A stretch of DNA of 64,000 bases from positions 981,972 through 1,045,971 of the forward strand of contig JAOAHD010000007.1 in assembly GCA_026415395.1 (NCBI GenBank), written 5' to 3'. Each line of letters begins with the position of its first letter. Position 1 is the first letter of the stretch. This DNA is from Candidatus Binatia bacterium (GTDB lineage Bacteria; Desulfobacterota; Binatia; HRBIN30). A program made the position numbers and the translations under genes. Of the stretch, positions 1 to 64,000 are shown piece by piece. The notes beneath the pieces are model-generated. The model did no database searches. It was not told the DNA's origin and saw only the letters and a program-made list of their open reading frames with translations.

Positions 1-1726
1 GGCCATGGCCAACCCGCTCCGCGTGCAAACGATAAACAGCTTGCCAAATGTTGTGCGCACTTTCCCCTTCGCCAGCATGGATGGTCAGGGGTAGACACTC
101 CCGGAACACGGGGTTCAACAGCCGCGCAAGTTCGCCGAAGCGCGGGGCGGTGCTTTCGTCGCCGGCAATGTCGACACCGACGATGAGATGCTGATGGGAG
201 CGGCGAGCCCGGATAATAGCTTTAATGTCGGCGAGGCTGAGCTCTCGGCGCCGGTCGAGTACGATCAACAAGCGGATGTCTAGCCCGGGATCTTCCTGCT
301 GCGCTTCCCGCAGCGCGTCGTCGAACACGAGTAAAAAGCGACCGATGTTCCCCTCGCCGGTGTGGTCGCACAAATACTTGTGGGGGCTACAGCGAAGCTC
401 ACAGTAGCATACTCCGTCGCGCCGGAGCCGTGTATAGGTTTGGCGTACGTACTCGCGCACTGCCGGTTCGGATTGGAGGAGGGCGGATCCGGAGAGTTCC
501 CCTGGGATTTCGTAGGCGCGAAAACCCAGCCCTGCTCGCAAGCCAACCCGCGGCTCCGTTGTTCGATAGAGGCGTTCAACGAGTTCGCCTTCGCTCAAGT
601 TGCAGAGGATGGCTGTGGCGGCGTTGAGGCGGTCGCGACCACGGCCTAGCAAGTTCGGCCAATTCGCAGGCCATTCTTTTTCTCGGTACCAAACCTTCAC
701 GCGCTCGAGCGCACGTTGGCGCTCCCGCTGGGACAGAAGGTCCCACACCACGCGGGCAACTTCCCGCTGCTGCGCAACGTCGAGCACCCCACCTAGGTGG
801 CAATGGAGGTCAGCCTTCGGTAGCGCTGTGAGCCACGTGCGGAGCTGTGGGCCGACCGTGTGCCGGCGCAGGGCTTCGATGTGCCGGGGGGAAAGGCGGT
901 ACAGTCCGTACCAGTTTGGTCGCGGTTCTTGCTCGAGCAAGTGTTTGAGGTGGCCCACGTAAATCCGCGGGCGCGCACGCTCGCGCGCACGCCAAACGTC
1001 CACCAGAGACGGCGCACGATGCTCCCAGAGGATCGTTATGGCGGTCGTGCTGCTGCTGGGAAGAGCTTCTCCTTCGATGGGGAACTCTTCCGGATCGAGG
1101 AGAGGAAATTCCGCGGTTTGCACGTCGAGCAAATCAGAGCGTTCGAGCGGACCGAAAAAAACTGGCTCGAGGCTGTTGGCGAGTTCGGGTTTCAACGGCG
1201 CGGTGAACAGGTCCGGAGTCGGTCTCCGCAGCGGTTCAGGGAGATTACGGTCGATGACGTGCACGCAAGCCCGTGCACCAAAGACGCTTCCCGCCCACTG
1301 CAAGTCGGCACTCATCGTTTTGCGCCCCCCAGCCACGCTCAAGACCAGCGCTTGGTGTTGGCCGTTGTGAGCAGCGTGAAACGTGAGGCGAAAGAGAAGC
1401 TCTCGCATTTCGTCGCATTCCTCGGTCGACCCTAAGTCGTGAGTGCGCCGCGCAACCCAGATCTTCAGAGGTGGAGCATCGGTGATTTGGTTCCAACAGG
1501 CGAGCAAAGCTTGACGTTGCTCTTCTGTGCCACCGGTGGTGGCGACCCAAACCTCATCGGGGGGAGCAATGCCGCGACTGAGGGTTTCTTGCCGAAAGCG
1601 CTCTCTTCGCTCGTGGTGGCGGAACAAATCCAGGATGTCGGGAGCCACCACCGCATACACCTCGGGTACAACCGCCCACGACGCGCCCAACGTACAGAGC
1701 AAAATGGAACGAGGCCTGTCTCCCAC
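1..1726 (-). CDS. CRISPR-associated adenosine deaminase, Cad1-like (CARF/NE0113-type sensor fused to ADA), 3' end cut by window edge
   Basis: The frame is open without a stop from a GTG at 1726 to the left edge (575 codons visible). An AAGGGAGG Shine-Dalgarno sits 4 bases upstream of the GTG. Residues 1-165 look like the CRISPR-associated NE0113 family: start ILLCTLGASWAVVPEVYA, a VWVATTGGTEEQR segment, and SVAGGRKTMSADL near residues 130-142. After a linker of about 135 residues comes an adenosine deaminase domain: KADLHCHLGG with metal-binding His308 and His310, GVDIAGDE around 517-524, and HAGE with His550 and catalytic Glu553. The remaining zinc and substrate residues (His, Asp-Asp) would lie beyond the edge. 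The family knowledge is that Cad1 proteins sense cyclic oligoadenylate made by type III CRISPR complexes and then deaminate an adenine nucleotide. No other cas gene or repeat array is in the window, so the CRISPR link rests on domain architecture. Confidence 0.85.
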   Translation of the reverse strand, partial: MGDRPRSILLCTLGASWAVVPEVYAVVAPDILDLFRHHERRERFRQETLSRGIAPPDEVWVATTGGTEEQRQALLACWNQITDAPPLKIWVARRTHDLGSTEECDEMRELLFRLTFHAAHNGQHQALVLSVAGGRKTMSADLQWAGSVFGARACVHVIDRNLPEPLRRPTPDLFTAPLKPELANSLEPVFFGPLERSDLLDVQTAEFPLLDPEEFPIEGEALPSSSTTAITILWEHRAPSLVDVWRARERARPRIYVGHLKHLLEQEPRPNWYGLYRLSPRHIEALRRHTVGPQLRTWLTALPKADLHCHLGGVLDVAQQREVARVVWDLLSQRERQRALERVKVWYREKEWPANWPNLLGRGRDRLNAATAILCNLSEGELVERLYRTTEPRVGLRAGLGFRAYEIPGELSGSALLQSEPAVREYVRQTYTRLRRDGVCYCELRCSPHKYLCDHTGEGNIGRFLLVFDDALREAQQEDPGLDIRLLIVLDRRRELSLADIKAIIRARRSHQHLIVGVDIAGDESTAPRFGELARLLNPVFRECLPLTIHAGEGESAHNIWQAVYRLHAERVGHG

Positions 1727-1921
1727 GGAACCTCCCTTCGTTGCCAATGAACTGCCGCGTTGCGGTAGTGTTTCACGCATGAGGCGCGAATTCTACTGCG
1801 ACCGATGGTTGGCAATGTTGCACTTTGCGCCGCTGAAGGGTCCGCGGGCTAGCGCCGAGGAGTCGGGGCCTTCAACATGGACTGCGCCCTGGTCGTCGAG
1901 CGGAGGTAGGGCCCGCGTTGG

Positions 1922-4459
1922 TCACAGTAAGGACTGGGGGTCGACATCGAGAACGATCCTCACATGTGCCTTTTGGGACAAGCGTTCCCGTACCAGGGTC
2001 CGCGCGTGGGCCGCGCTCCGGCGAGCGATTGCGGAATGAGTGGATCGAAGGAGGACTTGCCAACGGTACCAGCCGCGCAGCCGGAGCAACGGCGCTGGTG
2101 CCGGTCCGAGCACTTGGAGAGCGTGTCCGCCCAGTGCGGCAACGGTAGCCGCGAACTGATGTGCCACAGTTTGCGCTTCCTCTTCGTGCCGCGCCTCGAC
2201 ACGTGCGAGTACGAGCCGGGAAAACGGAGGGTAGGCGAGCTCTTGCCGGTGGGAGAGCTCGTAGCGGGCAAATCCCTCGTAGTCTTGGCTGGCCGCCCAT
2301 TGGAGGACTGGATCTTCTGGCCGATAGGTTTGCACAAGCACGCGTCCGGGAACGTCGCCCCGGCCGGCACGCCCGGCCACTTGGGTGAGAAGCTGGAAGG
2401 TGCGTTCGCTGGAGCGAAAGTCGGGCAGGTTGCGGGAGAGATCTGCAAGGATCACTCCGACGAGAGTGACGTTGGGAACATGATGACCCTTGGTCACCAT
2501 TTGTGTGCCGATCAAAATGTCGAAGTTCCCCGCGATCCAGTGATTGAGGATCTCCAGCAACGCCTTCGGTCGCGCGGCTACATCGCGATCCAGCCGGGCA
2601 ACGCGAGCATGGGGGAGCAACGCACGCACTACCTGCTCCACCTGCTCCGTGCCCGCACTCCATGCCGCCACTGCAGTTCCCCCGCACTGAGGGCAACAGC
2701 GTGGTGCGGGGGTCGTACGGCCACAATGGTGGCACTGTAGGGCGGCCTTCCGTTGGTGGTAGGTCAGGCTCACGGAGCAGTTCGCGCAGTTCATCACCGC
2801 TCCGCACTCAAGGCACTGCAGAAAGCGGGCATATCCACGACGATTGAGGAAGAGCAAGCTTTGTTGCTTGACCGCAAGGTTGAACTCGAGCGCCGAGCAG
2901 AGAGTCTGCGAGAGTGGGAGAGCACGCCCGTGGACCCGAGTGCCACGGAGGTCGATCAATTCCACCGTGGGTAGAGGACGGGTGTCGATGCGTTCGGGTA
3001 GGTGCAAAAGCCGGTAGCGACCTCGGCGTGCGTTGTAGTAACTCTCGAGGGAAGGGGTGGCCGAGCCGAGCACGATGGTGCAGTTAGCCAGGCGGGCGCG
3101 CATGACGGCGACATCGCGCGCGTGATAGCGCAGCCCCTCCTCTTGCTTGTACGCACCGTCGTGCTCCTCGTCGACAATGATCAAGCCCAGGTTCCGGAGC
3201 GGAGCGAAAACTGCACTGCGCGCGCCGACGGCAAGGTGTACGGCTCCGGAAGCGATGCGCTCCCACTGTTGCCAGCGCTCGCGCGGGCTCAATCCGCTAT
3301 GCAACAAAGCCACCTCGCTGCCAAAGCGCCCTCGGAGTGCGGTGACCAACTGATGCGTGAGGGAAATCTCTGGCACCAGCGCCAGGACTGTTTTTCCCGC
3401 AGAAAGACAGGCCTCGGCTGTTTGGAGGTAAACCTCGGTCTTCCCACTACCGGTGACCCCAAATAGGAGAAAGGGCACAAACCCCTCGTGTAACGAAGCC
3501 CTCAACTGACGAACGGCCTCGCTTTGGTGGGCAGTTAAAGGCAAAGCCTGGGAAGCCGTTTCCGTGGATGATGACAAGATGGGTTCCGGGGCTAAGCGGT
3601 CCCATTCGATGACCCCCGCCTCTTCTAAGAGGCGGAGCTTGGCCCGAGCAGAGGGGAAGTTGGCTTGGAGCTCGTCGAGCGTCGCGTAGCCGCTGGGGTG
3701 GTGGTAGAGGTATTCGTAGAAACGCCACAGCGCCGGGCGCCGTTGCATCCAGACTTCGACCTCGAGTTCAGGGAGCGGGGTGCTGATGCGGACGATTCGA
3801 AGACCTTGCCGTTCGGCCGGGACGGATGCCTCGGCTTGATAACGCACGAGGAGGATGCCTTGCCGGCATAGGCGCTCTAGCCGCGCAGTCGAAAACGCTT
3901 CTTTGAGCTGACGGCGTAGTGTTGGCACAGGAATCCAAGCATGCCGAGCGACATGCTCAACGATGTTGCGATCCTTTGGGTCAGCCACCTCCGTCAGTGC
4001 CGATGGTGCAGTCGACAGGAGGCGCCGCACGCGTACCTTGATCGCACTGGGAATCATCGTGGCAATCGCCTCGCTCAGGGAGCCGAGGTAATATTCGCCA
4101 AGCCAACGGGCGAGTTCGAGCAGCAAGGGGTCGAACAAAGGGCCGTTGTGGTCGAGGCACGCGGAGATTGGGCGCAAGTGAGGAGCTGCGGAGTGTTCGA
4201 CCTGTTGGATGACCACACCCATGACAAATCGGCGCCCGAGGGGAACGACCACACGGCTGCCGACTGCCACCTCGTGGGCGAGAGACTCAGGTACGACGTA
4301 GTCCAGGATGTCCAAGTTGCCTTGTGCCGGGATCAGCGCGACTTGGACGATCGGGCCCTCTGGTGCTGAAGTCCCCACAGCGTGAGGGTCAGGCTGTTCA
4401 GATGGCTCTGCCGGTTTCCCAGTTGAGGACAAGGCGGTGGCCCCGTTCTCAAGAACCAT
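1922..4459 (-). CDS. priA: Primosomal replication restart helicase PriA
   Basis: PriA is a 3'-5' superfamily 2 helicase that reloads the replisome at stalled forks. The N-terminal DNA-binding domain carries VVPLGRRFVMGVV. Walker A is GVTGSGKTEVY and the DEAH-type box is DEEHDGAY. The Zn-binding module has the expected cysteine pairs, from CLECGAVMNCANC to CHHCG and CCPQCGG. The length of about 845 residues is somewhat above typical because of an N-terminal extension. The start is taken as ATG at 4459, which overlaps the czcA stop by 11 bases; an in-frame GTG at 4483 is an alternative, and neither has a clear Shine-Dalgarno. It lies directly downstream of the efflux genes, so it may be co-transcribed with them. 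Confidence 0.95.
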   Translation of the reverse strand: MVLENGATALSSTGKPAEPSEQPDPHAVGTSAPEGPIVQVALIPAQGNLDILDYVVPESLAHEVAVGSRVVVPLGRRFVMGVVIQQVEHSAAPHLRPISACLDHNGPLFDPLLLELARWLGEYYLGSLSEAIATMIPSAIKVRVRRLLSTAPSALTEVADPKDRNIVEHVARHAWIPVPTLRRQLKEAFSTARLERLCRQGILLVRYQAEASVPAERQGLRIVRISTPLPELEVEVWMQRRPALWRFYEYLYHHPSGYATLDELQANFPSARAKLRLLEEAGVIEWDRLAPEPILSSSTETASQALPLTAHQSEAVRQLRASLHEGFVPFLLFGVTGSGKTEVYLQTAEACLSAGKTVLALVPEISLTHQLVTALRGRFGSEVALLHSGLSPRERWQQWERIASGAVHLAVGARSAVFAPLRNLGLIIVDEEHDGAYKQEEGLRYHARDVAVMRARLANCTIVLGSATPSLESYYNARRGRYRLLHLPERIDTRPLPTVELIDLRGTRVHGRALPLSQTLCSALEFNLAVKQQSLLFLNRRGYARFLQCLECGAVMNCANCSVSLTYHQRKAALQCHHCGRTTPAPRCCPQCGGTAVAAWSAGTEQVEQVVRALLPHARVARLDRDVAARPKALLEILNHWIAGNFDILIGTQMVTKGHHVPNVTLVGVILADLSRNLPDFRSSERTFQLLTQVAGRAGRGDVPGRVLVQTYRPEDPVLQWAASQDYEGFARYELSHRQELAYPPFSRLVLARVEARHEEEAQTVAHQFAATVAALGGHALQVLGPAPAPLLRLRGWYRWQVLLRSTHSAIARRSAAHARTLVRERLSQKAHVRIVLDVDPQSLL

Positions 4460-7400
4460 GGTTGAGCCATCGAGTGGCAACACGCCGTTCCAGCCACTCG
4501 TAAAGCGACGGGAGGATCAAAAGCGTCAACGTGGCAGCTGAGAGAATCCCGCCGATGACCACGGTTGCAAGCGGTCGTTGTACTTCCGCTCCCGAGCTAT
4601 GCGAAACGGCCATCGGCAAAAAGCCAAAGGCGGCAACAAGTGCCGTCATTAACACTGGCTTCAGGCGTTGCGTAGCACCCTGAACAGTAGCCTCGGTAAG
4701 CGCGAGGCCAGCCTCGCGCAGGCGGTTAATCGCGGAAATCATCACGACGCCGTTCAGGACTGCAATGCCAAACAACGCAACAAAGCCAATGGAAGCAGCG
4801 AGGTTCAAGTGTAAACCGCGAAGCCACAGGGCAGCGATCCCGCCGACGGTGCCAAACGGTACGCCCATCAGAACCAATGCGGCATACCGGAGGCGGCCGA
4901 ACGTGGCGTAGAGCAGCATGCAGACGATCCCTAGCGCGAGTGGAACCACGATCGCGAGGCGACGCATCGCGCGCTGCTGGTTCTCGAACTGTCCGCCCCA
5001 GCGGAAGTGGTAACCGGGTGGAAGGTGAACGGTTTCGTCGATCCGGTGGTGTGCCTCGGCAACAAAGCTGCCGAGGTCGCGTCCGCGCACGTTTGCTTGC
5101 ACCACCAACCGTCGCTGCCCATCTTCGCGCTGAATTGCTTCGGGAGAGTCTGTAGGGGTGATGCGGGCAATTTGGTGCAGTCGAATGCGCTCCCCACCGG
5201 GAGCGAGCAATGGAATCTGTGCCAGCGCCTCCGCATCCCGGCGATACGCCTCTGGCAGGCGGACGACAACCGGGAAGCGCCGCGCGCCTTCCAGGATTTC
5301 GGTTACCGTCACACCCCCGGTTGCCGCTTCGACCACATCACGAACGTCGTCGACCGACAGGCCGTAGCGCGCCAACGCCATACGGTCGATGGCGATTGAC
5401 AACTCCCGTGCCCCGGAGAGGAGTTCCAGGCGCAAGTCTGCAACGCCCGCAACCGTTTCCAGTGCAGCCCGGACTTCGTTGCCGATGCGCTGGAGCTCGG
5501 TGGGATCGGGACCGAAGATTTTCACGGCCACATCCGCCTTGATTCCGGAAATCACTTCGTCAAGCCGCATCGCCATTGGCTGAGTGAAGTTTAAAGAGAT
5601 TCCCGGCACCTGTTCCAAATGCTCGGCCAGGGCGTCGATCAATTCCTCTTTGGTTATGTGGTCAGGCCATTGCTCAGCCGGCTTGAGCAGGACGTACATG
5701 TCTCCCTCGTAGATCCCCATCGCTTCGGTCGCGATGTCGGGGCGGCCAATCTTGGTGACGACGCTCCTCACCTGGGGAAACTCCAAAAGCATCCGTTCGA
5801 GACGGGTGAAGGTGTCGACCGATTCCGCCAGGCTCACCGACGGGAGGAGGCGGACCTGCACGAGAATGGAGCCTTCGTCGAGTTTCGGCATGAACTCCGT
5901 CCCAAGAAAGGGCAAAGAGCACAAGGCCAGTACCACGACCCCCGCTGCCGAAGGAACGATGAGCTTGCGGCGGGCCATCACCGCGATCAGCAATTGTTGG
6001 TAACGGTTCTGAAGCCAACGGAACCACACGGCTTCTTCGTGCCGTTGAGGCGCGGTAGCGAGGACGTACGGTGCGGCGGCTGGGATGGCAGTGAGCGCAA
6101 GAAGCAGCGCGCCCAAAATGGCTGTGCAGACGGTGATCGCCATGGGCCGGTACATTTTTCCTTCCAGGCCCTCGAGGGTAAAAATGGGAAGGTACACGGC
6201 CACAATGATCGCGACTCCAAAAGCAACCGGTCGTGCGACTTCGATGGCGGCTGCACGGTAGACGGGGAGGAGGTCCTTGCGCATCCTCGTGCCGCGGTGT
6301 TCATCCCGTCGCCGTACCAGGTTCTCCACCATCACCACTGCGCCGTCGACAATGAGTCCGAAATCGATCGCGCCGAGCGACATGAGGTTGGCAGAGACAC
6401 CAAGCAAGTACATCCCGGAAAAGCCGCAGAGCATCGCTAACGGAATCACGGAAGAGACCAGCAGTGCTGCCCTCCAATCGCGCAGGAACAACACAAGGAC
6501 CAGGACTACGAGTGCGCAGCCTTCGAGCAGGTTGCGGGCTACAGTCCGGCTGGTGCGGTGGATGACTTCACTTTGGTCGTAAAACGGCTCGATGCGGGTT
6601 CCCGGTGGCAGCGTTTTTTCGATTTCTTTCACCCGCTGTTTGACTCGTTCGGTCGCCTCGGCCGCATTGGTTCCTTTTAAGAGAATCACCATCCCGGAGA
6701 CGGTTTCGCCACGGGCATCGCGCGTCACTGCGCCGTAGCGAGGCAGTGCCCCCAAAGAAATTTGGGCGAGATCGCGGAGGTAAATCGGGGTCCCATTGTG
6801 AGCCGCTAAAACGATGCTGCCGAGCTCTGTCATATCGGTGAGCTGGCCACGCCCACGGATGGTGAAACGCTCTGCTCCTTCTTCCACAAAACCACCGCCG
6901 AACACAGTGTTGTTGGCGCGCACTGCGTGGAGGACCTGGCTCAGGGCAAAGCCATACTTCTCTAGGCCCTGCGGGTCGACTTCCACCTCGAAGCGTTTGG
7001 TAAAGCCGCCCCAAGAATTCACTTCGCTTACGCCTTGGACGGAGCGCAGACGCAGGCGGATTTCCCAGTCTTGGAGCGTCTTCCGTTCCATGGCATCGAG
7101 AGGGCCTTCGACAAGGTACTGGAACACTTCGCCGAAAGGGGTTGCCACGGGCCCGAGCGTGGAGGTTACCCCTGCCGGTAATCTCTCGCGTACGTCAGCA
7201 AGCCGTTCGTTGACCTGTTGCCTGGCGAAGTAGAGCGGCACCTGGTCCTCGAACACGATCGTGACCAAGGACAGCCCGAACTTCGACGTCGACCGCACTT
7301 GCACGGCTCCGGGAATGCCCATGACGGCGGCTTCGATGGGATATGTGATCCAGTGTTCGACGTCGGCGGCCGCCATTCCTGGCGCCTCCGAAACGACCAC

Positions 7401-7547
7401 GACTTGTTGGTTGGTCAGATCCGGGAAGGCCTCAACGGGCAGCCAACGAAAGCACCAAAGGCCACCAACTATGAGTGCCGCGACGGCAGCGGCCACACCC
7501 GCAGGATGTCGGAACGTTGCTGCGACGAAGCGTTCGATCACTCCCAT
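4449..7547 (-). CDS. czcA: RND heavy-metal efflux permease, CzcA/CusA family
   Basis: This is the inner-membrane proton-antiport pump of a tripartite metal exporter, 1032 residues as expected for the HME-RND family. It begins with a membrane segment (IERFVAATFRHPAGVAA), followed by the porter domain with QVNERLADVRERLPAGV. The proton-relay helix AIDFGLIVDGAVVMVENLVRR has the conserved Asp/Asp/Glu set. The second half repeats the fold (GTEFMPKLDEGSILVQ) and ends with a final helix cluster. The order czcC-czcB-czcA on one strand, with a 17 bp gap to czcB, makes an operon. The metal (Co/Zn/Cd versus Cu/Ag) cannot be decided from what is visible. No metal regulator is adjacent. Confidence 0.95.
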   Translation of the reverse strand: MGVIERFVAATFRHPAGVAAAVAALIVGGLWCFRWLPVEAFPDLTNQQVVVVSEAPGMAAADVEHWITYPIEAAVMGIPGAVQVRSTSKFGLSLVTIVFEDQVPLYFARQQVNERLADVRERLPAGVTSTLGPVATPFGEVFQYLVEGPLDAMERKTLQDWEIRLRLRSVQGVSEVNSWGGFTKRFEVEVDPQGLEKYGFALSQVLHAVRANNTVFGGGFVEEGAERFTIRGRGQLTDMTELGSIVLAAHNGTPIYLRDLAQISLGALPRYGAVTRDARGETVSGMVILLKGTNAAEATERVKQRVKEIEKTLPPGTRIEPFYDQSEVIHRTSRTVARNLLEGCALVVLVLVLFLRDWRAALLVSSVIPLAMLCGFSGMYLLGVSANLMSLGAIDFGLIVDGAVVMVENLVRRRDEHRGTRMRKDLLPVYRAAAIEVARPVAFGVAIIVAVYLPIFTLEGLEGKMYRPMAITVCTAILGALLLALTAIPAAAPYVLATAPQRHEEAVWFRWLQNRYQQLLIAVMARRKLIVPSAAGVVVLALCSLPFLGTEFMPKLDEGSILVQVRLLPSVSLAESVDTFTRLERMLLEFPQVRSVVTKIGRPDIATEAMGIYEGDMYVLLKPAEQWPDHITKEELIDALAEHLEQVPGISLNFTQPMAMRLDEVISGIKADVAVKIFGPDPTELQRIGNEVRAALETVAGVADLRLELLSGARELSIAIDRMALARYGLSVDDVRDVVEAATGGVTVTEILEGARRFPVVVRLPEAYRRDAEALAQIPLLAPGGERIRLHQIARITPTDSPEAIQREDGQRRLVVQANVRGRDLGSFVAEAHHRIDETVHLPPGYHFRWGGQFENQQRAMRRLAIVVPLALGIVCMLLYATFGRLRYAALVLMGVPFGTVGGIAALWLRGLHLNLAASIGFVALFGIAVLNGVVMISAINRLREAGLALTEATVQGATQRLKPVLMTALVAAFGFLPMAVSHSSGAEVQRPLATVVIGGILSAATLTLLILPSLYEWLERRVATRWLNHGS

Positions 7548-7564
7548 GGTTCAAACTGCTGCAG

Positions 7565-8806
7565 TCAATCCTCCGAGGGGTGCGCGCGGAGCACCAATGT
7601 GGACTTCAGAAGAAAGCTGCCACGAGCGACAACACGATCGCCATGGCGCAAGCCCGACTTGACCTCGACCCACCCGTCGCCAACTCGGCCAATCTCAACT
7701 GGCCGCTGTTGAAACTTGCTTTCCGCGATCGGCACGAAGACGACGCTGCGCCCATCTAGCTGTTGCACTGCCGACTGGGGAATGACGAGCAACGCTTGGG
7801 CGTGGGGCTCGGAAATTTCGAGTTCGGCAAACATCTCGGGCTTAAGCTTGCCGTCTCGGTTGTCCACCGTGCAACGAACTTTGACGCGGCGTGTTTTCGG
7901 ATCTAGCACATCACTGATGTATTCGATCGTCGCCGTAAAGGTCTCGTTCGGGTAGGCGGAAACCTTAAACCGCACCCAGGTTCCTGAAGTCAGTTTGTTG
8001 AGCCAACGTTCGTCGACCTCTGCTAGCAGCCAGAGAGTGTCCAGTTGTGCGACGGTGAACAGGGGTGAACCGGGTACAATCCCTTGGCCGGGACTCGCCG
8101 GTCGCTCCACGACGGTACCGTGAATTGGGGAGCGAAGGGGGAGTCCTGACGGGTGAACGTCGTTCGCTTTGCCACCTCCGAGGGCCAGCCAATCTCTTCG
8201 AGCACGAGACAGCTCCGCGCGTGCCGCACGCACTTTGTTGCGCGCGATCACCACATCCAGCCGGGCGCGCTCAAGCTCCTGCAAAGCAGCAGCTTTGGCC
8301 GCGAAGAGACGGCGAGCCCGTGCGTGTTGTTGTAGGGCAAATTGGAGTTCGGCACTGGCGGAGCGCTCGCTAGCCGACGCAGTACGGAGTTGCGCCACGG
8401 TGGCCTCCCAATTGGGGCTATATAACCAAGCGAGGATTTGCCCCTCGGTGACGCGGTCACCGACGAGGGCGAGGACGTCGCGCACTCGCCCTTCGACTGG
8501 TGAACCGAGGCGCGCGGTTTTGCGTTCGTCGAACGCGACCACTGCAGGTGCCGTAATAGACTCACTGACTTCGGTGTGCCGGGCAACGACGATTTCGAAG
8601 CCGAGCCGCTCCTGAATTGCCGTTGGCACCTCCACGGTGTCGCCCGCAATGGCGACAGGTCCGGGGTTCGGGTCTCGGTCTGGTTGTGTGCAGGCGAAAA
8701 GTGTGGCGGCGGCGAACAGCAGGGCGACTGCACCACCAACCCGGCGCTGCTGCCATTTGGCGCTTGTGACAACGGAGAAGGAAATCGGAGAGAGCGCACG
8801 CCTCAT
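7565..8806 (-). CDS. czcB: Efflux RND periplasmic adaptor (membrane fusion) lipoprotein, CzcB/CusB family
   Basis: The 413-residue adaptor bridges the inner-membrane pump and the outer-membrane channel. The N-terminus has a hydrophobic stretch ending in a lipobox-like LFAC (Cys about residue 39), so it is probably a lipoprotein after a long n-region. A biotinyl-lipoyl/hairpin region follows: VVERPASPGQGIVPGSPLFTV and an Ala/Arg/Leu-rich coiled coil around residues 135-200. The beta-barrel segment VDERWLNKLTSGTWVRFKVSAYP follows that. The 5' end overlaps the czcC stop by 4 bases (ATGA type), which suggests translational coupling. Confidence 0.92.
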   Translation of the reverse strand: MRRALSPISFSVVTSAKWQQRRVGGAVALLFAAATLFACTQPDRDPNPGPVAIAGDTVEVPTAIQERLGFEIVVARHTEVSESITAPAVVAFDERKTARLGSPVEGRVRDVLALVGDRVTEGQILAWLYSPNWEATVAQLRTASASERSASAELQFALQQHARARRLFAAKAAALQELERARLDVVIARNKVRAARAELSRARRDWLALGGGKANDVHPSGLPLRSPIHGTVVERPASPGQGIVPGSPLFTVAQLDTLWLLAEVDERWLNKLTSGTWVRFKVSAYPNETFTATIEYISDVLDPKTRRVKVRCTVDNRDGKLKPEMFAELEISEPHAQALLVIPQSAVQQLDGRSVVFVPIAESKFQQRPVEIGRVGDGWVEVKSGLRHGDRVVARGSFLLKSTLVLRAHPSED

Positions 8807-10122
8807 GGCCCGTTGTCGCTAGACAAAATGCGCCATGTTTGCGCGGCGAAAACCGCCTCAGCCCAAGTTCCCACCACGGTTCGTCGTACCTCCAGGTACA
8901 CGCGTTCAGCATCAACCAGAGCCAAAATCTCGCCGCTGCCTTCATGGAACGCAACCTGCGCGGCCCGGCGTACGTTCGATGCGGGCTCGATCATTTCTTC
9001 GTGCGCCGAGAGCATCCGCGCCGCCAAAGCGCGCCAGCGGCTTAACACCGCAAATAGCTCGGCGCGCACGCGTTGGGCTGTGGCATCCACCAGCGCGTTG
9101 GCCGCACTCAGTTCTGCCGTCGCTCGCTGCACGTTGCCCCGGTTCGTGTCCAGTACCGGGAGAGGGACAGACACGCCCGTCACCAGCGTGTCACGCGCTG
9201 CGGTGCGTTTGTACCCGGCGGTTATCGCCGGGTCTGGAATGCGGCGGGCTTGTTCCAGATCGAGCGCATGTTGCGCTCGCTCCTTCGCGGCGACACTCGC
9301 CTGATACTCGGGGTGTTTGCGGAGCACCTCTTCTACGATGACCGTGTCTCCAAGAGACGGGGGCGTTTCGAACTGCGGCTTCTCCAGCGTATCGGGGGGA
9401 AGCTGCGGGTCGTCCAGCAACTGACGAAGTTGCTGAAGTGCGATCGCCTCGCTAGCGTGGAGTTCCGTGGCGATTGTACGCAACCGGCCCAGCTCAGCTT
9501 CCAATTTTAACTGCTCCGCCACCGCAAGCTTCCCTTCGCGTACACGCCGCTCGGCAATCGCCCTCAGTGCGGCGATTTCGTGTTCCGACTCCCCAACAAT
9601 CTCCAATTCTTCTCGGAGCCGGAGGACGGCGATGAACTGCTTGGCGGTTTCGAGCGCGAAGTGCTGTCGTAGCGCGCGTGCCTGCTGTTGAGCCAGGTTT
9701 ACCCCAGCCCAAGCAACTGCTTGCCGTGCTGCTCGTTTTCCTCCGAGTTCAACGAGTTGGCTCACAGTAGCGAAGAAATCGAGGTCAGGGTTGTCGGCGC
9801 GCAACTCTGGCGCAAGCCGCCAATTTTCACCGCGCAGCTCGGCTACTGGATTGTGCCAGCGGCTCGCCTGGTACCAACTCGCTTGCGCCGCGGCGACTTG
9901 CTCGGTGGCTGCCCGCACTGCGGGCGACCGCTCGAGCGCACGGGCGATTGCCGAGGAGATGTCCAGAGCCGCTGCCTTTGATAGGGAGAGGTGTGTCAGG
10001 GATAGGAGGAGCACGGCGCGATGCACGACCGCGAGGAGGGGTGTTCGTGAGCTTGCCCGCTGCGAGCGAGCACCGGCAGCACCACAGAGCATCGCCGGTG
10101 GTGGATGTGCGGAGGCGGGCAT
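8803..10122 (-). CDS. czcC: Outer-membrane efflux channel protein, TolC/CzcC family
   Basis: TolC-type channel of the Czc system. It carries two copies of the outer-membrane efflux protein helical repeat, for example ISSAIARALERSPAVRAA near the start and long Ala/Glu/Leu-rich coiled coils. A hydrophobic stretch (RAVLLLSLTHLSLS) before AAALDI looks like a signal peptide. The open frame extends to 10587, but its first 155 residues are low-complexity and lie antisense to the divergent gene, so they were dropped. ATG 10122 is used here; ATG 10092 and GTG 10026 are alternatives, and none has a good Shine-Dalgarno. The start codon at 10122 overlaps that of the divergent gene by two bases, which is odd. 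Confidence 0.88.
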   Translation of the reverse strand: MPASAHPPPAMLCGAAGARSQRASSRTPLLAVVHRAVLLLSLTHLSLSKAAALDISSAIARALERSPAVRAATEQVAAAQASWYQASRWHNPVAELRGENWRLAPELRADNPDLDFFATVSQLVELGGKRAARQAVAWAGVNLAQQQARALRQHFALETAKQFIAVLRLREELEIVGESEHEIAALRAIAERRVREGKLAVAEQLKLEAELGRLRTIATELHASEAIALQQLRQLLDDPQLPPDTLEKPQFETPPSLGDTVIVEEVLRKHPEYQASVAAKERAQHALDLEQARRIPDPAITAGYKRTAARDTLVTGVSVPLPVLDTNRGNVQRATAELSAANALVDATAQRVRAELFAVLSRWRALAARMLSAHEEMIEPASNVRRAAQVAFHEGSGEILALVDAERVYLEVRRTVVGTWAEAVFAAQTWRILSSDNGP

Positions 10123-11197
10123 GGAGCTGAGTCGGACCGGCTGCATAGCGCGCGTCAACCTGGGCGCTTCTACACGAAAAATTTCGGTGGCGGTAGCGTG
10201 CATTTTGGCGTTTGCCTGCGCTCGCAGTGATGCGGTCGAACCAAGCGGACCGCTGGGCCTAAGGAATTTCCAGCCGTTGCGGCAGATTTTTCTGCATCCG
10301 CCGTTTGTTGCGGCGCGCGTGCTCGAGCCGGGACGACTTCGGTTCAGCGTAGAGACGGCTGAGAGCAACGTGATCGCCACGGACCGCGGCGCTGTCGATG
10401 CGCTGCTCAAATTCGAACAAAATCGTACGGCGCTGCGCCTATCGCTCGGGTTGGCTCCAGCCTGGCAAGCCAGTGTGGAGCTGCCGCTACTCTCGCGCTT
10501 TGGCGGTGTGTTGGACCCAGTTATCGACAGCACGGAGGACCTGTTCTCAGCTTTTAACCCGGAGCGGCGGCTGTTCCCAAACAACACATTCGGGGGTTTC
10601 TGGGTGCGACGCCGCGGGCAAGTTTTGTTTCACGGGCCCCGCCAGTACGCCGAGCTGGGTGACGTGTCAGGTGAGGTGCAGCGAGAAGTTTGGAGTGGTG
10701 CGAGTGGTGGTCGACTTGCCGCGCGCTTCGCAATCGAGGCACCAACTGGGCGCTCGAGTGCGGTATGGGGCAGCGGCATTTGGGAAGTGGCCAGTGGGGT
10801 AGCTGGAGACTACCCGTTATGGTCGGACCGCCTGTGGGTGTACGGCAACCTCAACGGTGTGTTCCCCCTGGGAAGGGTAAGCGCGGCACGGCTTGCACTC
10901 GATCCATTTTTACAGCAGACCGTCGCCTTCGAAAGGATGGCCTCGAAGCGTTGGTCGTTCCTTCTGCAACAGGAGTTGTACACGAGCCCCTTTCGGGAGT
11001 TGCACTCCGCAGTTTTGGAGGGAACCATCATCGAGCTCGCGGTGGGGGTGGTGTATCGAGATGGCCCTTGGCGTTGTTGGCTGGGTGGAATCGACAATGT
11101 CAGTGGTGTGGCGCAAGCGGCCGATTTCACCGCGATTGTAGGGTGCGACCTTACGATGCGCCCGCGCTGGAATCGCCGGGTCGATGAGCCGTTGTGA
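10121..11197 (+). CDS. DUF3187-like outer-membrane beta-barrel protein
   Basis: About 358 residues. The ATG at 10121 is chosen over the longer frame (9791) because GGAGG lies 5 bases upstream and a signal peptide follows directly (ISVAVACILAFACA). The mature part begins with a Leu/Pro-rich NFQPLRQIFLHPP segment. It is dominated by alternating aromatic/polar beta-strand-like stretches such as ALRLSLGLAPAWQASVELPL and TFGGFWVRR, resembling DUF3187 proteins that are predicted outer-membrane barrels. The function is unknown. It is divergent from czcC with no intergenic space, and its 3' end overlaps the convergent methyltransferase by 47 bp. A role in metal efflux is possible only by position. 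Confidence 0.8.
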   Translation: MELSRTGCIARVNLGASTRKISVAVACILAFACARSDAVEPSGPLGLRNFQPLRQIFLHPPFVAARVLEPGRLRFSVETAESNVIATDRGAVDALLKFEQNRTALRLSLGLAPAWQASVELPLLSRFGGVLDPVIDSTEDLFSAFNPERRLFPNNTFGGFWVRRRGQVLFHGPRQYAELGDVSGEVQREVWSGASGGRLAARFAIEAPTGRSSAVWGSGIWEVASGVAGDYPLWSDRLWVYGNLNGVFPLGRVSAARLALDPFLQQTVAFERMASKRWSFLLQQELYTSPFRELHSAVLEGTIIELAVGVVYRDGPWRCWLGGIDNVSGVAQAADFTAIVGCDLTMRPRWNRRVDEPL

Positions 11198-12035
11198 GGC
11201 CCTTCCAGCTCTCGAGAAGCTGGGCGCTGCTGCCAGTCTCTAAGGACCGGATTTGTTGAAACCCAGTGTGCCGAAGGATGTAGGTGGCCTGGTCGCATGC
11301 TCGTTCGCCGTGCCTCAGCTTTCGGGAAGGACCAGGCACTTCAACGGCACCAAAGAAGAATACCCCACCGGGGCAGAGACACCGGAAAGTCAGAGAAAAG
11401 AAGCACTCGAGGTCGGCGGAAGTGCTGAACGAAGCGGCGGGGCCAAGGAAGATCGCGACATCGGGTTCCCGTGCCATCAGGAAGCTGGCGGGGTCAAGTC
11501 GATCCCCAATTTGAAATTCCACGTGCCGCCGCGACGCGGACGGTAGTTTGGCGCGTCCAAGGCTTATTTCGTTCGGCTGTCGGCGCAGGCAAAGAAGCGA
11601 GAGGATTTCGCCGCGCTCGATCAGTTTCCAAGCGTAACGACCGCAGCCATAGCCAAAATCGAGGACGAATGTTTCGAGCCCGTAGCTTCTGCGGCGTTGA
11701 CACAGGGCTTCGAGGCGGGCTTCGATCTCGGACTGCACGGCGCGGAGGGCGCGCCAGTGTGGCTGCCGCAAAAACCAGCGCTCGGCCCAGAGCCCGAGGC
11801 GCCCGCTTCCAGTCGGCTGGTTGCTCAACGCATGGTCCACCACTTCGGGGCAGGCGAAGCCACGCGTGTAGGTGAGGTGCCAGCCGTGGCTCAGGCGGGC
11901 GAGGAGTGGGAGCACGAGGTCTAGCCATGCCATACCGCGTCGACGATGGAGCGAGCGCCGGCGCGAAGCAAGCCGAGTTCTGACGGGACTTGTCTTGCTT
12001 TGTGCTGCAAGCTGACGATTTGGTTGCGGCTTCAT
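11151..12035 (-). CDS. Class I SAM-dependent methyltransferase-like protein (Methyltransf_20-type)
   Basis: The frame has 294 residues. It has a GFACPEVVDHALSNQPTG segment and a SAM-binding motif I VLDFGYGCGRYAWKLIE with acidic and glycine positions in place. An ISLGRAKL/VEFQIGDRLDP region follows, then PGGVFFFGAVE near motif post-III. The pattern resembles the PF12147-type putative methyltransferases; the substrate is unknown. The first 34 residues are Arg-rich and may not be translated, in which case the ATG at 11933 (MAWLDLVLPLLARL) is the start. Neither start has a well-spaced Shine-Dalgarno. It is divergent from polA with only 28 bp between the outermost start and polA. Confidence 0.72.
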   Translation of the reverse strand: MKPQPNRQLAAQSKTSPVRTRLASRRRSLHRRRGMAWLDLVLPLLARLSHGWHLTYTRGFACPEVVDHALSNQPTGSGRLGLWAERWFLRQPHWRALRAVQSEIEARLEALCQRRRSYGLETFVLDFGYGCGRYAWKLIERGEILSLLCLRRQPNEISLGRAKLPSASRRHVEFQIGDRLDPASFLMAREPDVAIFLGPAASFSTSADLECFFSLTFRCLCPGGVFFFGAVEVPGPSRKLRHGERACDQATYILRHTGFQQIRSLETGSSAQLLESWKGLTTAHRPGDSSAGAS

Positions 12036-12063
12036 TTACCCGTTTGTTAGCCTCCCAACGCTC

Positions 12064-14658
12064 ATGTCTGATGGCCGCGACACCCTCTATCTCATCGACG
12101 CCCACTCTTACGTGTACCGCGCCTTTTTCGCGCTGCCTCGCTTGACCACGGCTCAGGGCCAACCCGTGCAGGCGGTGTTCGGATTCACCAAGATGTTGTT
12201 GCGCCTGCTGCGAGAGCTGAAGCCGCAGTACGCCGCTGCCGTCTTCGACGCTCCTGGGCAAACTTTCCGTGACGAAATATACGCGGATTACAAGGCCACG
12301 CGGCCGGCTACGCCAGCGGAGTTGGTGTCTCAGCTTCCGTATGTCCGGGAAGTGGCCGAGGGAGCGGGGCTGACTGTGCTGCAAGTGGCGGGCGTCGAGG
12401 CAGATGATGTGATCGGGACGCTCGCTCTGCGGTGGAGCGAGCGCGGCCGGCCGGTGGTGATCGTGAGTGGGGATAAAGATTTACTTCAGCTTGTCAACGA
12501 TTCCATACGGGTGTGGGACACTCTGTTCGACCGTTGGTACGATGCCGCGGCCGTTGAGAAAAAATTTGGCGTTCCCCCTCGCCTCATTCCCGACTTCATC
12601 GCCCTCGTTGGCGACACTGTGGACAATATTCCAGGGGTCAAGGGCATTGGGGAGAAGAGTGCCCAAGCCTTGCTTCGACGCTTGGGTTCGCTGGAGGAAG
12701 TGCTCGAGCGGGCTGCGGAGATCGGTGAGTGGAAGGAGTTGCGCTCCGCTCGCACAGTTGCCCGCGCACTGCTGGAGCAACGCGAGGCTGCGCTGCTGGG
12801 GCGTGAGTTGGCGCAAGTGCGCTGTGGCCTGGAACTGGAGGTCGATGAGGAACAGCTCAAAGTCCGCGCAATGGATGTTCCGCGCTTGCGGCGGTTGTTT
12901 CTTCAGTTGGGGTTCCATTCCCTGCTTCGCGAGTTGCCAGAGCAAGCACAACTGCCAGTGGCCGACTACGCGGTGGCCAGCAATTCGACGGAGGTTTGCA
13001 CTTTCTTGGAGAGCGCCCCGAGTTGCTCGGAGATTGCGCTGGCAACCGTTCAGGAAGGAAGGGAACTGTGCGCAGTGTTAGGCCGGCCCTCGGCGCCAGC
13101 TCTCGTTGTGTGTCCGCCAGTCATGCCGCCACCGCAGGTCCTCGAGGCGGTGCGCGCGCATGCGCCGTCTCGTCTGTTCGCTCATGATTTCAAGCGAGAC
13201 TTGCGGCTCGCCCATGCGGAGCACTGGAATACCGGCGCGGTGTTCGATGCCATGGTGGCGGCCTATTTGTTGGAATGCCCGGTGCCGACATCGTTGTCGG
13301 AGGTGTTGAACTTTTACTTAGGCTACGATTGCGGGCGCTTCCGTGAGAACATCGCGGCTACTGCGGCGGGCGTAGGTGCGTTGCCCGAACTCGCGGCGAC
13401 CCTCTCCGGGGCGTTGACGGATCGCGGGATGCAGAGGCTGTTCGAGGAAGTCGAAGCCCCGTTGGTTGGGGTGCTCGCGCGCATGGAAGCTGCGGGAGTG
13501 CATGTGGACACAGTTGCCCTGCGGGAGGTGGGGGAGGAACTCGAGCGGCGGTTAGTCCGCCTCACGAAAGAAATTTATCAACTAGCGGGCGGGCCCTTTA
13601 ACATCTCCTCGCCCCAGCAGCTCCGGGAGGTGCTCTTCGAGCGATTGCGATTGCCGACACGTGGTTTGCGTCGCGGAAGGACCGGGCTTTCCACGGATGT
13701 GGACGCGTTGTCCAAGTTGGCGGGATTGCACCCTCTTCCCGGAAAGATTCTCGAGTATCGAACGGTGGCGAAGCTCCGCTCCACTTACGTCGAAGGGTTA
13801 CTGGAGGCCGTTGACCCTACGACTGGCCGCTTGCACACCACCTTCAACCAGTGCGTTACCGCAACCGGTCGACTGAGTTCCACGGAGCCTAACCTGCAAA
13901 ATATTCCCGTTCGGGGCGAAGAGGGTGAGTTGGTACGGCGTTGCTTTACCGCCCCACCGGGGCGTCGCTTGGTGGTGGCCGATTACTCGCAGATCGAGCT
14001 GCGGTTGCTCGCGCACCTTTCTGGCGATCCAGTGCTGTGTGCCGCGTTCGAAAAGGGCGAGGATATCCATGCTCGTACAGCAGCCGAGGTGTTTGGGGTC
14101 CCGCCTGCCGCGGTTACGCGAGAGCAGCGCCGCCTGGCGAAGATGATCAACTTCGGGGTGCTGTATGGGATGGGATCCACCTCCTTAGCGAAGGAGCTGG
14201 GCATTTCTGTTGGGGAGGCCCAGCGTTACATCGACCAATATTTCACGCGGTATGCAGGGGTGAGAAGATACTTGGATGAAGTCGTTCAGCACGCTCGGCA
14301 GTGCGGATACGTAGCGACGCTGATGGGTCGCCGTCGTTCGGTACCAGAATTGAGCAGCCCGGATCGAGCCGTTGCGCAGGCAGCGGAACGAATTGCCTTC
14401 AATACGCCGATCCAGGGCTCTGCTGCCGACATTATCAAGCTGGCAATGGTGGAACTGGACCGTTTGATTCCGCGCGAGCGACTTGACGCGACGATGGTCT
14501 TGCAAGTGCACGACGAGCTTGTGTTCGAGGTCGCCGAGGATTGCGTCGAGCAGCTCTGCACCCTGGTGCGGGAAGTCATGCAGGGGGTTGTTGAGTTGCG
14601 GGTGCCGTTGGTTGTGGACCTTGGCGTCGGGGCAAATTGGGCGGAGGCCCATCCCTGA
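12064..14658 (+). CDS. polA: DNA polymerase I (5'-nuclease + family A polymerase, proofreading domain degenerate)
   Basis: The 864-residue protein has a 5'-3' nuclease domain (residues 1-290, with DAPGQTFRDEIYADYKATR and helix-hairpin GDTVDNIPGVKGIGEKSA). A shortened middle domain follows, then a complete polymerase domain. Polymerase motif A is VVADYSQIELRLLAHLSGD (about residue 637), motif B is RRLAKMINFGVLYGMG, and motif C is VHDELVFEV (about residue 815). In the middle domain the exonuclease motif I Asp-x-Glu is absent (EIALATVQEGRE instead) and the motif III Tyr is not recognisable; only FDAMVAAYLL resembles motif II. Proofreading is therefore probably lost, as in Taq-type enzymes. The enzyme serves Okazaki fragment processing and repair. 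Confidence 0.96.
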   Translation: MSDGRDTLYLIDAHSYVYRAFFALPRLTTAQGQPVQAVFGFTKMLLRLLRELKPQYAAAVFDAPGQTFRDEIYADYKATRPATPAELVSQLPYVREVAEGAGLTVLQVAGVEADDVIGTLALRWSERGRPVVIVSGDKDLLQLVNDSIRVWDTLFDRWYDAAAVEKKFGVPPRLIPDFIALVGDTVDNIPGVKGIGEKSAQALLRRLGSLEEVLERAAEIGEWKELRSARTVARALLEQREAALLGRELAQVRCGLELEVDEEQLKVRAMDVPRLRRLFLQLGFHSLLRELPEQAQLPVADYAVASNSTEVCTFLESAPSCSEIALATVQEGRELCAVLGRPSAPALVVCPPVMPPPQVLEAVRAHAPSRLFAHDFKRDLRLAHAEHWNTGAVFDAMVAAYLLECPVPTSLSEVLNFYLGYDCGRFRENIAATAAGVGALPELAATLSGALTDRGMQRLFEEVEAPLVGVLARMEAAGVHVDTVALREVGEELERRLVRLTKEIYQLAGGPFNISSPQQLREVLFERLRLPTRGLRRGRTGLSTDVDALSKLAGLHPLPGKILEYRTVAKLRSTYVEGLLEAVDPTTGRLHTTFNQCVTATGRLSSTEPNLQNIPVRGEEGELVRRCFTAPPGRRLVVADYSQIELRLLAHLSGDPVLCAAFEKGEDIHARTAAEVFGVPPAAVTREQRRLAKMINFGVLYGMGSTSLAKELGISVGEAQRYIDQYFTRYAGVRRYLDEVVQHARQCGYVATLMGRRRSVPELSSPDRAVAQAAERIAFNTPIQGSAADIIKLAMVELDRLIPRERLDATMVLQVHDELVFEVAEDCVEQLCTLVREVMQGVVELRVPLVVDLGVGANWAEAHP

Positions 14659-14687
14659 ATGAATAGAACGCGGCAGGTTCGCGTCAC

Positions 14688-15284
14688 TTGCTGAGTGTTG
14701 CCGTGGAACGAACCGATTCAGAATTGGTGGAGCTGGCCCGCAAGGGCAACAAAGAAGCCTTTCGAGAACTGTTCGAGCGGTACCAAAAGAAAGTCATGTC
14801 GATCGCTCTCGGTATGGTGAACAACCCTGAGGATGCGATGGAGATCGTGCAGGACACGTTTGTGAAGGCCTACGAAAACCTAGAAGGGTTTAAAGGCGAA
14901 TCGAGCTTTTACACTTGGCTATTTCGGATTGCTGTCAACCGCGCAATCGACCTGCGGCGGTACCAGCGCCGCAACCCGACCGTTGGCTTGCAAGAAGAGT
15001 TCGGCATGCCCGATTCGGACGATCCGTACGACGAATTCCTGGGAGACGAAGAAGGCAAGACGGATCCGGTCCGCCAAGCCGAATCTCGCGAGATCGCCAC
15101 CCGCGTGGCGGAAGCCATCGCCGAGTTGACGCCGTATCATCGCGCCGTCATACTCCTACGCGAAGTGGAAGGCCTTTCATACGAGGACATCAGCCGCGTC
15201 ATGCAGTGCTCGAAAGGCACCGTGATGAGCCGCTTACACTACGCACGCAAGAAACTGCAGAGCAAGCTTAAGGACCTTTTGTAA
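14688..15284 (+). CDS. ECF (sigma-E type) RNA polymerase sigma factor
   Basis: This 198-residue protein has region 2 (ARKGNKEAFRELFERYQKK, then NPEDAMEIVQDTFVKAYENL and SSFYTWLFRIAVNRAIDLRR). After an acidic linker comes region 4 (YHRAVILLREVEGLSYEDIS and CSKGTVMSRLHYARKKL), the classic RpoE-like pattern. The longest frame begins with a TTG at 14688; GTG at 14703 is an equally plausible start. It is followed 22 bp later by a membrane zinc-type anti-sigma gene, so the pair should act as a stress-responsive switch. Target promoters cannot be read from the window. Confidence 0.95.
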   Translation: MLSVAVERTDSELVELARKGNKEAFRELFERYQKKVMSIALGMVNNPEDAMEIVQDTFVKAYENLEGFKGESSFYTWLFRIAVNRAIDLRRYQRRNPTVGLQEEFGMPDSDDPYDEFLGDEEGKTDPVRQAESREIATRVAEAIAELTPYHRAVILLREVEGLSYEDISRVMQCSKGTVMSRLHYARKKLQSKLKDLL

Positions 15285-15306
15285 CTTCCCAGAAGGAGTC
15301 AGCCCC

Positions 15307-15870
15307 GTGCCCCTAGAGAAGCCCGAAAAGCTTCAGTGCTCCGATGCGCAGGCGATGTTGGCGCTGTTTGCGGATGGCGAGCTCGACGCGCGGTCGATGC
15401 AAATCGTGGCTACCCACGGGGCCCATTGTCCTGAATGCGACCGAGAGTTGCAGCGCCTAGAGCGCTTACAGGCGATATTGCGGGAGCACGTTGCCGCCAA
15501 GCTCGCGGATGCCCCGACGGAGTGGTTGTGGTCACGCATCGAGGCTCGGCTGCCGGAACGCGCTGAGGCTGTGCCCCGGAGGCAGCAGTGGCTCCAACGG
15601 TTGCGGGAGTTGGCCTGGCAACCGCAGGTGCTGTGGCCTGCCTTCGCGCTGCTTGCAGTTGCCACCATGGCAACGGTGTTGCTGCTCCGTGACGAGCCTC
15701 GGCTCCAGCCCAGTGCGAGCACGCTGGTTGCTGGCCTTGAACCGCCGGCAGTGATCGATTCACTGGAGGCCGATGTAGGCTCCGTAGCCGTGATGGACGA
15801 TTGGCAAAACCACACCACCGTCTTGTGGGTGAGTGAAGAACTGCCGGTCACAGGAGGAACCGAGCCGTGA
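15307..15870 (+). CDS. Membrane-bound zinc-type anti-sigma factor
   Basis: The 187-residue protein starts at a GTG with an AAGGAG Shine-Dalgarno. The N-terminus carries the ZAS zinc motif His-x3-Cys-x2-Cys (His37, Cys41, Cys44 in THGAHCPEC). The acidic helix ALFADGELDAR before it is typical of anti-sigma domains. A single membrane helix (PAFALLAVATMATVLLL, around residues 112-130) precedes a short acidic extracytoplasmic tail. Family knowledge: such proteins hold an ECF sigma factor at the membrane and release it on a signal, often redox. It sits directly behind the sigma gene, and its stop overlaps the next start. Confidence 0.88.
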   Translation: MPLEKPEKLQCSDAQAMLALFADGELDARSMQIVATHGAHCPECDRELQRLERLQAILREHVAAKLADAPTEWLWSRIEARLPERAEAVPRRQQWLQRLRELAWQPQVLWPAFALLAVATMATVLLLRDEPRLQPSASTLVAGLEPPAVIDSLEADVGSVAVMDDWQNHTTVLWVSEELPVTGGTEP

Positions 15871-16358
15871 GCCAGCTGTGTTTGGTTTTGGCGGGTGCTG
15901 CCTGTTACTTGCTGGGTGCAGGCCGTGCGTTAGCCCAGGTGGGGAGTTACAGCCCGGCCGACATGAACCTGCAAGCCGTGCCGGCAGTGGAAGTCCGGAT
16001 TGGAGCCGTGGTGGCGAGCAATTCGGGCCGCAGTTTTGACCCGCGGTTGGTCGCACTTCGACAGCAGTTTCACAGCTTGTTTCCCTATACGTCCTACCAG
16101 CTACTGAAGGAGGAGCGAAAGCGAGTCCCCTGGGGGGGCAAGGCAAGCTTTGAAATCCCTGGGGGGCGGTACGTAGTGGTGATCCCGCGCGAGTTTCGCA
16201 GTGGGCGGGTTGCAATGAAGGTGCTGGTCGTCGAGGGCGCACGCCCAATTATGGACACTTCGCTTGCCCTGCGGAACCACGGAACGTTGTTGGTCGGGGG
16301 GCCGCGCCAAGCCAACGGCGTGCTCATCCTGTCCATCGGGGCGGACACGCTTGACTAA
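15867..16358 (+). CDS. Exported protein of unknown function in sigma/anti-sigma operon
   Basis: 163 residues from a GTG that overlaps the anti-sigma stop by 4 bases. The N-terminus is a signal peptide (LCLVLAGAACYLLGAGRALA, cleavage after ALA-Q). The mature domain contains AVEVRIGAVVASNSGR and SLFPYTSYQLLKEERKRVPW, a beta-rich ERFRSGRVAMKVLVVEG-like stretch and a closing RQANGVLILSIGA. The pattern suggests a small beta-sandwich, but no family was recognised. Its tight coupling suggests it is an envelope partner or target of the sigma/anti-sigma pair; that is inference. Confidence 0.75.
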   Translation: MSQLCLVLAGAACYLLGAGRALAQVGSYSPADMNLQAVPAVEVRIGAVVASNSGRSFDPRLVALRQQFHSLFPYTSYQLLKEERKRVPWGGKASFEIPGGRYVVVIPREFRSGRVAMKVLVVEGARPIMDTSLALRNHGTLLVGGPRQANGVLILSIGADTLD

Positions 16359-16400
16359 CGGAGCCCGCGGGGGCAGTGCGTGAAGTGGGAGGACAACGGT

Positions 16401-16676
16401 GTGACGGAATTTGAACGCTTGCTCCGTCTGCTTGGGGGTGCAACGGAAGCGTGGCTCACTGCGCAGCGCCTTCTGGGCTTCTGGGGGCCCGTCGGGGAGG
16501 CTTCAACTTGGATCACGCCGCTCGTGGCCGTCGCATCGGTATTATCCCTCGCATTGCTCACTGGGATTGCAGCTGCGGCGCTAGCGACTCTTCTCGTTGC
16601 CTTGATGGCGCTCTACTACTTGTTGAGCGAGGTGTTCGGGGTTTCCGTCGAACTGGCCGCTCCATACCACGTTTAA
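16401..16676 (+). CDS. Small membrane protein, unknown function
   Basis: About 91 residues with two hydrophobic segments (WITPLVAVASVLSLALLTGI and AAALATLLVALMALYYLLSE) and a charged N-terminus (TEFERLLRLLGGATEAW). The start is set at GTG 16401 because GGGAGGAC lies 6-8 bases upstream; a GTG at 16380 in the same frame has no such site. It follows the exported unknown gene by about 40 bp and faces the convergent sat gene 15 bp away. It may be the last gene of the sigma operon. No homologous family was recognised. Confidence 0.6.
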   Translation: MTEFERLLRLLGGATEAWLTAQRLLGFWGPVGEASTWITPLVAVASVLSLALLTGIAAAALATLLVALMALYYLLSEVFGVSVELAAPYHV

Positions 16677-16691
16677 GCTCTCGTTTTCGAA

Positions 16692-17954
16692 TCAGCGCTG
16701 AAGCTGCTTTTCGCGGTAATACGCAATCAGGATGTCTGCGATCTCGGGGCGTAAGATCCGCTCGTCGGGCCGTTCTCCACGGGTCAGCATTTCGCGAATC
16801 TTCGACCCGGAGATGGATAACGGCTTTTCCCCTGGGTGGTTGTCGATCAGATCTACGCGGCCCACACTTTCGAAATAAGCAGCGAAGCCGATGTTGCAGG
16901 GCTGAATCCGCAAGTCGCCGCGCAAGTTGTTAAAAATTTCCTGCGCGTCAAAGTCGCCCCAAATGGGGGTGCCATCGTCGTAAGGTGCGTCAGCGTGTTT
17001 GCGCCCAATAACGATGTCAGAAAAACCAAGGTTCTGCCGGTAGATTGCATGCATGACGGCTTCCTTTGGCCCCCCGTAAAGCATCTTGATGTCTAAACCG
17101 ACAAGCTCGAACACTTCGGTTAGGTCGTAGCCGCGCTCACGCCACAGTGCCTCGTCTTTGTCGCCCTTACCAAGCAGCTTCAAATCGTGCAGGGCACGGT
17201 AACAACGCATGCGCACGCGCGCTGGCACGTCGTCTTCTTTCAACTCGCCGACCAGCGGGTTGAGGACGACTCCTGCAAAGTAACCCTGCCGGGTCAGCCG
17301 CTCGACGCCGGCCACCAGTGCGTACTCGTGCGCCCGGTGCAAAGGGTTGCGGGTCTGGAACGCAAGAGCGCGTTCCCACTTGCGCTCTGCAATCAGAGTG
17401 CGGACCTGCCGGGGTGAAAGGAGGTACTCGCCGTACTCGGGATCTACCTCTTGAGGGAGTGCCCAGAGTTCTCCGCCCAAAAGCTTGCTTCGCGGATCTT
17501 CGAGGATCATGCGCGCACCAGGATGATCGGTTCGCCGGGTTCCGTAAAACTTCTCGATGTGTTTCGGCTTATCCCAGTCGAAAAGACTAGTGACTCGGAC
17601 GATGCCGACCGGCGAGCCTTCATGGACCAGAGCCACCGGATGTCCAACCTTGATTCGTTTGGCCTCGTCGTTGGTGACGGGGAAAGAAATAGGTGCGGTC
17701 CAAGCGTACAGCCGGAAGCCAAAGTCGAGGGCGTCGTGATCTAACACGTAATGCCACGTCTCCTCGTCCATTGGCCCGGTCAGGGGTGATAGCGTTCCGT
17801 CGGCAATGCGATAGACCGTCGACAAATCCGCGCGAGTCACTTCCACGCGCGGGAGCTCGGACGCTTCGTGCAGGAACTGCTTGCGGCGCGACAGGGGAAT
17901 CACGCGGTTGACGGGAGCATCGAGTCCTCCATGTACAGGAACCAAATCAGGCAC
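16692..17954 (-). CDS. sat: Sulfate adenylyltransferase (ATP sulfurylase), single-chain Sat type
   Basis: Catalyses ATP + sulfate to adenosine 5'-phosphosulfate + pyrophosphate in the cytoplasm. The 420-residue protein has the active-site QTRNPLHRAHE (residues 200-210) and the second nucleotide-binding GRKHADAPYDDG (from about 316), plus an N-terminal PUA-like domain (SPLTGPMDEETW). It starts at GTG 17954 with AAAGGAG 7-8 bases upstream. It is the last gene of the sulfur operon, directly behind a UspA-like gene and the DASS transporter. No APS kinase or APS reductase gene is in the window, so the next step must be encoded elsewhere. Confidence 0.96.
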   Translation of the reverse strand: MPDLVPVHGGLDAPVNRVIPLSRRKQFLHEASELPRVEVTRADLSTVYRIADGTLSPLTGPMDEETWHYVLDHDALDFGFRLYAWTAPISFPVTNDEAKRIKVGHPVALVHEGSPVGIVRVTSLFDWDKPKHIEKFYGTRRTDHPGARMILEDPRSKLLGGELWALPQEVDPEYGEYLLSPRQVRTLIAERKWERALAFQTRNPLHRAHEYALVAGVERLTRQGYFAGVVLNPLVGELKEDDVPARVRMRCYRALHDLKLLGKGDKDEALWRERGYDLTEVFELVGLDIKMLYGGPKEAVMHAIYRQNLGFSDIVIGRKHADAPYDDGTPIWGDFDAQEIFNNLRGDLRIQPCNIGFAAYFESVGRVDLIDNHPGEKPLSISGSKIREMLTRGERPDERILRPEIADILIAYYREKQLQR

Positions 17955-17957
17955 AGC

Positions 17958-18431
17958 TCAACTCCTTTCTTCTTCGATCGCTTCTACCGGACACCAAACT
18001 TCGTCGATCCACTCGAGCGCCCGATCACGACCCCAGAGTTTTTCGAACCAAGGGCGCTGCGGGATCGCGACGATCATTTGCGATATTGGATACTGCTTCA
18101 TCATTTGCTCTGCCGCTTCCAATGGCTGAGCGTGGATGACGTGAGTGGTGACGGGGATTCCGGTTGCCTTGGCTTGCCGTTCCGCAGCCGCGAGTTGTTC
18201 TTTGGCGAGCCCTTCGAGTTCTGACCTTAAGTGCTCCGCCACGTCGGCAGAGAGTTTTTCGGCAACAAAGGCGACGTTGCTCAAGGTGGTTGCGAGTTCG
18301 GCTAGGCCCGCATCTGAAATCACTGCGACGACTGCGACACCAGCCTTTTGCTCGCGTGCAAGTTGAAGAGCGCGCTCGAGAGAGCGCGCGCAGCCGTATT
18401 GCGGCGAAAACAGGAGCAGGATGTAGTTCAT
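17958..18431 (-). CDS. UspA-like small protein in sulfate operon
   Basis: The 157-residue protein has an alpha/beta Rossmann-like layout. An N-terminal strand (YILLLFSPQYGCARSLERALQLAREQKA) and VAVVAVISDAGL are followed by a long charged helix and ending strands (ISQMIVAIPQRPW). It resembles the universal stress protein fold, but the nucleotide-binding G-x2-G-x9-G(S/T) motif is not clear. The start ATG overlaps the DASS transporter stop by 4 bases and the gene ends 3 bases before sat begins, so it is translationally embedded between uptake and activation genes. A regulatory role in sulfate transport is a guess from position. Confidence 0.72.
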   Translation of the reverse strand: MNYILLLFSPQYGCARSLERALQLAREQKAGVAVVAVISDAGLAELATTLSNVAFVAEKLSADVAEHLRSELEGLAKEQLAAAERQAKATGIPVTTHVIHAQPLEAAEQMMKQYPISQMIVAIPQRPWFEKLWGRDRALEWIDEVWCPVEAIEEERS

Positions 18432-19924
18432 CCTCCGCTTCCAGTGGGAACAATATGCAAGCCAAGGAGCGGCCAGTAAAACGCGGCCATGACGTTAAAC
18501 AGGACCCAGGCGAGCAGTGCGAGCATGGCCCCAGGAATGACCAAATCGCGGAGAGACAGATAGCCGCTCGAGTAGGCGATGGCGTTTGCCGGTGTGCCGA
18601 TCGGCAACGTTGTGGCCAGGCCGGCGGGCACCGCTACGGTGAGGGTGAGCACGCGCGGGTCTAAGCCGAATTCGTTTGCGATCCCTAGGCTCATGGGCAG
18701 GAGCATGGCCACCACCGCGGCGTTACTCATGGCCTCGGTGAGTGCCAGCGATAGGGCTGAGAGCAGAAGAATTACTACAGTGCCGTTTGACGCCCACTGG
18801 CTCAGCGTGGCTTGGGCAACCCAACTCGCTGCTCCAGAGCGATTCAGTGCCGAACCAAGGCAAATCGCCCCGCCGTACATGAGCAGGACCCCCCAGTTCA
18901 CATAGCCCTCGATTTCTGCCCACCGCACGAGCCGCAGAAGGAACAACACCACCACAGCAGCCATCGCTACACTCGCGAGACCGAACTCTTCGCCGAGGAA
19001 GATCCAAGCCGAGAGTGTGACTAACGTAACGAGACCAATGGCACGTTCCTGGTAGCGCATTCGACCTAGCCCCAGGCGCCGCTCGTGCAGCACTTCGTCT
19101 GCCGCCTTGACGCTCTCAATGTCGATGGGGAAGAACCACAAGATCAGCCCGTAAGCGACTGCCGTTAAGGCTACGACGAGTGGAAAGATCGCGGCGCTCC
19201 ACTCAAAAAAGGAAAACGATTTGCCAGTCGTCTCCCGCAAGATGCCGATCGCTAGCGGCGCGCGAGCGCCGCCCAACAGGGTTGCAATTCCACCGATGGT
19301 CGACCCCCAGGCCATGGCCAGAAATAGTGCTTTCCCATAGTGGCTCTTTCGGCCCGGTAAACGAAGCACTTTGGTCATTTCGGCGATGATCGGAAAGTTC
19401 ATTGCCGCTACCGCATGCTCCGACATGAAAAACGCCATCGTCACGTTGAGAAGAAGTACGCTGCGCAAAAGACCACGTGGGGTACGGCCAAAGCGATCGA
19501 GGATGGCGAGCGCAATCCGTGTGCTCAAGCCCGATTTCATCAAACAGGCAGCGAGGATGAAGGCACCGAGGATGAAAAATAGGGCCTCATTACCAAACAG
19601 CCCGTATGCTTGCGCGGGCGTGAGAACCCCGGTCAGGGGGATGAGAACAATGGCGAGCAAGCTTGTAATCATCAAGGGCAGCACATTGAGCACCCAGAAC
19701 GCCACGCATACGACAAACACCGCAAGCGCGCGTTGTCCCTGAGGGGAAAGCCCTTCCGGAGGTGGAGTGGTGACGCTCCACCACAGGACGGCTCCTGCCA
19801 ACAACCACAAGCCCCAATAGGCGATGATCGGGAGTACGACACGCCAAAGCGGTCTTGTGTCCACAATAAATCGTGGCCCACTGCCATGGGTTGGGGCGGA
19901 ACCCGCAGGTTGGGGTGTCTGCAT
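18428..19924 (-). CDS. DASS/SLC13-family anion:sodium symporter, probable sulfate uptake
   Basis: The 498-residue integral membrane protein has about 12 hydrophobic segments and the DASS hallmarks: TPPPEGLSPQGQRALAVFV at the start, EALFFILGAFILAACLMKSG, and FFMSEHAVAAMNFPII. The C-terminal half has the motif NAAVVAMLLPMSLGIANEFG with VPAGLATTLPIGTPANAIAY. Family substrates include sulfate, dicarboxylates and related anions. Sulfate is favoured here because the gene is co-transcribed with sat and a cysteine synthesis set. The gene starts 6 bp after the radical SAM gene stops. Confidence 0.88.
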   Translation of the reverse strand: MQTPQPAGSAPTHGSGPRFIVDTRPLWRVVLPIIAYWGLWLLAGAVLWWSVTTPPPEGLSPQGQRALAVFVVCVAFWVLNVLPLMITSLLAIVLIPLTGVLTPAQAYGLFGNEALFFILGAFILAACLMKSGLSTRIALAILDRFGRTPRGLLRSVLLLNVTMAFFMSEHAVAAMNFPIIAEMTKVLRLPGRKSHYGKALFLAMAWGSTIGGIATLLGGARAPLAIGILRETTGKSFSFFEWSAAIFPLVVALTAVAYGLILWFFPIDIESVKAADEVLHERRLGLGRMRYQERAIGLVTLVTLSAWIFLGEEFGLASVAMAAVVVLFLLRLVRWAEIEGYVNWGVLLMYGGAICLGSALNRSGAASWVAQATLSQWASNGTVVILLLSALSLALTEAMSNAAVVAMLLPMSLGIANEFGLDPRVLTLTVAVPAGLATTLPIGTPANAIAYSSGYLSLRDLVIPGAMLALLAWVLFNVMAAFYWPLLGLHIVPTGSGG

Positions 19925-19930
19925 AGCGCC

Positions 19931-21208
19931 TTATCCAGAACCCTCGTATTCGTGTTCGGCAAGGCACCGCACCCGGAGGCTCCGCCGCAGGCGGGCGAGG
20001 TTGCGTACGGCAAGGAGTTCGAGGCGGCTTTTCAAGCAGCCGCGTTTGGTGAGATTCGTACGGGCAGCTTCCGTTGCCGGCAGGTCCAGGGGACCCAGTA
20101 GGTGCGGCCACGCAGGCAACCAGGGGCGCGGCGGGGCGTTCGGTAGGAGGAGGCTTTGAAGCTGATGAAGGAGAGCGGTCGCCTCGTCGCTCGAGGAAGA
20201 GAAAGCCAGCGGCATTGTACGCGAGTGAGACAACGGGTGCGTGGGTACGAAGAACGGCAGGACATTCCAACTGATCAGCTCTTCGATCAACTCGCTCAGT
20301 TCCGTGACGGGACAAGCACCGAGCAGAAGCTCCGTCCACACCGTGCCACGGGGAAAAATCTTCCCCGCATGGCGAAGTGCCTGCAGGTAACGAGAGCGCC
20401 CAATATAGCGAGCACGCCCAGGCCAGAGACGCTCGAGCGAGGGCACGTTGGGGACTTCGAGATTGAAGCTGATGCCGTCAACGCCGATTGCGTAAGCGTG
20501 GTCAATCCAGCGCAAAGTACGCGGCGGGTGCAGTGCAGCAAGCACAAGGGCCGAGGTATGCCGGCGAATCGCTTTCACCAGCGGTTCGATTTCCTGTACA
20601 CCGCCGTCATCGGCATCGAACGAGGCTGCGGGTAGAAAGACATACTGGAGGGCACGCTCCCGAAACGCCAGTGAGGTTGCTTCAGCGGCCTCGTAAGCTG
20701 TGACGCCGAACGAGCGCTCGTTCTCGGAGCGAGAACCCACACGGCAAAATCGACATGCGATGCCCGAGATGCTGTAGCCGCACGCTTGGCGACCGCCCAA
20801 GACCAGCGTTGAGCCATACACCTGCGCGAAGTCACCGATGCGCCTGCCAGAGCTTGTCGATTGTCCATAAAACGAGGGAGGGGGCGGAGCAGTGACCGAG
20901 TGGCAGTCCGAGCCGCTGCGCAATTGGAGCCTCCCCCCTGCCTTCACGAGAGTCCAGACCGGCGGTGCAACGGAACTGGTGTGCACAAGGGGGGTGACGG
21001 TAAAACCTTCTGCAAGCTGGAGTTCGAGCCGCTGCTGAGCCACGCCGACCGCGAGCCAGTGACCTTGGACCCGTAGGGTTTCCAGTGCGGACTCGTCCAG
21101 GTGGACACCATGCAATAGGAGGGAGGCCTTAATTGGCAGAGTGTGCCCCGTGGAGCTGGAAGCGCTCTCGATGGAGGATCCCCGTTCAGTTGCGGCCACA
21201 GTAGCCAC
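19931..21208 (-). CDS. Radical SAM-like protein of unknown function in sulfur operon
   Basis: A protein of about 425 residues with a Cys-rich motif CGYSISGIACRFCRVG. The cluster cysteines are spaced C-x8-C-x2-C rather than the usual C-x3-C-x2-C. A TIM-barrel-like body follows: QYVFLPAASFDADDGGVQEIEPL, then IGVDGISFNLEVPN and FPRGTVWTELLLGACPVTELSELIE. These are patterned like radical SAM enzymes. About 110 residues precede the cluster and form a probable separate beta domain. The frame is open up to ATG 21262, but that start would overlap the upstream gene by 77 bp; GTG 21208 or 21199 gives a small overlap and is preferred. No named family was recognised with confidence. Its place between the degenerate E1 homologue and the sulfate transporter suggests a sulfur-related reaction. 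Confidence 0.7.
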   Translation of the reverse strand: MATVAATERGSSIESASSSTGHTLPIKASLLLHGVHLDESALETLRVQGHWLAVGVAQQRLELQLAEGFTVTPLVHTSSVAPPVWTLVKAGGRLQLRSGSDCHSVTAPPPPSFYGQSTSSGRRIGDFAQVYGSTLVLGGRQACGYSISGIACRFCRVGSRSENERSFGVTAYEAAEATSLAFRERALQYVFLPAASFDADDGGVQEIEPLVKAIRRHTSALVLAALHPPRTLRWIDHAYAIGVDGISFNLEVPNVPSLERLWPGRARYIGRSRYLQALRHAGKIFPRGTVWTELLLGACPVTELSELIEELISWNVLPFFVPTHPLSHSRTMPLAFSSSSDEATALLHQLQSLLLPNAPPRPWLPAWPHLLGPLDLPATEAARTNLTKRGCLKSRLELLAVRNLARLRRSLRVRCLAEHEYEGSG

Positions 21209-21842
21209 AGCGGAACCTCTCCTGCTCGTGGATTTGCTCAATCTCTCCGGTTCTGGTGTCATACCGAAACAGCATTGGAGTGCGCAGCGGGCACGGTGCT
21301 ACAATATACCGTAGTGCGAGTGCGGCCGCCCATGAGGCACACCACTGCAAACTATCAAGCGGCTCTCCTGTGGCGGTTTGCTCAGCGACGAACGCGTGAA
21401 ACCAGCCTGCGCAGGAAGGGGAAAGCTCGGGCGACGGGGCGACGCCGACCAGTCCGTGGGAACTAGCCGCACGCACCCACAGTGCTGTGGGTCGGTATGG
21501 AGATGACAGAAAAATGCGGTGCCAATCTGGCAGGCTGAAACTGGTGTCGATGAACAGGGAAGGCCTTCCGGAGAGCAACAGGCCTTCGAGCGGGGATAAC
21601 CGAGTATCGGGCCAGGTCTCGCGCTTTGTGAGCGCGGATATCAACGTCTCGGCTAATCGAAGCTGACCAACTCCAGCCCGCGCCAAGCTGCTGGCCAGTG
21701 CTTCGGTGAGAGAACCCCTTCCGGAGATCACGATTTCGGAGTGCAGCACACGGAGCTGCCCGTGGGCGCCGAAGTTCGACACCAAAATTTGGCGCGAGTA
21801 GCGCTCGAGTTGCGGCTCTGTCAGCTCCAAACGCTCGCTCAC
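21186..21842 (-). CDS. Degenerate ThiF/MoeB-like E1 homologue with C-terminal CGYCG
   Basis: 218 residues. The N-terminus is typical of MoeB/ThiF enzymes (LERYSRQILVSNFGAHGQ). The nucleotide-binding loop, however, is ISGRGSLTEA where GxGGLG is expected (residues 40-48), although ARAGVGQLRLAE after it keeps the family pattern. The ATP/Mg residues (Arg, Asp, catalytic Cys) are not recognisable, so adenylation is unlikely. The C-terminus ends in RFRCGYCGRN, a CxxC pair able to bind metal or carry sulfur. The start overlaps the cysteine synthase stop by 4 bases. It probably acts as a partner or scaffold to the sulfur carrier system; this is inference. Confidence 0.72.
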   Translation of the reverse strand: MSERLELTEPQLERYSRQILVSNFGAHGQLRVLHSEIVISGRGSLTEALASSLARAGVGQLRLAETLISALTKRETWPDTRLSPLEGLLLSGRPSLFIDTSFSLPDWHRIFLSSPYRPTALWVRAASSHGLVGVAPSPELSPSCAGWFHAFVAEQTATGEPLDSLQWCASWAAALALRYIVAPCPLRTPMLFRYDTRTGEIEQIHEQERFRCGYCGRN

Positions 21843-22846
21843 CTTGAAGTTCGCTCCGACAGCATCCGTTCCAGGCGTGCGCGCCGTTCGCGCCAGCCCA
21901 CCCAGAGATTCGTGCTGAGGTAGCGATCGCCAAAATCCGGAAAAATGACCACGAGAACACCTTCGGAAAGTTCCCGGGCTACGGTCAGTGCGCCCACCAT
22001 TGCGGCTCCGGAGGATTGACCCATGACTAACCCTTCTTCCTCGCCGAGCCGGTAGACCATTTCGTAAGCTGCATCCGTACTGACGGGAATTTTTCGGTCC
22101 AGCTCTTCTTCATGGTAAATTCCCGGCACGATCGAACTGGCCATGTGTTTTAGCCCTTCGAGGCCGTGCCACGCGTCGTCCGGCTCCACAGCAATCACTT
22201 GAATGCCAGGATTTTGTTGTTTGAGGTAACGGCCTGTTCCCATGATCGTGCCGCCCGTGCCGATGCCAGCGATAAAGTGCGTGATTTGGCCGTGCGTATC
22301 CCGCCAAATCTCTGGCCCTGTGCTTTCGTAATGTGCCCGAGGATTGACCTCGTTAAAGTACTGGTCGGGCTTGAAATACTTTTCTGGGTTTTCTGCAATG
22401 ATTTTCCGGCAGAGGCGAATGGCGCCGTCGGAGCCTTCGAGTGGGTCGCTAAAGATCACCTTCGCCCCATAGGCAGCCACGATCTTCTTTCGCTCCCGGC
22501 TCACGTTCGCCGGCATCACCAGCTCTACTGGGTAGCCCAGGACAGCGCCCGCCATCGCCAGGGCAATGCCGGTATTTCCGGAGGTCGAGTCAATGATCGT
22601 CTTTCCAGGACGTAGCTTTCCCGTTCGCAACCCGTCCCGCACCATCCATACGGCAGGACGGTCTTTCACCGACCCTCCGGGGTTCAAGCCTTCAAGCTTG
22701 GCGTAAATCCGCACACGCGGACTCACAGCGTCCCGCACGCGGCGAATCTCAACCAGGGGCGTATTCCCCACAAGGTCGAGTACGGAGTCGACCTTCCGTG
22801 GCCGCAGCGTCTTACCTGGACGCGGAAGGGCGGGTGCCTTGGTCAC
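21839..22846 (-). CDS. cysM: PLP-dependent cysteine synthase, CysM/CysK family (CysO-dependent type suspected)
   Basis: The 335-residue fold-type II PLP enzyme has LDLVGNTPLVEI at the start, the PLP-binding Lys61 in NPGGSVKDRPA, TSGNTGIALAMAG, and the phosphate-binding GIGTGGTIMGTG. The late segment RYLSTNLW resembles the end of mycobacterial CysM. Mycobacterial-type CysM uses O-phosphoserine and CysO thiocarboxylate instead of sulfide, and the adjacent CysO-like gene favours that mode here. It starts with GTG immediately after the cysO-like stop (TGAGTG) and shares 4 bases with the next gene, so translation is coupled on both sides. Confidence 0.92.
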   Translation of the reverse strand: MTKAPALPRPGKTLRPRKVDSVLDLVGNTPLVEIRRVRDAVSPRVRIYAKLEGLNPGGSVKDRPAVWMVRDGLRTGKLRPGKTIIDSTSGNTGIALAMAGAVLGYPVELVMPANVSRERKKIVAAYGAKVIFSDPLEGSDGAIRLCRKIIAENPEKYFKPDQYFNEVNPRAHYESTGPEIWRDTHGQITHFIAGIGTGGTIMGTGRYLKQQNPGIQVIAVEPDDAWHGLEGLKHMASSIVPGIYHEEELDRKIPVSTDAAYEMVYRLGEEEGLVMGQSSGAAMVGALTVARELSEGVLVVIFPDFGDRYLSTNLWVGWRERRARLERMLSERTSR

Positions 22847-23125
22847 TCAAACTCCCCCGGCGATCGCGGGGACTATGGAAATTTCATCCCCGTCCTTCAC
22901 CGGCGTCTCGAGAGAGTTGAGGAAGCGGATGTCGTCGCCGTTGACGTAAATGTTCACGAACTTCCGCACTTTCCCGGTTTCGTCGCAAATGCGTTCTTTG
23001 ATGCCGGGATGGCGCTTCTCCAAGTCGTCGACGACCATCCCGATGGTGGCACCGGAGGCGGTAACTTCCTCTTGCCCACCGGTAAAACGCCGCAGTGGCG
23101 TGGGAATGCGTACGCGAACCGTCAT
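22847..23125 (-). CDS. cysO: CysO-like ubiquitin-fold sulfur carrier protein (MoaD/ThiS family)
   Basis: The 92-residue beta-grasp protein has the layout of mycobacterial Cys[56 protein letters not shown] and a terminal [14 protein letters not shown]. Sulfur is carried as a C-terminal glycine thiocarboxylate. The chain here ends GGV, one residue beyond the Gly-Gly, so trimming would be needed before adenylation, or the extra Val is tolerated. The start is ATG 23125 with AAGGAGG 8 bases upstream; the preceding GTG 23128 is possible. The cysM-like gene follows with no gap. No Mec/JAMM protease gene is in the window. Confidence 0.88.
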
Positions 23126-23235
23126 CACTTGTTCCTCCTTGCTTTCCAGATGGCGACGAATGCTGCCTGGAAGCTGCCAAGCTTTGCCAGCGTGTGGTAG
23201 TGCCTTCGGCTAAACGGTGCAAGGTTTCACGATAG

Positions 23236-23949
23236 TCAGTGCATGGCGGCCGAGAGCTGACCAGTGCCCGCGCAAAGAACACACTCCGGCTCCGGGGCAA
23301 ACGGCACGATCCGAATTGTCGCTCGATAGGCATCCACGTACAAAAGTTTACGCACGAGCATGCTTTCTCTGCGACCAGATAACCAAGAAATTGCTTCAAG
23401 TGCGAGCCGTCCACCGAGGAGCTGCACCACCCCAGGAATGATCCCGGCCTGCTGGCAGGAGGTCTCGTTGGCCGTTCCGGAAACATTCACGACACAGCGC
23501 AGGCAGCCCGGTTCACCCGGCAATGCGGTGAGCGCTTGACCACGCCACCCGACCGCGCCTGCATGCGCGATGGGGCGGCCACACGCAAGGGCAAGGTCAT
23601 GGAGCCAGAGCTTGGTGTTCCATCCATCAGTGGCATCGATGACCCAATCGTGAGATTCAATCAGCGTGGCGGCGTTGTGATCGCCCAATGCGATCGGTAG
23701 CGGCTCGATGCGGACGCGCGGATAGCGAGTGGCCAACTTGCGAGCCGCAACCTCGGCCTTTGGCGCGCCGAGATCGCCCTCATCGAAGAGGAGCTGGCGG
23801 TGGAGGTTAGAGACGCTGACCGTGTCGGGATCCACAAGGGTCAACTGTCCTGCGCCGTGCGCCGCGAGGATTTGCGCCGCTGGCGACCCAAGCCCGCCCA
23901 CGCCGACGATTAAAATGCGGGCATCAGCGAGACAACGAGGGGCGTACAC
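23236..23949 (-). CDS. E1-like sulfur-carrier adenylyltransferase, ThiF/MoeB family (short N-terminus)
   Basis: The 237-residue enzyme should adenylate the C-terminus of the CysO-like carrier. It has the intact nucleotide loop GVGGLGSPAAQ (residues 16-26), TLVDPDTVSVSNLHRQLLF with the ATP-contacting Asp and Arg, and VIDATDGWNTK. The zinc pairs CLRC and CVLC and the conserved NETSCQQAGIIPGVVQLLGG are also present. It lacks the usual RYSRQ arm of about 25 residues: the frame upstream of GTG 23949 runs straight back into the bamD stop. The arm is instead present in the degenerate homologue three genes downstream. No rhodanese domain is attached, so the sulfur donor is separate. Confidence 0.9.
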   Translation of the reverse strand: MYAPRCLADARILIVGVGGLGSPAAQILAAHGAGQLTLVDPDTVSVSNLHRQLLFDEGDLGAPKAEVAARKLATRYPRVRIEPLPIALGDHNAATLIESHDWVIDATDGWNTKLWLHDLALACGRPIAHAGAVGWRGQALTALPGEPGCLRCVVNVSGTANETSCQQAGIIPGVVQLLGGRLALEAISWLSGRRESMLVRKLLYVDAYRATIRIVPFAPEPECVLCAGTGQLSAAMH

Positions 23950-23976
23950 GTCACTAGGTTTCCCGCCACGGAGGGT

Positions 23977-24915
23977 TTAATAGTAGGTCCGCCCCCGGCC
24001 GAACGGGTCGAAGCCCGTTCCTAGCGCTGGCGCCGGAAAGCCGCTTGCGCGGGACGGAAGCTGAGCGGGCTGGGGGGGAGGGACCTGCGCGGTTTCGAAC
24101 ATGTCGCTCACGCGACTGCGACCATTCAACGCAAGTAGAACGTCTACTGCGTTAGCCTGTGTCGCGAAAGTGCTTGACTGGTCTTGTAGCCTTTGCAAGG
24201 CGCGTTGTGCGGCAACGGCTTGAGGTGTTCCGGGGCGCAGCTCAGTGACTGCACGGTAGGCAAGCGCGGCACGGTCGACCAAGCCACGAGAGCGGTAATA
24301 GCGGGCGAGTTGGAGCAGTCCGCGAGCGGCCTCTTCAGTATCGCCGTAGCGGGCCGCCAGTTCCACAATCCGCGTTTCCGCGGCTTTCCAATTTCCGCGC
24401 CGGGAGTAGAACTCTGCAATGTAAAGCTCATGTGCGGCCAAACGCTGACGGCAGCGCTTTAGTTCCGAGCGGGCCAACTCCGCGTAAGGGCTTTCCGGAT
24501 ACTGACGCACCACGGTGAGAAAGTACGTTTGCGCGTTTTGCGCAGCCGTCTGGTCGCGGTCGTAGTCCAACATTTGGCGCGCGTAGCACATGCCGAGCAG
24601 GTAGCCGATAAAGGGCAAGTGGGGGCTGGTTGGGTGGCGGCGCTGGAAGTCCGTCAAGGCAACGACGGCCTCGGGGTAGCGGCCATCGAGGTACTGTGCG
24701 TGGGCGATCCGCAGTTCTGCTTCTTCAACAAAGTCGCTGAAGGGATGCTGATCGAGGAGTTCCCGGTATTCCGAGGTTGCAGCCCCGAACGCACCGTTGC
24801 GAAAGTGTTCGCTCGCTGAGGCGAAGTATTCGGCGGCACTCTTGGGTTTTTTCGCCGCGCATCCTATCGCCACACTGGCGAGAACGGCAACGACCCACGC
24901 GCTCCACCGCGTCAT
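23977..24915 (-). CDS. bamD: Outer-membrane assembly lipoprotein, BamD/YfiO family
   Basis: About 312 residues. The start is ATG 24915, not the longest frame, because AAGGAGG lies 6 bases upstream and a lipoprotein signal follows at once (WSAWVVAVLASVAIGC, lipobox AIGC). Tetratricopeptide-like repeats follow: AAEYFASASEHFRNGAFGAATSEY, VVALTDFQRRHPTSP and YFLTVVRQYPESPYAELA. This is the usual BamD organisation. The C-terminal 50 residues are Pro-rich and unlike the core. The protein docks on BamA during barrel insertion. The next gene (ThiF-like) starts 27 bp downstream in the same frame, so readthrough transcription into the sulfur operon is possible. Confidence 0.88.
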   Translation of the reverse strand: MTRWSAWVVAVLASVAIGCAAKKPKSAAEYFASASEHFRNGAFGAATSEYRELLDQHPFSDFVEEAELRIAHAQYLDGRYPEAVVALTDFQRRHPTSPHLPFIGYLLGMCYARQMLDYDRDQTAAQNAQTYFLTVVRQYPESPYAELARSELKRCRQRLAAHELYIAEFYSRRGNWKAAETRIVELAARYGDTEEAARGLLQLARYYRSRGLVDRAALAYRAVTELRPGTPQAVAAQRALQRLQDQSSTFATQANAVDVLLALNGRSRVSDMFETAQVPPPQPAQLPSRASGFPAPALGTGFDPFGRGRTYY

Positions 24916-25020
24916 GGCAAACCTCCTTCGCGCTAAACATGAAGTGAATCGAACTGCACGGTCCACGAACTTAGCGGTTTGGAGCTCGAGGGCCAGGTTC
25001 GTGCCTGCGCCCGCGGGTGC

Positions 25021-25479
25021 TCATCGTCTCCTTCGCTGTCGCACCGCCTGCGCTTTCGGATACTCGGCCAGGGCTGCCTCCAAACGCTCGACGAAGAGGC
25101 GAAATGAAGGGTCTCCTTGGACGACGAGATCGTCATACAGCTCCTCGATGTGGGTTTGCTGCAAGGCGACGAGCGTGCTCGTCGCCTCGTCGAAGCTTTG
25201 GCTGTTTCCCACCCGCTGCTCGAGTTCGGTGAGGCGTTGTTCCAGCTGTTCAATGCGCTCGCCGAATTCTGGCAGGAAGTCGCCAGACTCGTCGCGCTCC
25301 TGAAGACTGAGCAATTCCTCGCGAAGCACTTTCGCGTGGGTTTCCTCAAGGAACGCAAGTTCGTGGCAAAGTTCGCGTCGATCAGGATCATGGGAAAACT
25401 GCTCGGCGAGCCGCCAGTATAGGGCCGCGCTGCGTTCGGCGAGTGCGCTGCAGCGTTCGAGGATCTCGGCAAGGTACAT
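25021..25479 (-). CDS. Helical protein resembling ferritin-like/rubrerythrin fold, function unknown
   Basis: 152 residues from ATG 25479, which has GGAGG 9 bases upstream; the longer frame to 25566 runs into the terminator region and is not favoured. It is almost wholly helical. LAERSAALYWRLAEQFSHDP and LAFLEETHAKVLREE resemble the E-x-H metal-ligand helices of ferritin-like domains. A long Glu/Leu coiled coil follows, then QQTHIEELYDDLVVQGD with a second E/H-rich helix. The C-terminus is RQRRRR. A diiron role is plausible but not proven by the residues seen. Confidence 0.65.
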   Translation of the reverse strand: MYLAEILERCSALAERSAALYWRLAEQFSHDPDRRELCHELAFLEETHAKVLREELLSLQERDESGDFLPEFGERIEQLEQRLTELEQRVGNSQSFDEATSTLVALQQTHIEELYDDLVVQGDPSFRLFVERLEAALAEYPKAQAVRQRRRR

Positions 25480-25550
25480 GATTCCTGTCCTCCGTTCGTC
25501 TGCCCAACAATGAATTAGCCGGCCATGGAGGACAAGAGGCGGTCCGTCAC

Positions 25551-25582
25551 AAAAAATGGCCCCCAAAGGATTTTGGGGGCCA
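25551..25582 (-). terminator. Rho-independent terminator of tRNA-Gly
   Basis: A perfect GC-rich hairpin (arms TGGCCCCCAAA and TTTGGGGGCCA, 4-base loop, 25557-25582) is followed on the minus strand by six T residues. It lies about 7 bases after the tRNA-Gly 3' end. Confidence 0.9.
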
Positions 25583-25588
25583 GGGAGA

Positions 25589-25662
25589 AGCGGGTGACCG
25601 GGGTCGAACCGGCGACCTTATGCTTGGCAAGCATACGCTCTAGCCAGCTGAGCTACACCCGC
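25589..25662 (-). tRNA. tRNA-Gly (GCC anticodon)
   Basis: Full cloverleaf on the minus strand. The acceptor GCGGGTG pairs with CACCCGC, and the D arm is GTAGCTCAGCTGG. The anticodon stem is closed by TGCTT/AAGCA around anticodon GCC, and the T arm contains GGTTCGAACC. The discriminator base is T and the CCA is not encoded. A strong terminator follows. Confidence 0.97.
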
Positions 25663-25726
25663 GAACACACCAGTCTGTAGCGCAGGCGGTTTTTGAAGTC
25701 AAAGCCGCAGGCCAACGGCACAGCAG

Positions 25727-26224
25727 TCACGGCCCTTCGACGGTGATTGGGTACTCGTCCACGTCGGACACGTTGTTCGTGGGGTCGCGCAATGTCACTT
25801 TCGCAATGTACTCACCCGGCTTTGCGTACGTGTGCTGCGCGCGTACAAAGGCGTAGTCGGCCTTGTCCGGTGGCTGCTCCGGTTTCATTCCCGTAAGTGG
25901 TGGCGACCCATCGCCGAAGTCCCAATCGAACTCACCGGGTGCATCCGAGCAAAGCCCTTCGGCGGTGAACCGCACTTCGAGCGGGGCGGGGCCGCGTTCG
26001 ACGTCGGGCGTTAGAATCACGACGCAGCCGGGTGGGGGCGGGGAAGCTGGGGCTGCAACGGCGGCAGGTGATTCTGCAGCCACCGGTGGCTTAGGCAATT
26101 GGCCTTGCTCCGGAAGCAATGGTGGAGGTGCTAAGTCACGTTCACAGCTCCGGCAGCCAGCCCATTGCAACACCGCAACAGCAAGCACAAGGCGACATCC
26201 CCAAGTTCGCAGTCCGATCATCAT
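25727..26224 (-). CDS. PKD-domain lipoprotein
   Basis: About 165 residues. The start is ATG 26224 (or 26221) with AAGGA just upstream; the longer frame from 26287 puts extra residues before the signal. The lipoprotein signal reads CRLVLAVAVLQWAGC, followed by a Pro/Ala-rich linker (residues 30-65). A single PKD domain follows: VERGPAPLEVRFTAEG, the hallmark FDWDFGDGSPP, and HTYAKPGEYIAKVTLRD. PKD domains usually mediate protein or polysaccharide contacts at the surface. It stands alone between the two tRNA genes, so the partner is unknown. Confidence 0.82.
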   Translation of the reverse strand: MMIGLRTWGCRLVLAVAVLQWAGCRSCERDLAPPPLLPEQGQLPKPPVAAESPAAVAAPASPPPPGCVVILTPDVERGPAPLEVRFTAEGLCSDAPGEFDWDFGDGSPPLTGMKPEQPPDKADYAFVRAQHTYAKPGEYIAKVTLRDPTNNVSDVDEYPITVEGP

Positions 26225-26413
26225 GAGTCCTTCCCTAGCTCTCGTGGTGGCAAGCACACCGTCAGCCGCGTGCTGATAGAGAAGCAAGTCTGCGCTTGCA
26301 AAGTTTCCGCGGCACAGCAGAAAAGTAGCAGATTGGCTTGTGCGCCCAGGGGCTGGTCGTTAGGTTGCGCCGCCAAACCGCCCTTGCTAAGCGATCGCGC
26401 ACTCGCTCAGTTC

Positions 26414-26486
26414 GGCGGCGTACCCAAGTGGCTAAGGGAGAGGTCTGCAAAACCTCGATGCAGCGGTTCGAATCCGCTCGCCGCCT
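26414..26486 (+). tRNA. tRNA-Cys (GCA anticodon)
   Basis: Cloverleaf with acceptor GGCGGCG pairing CGCCGCC. The anticodon stem AGGTC/... encloses loop CTGCAAA with anticodon GCA. The T arm is GCGGTTCGAATCCGC and the discriminator is T, as expected for tRNA-Cys. CCA is not encoded. Confidence 0.95.
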
Positions 26487-26528
26487 TAACCAGTTGTTCG
26501 CGAAACACCGGGCGCGAGCCCCACGAGT

Positions 26529-27017
26529 TCACGAGAGCTTGGCAAGTACCGAGTCTGCGCTCGATACGCTCAAGCCCGGGCCAGGTTCCACTAGCAATTC
26601 TCGCACGACGCCATCTTCGACGATCATCGCATAGCGTTGCGATCGCAAGCCCATGCCGAAGCCGGACGCATCGAGTTCCAAGCCGACTGCCTTGGTGAAC
26701 TCCGCATTGCCGTCTGCCAGGAGGCGAACCTTGCCGGTCGCCCCGCTCGCCTTGCCCCAAGCGCCCATGACGAAAGCATCGTTCACAGCGATGCAGACGA
26801 TCTCGTCGACACCTTTGGCCTTGATTTCATCAGCCTTCTCAATGAAGCCAGGCAGGTGTTTGGCTGAGCATGTCGGTGTGAAGGCACCGGGCACAGCAAA
26901 CAATACGACCTTCTTCCCCTTGAAAATTTCCTCCAAGCTGACGTCGCGCGGACCATTGTCGGTCATCTCTTTGAGCTTGAGGTGCAACGGCAACCGGTCT
27001 CCAACTTTAATGGCCAT
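26529..27017 (-). CDS. Peroxiredoxin, Prx5/AhpE-like
   Basis: 162 residues from ATG 27017, placed behind AGGAGGAAGG; the frame to 27059 extends into the upstream gene. It reduces hydrogen and organic peroxides through the peroxidatic Cys50 in VPGAFTPTCS, the Prx5-type signature. Further family segments are GVDEIVCIAVNDAFVMGAWG, RLLADGNAEFTKAVGLELDAS, and the R of GLRSQRYAMIVEDG. A second cysteine (about residue 74) could be a resolving candidate. The CDGSH gene lies immediately upstream, so the two probably form a small oxidative/iron-sulfur stress unit. Confidence 0.93.
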   Translation of the reverse strand: MAIKVGDRLPLHLKLKEMTDNGPRDVSLEEIFKGKKVVLFAVPGAFTPTCSAKHLPGFIEKADEIKAKGVDEIVCIAVNDAFVMGAWGKASGATGKVRLLADGNAEFTKAVGLELDASGFGMGLRSQRYAMIVEDGVVRELLVEPGPGLSVSSADSVLAKLS

Positions 27018-27055
27018 TTTTCCTTCCTCCTCTTCTTCACATGGTGAGCGGAACC

Positions 27056-27256
27056 TCAAGGATTCCCATTCGCCTTGAAGCCTACTTCTTTGTGTGACCC
27101 GTCACAAAAAGGCTTGTTCGCCGAATGTCCGCACCGGCATAAGTAAAAGGGCCTCTCCGGAATCGGGATGGGGTTTTTCTTCGCATCCAACAGCTCGACA
27201 TCCCCGTGAACCTCGTAGGGACCGTCCTTCAGTACCTTAATTTTCACGTCGGGCAT
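27056..27256 (-). CDS. CDGSH iron-sulfur domain protein
   Basis: 66 residues, a whole minimal CDGSH domain. The 2Fe-2S ligands are Cys40 and Cys42 in YLCRCGHS, Cys51 and His55 in FCDGSH. The N-terminal part (VKIKVLKDGPYEVHG) is a strand region common to the family. It is cytoplasmic, with no membrane anchor. The proteins are redox or cluster-transfer factors; the exact role is unknown. It is 39 bp upstream of peroxiredoxin on the same strand. Confidence 0.93.
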   Translation of the reverse strand: MPDVKIKVLKDGPYEVHGDVELLDAKKNPIPIPERPFYLCRCGHSANKPFCDGSHKEVGFKANGNP

Positions 27257-27433
27257 GGGCAGACCTCCTCTCTGCGAGGCAATTGGCTACCGACTCCGCG
27301 TGCCGAGCGCAAGCGACCGCGCTCCGTTGCGCACCAAAGCGGGTGCGTTGTTTCCCGAACCGGTAGCTCTTCGCTTCGCACTGCTTCGCAGATCAGGCCG
27401 ATGTTCATTCCATCACAGGGAGGCCCGCTGGGC

Positions 27434-28182
27434 TTAGGGTGCTGCTGCTGGCTTTTCGAAAATTGCCAGGATGTCCGCCTTGAGAAATTCGAGGGCCGGA
27501 CGATCGATCAAGCGCTCGAATAAGAGCGAAAGTACGTAGAGCGGCTTCACGAATCCGAACGAATGAGCCAGCCCGTGACGGGTAATGCGCGCCTCTCGCA
27601 AGCCGGCTTGCTCAGCTAACCGGCGCAGTGCCGAAACGGTATTCGCTCGATACCAGCTAGGAAACACATCGTCCTCGAAACTCCGCCATTCGCGCCGATT
27701 AAGGAAATACGTAAGTCGCTTGTATGCGAGATGGAACCAATGCGGCGTGAGTCGGGCGACGATCATGGCAGAGTTCCAGTTATTCGGCGTGAACACGATA
27801 AAACGCGCACCCGGGGCCGCAACACGTGCGACTTCTGCAAACACGTCCTCGGGACGTTCGAGGTGCTCGGCCACCATCGATGCAGTGACTAAAGTGAACA
27901 CCCCGTCGCGGAACGGTAAGGCGGCAGCATCAGCGAGGACCAGATGGCGCAACGTCTCATGTTGTTGTAGATGAGGTCGCGGTCGCACCCAATGACCGGG
28001 GGAGCCCGCCGCGTGAGCGCCCGGTTGAGCTCGCTGTTTCCTGTGAGACGCCGGCCGCACCCGAGATCGAGCCAAACAGTGCGAGCATCAACTGCTTCAG
28101 CAAGCAGCCGTTCATACGCTCGTTTCGGCGACCCGTAGGTTGGGTAGTACCGTCGGATCAAAGCCGCATTCTTGCCGTGCAC
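27434..28182 (-). pseudogene. SAM-dependent methyltransferase disrupted by a frameshift
   Basis: Two overlapping frames encode the halves of one class I methyltransferase. The first (from 28182) has the N-terminal helix (GKNAALIRRYYPTYGSPKRAY), motif I VWLDLGCGRR and motif II IGCDRDL. The second (to 27434) has LADAAALPFRDGVFTLVTAS, SMVAEHLERPEDVFAEVARV and FIVFTPNNWNS. The frames meet near 27960-27975, where the AAC-AAC-ATG stretch must be left by a -1 shift, as if one base were deleted. The site lacks a standard slippery heptamer. It may be a real mutation or an assembly error; if intact, the protein would be about 249 residues. Confidence 0.75.
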
Positions 28183-28322
28183 TGGTTTATTCCTCCGAAA
28201 GAATGAGAGAAGATTGAACGTACTGCGGAACTGCCGAGACCTGGCGCGGCTGGCTACCTATCACCGTTACGAGCGCTTGCAAGTTGGGCCGGCGTGGCCT
28301 TACACCGCAGCCGTTGGCCGCT

Positions 28323-28865
28323 TCAGGAGCGCCCGGATCCTTCTGTTCGCGGCTGACCACTGTCTTGGGGGTAGCCAGTTTGGAGCCGCTCCCGCAGGCG
28401 CATAAGGAACTCCCGCTGCGCGGGGATCATCAGGGGTTCCGCTCGGTCCAACGGGTAAAAGCGACACACATCCACCTCGTGCCCGTCGGACTTGATGCAG
28501 CGGCCTCGCTCGTCAATCGCCGCAGCACTTCTCGGATCGAGAACGGCCCAGTAACCGTGCACAACCTTACCGGACTTTTGTCGGATCGTGCCAAGGTCAC
28601 CAACAATGTGGACGTCGAGGCCGGTCTCCTCTTTCGTTTCGCGTACCGCCGCCTCTTCCGGTTGCTCCCCGGGTTCTACGTGCCCCTTGGGGATTCCGAA
28701 CAGAGGTTTTCGGAAGGTCGCCCCGCGGGGGTGAACGAGAAGGACTTCGGTTACTCCGTTGTGGACGCGGGTGACGACACAACCGGCAGAAACTTCTTTG
28801 CCTCGTTTGGAGGCTGTTTGCTTACTTGCCCGCGGGCTCTTCGATGGCGTTGGTCCTGACGACAC
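28323..28865 (-). CDS. Nudix hydrolase, likely Ap4A or nucleotide pyrophosphatase type
   Basis: About 180 residues from GTG 28865; the longer frame (to 29024) lies antisense-free but overlaps beta-glucosidase by 200 bp and is low-complexity. The Nudix box is complete: GHVEPGEQPEEAAVRETKEETG, read with its REXXEE core. An N-terminal strand set (EVSAGCVVTRVHNGVTEVLLV) precedes it and YPLDRAEPLMIPAQREFLM follows. The residue pattern resembles the small Ap4A/DATP pyrophosphohydrolases, but the substrate is not determined. It overlaps the beta-glucosidase 3' end by about 44 bp. Confidence 0.82.
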   Translation of the reverse strand: MSSGPTPSKSPRASKQTASKRGKEVSAGCVVTRVHNGVTEVLLVHPRGATFRKPLFGIPKGHVEPGEQPEEAAVRETKEETGLDVHIVGDLGTIRQKSGKVVHGYWAVLDPRSAAAIDERGRCIKSDGHEVDVCRFYPLDRAEPLMIPAQREFLMRLRERLQTGYPQDSGQPRTEGSGRS

Positions 28866-30168
28866 TCGAGTAAAAGTAGCCGCTATCTTTAACGATCCGT
28901 TGCTGCGAGTCGAAGTCGACGTACACGATTCCGAAGCGTTGCGTGTAACCAAAGGTCCACTCGAAGTTGTCGAGCAAGGACCAGCAGAAATACCCTCGCA
29001 GCGGCACCCCATCGGCAATTGCACGAGCGGCGCGGAGAAGGTGCTGGTGGAGGTACTCCACTCGTTCGGGATCCGCTACCCGGCCATCCCGCACCTGGTC
29101 GGGGTAGGAGGCACCATTTTCGGTTATAAAAATTGCCGGCCGGCCGTAGTCGCGGGTGATTCGCACCAGTGAGTCGTACAAATGGTCAGGATAGACTTCC
29201 CATCCCATTGCAGTGTGCGGCTTGCCCACTTGCGCCACCTGCGTAGCGGCGAGCACAGGTACACTCGGCTCGTGGCGCACGACCGCGCGCGTGTAACTGT
29301 TATGACCGAAGAAGTCGATCGGTGGCGCGAGGTGCTCGTCATCGTCAATCACGAGACGTGGGTCGAACGCGGCGAGCATTGCGCGCGCCTCGGCTGGGTA
29401 GTGACCCAGCAAACTCGGCTCCCAAAACCACCGGTTGACCAAACAATCCCAGCGTTCCGCCGCAGCTTTGTCTTCGGGGGAATCTGATGCGGGATACACG
29501 GGTAGGGAAACGTGGGTGATCCCGACTTGAGTTTTAGGGCACAGGGCGCGCAGTGCCCGCACCGCAAGGCTGTGCGCCACGTTTAAGTTGTGGGAAACTT
29601 GAACCGCTGCCGCAATGTCTTGCTTTGCCGGAGGGTGAAGGCCCAACACGTAGCCAGCAACAACCACCGCGAGAGGTTCATTGAGCGTAATCCAGTGGGC
29701 GACACGATCACCCAGACGGAGCGCACCCGCGGCCACATCCTCGGCAAAAGCTTCGGCAGTGAGGCGCGACTCCCAACCGCCGCATTCTTGCAAGGCCTGG
29801 GGCAGGTCCCAGTGGTACAGAGTCACGAACGGTTCGATTCCTCGCGCGCAGAGGGTATCGACGAGGCGGTCGTAGAAATCGAGTCCCGCCGTATTCATCA
29901 CGCCGTGACCTGAAGGGAAGATGCGCGGCCAGGAGATGGAAAAGCGGTAGGCCTTGAGTCCTAAGCGAGCCATCAGATCGATGTCCTCGCGGTACCGGTG
30001 GTAGTGGTCGCAAGCGACGTCTCCAGTGCTATCGTCGACAATCTTGCCGGGCGTGTGGGTGAACGTATCCCAAATGGAGGGGCCTTTACCGTCTTCGTTC
30101 CACGCGCCTTCAATCTGATAGGCGGAGGTGGCCGTACCCCAAACAAATCCAGCGGGAAACGTTGCCAT
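28822..30168 (-). CDS. Beta-glucosidase, glycoside hydrolase family 1
   Basis: The 448-residue retaining beta-glucosidase hydrolyses terminal beta-D-glucosyl or related residues. It has the GH1 start signature FPAGFVWGTATSAYQIEGAW, the acid/base Glu164 in TLNEP, and the nucleophile Glu350 in FITENG. The NEP/ENG distance of about 186 residues is normal for GH1. No signal peptide is present, so it acts on imported sugars in the cytoplasm. Its start shares one base with the DUF721 stop (TAATG), indicating coupling to that gene. Confidence 0.95.
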   Translation of the reverse strand: MATFPAGFVWGTATSAYQIEGAWNEDGKGPSIWDTFTHTPGKIVDDSTGDVACDHYHRYREDIDLMARLGLKAYRFSISWPRIFPSGHGVMNTAGLDFYDRLVDTLCARGIEPFVTLYHWDLPQALQECGGWESRLTAEAFAEDVAAGALRLGDRVAHWITLNEPLAVVVAGYVLGLHPPAKQDIAAAVQVSHNLNVAHSLAVRALRALCPKTQVGITHVSLPVYPASDSPEDKAAAERWDCLVNRWFWEPSLLGHYPAEARAMLAAFDPRLVIDDDEHLAPPIDFFGHNSYTRAVVRHEPSVPVLAATQVAQVGKPHTAMGWEVYPDHLYDSLVRITRDYGRPAIFITENGASYPDQVRDGRVADPERVEYLHQHLLRAARAIADGVPLRGYFCWSLLDNFEWTFGYTQRFGIVYVDFDSQQRIVKDSGYFYSSVVRTNAIEEPAGK

Positions 30169-30731
30169 TAAACCCCTCGCTCTCGACGTTCGTGTCGCCG
30201 TGCGTTGCGCGGTCGCGTCCCGCCCCGGGTCTTTGCCGGCTCTGCCTCCAATCGTGAGCGCAAGCGCTCGCGCGCCTCGACCAAGCGGCGAAAGGCGTTG
30301 GCAAGTTCAGGATCTCGCACGCGCGCAACCTCTGCTTCCCAGTTGGCAAGCGGCTCGACAGCGCTCTTCGGCAAACTGGGAGCGGCTACACGCGGTCTGT
30401 CGGAATTGGCCTTTGAGCGCGGGCTCCCAACGACGATGACCAAGTCCCGCACACGACCGGGACCAACGTGGGCGTTGATGCTGTCGAGCAGCTGTGGCTT
30501 TAAAAACTCCAATTCCTGCCGCCACGTTGCCGAGGCGGCGAGCAGCAACAACACGCCGTTACGCAGCTCCAGCGGTTGAACCCGCCGCGCAATTTGCTGG
30601 CCGACCACGGCTTCCCATTGCGCGAATAAACGGTAAACATCGAGGTTTTGCTCTGCATCGAGCCGGCGCAAAATTCCGCGCAAAGTTTCCGCTAAAGGCG
30701 TGCAAGTGGAAGCACCTTCGGCTTTGTTCAT
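30168..30731 (-). CDS. DUF721 (DciA-like) protein
   Basis: 187 residues. The core matches the DUF721 family: ETLRGILRRLDAEQNLDVYR at the start, LFAQWEAVVGQQIARRVQPLELRNGVLLL and SATWRQELEFLKPQLLDSINAHVGPG. The DciA branch of this family helps load replicative helicase. A charged C-terminal extension (RRLVEARERLRSRLEAEP and an Arg-rich tail) exceeds the compact form. It is divergent from nrdJ across a promoter region of about 200 bp, and directly followed by the glucosidase. Confidence 0.82.
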   Translation of the reverse strand: MNKAEGASTCTPLAETLRGILRRLDAEQNLDVYRLFAQWEAVVGQQIARRVQPLELRNGVLLLLAASATWRQELEFLKPQLLDSINAHVGPGRVRDLVIVVGSPRSKANSDRPRVAAPSLPKSAVEPLANWEAEVARVRDPELANAFRRLVEARERLRSRLEAEPAKTRGGTRPRNARRHERRERGV

Positions 30732-30864
30732 TCCAGGGGCAAGATTACCTGGTTTTTTCCAGTATGACTAGCTTCAACGGCGCGGCACCGGGGCCGCACG
30801 AGCGAGGCGCATTCAGGGCAAGGGACCCATAGAAACCCGCCGTCACCGAAGATGGTCCGCATTC

Positions 30865-30919
30865 TTGACTACCACAACATGTTGTGGGATAGAGACATTC
30901 CATCCACAACAGATAGCGT
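30865..30919 (+). promoter_or_regulatory. nrdJ promoter with two NrdR boxes
   Basis: TTGACT at 30865-30870 is a good -35. A 17-base spacer (30871-30887) is almost filled by the palindrome CCACAACATGTTGTGG (box 1, 30872-30887), followed by GATAGA as a weak -10. A second, less perfect copy (box 2, 30904-30919, CCACAACAGATAGCGT) is centred 32 bases further on. Core positions match the known NrdR box pattern (C-w-A-x-A-T-x-T-w-G), and the spacing of about three helical turns is as reported for NrdR pairs. An NrdR repressor gene is not in the window. Confidence 0.7.
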
Positions 30920-30958
30920 TGGTGAGCGAAGGGTTTGCAGGAAGACATGGGAGGAAGC

Positions 30959-33718
30959 ATGGCCAACGGAGCACAGAAGAGGAAGCGAGAGCGGCCAGCA
31001 ACAGCCGCCTTTGAAGTCAATCAGCTCGAGCAGCGTGGCTCGAACCGGGGCTTGCGTGTTCAGCGTTATTTTACGCAACCGGGAGTCGATCCGTTCGACT
31101 GCGTTGAGTGGGAAGTTCGCAAGGCCGTGATCACCGGGGAGAAGGGGGAAGTTGTTTTCGAGCAGGACAACGTCGAGGTTCCCAAGGCGTGGTCACAGTT
31201 GGCCACGAGCGTGGTCGTGTCGAAGTACTTCCGGGGGCCTTTGGGCAGCCCTGAGCGCGAGCGCAGCGTCCGGCAGTTAATCGGACGGGTGGTGAGAACA
31301 CTGCGTTCGTGGGGAGAACGGCAAGGGTATTTTGCGACCCAGGCGGACGCGGAGGCCTTTTCCGCCGAGTTAACGCATCTGCTGTTGGAGCAGAAGATGG
31401 CCTTCAACAGCCCCGTGTGGTTCAACGTGGGCATCGAAGAGCGCCCGCAGTGCTCGGCGTGTTTCATCTTGTCGGTGGACGACACGATGGAGTCGATCCT
31501 CAACTGGTATCGTAACGAGGGCATCATTTTTAAGGGTGGCTCTGGTTCCGGAGTAAACCTGTCGCGGATTCGGTCGTCGAAGGAAAAGCTTGCCGGAGGT
31601 GGCACGGCTTCGGGCCCCGTCTCGTTCATGAAGGCGGCGGACGCCTCTGCGGGCGTGATCAAATCCGGAGGCAAGACGCGGCGCGCCGCAAAAATGGTAG
31701 TGCTGAACGTCGACCATCCGGACATCGTGGAGTTCATTCGCTGTAAGGAAGAAGAAGAGAAGAAGGCGTGGGCGCTCATCGACGCCGGATACGATGGCTC
31801 CCTCGATGGGCCGGCGTACAGCTCGGTGTTCTTTCAGAACGCGAACAACTCTGTGCGTGTGCCCGATGCGTTCATGCGTGCAGTGGAAAACGACGGTGTT
31901 TGGCACACGCGTTACGTGCTCACGGGAGAGATTTGCGAGGAGTATCGCGCTCGAGACTTGTTCCGTATGATCGCCGAGGCTGCTTGGGTTTGTGGCGACC
32001 CGGGTATGCAGTTCGATACCACGATTAATGACTGGCACACCTGCCCCAACGCGGGCCGCATCAACGCTTCGAATCCGTGCTCCGAGTACATGCACCTTGA
32101 CAACTCGGCGTGCAATCTCGCCTCGCTCAATCTGATGAAATTTGTTGATGAGGGTGGAAACTTTGACGTCGCTGCCTTCCGGCACGCGGTGGACATTACC
32201 ATCCTTGCCCAGGATATCATCGTGGACAACTCGAGCTACCCTACGCCTGAGATCGAGCGTAACGCACGACGCTACCGCCAACTCGGCTTGGGATATGCCA
32301 ATTTGGGCGCGTTGCTGATGTCGCTCGGCTTGCCGTACGACTCCGACGCGGGGCGAGAGTACGCAGCGGCGGTGACTGCTTTGATGTGCGGGGAAGCGTA
32401 TTTGCAGTCTTGCCGAATTGCGGAAGCGATGGGTCCGTTCGAAGGCTACGGTGCTGATCGTGACGGCATGCTGCGCGTGCTGCGCAAACACGCGAGTTAC
32501 GCACACAAGCTTGACCCCAGTCTTGTGCCCCTGGAGCTGCTGACCGGGGCACGGCGAACGTGGGACGAGGTGGTGACGACGAGCGAGCGCGTCGGGGTGC
32601 GGAACTCCCAGGTGACCGTGCTCGCACCTACTGGGACGATTGCGTTCATGATGGATTGCGACACCACAGGTGTGGAGCCGGACATCGCGCTTGTGAAATA
32701 CAAAAAGCTCGTCGGTGGCGGGATGCTGAAGATCGTGAACTCCACCGTACCGCGGGCACTCAAGCGGTTGGGCTACGAATCGAGCGAAATTCAGAGCATC
32801 GTGGAATATATCGACGAACATGACACAATTGAGGGGGCGCCCGGCTTGCGGGAAGAGCACCTACCGGTCTTCGACTGCGCATTCAAACCAGCACGGGGCA
32901 GCCGCTCCATTCATTACATGGGTCATTTGCGGATGATGGGTGCGGTGCAGCCGTTTATTTCCGGTGCCATTTCCAAAACCATCAACATGCCAAACAGCGC
33001 TACCGTCCAGGACATCATGGATGCGTACATGGCGGCGTGGCGCCTGGGTCTCAAAGCGGTGGCTGTATATCGTGACGGTTGCAAGCGTACTCAGCCGCTC
33101 AATACGGCAAGGGGCGGCGGTAAGGCGAACACGGCTGCTCAGGAGTTTCAACCGGTGCGCCGGAGGTTACCGAACGACTGCCAATCGATTCGCCACAAGT
33201 TCGATATCGCCGGACACGAGGGATACATCCACGTAGGTCTGTACGAGGATGGCAAGCCAGGAGAGATTTTCATCAAGATTGCCAAGGAAGGGAGCACGGT
33301 CTCGGGTTTGATGGACACCATTGGCATCCTGACCTCCATGGCCTTGCAATATGGAGTGCCCTTGGAAGTCTTGGTCGATAAGTTCAGTCACGTGCGCTTC
33401 GAACCTTCCGGTTTTACCAAGAATCCAGACATTCCGTTTGCGAAGTCGTTGATCGACTACATCTTCCGTTTCCTGGGTTCACGGTTTCTGAGTCCCGAGC
33501 AGCGTTCGCAGATGGGAATCTCGATCACCCCGAGCGAGGGCGCCGCTGGTCCGGGGTCGAGTAGCTCTTCAGAGCTTCAACCCGGAGGGAGCGTTGCTGC
33601 ACTGGGTTTTAGCCCTCAGGCCGACGCCCCGAGCTGCCAGGACTGTGGCGCAATCATGGTGCGCAACGGCAGTTGCTACAAGTGCATGAATTGCGGAGCA
33701 ACCAGTGGTTGTTCCTGA
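30959..33718 (+). CDS. nrdJ: Adenosylcobalamin-dependent (class II) ribonucleotide reductase
   Basis: About 919 residues from ATG 30959, which has GGGAGGAAG close upstream; TTG 30935 is the longer frame. It converts ribonucleotides to deoxyribonucleotides by a cobalamin-generated thiyl radical, without oxygen. The family segments are LLEQKMAFNSPVWFNVGI, the Cys-bearing RPQCSACFILSVDD, the FKGGSGSGVNLSRIRS loop and the finger-loop NPCSEYMHLDNSACNLA. The C-terminus ends in a Cys-rich zinc-ribbon-like tail (CQDCGAIM then CYKCMNCGA), which is common in this class. It stands behind two NrdR boxes. No class I or III reductase is in the window, and no cobalamin riboswitch was seen upstream. Confidence 0.96.
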   Translation: MANGAQKRKRERPATAAFEVNQLEQRGSNRGLRVQRYFTQPGVDPFDCVEWEVRKAVITGEKGEVVFEQDNVEVPKAWSQLATSVVVSKYFRGPLGSPERERSVRQLIGRVVRTLRSWGERQGYFATQADAEAFSAELTHLLLEQKMAFNSPVWFNVGIEERPQCSACFILSVDDTMESILNWYRNEGIIFKGGSGSGVNLSRIRSSKEKLAGGGTASGPVSFMKAADASAGVIKSGGKTRRAAKMVVLNVDHPDIVEFIRCKEEEEKKAWALIDAGYDGSLDGPAYSSVFFQNANNSVRVPDAFMRAVENDGVWHTRYVLTGEICEEYRARDLFRMIAEAAWVCGDPGMQFDTTINDWHTCPNAGRINASNPCSEYMHLDNSACNLASLNLMKFVDEGGNFDVAAFRHAVDITILAQDIIVDNSSYPTPEIERNARRYRQLGLGYANLGALLMSLGLPYDSDAGREYAAAVTALMCGEAYLQSCRIAEAMGPFEGYGADRDGMLRVLRKHASYAHKLDPSLVPLELLTGARRTWDEVVTTSERVGVRNSQVTVLAPTGTIAFMMDCDTTGVEPDIALVKYKKLVGGGMLKIVNSTVPRALKRLGYESSEIQSIVEYIDEHDTIEGAPGLREEHLPVFDCAFKPARGSRSIHYMGHLRMMGAVQPFISGAISKTINMPNSATVQDIMDAYMAAWRLGLKAVAVYRDGCKRTQPLNTARGGGKANTAAQEFQPVRRRLPNDCQSIRHKFDIAGHEGYIHVGLYEDGKPGEIFIKIAKEGSTVSGLMDTIGILTSMALQYGVPLEVLVDKFSHVRFEPSGFTKNPDIPFAKSLIDYIFRFLGSRFLSPEQRSQMGISITPSEGAAGPGSSSSSELQPGGSVAALGFSPQADAPSCQDCGAIMVRNGSCYKCMNCGATSGCS

Positions 33719-33792
33719 TATTCGAGCGATCCGCAGCAAGGGGGCGCGCCAAACAAGGTGTGCGGGGAGGTGGCGGTGGCCGAAGGTTCGGG

Positions 33793-33822
33793 TGGGGCGC
33801 CTGCATCTCTGCAGGCGCCCCA
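33793..33822. terminator. Perfect 13-bp hairpin between nrdJ and TetR gene
   Basis: Inverted repeat TGGGGCGCCTGCA (33793-33805), loop TCTC, TGCAGGCGCCCCA (33810-33822). The arms match without a mismatch. It lies between two convergent genes and could end transcription from both sides, but no T-run follows, so a factor-assisted or RNA-stability role is also possible. Confidence 0.6.
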
Positions 33823-33900
33823 CGGGGTGTGCGAGGAGCTCGCTTCAAGAAGCAGCCAGCGGCTCCGCCATTGCCGATCTTTAGGGCTTACGGCGTGTGC

Positions 33901-34563
33901 TTAACTTTCCTGGCCTGCGTGAGCGCGCAGGCGCTGAAACAAAGCCTGTTTGTAGTGATCGATCAGGGCCTTACTCTCGAGCGGTGACTCCCCCAACATA
34001 AACTGTTGCGCGAGCACACCCACGAGCGTGACTAGGATAAGCGCTGCTTCCCGCGCGGGGTCCAACTCCGGACGAAACACGCGGCGCTGCTGCCCCCGCG
34101 CGATAATCTCTGCGAACGATTCACGAAACGCGCGGTAGAGGCCGTTTACCCGCTGCACGCTGTCGCTGCTTGCGCCGCCGGGCGATGGCTCTGCGCTAGC
34201 TAATTCGCCGCGGAGCATCAGCGTCATGAAGAAGCGAACCGAGTACACGTTGTCGTTGACGAACTGGTAGAACGACTCGATGAGCCGTCCGATCTGCTCA
34301 GGTTCCTCTAGTCCAGCAAGCTCCTCACGGTCGATGTGGTAGGGCTCCAAGTTCTTTTGTAGGGCACTGAGGTAAAGCTGACGCTTGTTATCGAAGTGCC
34401 AGAAGATCAGTGCCTTACTTACCTTCGCTGCACGCGCCACTTGAGCCAACGACGTCGACTCGTAGCCGCGTTCCGCGAACAGACGAGCGGCAGCGGCCAG
34501 AATCTTCTCCCGCGCGGCACGGATGTCTTCGGGCGGACGGTGGCTTTCCTCGGTCATGTTCAT
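33901..34563 (-). CDS. TetR-family transcriptional regulator
   Basis: 220 residues. The DNA-binding helix-turn-helix is typical: REKILAAAARLFAERGYESTSLAQVARAA, then VSKALIFWHFDNKRQLYLSAL (residues about 18-70). The rest is a helical ligand-binding dimer domain (LEEPEQIGRLIESFYQFVND and SFAEIIARGQQRRVFRPELD). The start may be ATG 34563 or 34557. It is monocistronic and convergent with nrdJ. The ligand and targets are unknown; the DNA on its upstream side belongs to a 120 bp gap with no obvious operator. Confidence 0.93.
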   Translation of the reverse strand: MNMTEESHRPPEDIRAAREKILAAAARLFAERGYESTSLAQVARAAKVSKALIFWHFDNKRQLYLSALQKNLEPYHIDREELAGLEEPEQIGRLIESFYQFVNDNVYSVRFFMTLMLRGELASAEPSPGGASSDSVQRVNGLYRAFRESFAEIIARGQQRRVFRPELDPAREAALILVTLVGVLAQQFMLGESPLESKALIDHYKQALFQRLRAHAGQES

Positions 34564-34683
34564 CCCCTACGGAAACAGCCGAATTGAGTCAACGAAGAGA
34601 AGGAGCCAAAGAAGTTGTATATCGTTCCCTGCCCTTGGGTGCACAGAGGAAACTCTGTGGTTGGCTGCGCCTTCGGTATCGAC

Positions 34684-35928
34684 TCAATGCTCTGGCCTGG
34701 GCCGGCCCAGCGCTAAAGCAGCGAAGTGGCGCAAGCTTTCGTCGGGATGCTCAGCGGCTACGCGCTCCAAGATGGGTCGCGCGGTATTGCCCATTTCAGC
34801 CAAAGCAAGAAGGGCCGCCGCGGCGTAGCGAGAATTTCCACTGGAGAGCGCGTCTTCCAGGTGTGGGATGGCGCCTGGTCCAACCCGCGCTGCGCTGGTG
34901 GCAGCGGCACGGCGCACAGACTCGTCCCGATCATCCATCAGTCTCAGCAGGCGCGTCAAGTGATCGGGTATCGGCGCGAGCGACTGCGCCAGTGCGCGCC
35001 GCACGCTCGGTGCTGGATCGACAGCGAGCTTCTCGATGAGGTCGGCCAGCGCGAAACTTCCGGCCGCGCGAGCGGCAAGGATGCGCCAGTCCTCTCGGGG
35101 ATCACCCGCCCAAGCCGCAGCGGGCTCGACAATGGCTGGATCACGCCAAGAGAGCAAGGCATCCCAAGCCTGCGCTGCCAACTCGTCGTTGTGCGATCGG
35201 GCGAGATGCAACACCGGCTCCCGCAGAATTCGCAAGCTCCGCTTGCGGACGAGAGACAACGCACTCTGCCGGACGGTAGGCTCAGTGTGACGCAGAGCTC
35301 TGGTGAGCGCGTCGATCACATCAGGGTCTTGGAGCTGCATGTCGTCCGCACTACTGGCCAGAATTTCCAGTGCAGCTACAGACAAGCGCGCCTCACCGAG
35401 AGCAGCGATTTGGGCGAGCGCTCTGGTACCGGCGATTCCAGCGCGGACGCTGGGCTCGAGGGTCACATAGTTTTTCAGAGAGTCAAGGGAAGCCGGGCCA
35501 GGGCTGCGGACAAAGGCGTCGCCATTGGCGGCAACGCTGAAGATCTTTTTAGAACGCACCTGCGGGGGAAAGCGGTGGAGCCACAAGCTGGTCGAAGATA
35601 GCGGGGCCAGGGCGAGGAGCACTTGGTCGTTGCGAGAAAACCGTGGCGGCCTGCGGGAAGCTAGTTCCTCCCACGCAATCTCCACACGTTCCCCTCGGGC
35701 TAGCGGGCCCGAGAGAGATTCCTCCACAGTGACCACAGCACGGTAGCCGACCCGGTCGATGCGGGCGACCCGTTCGATTCGCACGACGGCGTACCCACTG
35801 GCGACCGACACGGCTCCGAGCAGCGCGGCTGGATCCTCCTGCGCTGGCGGCGCCTGTTCTGCTTGGCGACAACCGTAAAGGGTTAGGACGACGCAAAGAT
35901 AGATGGAGAGGACCGTTGGCCACCACAT
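34684..35928 (-). CDS. HEAT-repeat lipoprotein
   Basis: 414 residues. A lipoprotein signal is clear: PTVLSIYLCVVLTLYGC with lipobox YGC. Residues 40-140 form a beta-rich region (SGYAVVRIERVARIDRVGYRAVVTVE). The C-terminal 200 residues are built of alpha-helical HEAT-type repeats (DPDVIDALTRALRHTEPTVRQSAL, VDPAPSVRRALAQSL and ESVRRAAATSAARVG). It would be a periplasmic or surface scaffold. It is 9 bp after the CehA-like lipoprotein, so both are probably one transcript of outer-layer proteins. Confidence 0.82.
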   Translation of the reverse strand: MWWPTVLSIYLCVVLTLYGCRQAEQAPPAQEDPAALLGAVSVASGYAVVRIERVARIDRVGYRAVVTVEESLSGPLARGERVEIAWEELASRRPPRFSRNDQVLLALAPLSSTSLWLHRFPPQVRSKKIFSVAANGDAFVRSPGPASLDSLKNYVTLEPSVRAGIAGTRALAQIAALGEARLSVAALEILASSADDMQLQDPDVIDALTRALRHTEPTVRQSALSLVRKRSLRILREPVLHLARSHNDELAAQAWDALLSWRDPAIVEPAAAWAGDPREDWRILAARAAGSFALADLIEKLAVDPAPSVRRALAQSLAPIPDHLTRLLRLMDDRDESVRRAAATSAARVGPGAIPHLEDALSSGNSRYAAAALLALAEMGNTARPILERVAAEHPDESLRHFAALALGRPRPEH

Positions 35929-35937
35929 GGCCGCTGA

Positions 35938-38925
35938 TTAGCGGCTAGCCAAAGGCGCTTGGAAGCCCGGCGTGCCATCGACGTCTGCGTACAGAGCATT
36001 GGTGGCCGCAAGTGCCAAGGTTCCCAGCTCTCCGAGATTTCCATCCAGCAAATCGGCCAAAGTACGGTTACTCTCGGCGCGCAGATCTCTGGCAAACACC
36101 GGGAACATGGGCTTGGACACCCCATCGGTGCCTTTGACAACCACGACAAACCAGGTGTCTTGAGTTAGGTCACGGAAAGGCACCCTGATCAGCGTTTCCC
36201 AACGAGAGGCATTGGCAACGCCGCTGCGGACCATCACTTGATCCCGATCGAAGTCGGTTCCGAGGCGCAACACGCGCGTGGGTACTGCGCCAAAGAGCGT
36301 TGGTACGCCGTCGACTCGCAGAGCGGGCTCGGTCGTGGCATTGGCGTAAATCTCAATGGTGTCGTACTCGGCCCACAGCGGCGCTTGGACGTGGATTTCC
36401 AAGTCCACGGCACCATTCGTGCTCGTCACGTCCGTGCTCCCCTGCAGGGAAAAGTCGGCAACACCTCCAGATCCATCCGCCGCAAGGAGACGCGCCTGCA
36501 CGTATGGTCCTTGCCCGCCGACGGCTTTCCCTGCCTTGACCGCACGGGTGAGCTCAGCAGGATCGATCAAGTTCGGCTCATCGCTCGAGGCTGGCGTCCA
36601 GGTACGTGCACCGGCCGTGTTGAGGTTGCGAAACTCGTGCGTGTCGGTGTCGGCAATAAAAGTCGTTCGCAGTCCTTGGTTGAGATGATTCATCCAAATC
36701 CCAATGCGCTGCTGGAGAAACTGCGCTTGGTGGCTCCGCCCGGCGCCATTCCAAAGCTCGAGCGCGGGGAACGGGAAGAAGAGATTTCCGCCGTTGGGAT
36801 CGAGCCGAAAAGCCAAGCGTTGTTCCGCGCTCAAGAAGGTTTGCGGGGGAACGAGCGACGTATCGATCCTAAGCGGCGAGAAGAAACTGTCGATGTGGTT
36901 AATTTGGATCGTTGTCTCTGGCAAGCTGTTCGGGCCATGGACCGCTAATTCATACAGCTCGGCGGGCGATAGGCTGTACGAGCCGTACTGCGGGAAATCT
37001 CTGCCCGGAGGGGCGGCTTTGGCCCAATCCGTGGAGCCACGCGATGGGCGGGTAGGATCGATCCTCAAGGGATACGCATTGAAGTGGCCGTAATCCCACG
37101 TGGTGATTTCCTCCCCAATCGTCGCATGCACGAAGTTTCGAAGACCGAGTCGCTCAATCACTGGCGTCAGATCAGTGTGGGCATGGTGATCGGTCACGAT
37201 CACATTGTCCACGCCCTCCCCGGCAAACTGCAGGGCCCGGTCAGTCAGGTTGACGCGCGAGTCCGCACTGTGAATCGTGTGCACGTGGTAGTCTGCAGAG
37301 ATGAAGCCCGAGGTATCCACAACGCGGACGATTTCCGCTCGGACGGCAGTTGTCTGCCCAGCGGTGATTTCAATCGGGTGCTCAAACACTGAGTACTCTG
37401 GGCCCCTGGAAACGAACACCTGGTACTGGCCGGGTTCGACATCGAATTCCACCGTGCCGTCAGCCCCAGTATACTCCAGCCATACGATGCCAAACGGCAC
37501 CGGGTCGAAGCCGACGTCGAAGAACGTTCCGGTGCGAACTTGGCCGGCAATCGAATCGAGGGTGATGATCGGTTCAGGGCTCGGGTCGAACCCGACAACG
37601 GTCACCCGTGCCGGAACCGGGCGTGGAGAACTGGAGGGGTTCGTCGGCAGCTCCTGGACTTCGACTCGCAGCCGTCCTGTGGCGGGAAGTTCCATGTGCA
37701 ACTCGGAGGTTTCACCGGCTTGGATCGTCACGCTGTGGAACACTGGGCTCGCGCTTCCACCCTCATACATGTAGCCGCGGCGGGCGGCGGCTACTTGGTA
37801 CGTGCCCTCGGGAAGTTCTCCCGTGAAGCAGCCGTCCGGCCCGGTCACAAACGGCGCGACGACGCCGCGACCGCGCAAAACACTGACCCGGCTTCCTGCG
37901 AGCAGTTGTCCGCCCGCATGCACGCAACCGCGCAACGTGCCGGTGGCGACGCCCTTAACCTCGGTTTCTGCCGTAACGATGTCCCCGCCGCTCCCTTCGC
38001 CAACTACGAAGTACCGGGTGTAGCTCCGCGAGCCGCGGGCAGGCACAACAAAATTCGGGTTTTCGCCAAAGATGACCCGGATGATCGACTGGCTTTGCAT
38101 GACGTAGGACACGCCCGAAACGCTGAAGAAGCTCGACCGGGGCTCCGGGGAGCCAGGAATCGGCAGCGGGACGAGGCCGTAGCTCACGCCCTGCGCTTCA
38201 CCGTAGCCGATGTAAGTTAGCACTCCCAAATTTGCTGTGAGGATCTCACCCAAGCCGGCGTTGGAGCTTGTCCATTGTTCGAGCTCACCCGAGCCGTTGA
38301 TGTAGTCCCCGACGTAGAGGCCAAGGTCACGGTCCTCGTTGTTGAAGACCGTGGTGACCATCTTCACGTAGGGCTTATCGGGCTCCAGAATGTAGTCCGT
38401 GCAGGCTTCAATGTCGTAGTCCTTGTCGTCCGCCGAATCGGGAAACGTGAGCCCTGCACCGCGGATGATCGTCGACGGATTGACGAAGTCGAGTACGTCA
38501 TCCGGTCCGCACGTTCGAATGATGGCGGCTGTTCCGTCCTGCCCATCATTGATGATTTCCACGGTTTGCGCGTTGATCACTGTTTCGATGTTGAGCGCGG
38601 GTTGAATTTCGAGAAAGTTATCGTTGCCTGGTTTCGCAACCAGCTCGGCATCGATGATGTTGCCTCCGAAGGTGCCGACGCTGTAAAGATCTCGCTGTCC
38701 GACGTTTTGGATAACGAAGCGCGCCACGTTGTTGGCCAACAGATAGTCGCCAATGCGGCCATGGGCTAAGGGCCCGCGCAAGAGATCCGCTTCGTTCGTG
38801 ATCCTGCGAGCAATCGCTCGGGACGGAGGGAGTTGGTCCCCCGGAGGCTCGCCATCGGAGCCACATCCAGAAATGGCCGCCAACGTCAGCAAGGCGAGAA
38901 CAATCTGCTGTCTGCGTGAGTCCAC
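35938..38925 (-). CDS. Large lipoprotein with CehA/McbA-type PHP metallohydrolase domain
   Basis: 995 residues. The lipoprotein signal is IVLALLTLAAISGC. The first 300 residues are beta-rich (LLRGPLAHGRIGDYLLANNVARFVIQNVGQ). A carboxypeptidase-regulatory-like repeat lies near 330-400 (GTLRGCVHAGGQLLAGSRVSV). The PHP metal site is in the second half: FISADYHVHTIHSADS around residue 545 with its HxH pair, then NVIVTDHHAHTDLT and EITTWDYGHFNAYPL. The fold matches the CehA/McbA family, which includes carbaryl hydrolase; the real substrate is unknown. The last third (LEIHVQAPLWAEYDTIEIYAN) looks like a sandwich domain. It is the first gene of a two-lipoprotein unit. Confidence 0.85.
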   Translation of the reverse strand: MDSRRQQIVLALLTLAAISGCGSDGEPPGDQLPPSRAIARRITNEADLLRGPLAHGRIGDYLLANNVARFVIQNVGQRDLYSVGTFGGNIIDAELVAKPGNDNFLEIQPALNIETVINAQTVEIINDGQDGTAAIIRTCGPDDVLDFVNPSTIIRGAGLTFPDSADDKDYDIEACTDYILEPDKPYVKMVTTVFNNEDRDLGLYVGDYINGSGELEQWTSSNAGLGEILTANLGVLTYIGYGEAQGVSYGLVPLPIPGSPEPRSSFFSVSGVSYVMQSQSIIRVIFGENPNFVVPARGSRSYTRYFVVGEGSGGDIVTAETEVKGVATGTLRGCVHAGGQLLAGSRVSVLRGRGVVAPFVTGPDGCFTGELPEGTYQVAAARRGYMYEGGSASPVFHSVTIQAGETSELHMELPATGRLRVEVQELPTNPSSSPRPVPARVTVVGFDPSPEPIITLDSIAGQVRTGTFFDVGFDPVPFGIVWLEYTGADGTVEFDVEPGQYQVFVSRGPEYSVFEHPIEITAGQTTAVRAEIVRVVDTSGFISADYHVHTIHSADSRVNLTDRALQFAGEGVDNVIVTDHHAHTDLTPVIERLGLRNFVHATIGEEITTWDYGHFNAYPLRIDPTRPSRGSTDWAKAAPPGRDFPQYGSYSLSPAELYELAVHGPNSLPETTIQINHIDSFFSPLRIDTSLVPPQTFLSAEQRLAFRLDPNGGNLFFPFPALELWNGAGRSHQAQFLQQRIGIWMNHLNQGLRTTFIADTDTHEFRNLNTAGARTWTPASSDEPNLIDPAELTRAVKAGKAVGGQGPYVQARLLAADGSGGVADFSLQGSTDVTSTNGAVDLEIHVQAPLWAEYDTIEIYANATTEPALRVDGVPTLFGAVPTRVLRLGTDFDRDQVMVRSGVANASRWETLIRVPFRDLTQDTWFVVVVKGTDGVSKPMFPVFARDLRAESNRTLADLLDGNLGELGTLALAATNALYADVDGTPGFQAPLASR

Positions 38926-39096
38926 CGCGCTCTCCTCTTCGATGACAAATCCGTGAAGCTAGCGTTACTACATTGAGCGAGCAGTGCGGGCAAGCGGGCG
39001 AATGGGGCTGGGTGTGGATCCCTCCTCGGGCCGAAGCCGTTCGTACGACTGGTGGGTACGCTGGACACGAAGTGGCGCGCAGCGTAATGGGGCCCC

Positions 39097-40554
39097 ATGA
39101 GCGGTGTTTGGATCGACGGGGATGCAACCGAGCAGGCGGCAGCCGTGCGTGCTGGCGAGGTGAAGGCTGAGGAGCTTGTCGAAGCTGCAATCGCTCGCAT
39201 TGAGGAGCTGAATCCACAGATCAACGCAGTGGTCATCCCGCTGTTCGAGCGTGCACTGGAGGCAGCGCGGCAACCGCTCCCTGCAGGGCCATTTCGCGGG
39301 GTCCCATTTCTTCTCAAAGACCTGCTTTGCCACACGGCCGGGGATCCTTTTCATTGCGGTTCCAACTATCTCAAGCGGCGGAATTTTCGTGCCACGCAAG
39401 ACACCTACCTCGCGCAGCGTTTTCGCGCGGCCGGATTCGTGTTGGTGGGTAAGACAAACGTTCCGGAGTTCGGCCCGATCCCGAGTACCGAGCCTTTGGC
39501 ATACGGACCCACCCGGAACCCTTGGAGTTTGGAGCACTCGCCGGGAGGTTCCAGCGGCGGCTCGGCAGCGGCGGTTGCGGCTCGGATGGTCGCGGTAGCA
39601 CACGGTAACGATGGCGGGGGTTCGATCCGGATCCCCGCTAGCGCCACCGGACTTTTTGGGTTGAAGCCAAGCCGTGGCCGAGTCTCTCTGGGACCAGAGT
39701 GGGGCGATTTATGGGATGGTGCTGTTGCCGAACATGTGCTCACAGTATCGGTTCGCGACTCGGCGGCGATTCTGGATTGGATTAGCAGGCCGATGCCCGG
39801 AGACCCTGTTGTTGCTCCGCCGCCCTCGAGGTCGTTTGCCGAGGCTGCTCGTAGTGTTCCTCCACCGCTTCGCATCGGTTACCTCGACCACGTGCCAAGT
39901 GGATGGGCTACGGTGCATCCTGATTGCAAGGAGGCGGTCAGGAGCGCGGCCAAGCTTTTGGAACAACTAGGGCACCATGTAGAGGAAGCGTACCCGCTGG
40001 CGCTGCAAGAGGCTGCGTTGCAGCAGCACTTCGGCACCATTGTAATGGCATCGCTGGCGGCAGAAATAGCCCACTGGTTAGAGCTGATTGGGGATCCGCC
40101 CTGCGATGACGATTTTGAGCCGCATACGAAGTACCTCCTGGCCGGAGGGCGGGAAATTTCGGCAGTCCGTTGGATCGAATCGCATGTTTGGCTGCAGCGT
40201 TTTGCCCGACGTGTTTTGAGCTGGTGGGAGTCAGGGTTCGATGTGTTGCTGACTCCCACGATGGCGGAGCCACCGCCTCGGCTGGGAGAGATGTGTGCGA
40301 CGCCAGAGGACCCGATGCGCGGCTTTCAGCGCAGCATCCCAATGGTTGCGTTTACGGCTCCGTTCAACGTGACTGGCCAGCCGGCGGCTTCGTTGCCTCT
40401 ACACTGGGCTCCCTCGGGGCTCCCGATCGGCGTGCAGATCGTGGCCGCCTACGGGCGTGAGGACTTGCTCTTCTCGTTGGCGGCGCAGGTGGAAGAAGCC
40501 CGCCCCTGGATTGGGCGTCAACCGCCGCTTTGCGCAAAGAGCGGAAGATCGTAA
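39097..40554 (+). CDS. Amidase-signature hydrolase
   Basis: The 485-residue enzyme hydrolyses amide bonds by a Ser-cisSer-Lys triad. The residues are Lys74 in FLLKDL, cis-Ser152 in PGGSSGGSAAAV and nucleophile Ser176 in NDGGGSIRIPAS. The Gly-rich signature SSGGSAAAVAARMVAVAHG is intact and the C-terminal helix region is present. No signal peptide is seen, so it is cytoplasmic. It precedes an enoyl-CoA hydratase by 21 bp on the same strand; the two probably belong to a catabolic unit for an amide or ester-linked compound. Confidence 0.94.
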   Translation: MSGVWIDGDATEQAAAVRAGEVKAEELVEAAIARIEELNPQINAVVIPLFERALEAARQPLPAGPFRGVPFLLKDLLCHTAGDPFHCGSNYLKRRNFRATQDTYLAQRFRAAGFVLVGKTNVPEFGPIPSTEPLAYGPTRNPWSLEHSPGGSSGGSAAAVAARMVAVAHGNDGGGSIRIPASATGLFGLKPSRGRVSLGPEWGDLWDGAVAEHVLTVSVRDSAAILDWISRPMPGDPVVAPPPSRSFAEAARSVPPPLRIGYLDHVPSGWATVHPDCKEAVRSAAKLLEQLGHHVEEAYPLALQEAALQQHFGTIVMASLAAEIAHWLELIGDPPCDDDFEPHTKYLLAGGREISAVRWIESHVWLQRFARRVLSWWESGFDVLLTPTMAEPPPRLGEMCATPEDPMRGFQRSIPMVAFTAPFNVTGQPAASLPLHWAPSGLPIGVQIVAAYGREDLLFSLAAQVEEARPWIGRQPPLCAKSGRS

Positions 40555-40575
40555 CGTTGCGACGGAGGGAGGAAG

Positions 40576-41391
40576 GTGACCTTCGAAACGCTCTTATACG
40601 AAGAGAAAGATGGCGTTGCGTGGGTGACGCTGAATCGTCCCGAACGGCTCAATGCGTTCAACGCAAAGATGCAACAAGAGTTGCATGACCTTTGGCGCTC
40701 CCTTCGGGAACGTGACGAGGTGCGCTGTGTGGTCCTAACCGGTGCGGGGGAGAAGGCCTTTTGCACAGGGATCGATCGTGACGAGGTGCTGGGCGAACAG
40801 AAGCGCGCGGACGCAGTGCGAGTTGGCGCGGCTTCCTCGCCCTTTATGTTCGATGATCCTGCCGCGTACATTGGCCCGAAGACGTGTGATTTGTGGAAAC
40901 CAGTGATTGCAGCAGTTAACGGGATGGCGTGCGGCGGTGCGTTTTACCTTCTCGGCGAGGTCGAGTTCATCATTGCCGCTGACCACGCGACGTTCTTCGA
41001 CCCGCATGTCACCTACGGAATGGCGGCAGTGTTCGAGCCGATGCACATGCTGCAAAAAATGCCTTTTCACGAAATCATGCGCCTCAGCCTACTGGGAAAT
41101 CACGAGCGGATGTCGGCCAAGCGGGCGTACGAAATCGGGCTTGTATCGGAGGTCGTTCCCATGGCCGAACTCCGTGCCGCCGCAGCATGGGCCGCACAAG
41201 CTATCGCCAGTGCACCGCCACGGGCAATCCAGGCAACAGTGAGAGCGCTTTGGACCGCGCGCGAACTTTCCCGCTCGCAAGCCCTGGCCCTTGGGTTTGC
41301 CTTCATTGGACTAGGAACCGATCGAGCAGCACTCGAAGCTGGACAGGCACAATTCCGCTCGGGTAAGCGCATTCAATGGAAACTCCGCTAG
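40576..41391 (+). CDS. Enoyl-CoA hydratase/isomerase family protein
   Basis: 271 residues from GTG 40576 (GGAGGGAGGAAG upstream). The crotonase fold is recognised by WVTLNRPERLNAFNAKMQQEL, the oxyanion segments VVLTGAGEKAFCTGID and NGMACGGAFYLLGEVEFI, and an acidic pocket region HVTYGMAAVFEP. The Glu/Glu pair of true hydratases is not complete: the second active position has Ala in GMAAVFEP, so hydratase, isomerase or hydrolase activity cannot be assigned. It follows the amidase. Confidence 0.92.
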   Translation: MTFETLLYEEKDGVAWVTLNRPERLNAFNAKMQQELHDLWRSLRERDEVRCVVLTGAGEKAFCTGIDRDEVLGEQKRADAVRVGAASSPFMFDDPAAYIGPKTCDLWKPVIAAVNGMACGGAFYLLGEVEFIIAADHATFFDPHVTYGMAAVFEPMHMLQKMPFHEIMRLSLLGNHERMSAKRAYEIGLVSEVVPMAELRAAAAWAAQAIASAPPRAIQATVRALWTARELSRSQALALGFAFIGLGTDRAALEAGQAQFRSGKRIQWKLR

Positions 41392-41565
41392 CTTTGTTGC
41401 GGGTGTTTCCCGAAGGTTCTCCCAGCGGCGGCCTGTTGCCCTAGTTAGCGACGAACGAGACCTGGAACATCGGCCTTTAAATTTTGATTGCGTGTGTGGA
41501 GGCTTCTTGTTTTGTTGATGGAGCCATGACCCACGCAATGACGGGCGATATGTTCAAGTTTTGGG

Positions 41566-43710
41566 GTGTGCTCGATGCCTGAGGCATTGGAGCTGCCTGG
41601 CAGTCGCTTGCAGGAGGAGGGCGAGGGTGGGCCCGAGGCATCCCAAGCGCTGTCCGTCGTGAGAGTTTTGGTGGTGGAGGATAATCCCGTATACGCGCGC
41701 GTGGTACGGGCCTGGTTGGAGAGCGCGACAGAGCCGGGCGGGCAACAGTACCTGGTGACAATTGCGGAGTCCTTGGCTTCGGCTGCCGCCGCGCTCCAGC
41801 AAGCATCGTTCGATGCCATCTTACTCGACCTCATGTTACCCGACTGCCCGCGGGAAGAGACGCTGACCCGGGTGCGGGCTCTATCCGTCGCGCCGATCAT
41901 TGTCCTCAGTTCGGTGCGTGAGGCTGAGGCCGCAATCGACTCTCTGCGACGCGGTGCTCAGGACTACTTGGTGAAAGGTCAAGTGGATGCGGATCGCCTA
42001 CTACGCAGCCTTCGCTATGCGATCCATCGCCATGCTCTCGAGCGGGAGCTGCGCCGGCAGAACCAGGCGTTGCGCGCCTTGAGCGAATGCAACCAGCTTG
42101 TCGGCAGTGCGTTGACCGAGGAGGCACTGTACGCGGACGTTTGCAAGGTCATCGTGCGACGGGCGGGGTACCGCTTTGCTTGGATCGGTTTGGTGCAACC
42201 GGCGAGCCCGCCGTGGCTCCAACCGGTCGCGTGGCACGGCTTTGCCCCAAGCTACCTCGACGGCATTCGAATCACGATTGACGACTCAGCAACAGGCCGT
42301 GGGCCGGCGGCGCGGGCGATCCGGTTTGGCCGCAGCCAACGGGTCAGTGACGTGGTGAGCGACCCGCTGTTTGTTCCTTGGCGCGAGCGCGCGATACGTC
42401 ACGGGTATCGCTCGCTCATTGCGCTTCCCCTGGTGGTGCAGGGACGCGCAATTGGAGCGCTATGCGTTTACTCCGCACAAGCAGATGCTTTCGGTTCGAC
42501 GGCCGCGGAGTTGTTGGAAGAGTTAGTCGCGAACCTGGCGGTGGGTGTGGAGCGGTTGAGAGCAAGGGAGGAACGGGACCGAGCGGAACGAGAGCGGCGG
42601 GAGGCGGAGTCTCGTTTCCGTCTACTGGCGGAAATGTCGCCCGTGGGTGTGGTGTGTGGGTTGGCCGATGGTAGATGCCTTTACGTGAACGACCGTGCCT
42701 GCGAAATTCTCGGCTGGCCTCGCGAGGAGCTCCTGGGCACTGGCTGGCAACGGTTTATCTGTGAAAAAGACCGATCGAGGCTCCTGGAGGAATGGCTTGC
42801 CTGGGGCTCGAGGCCCGTGGCGGCAACGGAATTCCGCTTCCGCCGCGAAAGCGGAGAGTTGATTTGGCTGAACCTGCAGGTGGCGATGGTCCACGGGCGT
42901 GAAGCTGGGGGATTGGTGGTTGTGGGCACTGTAATGGATGTCACCGCCCGTCGGCGTGCGGAACACGCAGTTGAGGAGATGGCGCGCAACCTTGAGAAGA
43001 TGGTGATTGAACGAACGCGCCAATTAGAAAATGCCGTGCGGGAAATCGAGTCGTTCAATCACTCGCTGGCTCACGATATCCGGGGCCCTCTACGACGAGT
43101 GGTGGCGTACTGCGAGCTTCTTAAGTTGCGCTGCGCCCCTCAGCTTTCGCCCCAGGCAGTACAATACGTCAGCCTGATTCGGAGCAACGCCGCACACCTG
43201 GATCGCCTTGTTGACGATTTGCTCAACTTGGCGCGGGTTCGTACCCATCCTCTACGGTGCCGGGAAGTGGATTTATCGGAGACCAGTCGAAGAATCTTGC
43301 GATCGCTTGCCGAAGCCCACCCTGATCGACAAGTGGAATTTGCTGTCGCCGAAGGGGTTCGGGCATGGGCGGATCCAAACCTGCTTGAGGTGCTCTTGGG
43401 AAACCTGCTGGAGAACGCGTGGAAATATACCCAGTCGCGCGAAATTGCGCGGATCGAATTTGGCGTCGAGCAGGTCGGGTCGGAGCACGCTTATTATGTG
43501 CGGGACAACGGGTGTGGGTTCGAACCGGAATATGCCGACGAATTGTTCAAGCCATTCACGCGCTTTGCGAGTGGCGATGGGTTCGAAGGAACGGGGATTG
43601 GTCTCGCCACCGTGCAGCGGATTGTCGCGCGGCATGGCGGGCGCGTGTGGGCGCAGGGAGTGCCGGGGAAGGGCGCAACCTTTTATTTCACCTTGCCACC
43701 GCAGAATTGA
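41566..43710 (+). CDS. Hybrid signal protein: response regulator receiver, GAF, PAS and histidine kinase
   Basis: 714 residues; GTG 41566 or ATG 41575. Domains in order: a receiver domain (VVEDN, phospho-acceptor Asp88 in ILLDLMLPD, Lys137), then a GAF-like domain (EEALYADVCKVIVRRAGYRF) and a GAF/PAS-like second half. A PAS domain follows (AEMSPVGVVCGLADGRCLYVNDRACEILG), then HisKA with the His in NHSLAHDIRGPLRR and an ATPase with NLLENAWKYT and GTGIGLATVQRI. All catalytic residues seen are intact. The receiver at the N-terminus of a kinase is unusual; it could accept phosphate from another kinase and gate this one. No cognate regulator is adjacent. Confidence 0.9.
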   Translation: MCSMPEALELPGSRLQEEGEGGPEASQALSVVRVLVVEDNPVYARVVRAWLESATEPGGQQYLVTIAESLASAAAALQQASFDAILLDLMLPDCPREETLTRVRALSVAPIIVLSSVREAEAAIDSLRRGAQDYLVKGQVDADRLLRSLRYAIHRHALERELRRQNQALRALSECNQLVGSALTEEALYADVCKVIVRRAGYRFAWIGLVQPASPPWLQPVAWHGFAPSYLDGIRITIDDSATGRGPAARAIRFGRSQRVSDVVSDPLFVPWRERAIRHGYRSLIALPLVVQGRAIGALCVYSAQADAFGSTAAELLEELVANLAVGVERLRAREERDRAERERREAESRFRLLAEMSPVGVVCGLADGRCLYVNDRACEILGWPREELLGTGWQRFICEKDRSRLLEEWLAWGSRPVAATEFRFRRESGELIWLNLQVAMVHGREAGGLVVVGTVMDVTARRRAEHAVEEMARNLEKMVIERTRQLENAVREIESFNHSLAHDIRGPLRRVVAYCELLKLRCAPQLSPQAVQYVSLIRSNAAHLDRLVDDLLNLARVRTHPLRCREVDLSETSRRILRSLAEAHPDRQVEFAVAEGVRAWADPNLLEVLLGNLLENAWKYTQSREIARIEFGVEQVGSEHAYYVRDNGCGFEPEYADELFKPFTRFASGDGFEGTGIGLATVQRIVARHGGRVWAQGVPGKGATFYFTLPPQN

Positions 43711-43739
43711 GGGCCCCCACGAGTGGTGGGGTAGAGGCT

Positions 43740-43782
43740 CCCGAGCAGGTGCCGACCGGAATTCTGCCAGGCCCTGCTCGGG
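43740..43782. terminator. Inverted repeat between convergent genes
   Basis: CCCGAGCAGG at 43740-43749 and CCTGCTCGGG at 43773-43782 are perfect 10-base complements around a 23-base loop. They lie between the kinase (ends 43710) and the convergent cytochrome gene (ends 43802). A smaller hairpin (CCCCAC ... GTGGGG, 43715-43731) precedes it. There is no T-run, so termination is suggested, not shown. Confidence 0.45.
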
Positions 43783-43801
43783 TGATAACGAACGGAAGCC
43801 C

Positions 43802-44305
43802 CTATTCGCGGTACTGTGAGAAGACAAAGTCCTTGTCTTTTTGGCCGGCGTGGCAATTGTAGCACTGACTCACCGGGTCGTTGACGAGTCGTTCCTTCGG
43901 GTCGCCGGCTTTGAAACCCTCGAAGCCCCAGCCGCCGGTATCTTTGTACTTTTTAGAGTCCTTGTGCATGACGCCAATGAGTTTGCGTGCCCCCTCGGTG
44001 TAAGCGCCACCACTCTCCGTCCACTCGAGAAGATCGAAGACGAGAACGGAACCATCGGGATACGCACCCCCCGACTTGGCTGCTTTGAGCCCGGTGGAAT
44101 TCACGTAGATGTGGTGAATCCCGCCGAAAGCGGCAAACAGCGGATGCTGGTCTGATGTAATGGCCATGGTCTTCACATGCGTCCAGCCCCGCCAGCCCGT
44201 AGGATAAGGGACCTTCGGCTCGTTGGCAGCCTGCAACGTCAGCGCGCCTACGCCAACGACTGCCACGGACAATAGCAACGTGAGCACAACGGTTCGCGAT
44301 CTCAT
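43802..44305 (-). CDS. Cytochrome P460 family protein
   Basis: 167 residues. A signal peptide is present (VVLTLLLSVAVVGVGALTLQA). The covalent heme site CYNCH is at residues 148-152. The cytochrome P460 fold is recognised by HHIYVNSTGLKAAKSGG and MHKDSKKYKDTGGWGFEGF; this stretch holds the lysine region that, in true P460, forms an extra cross-link to the heme. It would be a periplasmic c-type haem enzyme. P460 acts on hydroxylamine or NO; related c'-beta proteins bind NO. It is divergent from an HxlR regulator, which probably controls it. Confidence 0.92.
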   Translation of the reverse strand: MRSRTVVLTLLLSVAVVGVGALTLQAANEPKVPYPTGWRGWTHVKTMAITSDQHPLFAAFGGIHHIYVNSTGLKAAKSGGAYPDGSVLVFDLLEWTESGGAYTEGARKLIGVMHKDSKKYKDTGGWGFEGFKAGDPKERLVNDPVSQCYNCHAGQKDKDFVFSQYRE

Positions 44306-44362
44306 ACCTCACGCCTCCTTTCCCGCGGACTAAAGAATGCAGCCGGGTTTGTTGGTCAAGTA

Positions 44363-44394
44363 CGCACTCTTTGGTAAGGTTGCGCACCGTTTGG
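44363..44394 (+). promoter_or_regulatory. Direct repeat, candidate HxlR operator
   Basis: CGCACTCTTTGG (44363-44374) and CGCACCGTTTGG (44383-44394) agree at 10 of 12 positions and are 20 bases apart, i.e. two helical turns. They sit in the 119 bp between the divergent cytochrome P460 gene and the HxlR gene, a position fitting a shared operator. No experimental basis; chance is possible. Confidence 0.4.
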
Positions 44395-44424
44395 AAGTGT
44401 TTGCACAAAATTGGAGACATGCTC

Positions 44425-44748
44425 ATGCCCGGCCCTCAAGAAGTGTTGCAGGACGTGTTGGGCTGCAAGTGGACGATTGAGGTGCTTCGCGCCGTACTGC
44501 GAGGGGAACGGCGGCCGGGGCAGATTCAGCGAGCCATTCCGGGCCTTACGACGAAAGTGATGAACGAGCGCCTCCGGAAGTTGGTACGGTACGGCATTCT
44601 CGAGAGGAAGGTGTTCGCTGAAGTCCCGCCGCGGGTGGAGTATTGGCTTACCCCGCGCGGCCGTTCGTTGCTCCCCTTGCTCAAACAACTGGACCGCATC
44701 ACTGCCCGCTGGAATGACGAAATTCAGGCGGCTCAGCGGCGCGACTGA
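44425..44748 (+). CDS. HxlR-family transcriptional regulator
   Basis: About 107 residues from ATG 44425 (GGAG 8 bases upstream); ATG 44419 is next to it and the longest frame, from 44371, runs over the candidate operator. The winged-helix core is VLGCKWTIEVLRAVLRGERRPGQIQRAIPGL and the recognition helix region TKVMNERLRKLVRYGILERK. PPRVEYWLTPRGRSLLPLL completes the wing, the HxlR signature. Most HxlR proteins sense redox or reactive carbonyl species through an N-terminal cysteine, and the CKW cysteine here occupies that place. It is divergent from cytochrome P460. Confidence 0.92.
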   Translation: MPGPQEVLQDVLGCKWTIEVLRAVLRGERRPGQIQRAIPGLTTKVMNERLRKLVRYGILERKVFAEVPPRVEYWLTPRGRSLLPLLKQLDRITARWNDEIQAAQRRD

Positions 44749-45098
44749 TTCACTGCACGGAAGGCTTTGTAGACGTCGATGAGGACGTCTCGCTGGCGGT
44801 CCGTGAGATAAGGGTCGCGGCGAATTTCGCGGGCGACATCCGAATCTTCGGGATCGCGCGGATCGAGTAAGCCGGCTTGAAGCTGCAGCGTTTCCGCTGA
44901 CAACCGCAAGACGCCTGCGATCGACTGTAAAATCGTTCGGCTCGGGTTGCGCAGCCCAGCCTCGATTTCACGCAGCACCGCCGCGGAGATTCCGCTTTGC
45001 TCCGCGAGCTTCCGTAAGGAAATGTTTGCGAGCTCCCGTTGACGGCGAATGTACTCGCCAATTCCGCCGGTGGACGTCGGCTTCGTTTTGCGCGGCAT
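44733..45098 (-). CDS. XRE-family helix-turn-helix protein
   Basis: 121 residues. The N-terminal HTH is clear: GGIGEYIRRQRELANISLRKLAEQSGISAAVL and REIEAGLRNPSRTILQSIAGVL. The C-terminal half (DVAREIRRDPYLTDRQRDVLIDVYKAF) is a helical tail. It overlaps the HxlR end convergently by 16 bp. It lies 63 bp downstream of the AAA ATPase gene on the same strand, so it could regulate that gene or simply be its transcriptional neighbour. Confidence 0.85.
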   Translation of the reverse strand: MPRKTKPTSTGGIGEYIRRQRELANISLRKLAEQSGISAAVLREIEAGLRNPSRTILQSIAGVLRLSAETLQLQAGLLDPRDPEDSDVAREIRRDPYLTDRQRDVLIDVYKAFRAVNQSRR

Positions 45099-45161
45099 TC
45101 TTCTCCCTTAAGTCGGTAGCGCCAACTCGAGCAAGAGTCCCAGCGAGATGAATGATGCAAG

Positions 45162-46667
45162 TTATCGCACGACCTCGCGCGGCGAGGCGCGAACCGCGCG
45201 TTCGAACGCCCACTCCCGGATGTGGTCGACTTGCTCCTTCATCGTCTTCGACAAAGGCACGATGGTCGCCGTCGCATTCAGCAAGTCGTCGTCGGTCAAC
45301 TCACGGTCCTCGAGTTTCGCTGTGGTCAGTGCAGACACCACACACTGCTCGCACTCGGCGCCGGTCCAACCTTTGGTGAAGCGTTTCAGCCGATCGAGAT
45401 CAAAGCGACTCGGGTCCACCCCGCGCCGTTGCAGGTGAATGCGGAAGATGTCTACTCGTTCTTCGTCTGTCGGTAAGTCGACGAAGAAAACTTCGTCGAA
45501 CCGGCCCTTTCGGATCATCTCCGCAGGCAAAAGATCAATCCGGTTGGCCGTTGCCGCAACGAACAGTCCGCGCGTTTTTTCCTGCATCCAAGTGAGGAAG
45601 AAGGCGAACATCCGCCCTTGCTCCCCAGCCGATTCGGAAGACGTGACCGCCATCTCCAACTCGTCGAACCAGCAGACAGCGGGTGAGATCTGCTCCAGGA
45701 TTTTGCAGGCTTGCGCAAATGCACTCTCGGGGGGGCCGTGCTTGCCGGAAAAAATCTCCGTCATGTCGATCCGGTAGAGCGGCAGCTCGAAAGTGGAGGC
45801 GATGGCCTTGACCGACAAGCTCTTGCCGCAGCCGGAAATGCCCATGATGAGTACGCCTTTCGGCACAATGTCGGCGCTCAGTTGGTCGCGCATCTGGAAG
45901 AGTTTGCGGCGTTCTAAAAGCCAGCGTTTTAAGACCTCGAGGCCGCCGACGAAGTCGAGCGTGGTGCCGTCAGCCACGTACTGCACGAGCCCGGTGCGGT
46001 TGACGACCAGCCGCTTCTCCTCCAGCAGCGCCGGAATTGCTTCGGGCCCGAGCCGGCGATGGTGGGCCAGGGCGCGACGAATGGCATGCCGTGCCTCGTC
46101 GACGGTTAATCCTTGCAGAGCACGGGCGAGAGGTAGCAAGGAAGGCTCGTCCAACTCCACACCGTGACCTGAGCGCTGAAGAGCAGCCGTCTCGTCGCGC
46201 AGCAGAGCTTGTAGCTCTTCCGCATCCGGCAGGCTCAATTCTAAGAGCAGGATCGCACGGGCGAGTTCTTCCGGGATGAATTGGACCGCTGAGGTTATGA
46301 CAGTGAACTTCTTCCGGTCGAAACAAAGCTCATAAAGGTCACGCAGGCGGCGACGAACGGCAGGGTCGCTCCGCAGCGGCTCGTGAAAGTCTTTCAGGTG
46401 GAAGATGCCTTGCCCCGGATAGTCTGCAATGAAGTCCAGCACGTGGCGGGGATCGGCACTCTGACTGCCGACTGGAGAACCATCGCGGCCACGGAGTCCA
46501 GCCGTCAAACTCCAGGTAAAGACTTCGGCCGGGGGCTTGAAACATTGGGTCGCGACCACGGCGAGCAATCGATCGAGCCGATGCTCCTCGGGGGAATGGA
46601 TGTAGATTAAGGGACGACCCGACTCGAAGGCGTCGCGAAGACTTTGGACTGCTCGGCTGTGTTCCAT
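45162..46667 (-). CDS. AAA-type ATPase, Ycf46-like
   Basis: 501 residues. N-terminal 250 residues are an alpha/beta region without a strong family signature (PLIYIHSPEEHRLDRLLAVVA, GIFHLKDFHEPLRSDP). The AAA module follows: Walker A GISGCGKS (276-283), Walker B VCWFDELE, sensor-like VAATANRIDLLP and the arginine-finger region RKGRFDEVFFVDLPTDEER. The overall architecture matches cyanobacterial Ycf46-like proteins, whose role is not well defined. Upstream lie exbB/exbD, downstream the XRE gene, all on the minus strand. Confidence 0.85.
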   Translation of the reverse strand: MEHSRAVQSLRDAFESGRPLIYIHSPEEHRLDRLLAVVATQCFKPPAEVFTWSLTAGLRGRDGSPVGSQSADPRHVLDFIADYPGQGIFHLKDFHEPLRSDPAVRRRLRDLYELCFDRKKFTVITSAVQFIPEELARAILLLELSLPDAEELQALLRDETAALQRSGHGVELDEPSLLPLARALQGLTVDEARHAIRRALAHHRRLGPEAIPALLEEKRLVVNRTGLVQYVADGTTLDFVGGLEVLKRWLLERRKLFQMRDQLSADIVPKGVLIMGISGCGKSLSVKAIASTFELPLYRIDMTEIFSGKHGPPESAFAQACKILEQISPAVCWFDELEMAVTSSESAGEQGRMFAFFLTWMQEKTRGLFVAATANRIDLLPAEMIRKGRFDEVFFVDLPTDEERVDIFRIHLQRRGVDPSRFDLDRLKRFTKGWTGAECEQCVVSALTTAKLEDRELTDDDLLNATATIVPLSKTMKEQVDHIREWAFERAVRASPREVVR

Positions 46668-46694
46668 GGCACGAGACCTACCGAGGAGTTGGTT

Positions 46695-47123
46695 TTAACG
46701 GGCGCTTGCTGCGAGTGGAACGGTGGCAATGGAGACCCGCTGTGCTCCCGCTTCCCGTGCGATCGTCAGGATTTGCACCGCGCGCTCGAGGACAACATTG
46801 CGGTCCCCCTGCAGAACAACGGAAGATTGGCCCGAGCGAGCCAAGGCTTGGCGCAGGGCCACCGGAAGCTGTGACCAAGAGACTGGCTTTCCGTCCACTT
46901 GCAGCTCTCCGTTGCTCCCGGCGGTAACAACGACCCCCGGGGATACACTTTGGCCGGAGCTGGCACGGGGCAACTGGACCTGCGTACCTTGCTGAACAAG
47001 AGCGGTGCTCGTCACCATGAAAATGATAAGAAGGACCAGGAAGATGTCCGTCAGTGGCGTCACGTTAATCTCTGCCACAATCTCGTCCGCGTGGGGCTCA
47101 GGGTCAGCGGGCTTGAACGACAC
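46695..47123 (-). CDS. exbD: Biopolymer transport protein ExbD/TolR family
   Basis: 142 residues. One N-terminal membrane helix with the proton-carrying Asp26 (INVTPLTDIFLVLLIIFMV), followed by a periplasmic domain (GELQVDGKPVSWSQLPVALR and GDRNVVLERAVQILTIAREAGAQRV). It partners with ExbB to form a proton channel powering TonB or TolA. It overlaps the exbB end by 20 bp. No TonB gene is in the window. Confidence 0.93.
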   Translation of the reverse strand: MSFKPADPEPHADEIVAEINVTPLTDIFLVLLIIFMVTSTALVQQGTQVQLPRASSGQSVSPGVVVTAGSNGELQVDGKPVSWSQLPVALRQALARSGQSSVVLQGDRNVVLERAVQILTIAREAGAQRVSIATVPLAASAR

Positions 47124-47766
47124 GGGCGAGCCCCCCTTCCTGAGAGCGATTTCGGACTAATTCTGCGGCAAATTCCTCGGCCCACTCTTTCCACTCGTTG
47201 GCCACGCTTGCCACCCGAACATTGAAGGCGTTGTAGAAAAAGATGGAAACCACTCCGATCAGTAACCCTGCAGCGGTAGCGATCAGGGCTTCCGAAATCC
47301 CTGCGGCGACCACCGCAAAGCCTCCGGAGCCGGTGGCAGCCATGTTTTCGAATGCGCGCACGATACCGAGCACGGTGCCGAATAAGCCGATGAAGGGAGC
47401 CAAGCTTCCGATCGTACCAATCAACCAAAGGTGGCGCTTGAGGTTGCGTACGGTCGCGCTGTGTCGGTTTTGCAAGAGGCGCCACGAGTCGTCCGTACGA
47501 GCTTCGGCTGCAGCGATCGCTGCACGAAATAAGGGCGCTAACATCGAGGAGTCCCGCCGAACAATCGAGCCTACTTCCGCGAAAGCTCCCTCGCTCACAG
47601 CTGCAGCCACTGCTTGCCGAAGTTGACGCGCCTTACGGGTGGCAGACCACAACGCCCAGCCGCGTTCCAGGACCACTGCAAGACTTACAACGGAGCACGC
47701 GAGCAGAGGATACATCGCGAGCCCGCCGGTTTGAATCAGGGTCCACCAGTCGCGCGCCACGAACAC
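47104..47766 (-). CDS. exbB: Biopolymer transport protein ExbB/TolQ (MotA) family
   Basis: 220 residues. First helix MYPLLACSVVSLAVVLERGWAL, a cytoplasmic helical domain, and the two helices of the channel core: LIGTIGSLAPFIGLFGTVLGIVRAF and ISEALIATAAGLLIGVVSIFFYNAF. These carry the family Thr/Gly pattern. With ExbD it forms the energising motor of an outer-membrane uptake or Tol system. It is divergent from the PLP-enzyme gene; the two start 84 bp apart. Confidence 0.93.
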   Translation of the reverse strand: MFVARDWWTLIQTGGLAMYPLLACSVVSLAVVLERGWALWSATRKARQLRQAVAAAVSEGAFAEVGSIVRRDSSMLAPLFRAAIAAAEARTDDSWRLLQNRHSATVRNLKRHLWLIGTIGSLAPFIGLFGTVLGIVRAFENMAATGSGGFAVVAAGISEALIATAAGLLIGVVSIFFYNAFNVRVASVANEWKEWAEEFAAELVRNRSQEGGLARVVQAR

Positions 47767-47849
47767 GGCGCCAAGTTAGCTGAGCGCCCCACGACGCGCA
47801 AAGTCGTGTGCTTGGTCGCGTTGCCGGATTCATGGTAAGGAAAAAATCG

Positions 47850-48962
47850 ATGACGGTCGCGTGCAGTAGGCGGCTGGTGCAGCCGGACACAGCACTGGAG
47901 CGGTGGATCGGGAGTCCCGGTGTTTCCTGGCCGCGAGTAGCGCTCACCCAGCTGCCCACGCGAGTGCATCTGTTAGCGCAGTGGTCGACTGTCGTGGGGA
48001 CAGAACTGTGGATTAAGCGGGACGACGAAACCAGTTCGCTGTATGGAGGAAATAAGCCTCGGAAGCTGGAATACCTTTTGGGAGCCGCACTCGAACGTGG
48101 CTACAAGAGCGTGTTCACTTTTGGGGGGCTCGGATCGCATCACGCGTTAGCAACGGCACTGTTTGCCCGCGAGCTCGGGCTGCGAACCATCGTTGGTCTT
48201 CTTTACCAGCCGGTCACTCCTTCGGTTCGCGACAACCTACTGTGCCTCCATACTTTGGGTGCAGAGCTGCTGTACGGGAAACGGGTTGCATCTCTCGCGG
48301 CCGTCAGCATCGGAAAGATGCTGAGCCAGCTCTTGCGCGGCGAGCCCCCTTTCTTGATCCCCACGGGCGGGAGCTCGCCGCTGGGAACGCTTGGATACGT
48401 GAATGCCGGGCTCGAATTCGCCGAGCAGATAGAGCGCAGCGAGGTTCCTCTGCCAGCCGTGATCTTTGTCCCGCTGGGGAGCGGGGGCACTGTGGCTGGG
48501 CTTACGTTGGGTCTGAGACTGGCTGGCTTGTCGAGCAGAGTCGTTGGGGTTTTGGTGACAGACATTTTGCCTCCGACGCCGCGCCGCCTGCTGCGATTGG
48601 CCAGGAAAACCGCACAGCTATTAGGTTCGAAAGGTGCGGCGATAGCCGACCGCTTAACGTCAGAGGATTTCATCATCGAGCGTCGCTTCGTCGGTCGAGG
48701 CTACGGAGCGCCGATCCCGGAAGCTGAACAGTTAGGCATGTGGCTCCGGGAGCATGAGGGAATCCAGCTCGATAGTACCTATACGGCGAAGACTGCATAT
48801 GCGCTGGAGAGTGGGGTGCGTGAAGGCTGCTGGGGACGAGGGCCGTTCCTTTTTTGGCAAACGTTTGGTGGGAGCCTAATCGTCTCTCGCTTGGCTCCGC
48901 TGCCCGACTTCCGACAGTTGCCGGCGCCTTTTCGCCAATTCTTTGACTCGGAAAAACGTTAG
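47850..48962 (+). CDS. PLP-dependent D-cysteine desulfhydrase / ACC deaminase-like protein
   Basis: About 370 residues from ATG 47850, chosen because AAGGA is 8 bases upstream; the frame extends to 47808 without a good site. Fold-type II PLP enzyme: TELWIKRDDETSSLYGGNKPRKLEYLLG contains the PLP lysine; VFTFGGLGSHHALATALFARELG, the phosphate loop LGSGGTVAGLTLG and the ending FWQTFGG follow. It matches the D-cysteine desulfhydrase / ACC deaminase group, which release sulfide or ammonia plus pyruvate or ketobutyrate. The active residues that separate the two cannot be settled here. It precedes a Tat-signal GMC pair. Confidence 0.88.
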   Translation: MTVACSRRLVQPDTALERWIGSPGVSWPRVALTQLPTRVHLLAQWSTVVGTELWIKRDDETSSLYGGNKPRKLEYLLGAALERGYKSVFTFGGLGSHHALATALFARELGLRTIVGLLYQPVTPSVRDNLLCLHTLGAELLYGKRVASLAAVSIGKMLSQLLRGEPPFLIPTGGSSPLGTLGYVNAGLEFAEQIERSEVPLPAVIFVPLGSGGTVAGLTLGLRLAGLSSRVVGVLVTDILPPTPRRLLRLARKTAQLLGSKGAAIADRLTSEDFIIERRFVGRGYGAPIPEAEQLGMWLREHEGIQLDSTYTAKTAYALESGVREGCWGRGPFLFWQTFGGSLIVSRLAPLPDFRQLPAPFRQFFDSEKR

Positions 48963-48975
48963 GAGGTTACGGCGG

Positions 48976-49548
48976 GTGAATGGGACAGAACTCAGTCGCC
49001 GCCAGTTTTTGCGGTTCGCGGGCCTGACGAGCAGTTGGCTTGCGCTTGCGCATTTGGGACTGCCTGCGGCAACAGCAGCAGCAGCAACCTGGCGAAGCGC
49101 GTACCGTTTGCGGGTGTTTGGCGGTAACGAGGCGGCGGTGTTGGCGGCCGTGATGGAGCGTATGGTTAGAGGTGATGACGACTCACTGCCGCCCGTGAGA
49201 AAGACCCATGCGGTGGAAACCGTCGATTGGGCCCTGACGTTTGCTCCTGCTGAATTACAGGGACAAGCCCGTTGGCTCTTGCGGATCTTCAACTGGAGTC
49301 CGCCCTGGATGATTTGGAAACCAGCCTGGTTCGTCAACTTGAGCGAGGTTTCGCAGGATCGTTGTTTGCAGGCTTGGGCGGAGAGTTCGCAGGCTTGGTT
49401 GAGAACCGGCTTTTTAGCCCTCAAGAACCTGAGTGTACTGGGCTACTACTCGCAAGACGAGACCTGGGCGGCCATCCATTACCGAGGGCCGTGGGTGCCG
49501 CGGCCACGCCGAGTCGGTTGGGCGTTGGATTCGGGAGAAGCACGATGA
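48976..49548 (+). CDS. Gluconate 2-dehydrogenase subunit 3-like protein with Tat signal
   Basis: About 190 residues from GTG 48976, behind AGGAGG. The twin-arginine signal is SRRQFLRFAG followed by a hydrophobic stretch ending in AATAAAATW, so the folded protein is exported by Tat. The mature part is helical and carries the subunit-3 pattern (FGGNEAAVLAAVMERMVRGDDDSLPPV, TFAPAELQGQARWLLRIFNWSP). Such subunits escort the FAD-bearing GMC subunit, which has no signal of its own. The stop overlaps the GMC start (ATGA). Confidence 0.85.
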   Translation: MNGTELSRRQFLRFAGLTSSWLALAHLGLPAATAAAATWRSAYRLRVFGGNEAAVLAAVMERMVRGDDDSLPPVRKTHAVETVDWALTFAPAELQGQARWLLRIFNWSPPWMIWKPAWFVNLSEVSQDRCLQAWAESSQAWLRTGFLALKNLSVLGYYSQDETWAAIHYRGPWVPRPRRVGWALDSGEAR

Positions 49549-51077
49549 TTCTGACCGCGAAGACCCTTAAAGGGGACTTACACCTCAAGGCCGAGGTCTG
49601 CGTTGTCGGCTCCGGGGCAGGTGGTGCTGTGGTTGCCAAAGAGTTAGCGGAGGCCGGGCGGGACGTCGTGCTCTTAGAGCAAGGGGGCCATTACACCAAG
49701 GAAGATTTCACGCAACGCGAAGAAGAAATGATGCCCTTGCTGTTCGAGGAGATGGGGCAGCGCTCGACGGAAGATGGTTCGATTCTGATTCTTCAGGGGC
49801 GCAACATTGGTGGCTCCACTGTGCACAACCTTTGTTACTGTTTCCGTACTCCTCGTCCGATTGTAGAGAAGTGGCGCCGGGAAGACGGAATCCGTTGGAA
49901 CTACGAAGAACTGCTTCCGTCGCTCGAGCGGGTCGAAAAGATGCTCCACGTGCAACCGATTGCGGAGGCTCAGGTGAACACCCTGAACCGAAAGATCCGC
50001 GAAGGTTGCGAAAAACTGGGATTCCACGGCATCGTGGCGCACCATAATCGGGTGAACTGCACCTCCAGCGGGTTTTGCATTTTGGGGTGTCCATTCGATG
50101 CCAAGCAAAGTATGGCATTGACCTATATCCCGGCTGCAGACCGGGCGGGTGCGCGCATTTACGCGAACTGCGCTGTGGAGAAGTTGGAAATTCGTGGGGG
50201 GCAAGTGCGCGCAGTGGAGGGCTCCATCGTCGATGAACGAGGTGCCGCGTATGGACACGTGCGGGTAGAAGCTCGGTTAGTGGTCCTTTCTGCCGGTGCC
50301 ATCAATGGCCCACAGATTCTGCTGCGGAGCAGCGGCGGTGGGAGCGCAACGGTTGTTGGCAAACACTTGCATCTCCACCCGAGTGTGCTGCTGGCCGGCA
50401 TCTACGATGAGGATATTTACGGTTACCTTGGTATCCCACAGAGCTACTACGTGGACGAGTTTATCGACCTCGAGCGCAATCCCGACAGTGGGTACATCAT
50501 CATGCCCATTTTCGGTTTTCCGGTTGCCACCGCCGCGCAACTGCCGGGCTTCGGGAGCACGCACGCGAAGTTGATGCGCTCTTACCATCGGATGGTGGGA
50601 ATTCTTGTGTTATTGCATGACCAATCGGAGGGCGATGTGCGGCTGGGCTCGGATGGGCACCCGCGCATCCGTTACCAACTTCGAAACGACGAGCAGGCGC
50701 TTATGGCAGAGGGAATGCGCCATTGCGCTGAGATCTTGTTTGCCAGCGGTGCGAAAGAAGTTGTCGTTCCGTACTACCGGTCGCCGTTGTGGCTAAAGCC
50801 CGGGGACGACTTGTCCGTCATCGAGCAGCGCGGATGCCATCCAGGCGAGATTCCGTTGGCGTCGACCCACCCGCAGGGCACCTGCCGCATGGGTGAGGAT
50901 CCGACTCGCTCCGTGGTAAACTCGTGGGGACAAAGTCACGAGGTGAAAAACTTGTTCGTGGCCGATATGGGCTTGTTCCCTTCTTCGTTGGGCGCTCCTC
51001 CGCAAATTACGACAGCGGCACTCGCAGATATGGTCGCTCACTTTATCAAAGAGCGTTGGGCAAGCCTCTGTGCTTGA
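49545..51077 (+). CDS. GMC-family FAD oxidoreductase (partner of Tat-exported subunit 3)
   Basis: 510 residues from ATG 49545; upstream sequence to 49272 belongs to the preceding gene in another frame. The FAD-binding ADP fold AEVCVVGSGAGGAVVAKELAE is followed by GRDVVLLEQGG. QGRNIGGSTVHNLCYCFRTP is the second GMC segment. The substrate domain runs through GGGSATVVGKHLHLHPSVLLAG to the catalytic STHPQGTCRMG with its His. The end includes MGLFPSSLGAPPQITTAALADM. It lacks a signal peptide, so export must be by hitch-hiking with subunit 3. No cytochrome c subunit follows, so the electron acceptor is unknown; the substrate may be a sugar, alcohol or steroid. Confidence 0.92.
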   Translation: MILTAKTLKGDLHLKAEVCVVGSGAGGAVVAKELAEAGRDVVLLEQGGHYTKEDFTQREEEMMPLLFEEMGQRSTEDGSILILQGRNIGGSTVHNLCYCFRTPRPIVEKWRREDGIRWNYEELLPSLERVEKMLHVQPIAEAQVNTLNRKIREGCEKLGFHGIVAHHNRVNCTSSGFCILGCPFDAKQSMALTYIPAADRAGARIYANCAVEKLEIRGGQVRAVEGSIVDERGAAYGHVRVEARLVVLSAGAINGPQILLRSSGGGSATVVGKHLHLHPSVLLAGIYDEDIYGYLGIPQSYYVDEFIDLERNPDSGYIIMPIFGFPVATAAQLPGFGSTHAKLMRSYHRMVGILVLLHDQSEGDVRLGSDGHPRIRYQLRNDEQALMAEGMRHCAEILFASGAKEVVVPYYRSPLWLKPGDDLSVIEQRGCHPGEIPLASTHPQGTCRMGEDPTRSVVNSWGQSHEVKNLFVADMGLFPSSLGAPPQITTAALADMVAHFIKERWASLCA

Positions 51078-51239
51078 TGGTGCGGCTCGCCGTGAGAGGG
51101 ACCTTGCCCGAACCGGCCGTAAGGATGAGCTCCTGAAGCTTGCGTGGGTCGGGCCCGGACAGATACACACCACCAGTGAGGGCTGCAGTGTAAGAGCACC
51201 GGGTTGTGGAAGGGACTGGTGTCGCCGTGGTTTTAGCGA

Positions 51240-52373
51240 GTGCTGTCGTTGGAGTGGCGTCAGATGGGGCAACAGTTGGCGGGCGGTTGGATTGAGACAG
51301 TGTCGACCTATTCTCTGGAGTTGCTCACTGTCGGCATCGTCCTCACCTACATCTGGAGTTTGGGCGTCCTCCTGCCGGGCGAACGGACACAGGTTCGGAT
51401 TTGGCTCTTTGTTCTCGTCGTTTCAGGCCTAGCGCTGCGCCTAGTTGCGCTCCGGGAGTTTCCGCCCGGCATGATCGAAGACGAACCAAAAGACTTGGCT
51501 GCGGCGCTGGACACTCTGAAGGACAAGCGGGTGTACGCGGCCCGCGGTAGCGGTTTGCCGCTCTTGCCTCAGACGTTGTTCGAAGGGCAACTCGTTCCGG
51601 TCCTTGGTCCGAATCGGGAAAGCATGCGAATCTATTCGGCCGTAACTGGAGCATTTGCGGCCCCGGTAGCGTACGCACTGGCGCGCGCCTTGGCTTTCAG
51701 CGTTAGCGCGAGCTTGGTGTACGCGTGCTTAGTGGTAACCTTGCCGTGGAGTCTTTACTATGGCCGGGTTTCCGTAGGTGGAGAGCTGATCTTTCACCAG
51801 TTGCTTTTGCTGGCGGCGCTTGCACGTCTCGTCTTTGCAAGTGGCGGCTGGCGTGAGGCGTTGGTTGCTGCGTTCGGCCAGATTCTCCTGTTCTACGATT
51901 ACTTCGCGGGACGATTGTTTGTTCCTTTCTCGATGTTAGCGGCGGTGATCGCTCCTCGGCGTAGGCGGTTTTTCATTGTGGTCGCGTTGCTCGTCGCCAT
52001 TGCGGCTTGGGTTCCGTACATTCTTTCGTCGCCGAATCACTTGTGGGCTCCGAGTAACGAGCAGCCGAACCTCGACCCGAGTGGCTTGTTAGCGGGAGGG
52101 CTGGTCGTTCTGAAATCTTTTGTCTGGCCGCTCGCCTTAGACACCTGGTTCTCGGTGCGATCGGCAGCCGTACATCCACTGGTTGTTGTGCTCGCAGCGT
52201 GTATCGGAGGGGTAACGGTCTTAGCTCGACCGAGACTGGCGTCGTTCCTTTGGGGTGGATTCCTCCTCGGAATCGCCCCGGCAGTTGGAACGTACGCGAG
52301 CACTCGCAGGATGATTATGGGGTATCCCTTCTTGGGCTTAATGGCGGTCTATGCGCTTGACCGCTTGCCTTAG
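51240..52373 (+). CDS. Membrane glycosyltransferase-like protein, N-terminal part (ends at in-frame amber codon)
   Basis: 377 residues with about 8-9 membrane helices (LELLTVGIVLTYIWSLGVLL, GAFAAPVAYALARALAF, FVWPLALDTWF). An early loop PPGMIEDEPKDLAAALDTLK with adjacent acidic residues recalls the first loop of PMT/ArnT-type glycosyltransferases. The frame ends at TAG 52371 but continues open directly behind it for 288 codons, with a membrane helix and a soluble domain in the same frame. The whole 51240-53237 would be one PMT-like protein of about 665 residues. Either the TAG is a nonsense mutation or the parts are translated separately. Confidence 0.75.
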   Translation: MLSLEWRQMGQQLAGGWIETVSTYSLELLTVGIVLTYIWSLGVLLPGERTQVRIWLFVLVVSGLALRLVALREFPPGMIEDEPKDLAAALDTLKDKRVYAARGSGLPLLPQTLFEGQLVPVLGPNRESMRIYSAVTGAFAAPVAYALARALAFSVSASLVYACLVVTLPWSLYYGRVSVGGELIFHQLLLLAALARLVFASGGWREALVAAFGQILLFYDYFAGRLFVPFSMLAAVIAPRRRRFFIVVALLVAIAAWVPYILSSPNHLWAPSNEQPNLDPSGLLAGGLVVLKSFVWPLALDTWFSVRSAAVHPLVVVLAACIGGVTVLARPRLASFLWGGFLLGIAPAVGTYASTRRMIMGYPFLGLMAVYALDRLP

Positions 52374-52397
52374 GGGAGGCTTCGACGCTTCACCTGC

Positions 52398-53237
52398 GTG
52401 CTTTTCGCACCAGCCGCTGCCGTCGCAGGTGTACGCTTTTACTTCTCCGAAAAATTTTGGCCGCCGCAGTCACGTTGGGTATCCGGAGAGGGAATCACAC
52501 AACTTGTAGAATCGATCCCGTACTCAGTGCGGGGCAAACTCATTGTCGCGCCGGGAGCCGGATATTTCTTTGCTGTCCGAGAACGTACGGACAAGGGGCG
52601 AATGGAGGCTTCGGACACAGAAAATTGGTGGCCGTCGGCCAATACGGAGGTGACGTATGCGTTTTCGGGGCACTGGGAGCTCCTAGAGCCATTTTATCGG
52701 GGCATGGTGGGATCCGAGCGCGTCCGTGCGTTTGGCAAGCCGTTCTCCGTGACCTTTGAGCCTCGGACTTGGGATTGGCTGCGTGAATACGGTTGGAGCT
52801 ATGAAGTTGAATGTTCCTCCCCGCGATTCCACGAAGATGCGCAGGTTCCGGCACGGTTTCATTTAAGCCAGACGGTGCCCGGGTTCTTTTGCGATGGCCC
52901 GTCGATCGATCGTTGGACAGGTCGCTGGCTGGGCGACGTGTCCAACCTGCAGTTCCGGTTCGAACATGGTGAGGCAGCGGTTGTTGTGGGCAGTGGGCCG
53001 GTCATGGGAGCGGGAAAGAGATCAGTCGATTTTCGCGTTGCTCACAACGACATGATTTCGATTGCGCTAACGGTGCCCCGCGGCACGGCCGTTGTGGCCT
53101 TTTTGGTGTGGCGTTCCCCGGCTGGAGAGTCCGTGCCCCCGTGGTTCTCTGTGCGCCCAGAGCTCACGTGTTCTTCAGGTGGGTTCGCGACCGAGGGCGT
53201 CGCCTGCATGGCCACAACGGGAACTTTGCACCATTAA
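52398..53237 (+). CDS. C-terminal part of the same membrane protein, after amber codon
   Basis: 279 residues from GTG 52398, in frame with the previous gene. The beginning (FAPAAAVAGVRFYFSEKFWPPQ) reads as the last membrane helix of a PMT-like protein. The rest (LIVAPGAGYFFAVRER, VTYAFSGHWELLEPFYRG, FRFEHGEAAVVVGSG) is a soluble, beta-rich domain with many Trp/Phe. There is no good Shine-Dalgarno at a usable distance: GGGGAGG lies 17 bases before the GTG, just behind the TAG. Independent expression is therefore uncertain. The 3' end overlaps cofE convergently by 4 bp. Confidence 0.6.
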   Translation: MLFAPAAAVAGVRFYFSEKFWPPQSRWVSGEGITQLVESIPYSVRGKLIVAPGAGYFFAVRERTDKGRMEASDTENWWPSANTEVTYAFSGHWELLEPFYRGMVGSERVRAFGKPFSVTFEPRTWDWLREYGWSYEVECSSPRFHEDAQVPARFHLSQTVPGFFCDGPSIDRWTGRWLGDVSNLQFRFEHGEAAVVVGSGPVMGAGKRSVDFRVAHNDMISIALTVPRGTAVVAFLVWRSPAGESVPPWFSVRPELTCSSGGFATEGVACMATTGTLHH

Positions 53238-53989
53238 CGAAAAAGATCTTCTTCGGGTGCACGAATCAACGCACGTGCGGAGGCCTGTGGCTCAGGCGAC
53301 CACTCGTACCCGCGAATGTGCACGGCAGCCACACCTGCGTCTTTCTTCATCAGCAGCCCTGCCGCGGCCGCTAGGGCGTCTGCTTGAGCGTAAACCGTAT
53401 GGTGTAGGACTCGGCCATTGAGGTCCCTTTTGCCGCGCCAGTCCGATAGAGGGCCAATCCCCGCAAGCCCGATGGCAAAGTCCACCAAACCATTCCGCCA
53501 CGGCCGTCCCCAAGTGTCGCTAATAATTACCGCAATCTCAGCCCCCGAACGTTGTTGGAGCTGGGATCGAATCCGCTCCGCGGAAGCATCCGGATCGCGG
53601 GGCAAAAGTACAGCGGTGTTCGGTCCCGGCGCATTCGACTCGTCGACGCCGGCATTTGCGCACACCCACCCCGGTCCTGTCTCCACGATCAGCACTCCCC
53701 GGTGGGCGCGAACGATGCGATTGGACTCGCGGAGAACGACTTCAACCACGCGCGGGTCTTTGTCCTGGCTGCCCGCAGCCAATGTGCGGGCAGCCGGACT
53801 CGGGACGACTTGACTCAGGTCCACGATGGATCCTTCGCTTTTGGAGACTACTTTTTGACACACAACGAGAATGTCCCCGTCCTTAAGCAGCAGCCCGCAC
53901 GTCCTCAATGCCTCAAGCAAGAGGGCAGCGAGCTCGTCGCCCGGTTGCACGCGGGGCAGGCATTGTAAGGGGGAAAATACTACGCTCAT
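53234..53989 (-). CDS. cofE: Coenzyme F420:L-glutamate ligase (CofE)
   Basis: 251 residues. CofE adds glutamate units to F420-0. Family signals: DGDILVVCQKVVSKSEG, NRIVRAHRGVLIVETGPGWVCANAGVDESN and AVIISDTWGRPWRNGLVDFAIGLAGI, together with the GTP/Mg-binding acidic positions. It has only the ligase domain, with no FbiB-type nitroreductase extension. It overlaps cofD by 4 bases and closes the cofG-cofH-cofD-cofE operon. Confidence 0.94.
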   Translation of the reverse strand: MSVVFSPLQCLPRVQPGDELAALLLEALRTCGLLLKDGDILVVCQKVVSKSEGSIVDLSQVVPSPAARTLAAGSQDKDPRVVEVVLRESNRIVRAHRGVLIVETGPGWVCANAGVDESNAPGPNTAVLLPRDPDASAERIRSQLQQRSGAEIAVIISDTWGRPWRNGLVDFAIGLAGIGPLSDWRGKRDLNGRVLHHTVYAQADALAAAAGLLMKKDAGVAAVHIRGYEWSPEPQASARALIRAPEEDLFR

Positions 53990-54945
53990 GCGGGCAGGAG
54001 CTCCAAGGTGAGCTCAGCCAAGGCCGTAGCTCGCTCTGGAGACGTGATCAGGATGTCTGCGAGCACTGGGCGCATTCCCAGGCGCTCGATGCGCGGTGCG
54101 TAGCGGGCGTCTTGCCGATCGAGAACAAAGGTCGCTGCGATGTCTCGGTACAGTTGGGCGACACCGTAGGGCGAGACCTCGATTCCAATGCCCCTCAGCA
54201 TGCGGTCGAGCGGCCCCTTCACCGGTACGCCACCGAGGAGAGGGCTGATTGCCAGAATGCGCTCTCGTTTTCGACGCAGGAGTCGGCGCACGCCGCGCAG
54301 TTGGAGGATGGGCCCCAGGCTCACCAGCGGATTGCTGGGCGGCAAAACGATGCGCTTCGCTTGCTGCAGTGCGGTGCGCGCCGCCTTCGTGGGGGTGGCT
54401 CGCTTGATGCCCCGCAGGCGGATGGCTTCCACATCGGCCGACGCGGAATGTAGAACTAAGTACCGCTGGAAAGGAAGCCAGCCATGTTGTCGGGTGCGAA
54501 CGAGCGTCGATACGCGGCTGTCCGTCATGGGTAAGACTCTCTCCATCACCCCAAATTTCTGGGCAATTTCCAGGGTGACGCGCGTCAGGGTGGCTCCCTG
54601 CTTCAATCGTTGCGTTCGATAGATGTGGGTTGCCAAATCACGGTCACCCAAACGGAACCAAGCGGGACCATAAAAGCGCTCAAGAGCGGAGAGGCAGTGG
54701 AAGGTATCGGCGGCCACGCCCCAGCCGCGACGCAGTGGTGCCAAGCCAGCTAAGGTGTAGATCACGGTGTCGATGTCGGGTGAAACGTGGAAACCGTAAA
54801 ACTCTTCGTCGTCCGCAGTGTTGACGATAACGGTGATTGCCTTCGGATCAGTGCACGAGTGAAGCCCCCGAAGGAAGCGGGCGGCTCCTACGCCCCCAGC
54901 GAGCACCAGGGTCGGTGTCGAATTCACTGCGCGAGACTCTTCCAT
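53986..54945 (-). CDS. cofD: 2-phospho-L-lactate (or related) transferase CofD/FbiA
   Basis: 319 residues. CofD joins the FO chromophore to a phosphorylated three-carbon unit, giving F420-0 or its dehydro form. The Rossmann-type start TPTLVLAGGVGAARFLRGL is followed by VIVNTADDEEFYGFHVSPDID, the Asp-rich metal and FO-binding site. IVLPPSNPLVSLGPILQLRG, with the ISPLLGG segment, is the second hallmark. The core begins at residue 12, so the ATG at 54945 is needed and overlaps cofH by 98 bp, an unusually long overlap. Which lactate or PEP-like substrate is used is not visible. Confidence 0.94.
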   Translation of the reverse strand: MEESRAVNSTPTLVLAGGVGAARFLRGLHSCTDPKAITVIVNTADDEEFYGFHVSPDIDTVIYTLAGLAPLRRGWGVAADTFHCLSALERFYGPAWFRLGDRDLATHIYRTQRLKQGATLTRVTLEIAQKFGVMERVLPMTDSRVSTLVRTRQHGWLPFQRYLVLHSASADVEAIRLRGIKRATPTKAARTALQQAKRIVLPPSNPLVSLGPILQLRGVRRLLRRKRERILAISPLLGGVPVKGPLDRMLRGIGIEVSPYGVAQLYRDIAATFVLDRQDARYAPRIERLGMRPVLADILITSPERATALAELTLELLPA

Positions 54946-56089
54946 AAGTCGTGGTACGTTCCTGGGGGATTCGGTTCATGCCTAGAATCAAACTGTGGAT
55001 TGCTTCAACGGGGAGGTATTCCCCCGCATCGGCGCCGGCCGATTTGGAAATTTGCTCCTCCATCAGCGTTCCACCAAAGTCGTTGCATCCGGTTGCAAGG
55101 CTCCACTGGGCGAGCTCCGTACCCAATTTCACCCATGAAGTCTGGATGTTCACGATGAGGGGGCGAAGCATCAGGCGGGAGAAAGCATAGATCTTGAGGT
55201 CGAGAGAACCCTTGGGCGGTGGGTTGACCAGGCCCTTTTGGTAGAGCGCGGTATACGTATGAATAAAGCGTAGAGGCACGAATTCGGTGAAGCCTCCGGT
55301 TTCGCGCTGGATGGAGCGAAGAATCTCAATATGCTGCAGGATGTGGTGGGGCTTTTCGATGTGGCCATACATCATGGTGGAAGAGCTCCGCAGGCCAACC
55401 TTGTGCGCCGTCGTGACAATTTCGATCCAGCTTCGGACATCGACTTTTTTGTGGCTCAAGATGTCGCGAACGTCGTCATCCAAAATCTCGGCGGCCGTCC
55501 CCGGTATGGTGCCGAGGCCCGCCTCCCGAAGCATCGTGAGATACTCCCGGTACGGCATTCCAGCCCGTCGTGCCCCGTAAAAGATCTCCATCGGCGAAAA
55601 CGCGTGGATGTGGATTGTGGGGAACACGCGTTTGATCTCGATGAGGAGGTCACGGTAGAAAAGCGGCGGCATCTCCGGATTGATGCCGCCCTGCATGCAG
55701 ATTTCAGTCGCTCCCCGTTCCACCGCCTCGGCTACTTTAGCGAGGATGGTCTCGACGGAGTCTGTGCGCGCGTCCGCGTCCTTGCGGTGGCGGGCGAAGG
55801 CACAAAACTGGCAGCCGACGAAGCACACGTTGGTGAAGTTAATGTTGCGATTGACCACGTACGTAACCTCGTCTCCCACGTCGAGTTGCCGCGCCACGTC
55901 GGCTGCACGCAGTAGTGCCCGCAGATCCGGCCCTTCGGCCGCGAGCAAGCGCAACCCGTCGGCTGCGGAAAGTTCGTGCCCGGAGAGCGCGCGGTCAAGC
56001 AGCCGGGCCACCTCGGGGTGGGCATCCCGCAAGGTCTTCTCCACTGGTGAGGTGTCAAAAATCAGGGATCGCAGCTCGTAGTTCAGCAC
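54848..56089 (-). CDS. cofH: FO synthase subunit CofH (radical SAM)
   Basis: 413 residues. With CofG it makes 7,8-didemethyl-8-hydroxy-5-deazariboflavin. The radical SAM cluster is CFVGCQFCAF with C-x3-C-x2-C spacing. The CofH/MqnC core continues with INFTNVC, ICMQGGINPEMPPLFY and GTAAEILDDDVRDILSHKKV. The start is GTG 56089 with AAAGGAG upstream, overlapping cofG by 7 bases. The last 30 residues (from about residue 384) extend past the usual end and are the part that overlaps cofD. MqnC is the closest alternative but the partner cofG supports CofH. Confidence 0.93.
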   Translation of the reverse strand: MLNYELRSLIFDTSPVEKTLRDAHPEVARLLDRALSGHELSAADGLRLLAAEGPDLRALLRAADVARQLDVGDEVTYVVNRNINFTNVCFVGCQFCAFARHRKDADARTDSVETILAKVAEAVERGATEICMQGGINPEMPPLFYRDLLIEIKRVFPTIHIHAFSPMEIFYGARRAGMPYREYLTMLREAGLGTIPGTAAEILDDDVRDILSHKKVDVRSWIEIVTTAHKVGLRSSSTMMYGHIEKPHHILQHIEILRSIQRETGGFTEFVPLRFIHTYTALYQKGLVNPPPKGSLDLKIYAFSRLMLRPLIVNIQTSWVKLGTELAQWSLATGCNDFGGTLMEEQISKSAGADAGEYLPVEAIHSLILGMNRIPQERTTTYGRVSRSEFDTDPGARWGRRSRPLPSGASLVH

Positions 56090-57324
56090 CGCAGGACTCC
56101 TTTCTCTTTCGCCAATCGCTGGGACAACAATTCGATTTTCGGCTTGAGCCGTTCATCGATGAACTCCGACCGGGATGCGTACTCGGGATACACCGGAAGG
56201 CGCGGCAGCAAGGTAAAGCCTTCGTCGCGGCAAAGTTGCTCGAGCGCAGCGACGTGCGGCCAGGGCGCCTCCGGGTTGACGAAGTCGGGCGTCAGGGGCG
56301 AGATCCCACCCCAGTCGTTGAGGCCAGCGTGAAGTAGCAGGCGGTGATCGAAGGGGTTTAGATTCGGAGGCGCCTGAATATTCATCGTCGGGGCCAATAG
56401 CCGGGCGACGGCGACGGTTTTGGCAGTGTCGATAATACTTGGTTCCGGAGCTAGCGCCATCCGAGTGGTGGGTTTTGCACGGAAATTTTGGATGATGATC
56501 TCTTGGATGTGAGCAAACTCCTCGTGCATCTCCCGGATTGCGAGTAAGCTGTCCACAACTTCAGAGGCCGTCTCTCCGATCCCGAGCAAGATTCCGGTGG
56601 TGAAGGGAATGCGGAGCTCCCCAGCTTGCCGAATCACTGCCAAGCGCTTCATCGGGTCCTTGTCGGGGGCTTGCGCGTGGGCTTCCCCTCGTTCCCGCAG
56701 ACGGGGGGAAACATTTTCTAACATCAAGCCGAGGCTCGGATTGGTCGCTCTGAGCTCCAGCATGTCCTCGCGGTTCAGTAGCCCGGCGTTGGTGTGCGGA
56801 AGGAGATCTTCTTCCAGTGCGATGGCACTGCAGCGCGCGACGTAGTCGATGGTCGAGTTGGCTCCCAACACCGCCAAGGTTGAACGGTACGCTTTAAAAG
56901 CACGTTCAGGTTTGTCTCCCAAACAAAGCAGCGCCTCGGTGCAGCCGAGCTTCGATCCTTGTCGGCAAAGTGCGCGTACCTCTTCCGGCAGCATCGTCCA
57001 GGCATGAGGGTCATTCGGATCAGCGCGAAAGGTGCAATAGCCACAGCGATCGAGGCACAAATTGGTGATTGGCAGGAAAACCTTCGGCGAGTATGTCACG
57101 ACCCGTCCCTTACGCTCACAGCGAACCTCATGTGCAACCGCGATGAGCGCCCGAAACAGCTCTGGATCATTGCTGCGAAGCAACGCAATTGCCGAGTCGC
57201 GGTCGAGGGCCAGGCCGTTCAGCGAACGGGCAAAAACGGTGCGCCACCTGTGTCCTACCGAATCAAGCGAGCGACCACACAGCGCTGGGGAGTCAGGAGG
57301 CCACATGGCCCACAAGGCTACCAC
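56083..57324 (-). CDS. cofG: FO synthase subunit CofG (radical SAM)
   Basis: 413 residues; ATG 57306 is a possible shorter start. The radical SAM motif is CLDRCGYCTF (C-x3-C-x2-C), within VFLPITNLCLDRC. CofG segments: LPEEVRALCRQGSKLGCTEALLCLGDKPE, MLENVSPRL, FTTGILLGIGETASEVVDSLL and NDWGGISPLTPDFVNPE. It works with the CofH product encoded next. CofG and CofH are separate here rather than fused as FbiC. Confidence 0.95.
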   Translation of the reverse strand: MVALWAMWPPDSPALCGRSLDSVGHRWRTVFARSLNGLALDRDSAIALLRSNDPELFRALIAVAHEVRCERKGRVVTYSPKVFLPITNLCLDRCGYCTFRADPNDPHAWTMLPEEVRALCRQGSKLGCTEALLCLGDKPERAFKAYRSTLAVLGANSTIDYVARCSAIALEEDLLPHTNAGLLNREDMLELRATNPSLGLMLENVSPRLRERGEAHAQAPDKDPMKRLAVIRQAGELRIPFTTGILLGIGETASEVVDSLLAIREMHEEFAHIQEIIIQNFRAKPTTRMALAPEPSIIDTAKTVAVARLLAPTMNIQAPPNLNPFDHRLLLHAGLNDWGGISPLTPDFVNPEAPWPHVAALEQLCRDEGFTLLPRLPVYPEYASRSEFIDERLKPKIELLSQRLAKEKGVLRC

Positions 57325-57338
57325 AGACGGAACGCTGG

Positions 57339-58097
57339 TTATAGTGGGGCAGCGATCCTAGGTTCCTCTTCGATGATTTCCACGATTGTCCTCAGACGAA
57401 GCGACCACGTCCCGTGCGCCTCGCACTCGACCGCGACAAAATCCTCCCACTCGGGGTGCAACCCGCTTGGCAAAATCTGCCAGCCCTGGCGAAGGAGCAG
57501 AGTGCGAAAAGGGGCAGGCCAGGCGGCAAAGGTTACGTGCGGATGGTCCGGGTCGTCGAACGCTCCGGGTACACTGCTCGCATCTAAACCGGCAACGATC
57601 TCTTGCGCGAATGCGATCAAGCGCTGCCCGAGTTGCAAGCACCCTGACGAAGGAAATCGTCTGGTCCAAGCTTGAAGGGCTAAGTTGCTATCGAAATCCA
57701 CTTGCGTGGTGCGGCGCACAAGTCGGCCCGGATGCAGCCGATACCGTCTTGGTTGGGAGACATCGGGGCGAATGCATTCCAGGAGGTAGATCCGGCGGCC
57801 ATCGGTCACCTCGGTCCAGGCACTGGTTCGCGGCTCCCAGAACGGCCCGGAGTGTAGGGTAAGCTGCTGCGCCGTCGGTACGAGCTGAGTGACGGGGTGG
57901 CCGGCGTGCTGCTCGAGGAACGACACGAGGGCTTCCTGCCGCTCTTCAGGCGGCAATAAATCAGCATCGGCTGAACGAAGAACCTCCGCCTCTCCGCATA
58001 GGCGGCAGCACACCCACGCTTTGATCCAGCCTGCTGGAAAAGGATGCACGTCTTCCCCCTCAGCTAATGAATGCGGGTGCGTGGAGAGAAATGCCAA
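57339..58097 (-). CDS. Hypothetical protein next to F420 genes
   Basis: 252 residues, or about 236 if translation begins at GTG 58049, which has a GAGGGGGA site and avoids overlap with the kinase stop. An N-terminal Cys group (VCCRLCGEAEVLR) looks like part of a small metal site. The rest is mixed, with TDGRRIYLLECIRPD, LGQRLIAFAQEIVAGLD and WQILPSGLHPEWEDFVAVECE. No family was recognised. It lies between the REC-kinase and cofG on the same strand, so it could be transcribed with either; nothing ties it to F420 beyond position. Confidence 0.65.
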   Translation of the reverse strand: MAFLSTHPHSLAEGEDVHPFPAGWIKAWVCCRLCGEAEVLRSADADLLPPEERQEALVSFLEQHAGHPVTQLVPTAQQLTLHSGPFWEPRTSAWTEVTDGRRIYLLECIRPDVSQPRRYRLHPGRLVRRTTQVDFDSNLALQAWTRRFPSSGCLQLGQRLIAFAQEIVAGLDASSVPGAFDDPDHPHVTFAAWPAPFRTLLLRQGWQILPSGLHPEWEDFVAVECEAHGTWSLRLRTIVEIIEEEPRIAAPL

Positions 58098-59182
58098 TTC
58101 GGGATCTCCACGGTCACCGTCGTTCCGCCCGGAGCGTGCGATTCGACCCGAATCCGTCCGCCAAGCATACGCGTAAACTGCACGGCAACCCGCAAACCGA
58201 TGCCCAGGCCCCGATCGCGGCGTCGCCCGGCAAAGTCATCCGCCAGGAAGCCCTCGATGGCCTCCTGGAGTTCCTCTGGATCGATGGCGGTTCCGGCGTC
58301 CATGAGGCTAATGCGGATGCCCAGTGGCCTCGGACTTGCCTCTAACTGCACCGTGATTCCGCCGTTTGTGCTGTACTTGAGAACGTGGTCCAACAACGCG
58401 CGCACGATGCGTTGGATTTTTTGGACGTCGCTATGAATCACAAGCGCCTCGGCCGGCGCTTTAAACTTGAAGTCAATTCCCCGATCCCGCCCGGCCAGCT
58501 CGAACTGATGGACCACCTCTCGCAAAATATCGGCGACATCGAACTCGCTGACGATGACGGGGATTTCCCCGGCGTCGATCGCGTTCAAAATGAGAATGCC
58601 CTCGATGAGATAGAGGAGCTCGATCGCGTTGACTTGGATTCGGTGGAGGGCGGTCAGTTGCTCTGTATCGATTTTCCCGCTCAGCTCCTCGGCCAAGATC
58701 GAGCTGTATCCGATGATCGCACTTAGGGGGGTGCGCAGTTCGTGAGAAACGTTACCTAGGAATCGCTCCGGCGTTTTCCGTCCCTGTAGGCGGGTTCGTC
58801 GGCGTTTGACCGCCCGATCGATGAGCTCGGCAATGTGGGGGACATCAAAAGGCTTGATGATGTAGTCAAAAGCGCCCCAGCGGAGGCCCTGCAGTGCCGT
58901 ATCTAAGGACGCGTAGGCTGTAATGATGATCACTTCCACGTCCGGGAACTCCGACTTAATTGCGCGGAGTACTTCCACTCCTGTCATGTGCGGCATCCGG
59001 AGGTCCAAGGTGACCACGTCAACGGTTTCGTGACGCAGAACATCGAGGGCCTCTTCGCCCCGGTGCGCGATGAGTACGCGGTAGTGAGGATGAAAGATCA
59101 TCCGCAGCGCCTCAGCGGGGCCGACTTCGTCGTCCACAACAAGCAGGGTCGGACGTTCTACCGGCTGTTCAGATGCGTGCAT
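58064..59182 (-). CDS. Receiver-histidine kinase hybrid with altered N box
   Basis: 372 residues. The N-terminal receiver is complete (LLVVDDEVGP, acceptor Asp in VVTLDLRMPHMTG, FDYIIKPFD). HisKA follows with the His in GNVSHELRTPLS. The ATPase domain departs from the norm: the N box reads ALLDHVLKYST in place of NLLxNAxKYT. The G1 box is MDAGTAIDP rather than DxGxG, while G2 GLGIGL is intact. Loss of the conserved Asn suggests weak or no ATP hydrolysis, so it may act as a phosphate acceptor or transmitter. It is the third gene of a run that begins with the AAA-kinase fusion and the NtrC-type regulator. Confidence 0.88.
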   Translation of the reverse strand: MHASEQPVERPTLLVVDDEVGPAEALRMIFHPHYRVLIAHRGEEALDVLRHETVDVVTLDLRMPHMTGVEVLRAIKSEFPDVEVIIITAYASLDTALQGLRWGAFDYIIKPFDVPHIAELIDRAVKRRRTRLQGRKTPERFLGNVSHELRTPLSAIIGYSSILAEELSGKIDTEQLTALHRIQVNAIELLYLIEGILILNAIDAGEIPVIVSEFDVADILREVVHQFELAGRDRGIDFKFKAPAEALVIHSDVQKIQRIVRALLDHVLKYSTNGGITVQLEASPRPLGIRISLMDAGTAIDPEELQEAIEGFLADDFAGRRRDRGLGIGLRVAVQFTRMLGGRIRVESHAPGGTTVTVEIPNWHFSPRTRIH

Positions 59183-59336
59183 GCCAGGAGGACGTCAAGC
59201 ACGAACCAGGCCAGGATCACGGGTGCTGTGTGCCTGTCGTTAGGAGGTGCTGTGCGCGCAGCGGAAAGCCGCAGAAAAGCAGCCCCTACAGCCTCAACGG
59301 AGTTTCCGCGAAGGTCCCGTGGAGCGGCGTGACGGC

Positions 59337-59358
59337 GTACAATTTTGTACAAAAGTCA
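59337..59358 (-). promoter_or_regulatory. Palindrome and shared 13-mer upstream of REC-kinase
   Basis: The 251 bp between the kinase gene and the NtrC-type gene contains GTACAATTTTGTAC (59337-59350, 6-base arms). It overlaps TGTACAAAAGTCA (59346-59358), which recurs in the same orientation at 62644-62656 before the AAA-kinase gene. It may be an operator of a factor controlling both genes; no -10 was found here. Confidence 0.3.
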
Positions 59359-59433
59359 CAAATTCGTCGCGGCCAGCCGGTTATCTCCGGGGTCGGAGGA
59401 GATGCTCGTGGCTGAGGGCAAGGTAGTCGAACC

Positions 59434-60825
59434 CTAAGCTTGGTTCCCCTCAGGGCGGATGCCGAGCTTATCCATTTTATATTTGAGGATCCGCCGAGTG
59501 GTGCCGAGGATCTCTGCGGCTCGAGTCTGGTTATACTGGGCTTGTTCCAACGCCCGACGAATGAGCTCTTGTTCGAACTGATCAACGGCTTCGCTGAGAC
59601 GCGTTTCGCCCCTGAGGACGCTTTGTTGCGCGGGATGAAATTGTGATTGTTTCGGGTTGGCAATGTACTCAGGGAGGTCCGCAGGCGTCATGACAAGCTG
59701 GGTCGAGAGAACCATCGCCCGTTCGACAACATTCTCAAGTTCGCGCACGTTGCCGGGCCATGAATACGAAAGAAGAAGATCGAGCGCCTCATTAGAAAAG
59801 GCCTTCTCGGGGATCCCGAGCTCGCGTGACTTTAAAGTGAGGAAATGACGGATGAGGGGGACAATATCCTCTCTCCTTTCGCGCAGAGGCGGAATGTGAA
59901 TCGAAACCACATTGAGCCGATAGTAGAGATCGAGTCGGAATCGGCCTTCGCGCATGCCTTCGTGTAGGTCGCGATTGGTGGCCGCGATCACGCGCACATC
60001 CACGCGGATGGGTTGGTTTCCCCCGACGCGGAGAAATTCTCCCTGCTCGAGTACCCGGAGGATTTTGGCCTGAATGGATGGTTGCATTTCGCCGATCTCG
60101 TCGAGAAAAATGGTTCCTTGGTCAGCAAACTCAAACTGCCCGAGTTTCCGGGCGTGAGCGTCGGTAAACGCACCACGCTCGTGGCCAAATAGCTCGCTCT
60201 CGAGCAAGTTTTCCGGTATGGCAGCGCAGTTAATCGTGACCAGCGGGCGATGAGCCCTGGGACTGTGGTAATGCAAAGCCTTGGCGATGAGTTCTTTCCC
60301 TGTGCCGCTTTCGCCCGTGATGAGCACCGTCGTTTTCAACGGCGCAACGCGCGCTACCGTGGCCAAAATCTCCTGCATCTTGGGCGATCGCGCGATAATA
60401 TTTTCAAAACTGTAGCGGCGGCCGACTTCCGAACGCAGACTCTCCACTTCCTGCACGAGTGCAGCCGATTGAACGGCGCGCTCCACGATCAGCAGAAGCT
60501 CCTCGACATCAAAGGGTTTGGTCACATAGTCGAACGCCCCAAGCTTCATGGCCGTGACCGCCGTTTTTACTGTTTTGGTCGCGGTCAGCATGATCACCTG
60601 AGGCGAGGGCACCCGCTGTTTGATCTTTTCCAACACCTCCAGTCCATCCATGCCGGGGAGCAAAATGTCCAAAAGGACAACGTCCACCGGGTTGGTCGCA
60701 AGCAAATCCAACGCAGCCTGCCCGGTGCCCGCCGAGATGACTTCGTATTGGTCCTTGAGGATCAGGGTTAAGGATTGGCGAACACTGGGTTCGTCATCCA
60801 CGATGAGAATGCGTCTCTTCATCAT
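59434..60825 (-). CDS. Sigma-54-dependent response regulator, NtrC family
   Basis: About 463 residues from ATG 60825 (or 60822); the longer frame to 60897 overlaps the upstream gene more and lacks a site. The receiver domain has ILIVDDEPSVRQSL, the acceptor Asp in VDVVLLDILLPGMDG, and YVTKPFD. The AAA+ core is VLITGESGTGKELIAKALHYHS and then FGHERGAFTDAHARKLG, the sigma-54 contact loop reading GAFTDA rather than GAFTGA. TIFLDEIGEM and YSWPGNVRELENVVERAM follow. The C-terminal Fis-like HTH is YNQTRAAEILGTTRRILKYKMD. It needs sigma-54, which is not in the window. It overlaps the AAA-kinase stop by about 31 bp. Confidence 0.94.
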   Translation of the reverse strand: MMKRRILIVDDEPSVRQSLTLILKDQYEVISAGTGQAALDLLATNPVDVVLLDILLPGMDGLEVLEKIKQRVPSPQVIMLTATKTVKTAVTAMKLGAFDYVTKPFDVEELLLIVERAVQSAALVQEVESLRSEVGRRYSFENIIARSPKMQEILATVARVAPLKTTVLITGESGTGKELIAKALHYHSPRAHRPLVTINCAAIPENLLESELFGHERGAFTDAHARKLGQFEFADQGTIFLDEIGEMQPSIQAKILRVLEQGEFLRVGGNQPIRVDVRVIAATNRDLHEGMREGRFRLDLYYRLNVVSIHIPPLRERREDIVPLIRHFLTLKSRELGIPEKAFSNEALDLLLSYSWPGNVRELENVVERAMVLSTQLVMTPADLPEYIANPKQSQFHPAQQSVLRGETRLSEAVDQFEQELIRRALEQAQYNQTRAAEILGTTRRILKYKMDKLGIRPEGNQA

Positions 60826-62572
60826 AAGCGTCTGCCATCTTGGTTGCAGAGGTGAACGCGACGAGGATGCGACGAACGGTGCCCTCGCGACGCTCATCTA
60901 GCTTGGCTCCGTTACGTTCAAGCAAGGACCGGGCGATCAAAAACCCCAAAGGTTCGATTCCGGCCCGAGCCACGGGTTGAAGGTCCACGTAGCCGCCGAG
61001 CCGTTCAACGACGCCGGTGTGCGGCTGTGGAAAACGAATCTCGACTGCGGTGCTGTTCCTGCTGGGTTCAATCGCTAGCGTGGCACCTTCATCGAGATCG
61101 CGCAGCACGGCACGGAGGAGATTTTCCAATGCAAAGCTGAGTTGGGCAGGGTCTCCAGAGATCGTGTTCCCTTCTGCCGGAACATAGTGGAGCACGATTT
61201 GCTTCTCCGAGAGCACCGGAGCGAGTTCCGCCAGCGCTGGCGCCAGCACTGCATTTACCGATGTTTGCTGAGGCGCGGGTGGACCAAAGCGAGCAAAACG
61301 CAGCAGGTTTTCGAGGAGCTGGTCCATCCGGTTCACTGCCTCGCCAGCAAGCTGTGCAATTTGTTCGCGACCGGTTTCGTCGTTCAGCAGGCGCTCAAGG
61401 TGTTGGCTAATCGTCTTGATCGTAACAAGGGGATTCTTGAGCTCATGGGCAAGCTCGTTGAGCAACACCTCGAGTTGCCGTGTCGTAGCACTGGCGCCCA
61501 CGACGGATGCGTTACGCGTCTCGTCTGCCGAACCCAACCCTGGTGAGGCTAGCGATCGCGGTCGATCAGGTGGCTCGAAGAGGATTTCTTCCGCGCCGAT
61601 GGGCCGATGGCGGACGAGCGTCATGGTTCTCGCAAGCACTGCCTCTAATTCCGATAGGTTGCCCAGCCAAAGGTAGTGCTTCAAAAGGTCCCAAGCTTGG
61701 GGTGTGAAGGTCGCGGGGCTCACGTGCAGCAAACTGCTGAGCCTGGCGCTCTCCGCAGCAATGATGTGAGGCAGCTCCGCAGCGCGTTCTCGCAGCGGCG
61801 GTAGTGGAATGGAAAACACGGCGAGTTGGTGCAACAAAGTCGGATTTGCGTGAGTCCGTTCGGCCAGCTCATCGGGGCCCGTCCTGCTCAAAGAGATGAG
61901 CCACACGCGGCGGTTGGCGGTGCGCATCCAGTCGAGCATTTCTGCAAGTCCGGCTTCGGTCGAGGAACACCCTGTGTCGAGCCCACGGACGCATACAGTC
62001 ACACCGCTTGCGGACGCGCCTTTCTTCAGCCCCTGTACGAACTGCGGCGTAAGGTTCGAGGCGTTGACAATTTCAACGGTGGCATTGCCGCTTGCCCGAT
62101 GCATGGCGCGGGCTAGCCTCAGTTTCCCGGTTCCTGGCTCCCCATGAATCAGGGTGGGAAGTCGTGTGCGGAGGGCTCCCCGCACTATGCCTGCTACTTC
62201 CGGGGGAAGCAGCGGGGGAGGAAACGAAGGAAGGAGCAGCTCCCTGCGGTCTTCTTGTGCCGCCGCCCAGATTTCGCGTACTCGACGTCGCAACACGTAG
62301 GGTTGGAAGAGGCGTGGCAAAGCGGAGGACTCGGCTGAGCGGTCGCCCTCGCTCTGGATCCACAGCACCGGTACGTCAGGCGCCAACCGAGCCAGCGTTT
62401 CAGCAGACACGGCTCCGCGCTCCACAATCAGAAGGTCGCCTGGGAAGGGAGTCGGAAGATTGGCGAAGGCCTCCGGGGTGAAGCGCGTCACCTGGTGCTC
62501 CCGCAGCACAATGGCCACGGTTTCCCGGATGCTGGGAGACTGATCGACAACTCCGATCTTCAGGCGCTCCAC
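60794..62572 (-). CDS. Fusion of degenerate receiver, sigma-54-activator-like AAA domain and histidine kinase
   Basis: 592 residues with unusual order. Residues 1-105 resemble a receiver (KIGVVDQSPSIRETVAIVL) but the acceptor Asp is missing (LLIVERGAV). Residues 120-335 resemble an NtrC-type AAA domain: Walker A HGEPGTGK (143-150), IPLPPLRERAAELPHI, and YLWLGNLSELEAVLARTM. The GAFTGA loop and the Walker B Asp-Glu are absent. Residues 360-580 are a kinase: His376 in ELAHELKNPLVTI and an N-box-like ALENLLRAVL, but with poor G boxes (GFLIARSLLERNG). It is therefore probably a signalling partner of the NtrC regulator encoded just downstream and not itself a promoter activator. Confidence 0.85.
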   Translation of the reverse strand: MERLKIGVVDQSPSIRETVAIVLREHQVTRFTPEAFANLPTPFPGDLLIVERGAVSAETLARLAPDVPVLWIQSEGDRSAESSALPRLFQPYVLRRRVREIWAAAQEDRRELLLPSFPPPLLPPEVAGIVRGALRTRLPTLIHGEPGTGKLRLARAMHRASGNATVEIVNASNLTPQFVQGLKKGASASGVTVCVRGLDTGCSSTEAGLAEMLDWMRTANRRVWLISLSRTGPDELAERTHANPTLLHQLAVFSIPLPPLRERAAELPHIIAAESARLSSLLHVSPATFTPQAWDLLKHYLWLGNLSELEAVLARTMTLVRHRPIGAEEILFEPPDRPRSLASPGLGSADETRNASVVGASATTRQLEVLLNELAHELKNPLVTIKTISQHLERLLNDETGREQIAQLAGEAVNRMDQLLENLLRFARFGPPAPQQTSVNAVLAPALAELAPVLSEKQIVLHYVPAEGNTISGDPAQLSFALENLLRAVLRDLDEGATLAIEPSRNSTAVEIRFPQPHTGVVERLGGYVDLQPVARAGIEPLGFLIARSLLERNGAKLDERREGTVRRILVAFTSATKMADAYDEETHSHRG

Positions 62573-62628
62573 TCCACCAACTCCTTACCCGCCCTTTGCG
62601 CCATGGTTTTAGGGCTACCAGTGGAGTC

Positions 62629-62657
62629 CCGTATCCCCAAAGGTGTACAAAAGTCAA
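62629..62657 (-). promoter_or_regulatory. Candidate sigma-70 promoter of AAA-kinase gene
   Basis: On the minus strand TTGACT (62652-62657) precedes GATACG with a 16-base spacer (or ATACGG with 17). It lies about 57 bp before the start codon. The -35 overlaps the 13-mer shared with the upstream region of the REC-kinase gene. The -10 fit is weak (3 of 6). Confidence 0.35.
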
Positions 62658-62833
62658 CTCAGTGAACCGAGGGCGCAGCCGTGAGCCACGAAGAGGAGAC
62701 CTTGAAAAGGCCATCTATTCGAGCCCACCCGGCTTTTTCTCCGAGCACCGTTTGCGGGTTGCACAAAGTCGCTTCCCTCAGGCATGTTGACTGAACAGGA
62801 CAAGGAACGGCAAACTTTTCGGGGTCCACGGCT

Positions 62834-63943
62834 ATGGCAAAAACTCGGACGCTTCCGCATGGTCTGGCCTTTGCGCCGGTAAAGATCGGTGTCTTGATCG
62901 ACATCGACATGGGCACCAAGGAAGATTTCCTCAGCACACTGCGGGTCGCCTTCGAACTGGCCGATGCCGAGGGGCGACTTCCAAGGACGGTGGAGCTCGT
63001 GGTCAAAGAGGCCATCGGCCTACCGCGTCTGGAAGCCCGCAATACGGTGCGAGGCTACGGAGAATTGGTGGAGTCTGGAGTGCTAGGGGTCATCGGGCCA
63101 TTGATTACGGACAACTCTTTGGCCCTCAAGCAGGAAATTGAGCGCTGTGGTGTTCCGGCGATTACCTGGACCGGCACTGACCGTTACTTCGGCGAGTACT
63201 GCTTTAATTTGGGTAACGGCGGCCTGGCAGAAGAAGGCGCATTGATGGCAAATTGGATTTGCCGCCAGGGACTGAAGCGCGTGGCCATGATGCACGAGCT
63301 CAGTCCCGGCGGGATCGAGTATGCCGTGAATTTTCGATACTTCGCACAGCGACATGATCTCGACATTATCGCTGAAGCCTACACGAGCCAGACACCGACG
63401 GACCTCGAGTCGGCGATCCGGAAGTTGCGCGCGGCGGAGCCAGACTGCCTCGCTTATCTCGGTTACGGGTACCCAACGATCCTGCTAGGCCCGATATTCC
63501 GCCAGTTGAACTGGAATCCGGCGCGGATCATGACCACAGCGTTTCAGTTTTGCTACGCGAAGCCGGAATGGATGGCGGCGCTTGAGGGCTGGTACGGAAT
63601 CGATCAGCTCTGTGAGCAAAACCCTCGGCTGCAGCCGGTGCTCGATCGAGTCGCAGCAGCGACCGGCAAGCGGTGCGACCACACGGTGACGGCTCTGGCT
63701 TGGGATACAGCGATGCTCATCGCCGAAGGGCTTGCTCGCGCCCCGCTGTTGACGCCCGCCGGCTTTAAAGAGGGTTTGGAGAAGGTGCGGATGCTCCCGG
63801 CTGTGAACGGGGGACCGCGAACGCACATCAGTATGGGACCTTTTGACCATAAAGGCTACAAGGGTGATTGGCTGCTCATCCGCAAAATCGAAGGCGGGAG
63901 GACTGTCTTTGTCGAGTTGTACGAACCTTGTCGCTTGCACTGA
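62834..63943 (+). CDS. Branched-chain amino-acid-type periplasmic-binding-fold protein without signal peptide
   Basis: 369 residues. The fold is that of type I binding proteins of the Leu/Ile/Val family: KIGVLIDIDMGTKEDFLSTL, RGYGELVESGVLGVIGPLITDNSLA, GVPAITWTGTDRYFGEY, and LKRVAMMHELSPGGIEYAVN. The usual signal peptide is missing: the protein starts MAKTRTLPHGLAFAPVK and goes at once into the first strand. It would therefore be cytoplasmic, acting as a ligand sensor rather than a transporter subunit. No permease or ATPase gene is seen in the window. The frame's own ATG 62834 has no strong Shine-Dalgarno. Alternatively, export could use a non-classical route. Confidence 0.85.
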   Translation: MAKTRTLPHGLAFAPVKIGVLIDIDMGTKEDFLSTLRVAFELADAEGRLPRTVELVVKEAIGLPRLEARNTVRGYGELVESGVLGVIGPLITDNSLALKQEIERCGVPAITWTGTDRYFGEYCFNLGNGGLAEEGALMANWICRQGLKRVAMMHELSPGGIEYAVNFRYFAQRHDLDIIAEAYTSQTPTDLESAIRKLRAAEPDCLAYLGYGYPTILLGPIFRQLNWNPARIMTTAFQFCYAKPEWMAALEGWYGIDQLCEQNPRLQPVLDRVAAATGKRCDHTVTALAWDTAMLIAEGLARAPLLTPAGFKEGLEKVRMLPAVNGGPRTHISMGPFDHKGYKGDWLLIRKIEGGRTVFVELYEPCRLH

Positions 63944-63974
63944 GTGAGGATCTAGCGGGCGCGAGGAGTGAGCG

Positions 63975-64000
63975 ATGGACGACTTTGGACCCGCGGCCCC
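63975..64000 (+). CDS. Start of next gene, cut by window edge
   Basis: ATG at 63975 with GAGGAG 6 bases upstream opens a frame (MDDFGPAA) that runs off the right edge. It begins 32 bp after the binding-fold gene, so it may be co-transcribed. Product unknown. Confidence 0.45.

Follow-up and report, generated by a model that had tools for sequence, protein, structure and literature searches.

A Cad1-family CARF-adenosine deaminase gene with a conserved place between priA and def, away from CRISPR loci, in a genus of Binatia

In the three genomes compared from a genus of Binatia, namely the genome analysed here, G001 (bacterium HR30, L011) and G002 (a Candidatus Binatia MAG, L012), a gene coding for a CARF domain joined to an adenosine deaminase domain (CARF-ADA) stands at the same place between priA and def. 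By its sequence the protein is a member of the known Cad1 (CARF5-ADA) family. The kind of protein is known, and the point of interest is its fixed place away from CRISPR. We consider it rather probable that a Cad1 effector left its CRISPR locus in the ancestor of the genus and is now a core gene acting in trans. The gene would have quit its CRISPR setting in that ancestor, entered the priA-def interval and been inherited vertically as a core gene from then on. The presumed ligand of the paired CARF domains is a cyclic oligoadenylate, either cA4 or cA6, and its binding would switch on a hexameric deaminase, a trimer of dimers, which converts ATP to ITP and causes growth arrest. In the genome analysed here, the enzyme would be fed in trans by the Cas10 of a type III-B locus on another contig (C10).

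The window, i.e. the whole stretch of 64,000 nucleotides that was analysed, contains the larger part of the gene (Table 1). The first-pass annotation had described an open frame of at least 575 codons at the left edge, preceded by a Shine-Dalgarno sequence and incomplete in the window. This was borne out in all points: counted from the GTG at 1726 the frame has exactly 575 codons within the window, the element AAGGGAGG lies ahead of it, and extension of the contig to the left recovered the final 416 bases including the stop codon. The whole gene occupies G000:C7:981556-983697 and encodes a full-length CARF and adenosine deaminase protein of 713 residues counted from the GTG, without internal stops. 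In the list of open reading frames that allows open ends the frame is given as 2..1780 (minus strand) with an upstream ATG, which would lengthen the protein by 18 codons (731-aa form). We prefer the GTG because of the preceding AAGGGAGG and because both orthologues start at the same column, the motif VG[ED]xx[KR]S opening all three proteins from there. The length of the frame, together with the purifying selection on it in three species, rules out a chance frame.

Table 1. Features at the left edge of the window, with positions in the window.
Feature	Position	Strand	Remarks
CARF-ADA (Cad1-family) gene, codons 1-575 of 713	2..1726	(-)	continues left to G000:C7:981556
CARF5 (Cas_NE0113-like) sensor domain	1172..1726	(-)	about residues 1-185; limits approximate
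Adenosine-deaminase-like domain, start	2..826	(-)	from about residue 301
Shine-Dalgarno-like AAGGGAGG	1731..1738	(-)	precedes the GTG start; read in the sequence
priA	1922..4483	(-)	upstream neighbour, same strand, 195 bases off; PriA domains by Pfam
RND efflux pump gene (cusA-like)	4449..7547	(-)	ACR_tran; conserved in L011 and L012
Membrane-fusion and outer-membrane efflux genes (cusB-, cusC-like)	7565..10587	(-)	HlyD_D23, OEP

A search of the full protein with profile models found both halves above their Pfam cut-offs, A_deaminase with E 3.6e-42 (145 bits, cut-off 27) and Cas_NE0113 with E 7e-7 (29.7 bits, cut-off 23). The PADLOC model CARF5--CARF_ADA matched residues 25-721 of the 731-aa form (2.8e-198), and the cut-off of the NCBIfam adenosine deaminase equivalog TIGR01430 was missed (159.1 versus 216.55 bits). 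The assignment to the Cad1 type made in the first-pass annotation therefore stands, as the complete protein includes the second catalytic half and its N-terminal domain is recognised by a CARF profile. The sensor motifs are LLCTLGASW (9-17), AGGRKTMSA (132-140, with Lys136) and HVIDR (156-160); the stretch SVAGGRKTMS that had been placed near residue 130 is found as SVAGGRKTMSA at 130, counted from the GTG. In the deaminase domain HCHLGG (His308, His310, Gly312), HAGE (His550, Glu553) and GHG (His574) are located in the window, and TDN (Asp640, Asn641) left of it. The earlier numbering of His308, His310 and Glu553 agrees exactly with the GTG start.

The five best sequence matches in the PDB (9ebt, 9ubl, 8z3p, 8z3k and 9c67; 600-635 aa, E 9e-53 to 1e-47) are chains which we take to be Cad1 proteins. 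In the alignments of two of these five both protein halves were covered, and 9ebt is titled as a CRISPR-associated ring nuclease and adenosine deaminase. Lys136, Gly312 and Asn641 align with residues 106, 264 and 549 of the 9ebt chain. These are the numbers that the accessible text of Whyms et al. (PMC12669630) gives for TaqCad1, in which Lys106 is the CARF lysine and Gly264 and Asn549 replace the aspartates of ordinary adenosine deaminase. In the present protein Gly312 and Asn641 stand where Asp19 and Asp296 of the mouse enzyme would be, so that both Cad1 substitutions are present.

The family alignment comprised 24 rows, of which 23 were readable (3 of the genus and 20 others; G027 was in the wrong frame). 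His308, His310, His550, Glu553, His574, Asp640 and Asn641 are kept in all 23, and Gly312 as well as the CARF lysine in 22, the deviating row being G301 in both cases (Glu in place of the glycine). An AlphaFold2 monomer model, computed with the HR30 orthologue and two other rows as alignment, had a mean pLDDT of 42.5, too low to build on. The full-length family match together with the glycine and asparagine at the Cad1-specific places is an argument for a Cad1 effector as the origin of the gene. By analogy with the family the reaction is likely the conversion of ATP to ITP; TaqCad1 is reported to deaminate ATP and hardly adenosine (Whyms et al., PMC12669630).

The neighbourhood of the gene consists of def, fmt, rsmB, rpe, tRNA-Pro, an SH3-domain protein, plsY, amt, glnB and glnA on its left, and of priA followed by the RND efflux set on its right (names from Pfam, the tRNA by ARAGORN). 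The gene lies at least 295 kb from both ends of its 1.28-Mb contig. The order efflux-priA-[CARF-ADA]-def-fmt-rsmB-rpe-plsY-amt-glnB-glnA was found in all three genomes of the genus, with frames that by eye resemble the cusB- and cusC-like genes in L011 and L012. In the four other genomes of the family that were compared priA and def are neighbours, and the CARF-ADA gene is absent between them, with a priA-def spacing of 94, 185, 200 and 1269 bases (stop codon included); one of these genomes (G003) has just a 37% deaminase piece. The same place in these three members of the genus and the gene-free interval in these four other members of the family argue for a move into this interval in the ancestor of the genus; the claim of a core gene rests on just three species, which counts against it. 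The gap between priA and the CARF-ADA gene is longest in G002, at 1.29 kb (L012:8732-10018); it spans about 380 bases in HR30 and 195 in the window. No convincing gene was seen in the gap of G002. Further off, at 53237-56089, the window contains the F420 genes F420_ligase (CofE), CofD and a radical SAM gene with CofH_C, with a further radical SAM gene adjoining.

A genome-wide search for Cas10, RAMP, Cas1 and the type III repeat found none of them near the gene. The matches lie on contigs C10 and C16 and at C7:58-64 kb and C7:216-223 kb, more than 750 kb from the gene, and neither the window nor the 17.5 kb that adjoin the gene on its left contain a repeat array. The first-pass annotation had suggested to look nearby for cas10, csm/cmr and repeats, and with the models used none of these was found beside the gene. 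Its reading of the architecture as the mark of a type III CRISPR effector is tenable only for a possible action in trans, since the intact type III locus found is on C10 and no type III part was found in G002, which has the gene.

The CARF-ADA proteins share 70, 68 and 72% identity (own genome with HR30, own genome with G002, HR30 with G002), compared to 68, 68 and 77% for PriA and 69, 70 and 76% for RsmB in the same order. The corresponding pN/pS values are 0.275, 0.301 and 0.250 for CARF-ADA, 0.295, 0.281 and 0.222 for PriA, 0.294, 0.277 and 0.239 for RsmB, and 0.268, 0.290 and 0.164 for Fmt. The gene is under purifying selection and changes at roughly the pace of PriA, Fmt and RsmB, and this similarity at a pN/pS of 0.25-0.30 is a further argument for a core gene. 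Def, Rpe, CusA and GlnA are held more tightly (0.02-0.20), which speaks against it, and PlsY is mostly looser (0.22-0.41). Synonymous sites are near saturation among the three genomes (pS 0.66-0.76); the gene has therefore long been resident at its place. The three orthologues align over 708 codons with zero internal gaps, and none of the three CARF motifs compared differs among them, G002 included. On the G002 branch dN of the whole gene is 1.21 times that of the HR30 branch (bootstrap 0.88-1.67), i.e. not clearly raised, with 0.92-1.55 for six neighbours.

A Cas10 with a cyclase motif is present in the genome analysed here, though a Cas10 was not found throughout the genus. The type III-B locus at the end of C10 contains repeats, two CARF5 proteins, a primase-polymerase, Cas1, Cas10, Cmr3, a RAMP gene, Cmr6, Cmr1, Cas6 and a Csx1 of the form CARF-HEPN-CARF, and its Cas10 shows a GGDD cyclase motif and an HD motif, both read by eye. 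At the edge of the locus stands a CARF5 protein (L005:329-2044) with a long N-terminal extension in the chosen frame. For the gene right of the locus the other 6 genomes gave no match, so that an empty site could not be shown. HR30 has a similar type III-B locus with Cas10b, Cmr3, Cmr4, Cmr6 and Cmr1, and 29 repeats that differ by one base from the repeat of our genome; its Cas1 is split over two frames (G001:C47:7572-8427) by a frameshift or an assembly error.

Fragments of two additional type III loci were observed at G000:C7:58604-64268 (L063) and G000:C7:216792-222464 (L064), with Cmr6, Cmr1-like genes and a Cas10c in two frames. Several of them have internal stops, and both loci are apparently broken. 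Contig C16 ends with a 602-aa frame with a Cas1 match followed by three 37-base repeats with a period of 73 bases (L090:13824-16319), probably a further CRISPR locus of this genome.

The type III-B loci in two of the three genomes are in favor of an effector that is used in trans. The C10 locus has CARF proteins of its own (Csx1 and the two CARF5 proteins) and does not need an effector from outside, which is an argument against this. Hoikkala et al. (PMC11229360) propose, in the part of the paper accessible, that type III loci lacking an effector may drive effectors elsewhere in the genome, and such a suggestion for type III in general lends support to our preferred reading.

Relatives in the phylum were surveyed as well. 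Of 395 sampled genomes, which were taken from a larger group, 23 carry the family (match E <= 1e-60), our genome included and G001 and G002 standing outside these 23. In thirteen of the 22 other carriers a Cas10 match lies on the contig of the gene and no more than 27 kb away, and on contigs longer than 100 kb this holds for 10 out of 10. The remaining nine copies lie on contigs of 3.5 to 22 kb, on which a Cas10 neighbourhood cannot be judged; among them cas1 was shown in G147, G326 and G190 and cas2 in G265. No clear Cas10 was counted for G211 and G265, whose PF22335 matches are frames of about 300-570 aa that look, as we presume, mostly like GGDEF proteins. In this sample the genus is an exception to the link of CARF-ADA copies with Cas10.

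A midpoint-rooted tree of 23 rows, from which G027 (wrong frame) and G020 (match split in two frames, L030 and L036) were omitted and in which the G322 row is cut by a contig end, unites the three rows of the genus with four rows of family f49 (G147, G265, G326 and G362) in one group (100/100). The f49 rows are the nearest found, at about 2 changes per column from the genus, and resemble it in the motifs LVCTLGASW, TIHAGEG and CTDNPGIS. In three of the four f49 genomes cas1 (G147, G326) or cas2 (G265) lies at most 2.6 kb from the gene, whereas the copies of the genus are away from cas. The cas-adjacent state is likely the older one, and these three genomes suggest that leaving CRISPR was the direction of the move. 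The fourth genome makes the CRISPR link of the nearest relatives less uniform and thereby weakens the argument: in G362 a scan of five neighbouring frames gave no cas core gene, the genome as a whole has no Cas10 match, and its CARF-ADA copy may be a second case outside CRISPR. On its 9.7-kb contig (G362:C211, L074) neighbouring frames matched Mad3/Mad8-like proteins and a DEDDh exonuclease. In viral contigs no relative was confirmed (two peptide patterns, 22 stretches), and among plasmid and phage records 66 and 5 matched, none with 80% cover; the matches listed (15 plasmid, 5 phage) are to the deaminase half alone.

The genome of G002 has to be considered separately. It gave zero matches to the Cas10 palm2 model, to RAMPs and to the type III repeat of our genome (up to 3 mismatches), and its sole Cas_NE0113 match is the CARF-ADA gene itself. 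A type I-E cas operon was found in it beside an array of 61-base period, and a stretch of G001 looks similar by eye, with a similar array (L088:606-8739 and L089:3-7730). The draft consists of about 50 contigs at about 95% completeness and 4% contamination; type III is likely absent, with the reservation that the models could miss very divergent parts. That G002 keeps the gene while no type III part was found counts against an effector fed by Cas10.

This gap may lie in the incomplete MAG, type III being served by the enzyme in all three species. Such a reading concerns G002 alone and would be compatible with the one we prefer; we regard it as possible but doubtful. CRISPR loci are frequently lost in binning, and the draft state of G002 fits this. 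However, Cas10, RAMPs and repeats are all missing together, and binning did recover the type I-E locus along with a portion of its array, which indicates that CRISPR loci were not lost wholesale.

The lineage of G002 may instead have lost type III, leaving the gene in this species as a young relic or as an effector on stand-by for transient type III systems, which we think unlikely. Turnover of type III is seen in the two broken-looking loci on our own C7. In the CARF domain 19 residues are changed solely in G002 and 8 solely in HR30, compared to 38 and 33 in the deaminase domain, a direction that fits a relaxation of the sensor; yet this difference between the domains falls short of significance (ratio of ratios 1.8, 0.84-4.06, with 6.3% of 2000 bootstrap replicates giving 1 or less), and the frame of G002 is intact.

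More far-reaching, and in our estimation improbable, is the reading that the gene is uncoupled from type III throughout the genus and senses another nucleotide as a stand-alone ATP-to-ITP switch in stress or defence. It would then be a nucleotide-gated core gene independent of CRISPR that answers a signal not made by Cas10, at least in species free of type III, for which we see an equally small chance. The ligand might, with the same reserve, be a product of RNA cleavage, namely a short linear oligoadenylate bearing a 2',3'-cyclic phosphate, or else a messenger that a different system makes. G002 offers the main argument, with its lack of type III parts despite a type I-E locus in the MAG, its only Cas_NE0113 match in the gene itself and no clear relaxation of the whole gene on its branch. 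An activation of TaqCad1 by linear A2>P at high concentration is described in the available text of PMC12669630 and makes another ligand in G002 chemically thinkable. A CARF protein working outside CRISPR is known in RtcR (PMC7790460, PMC9650030), which differs in being a transcription activator of RNA repair genes and not a deaminase; its operon is regulated by damaged tRNAs, as far as the accessible part of PMC7790460 describes. Against an uncoupling speak the three CARF motifs unchanged in G002, the type III-B loci in two of the three species and the possibility that the draft of G002 misses a type III locus. It also counts against an uncoupling that SMODS, the one cyclase model searched as a sign of a CBASS messenger source, had no match in any of the three genomes, so that no alternative cyclase came to light.

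That the protein is a metabolic adenosine deaminase of purine salvage with a vestigial CARF part is highly improbable. The gene is the sole A_deaminase (PF00962) match of our genome at E <= 0.001 and has housekeeping neighbours, but it carries Gly312 and Asn641 in place of the two aspartates, and its compared CARF motifs are identical in the three species. For TaqCad1, with the same changes, the accessible text reports no deamination of adenosine by UV and a weak one by mass spectrometry (PMC12669630). An assembly artefact as the cause of the position is next to impossible, since the three genomes, although all drafts, are separate records with the same gene order, on a contig of 1.28 Mb in our case and of 421 kb in G002.

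Among known systems the protein resembles Cad1 (BabCad1, TaqCad1, LngCAAD) over its whole length, with CARF and deaminase domains, HxH, HAGE, TDN, the CARF lysine and the Gly/Asn substitutions. RdrB of RADAR presumably has no CARF domain, unlike the protein described here. It is alike in the conversion of ATP to ITP by an anti-phage ATP deaminase, as mentioned in PMC12669630. The place differs from that of BabCad1, which according to the text available lies directly downstream of cas10-csm (PMC11645235), whereas the present gene stands in the priA-def interval away from cas. Our literature search turned up no paper that describes a Cad1 with a fixed position among housekeeping genes, a weak indication since most subscription papers lay outside the search.

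Type III effectors are mostly sought inside type III loci, and this genus departs from that pattern. It provides a clean case for the question of whether type III messengers can drive effectors encoded far away, and also for the question of which role Cad1 has where the cell lacks Cas10. According to Baca et al., more than 70% of 88 Cad1 homologues are in genomes bearing type III (PMC11645235, accessible part), and the conserved place together with the gene-free relatives makes the homologues outside such genomes testable. If the reading independent of CRISPR were true, an alarm effector of CRISPR would have turned into a core gene which answers a signal other than that of Cas10.
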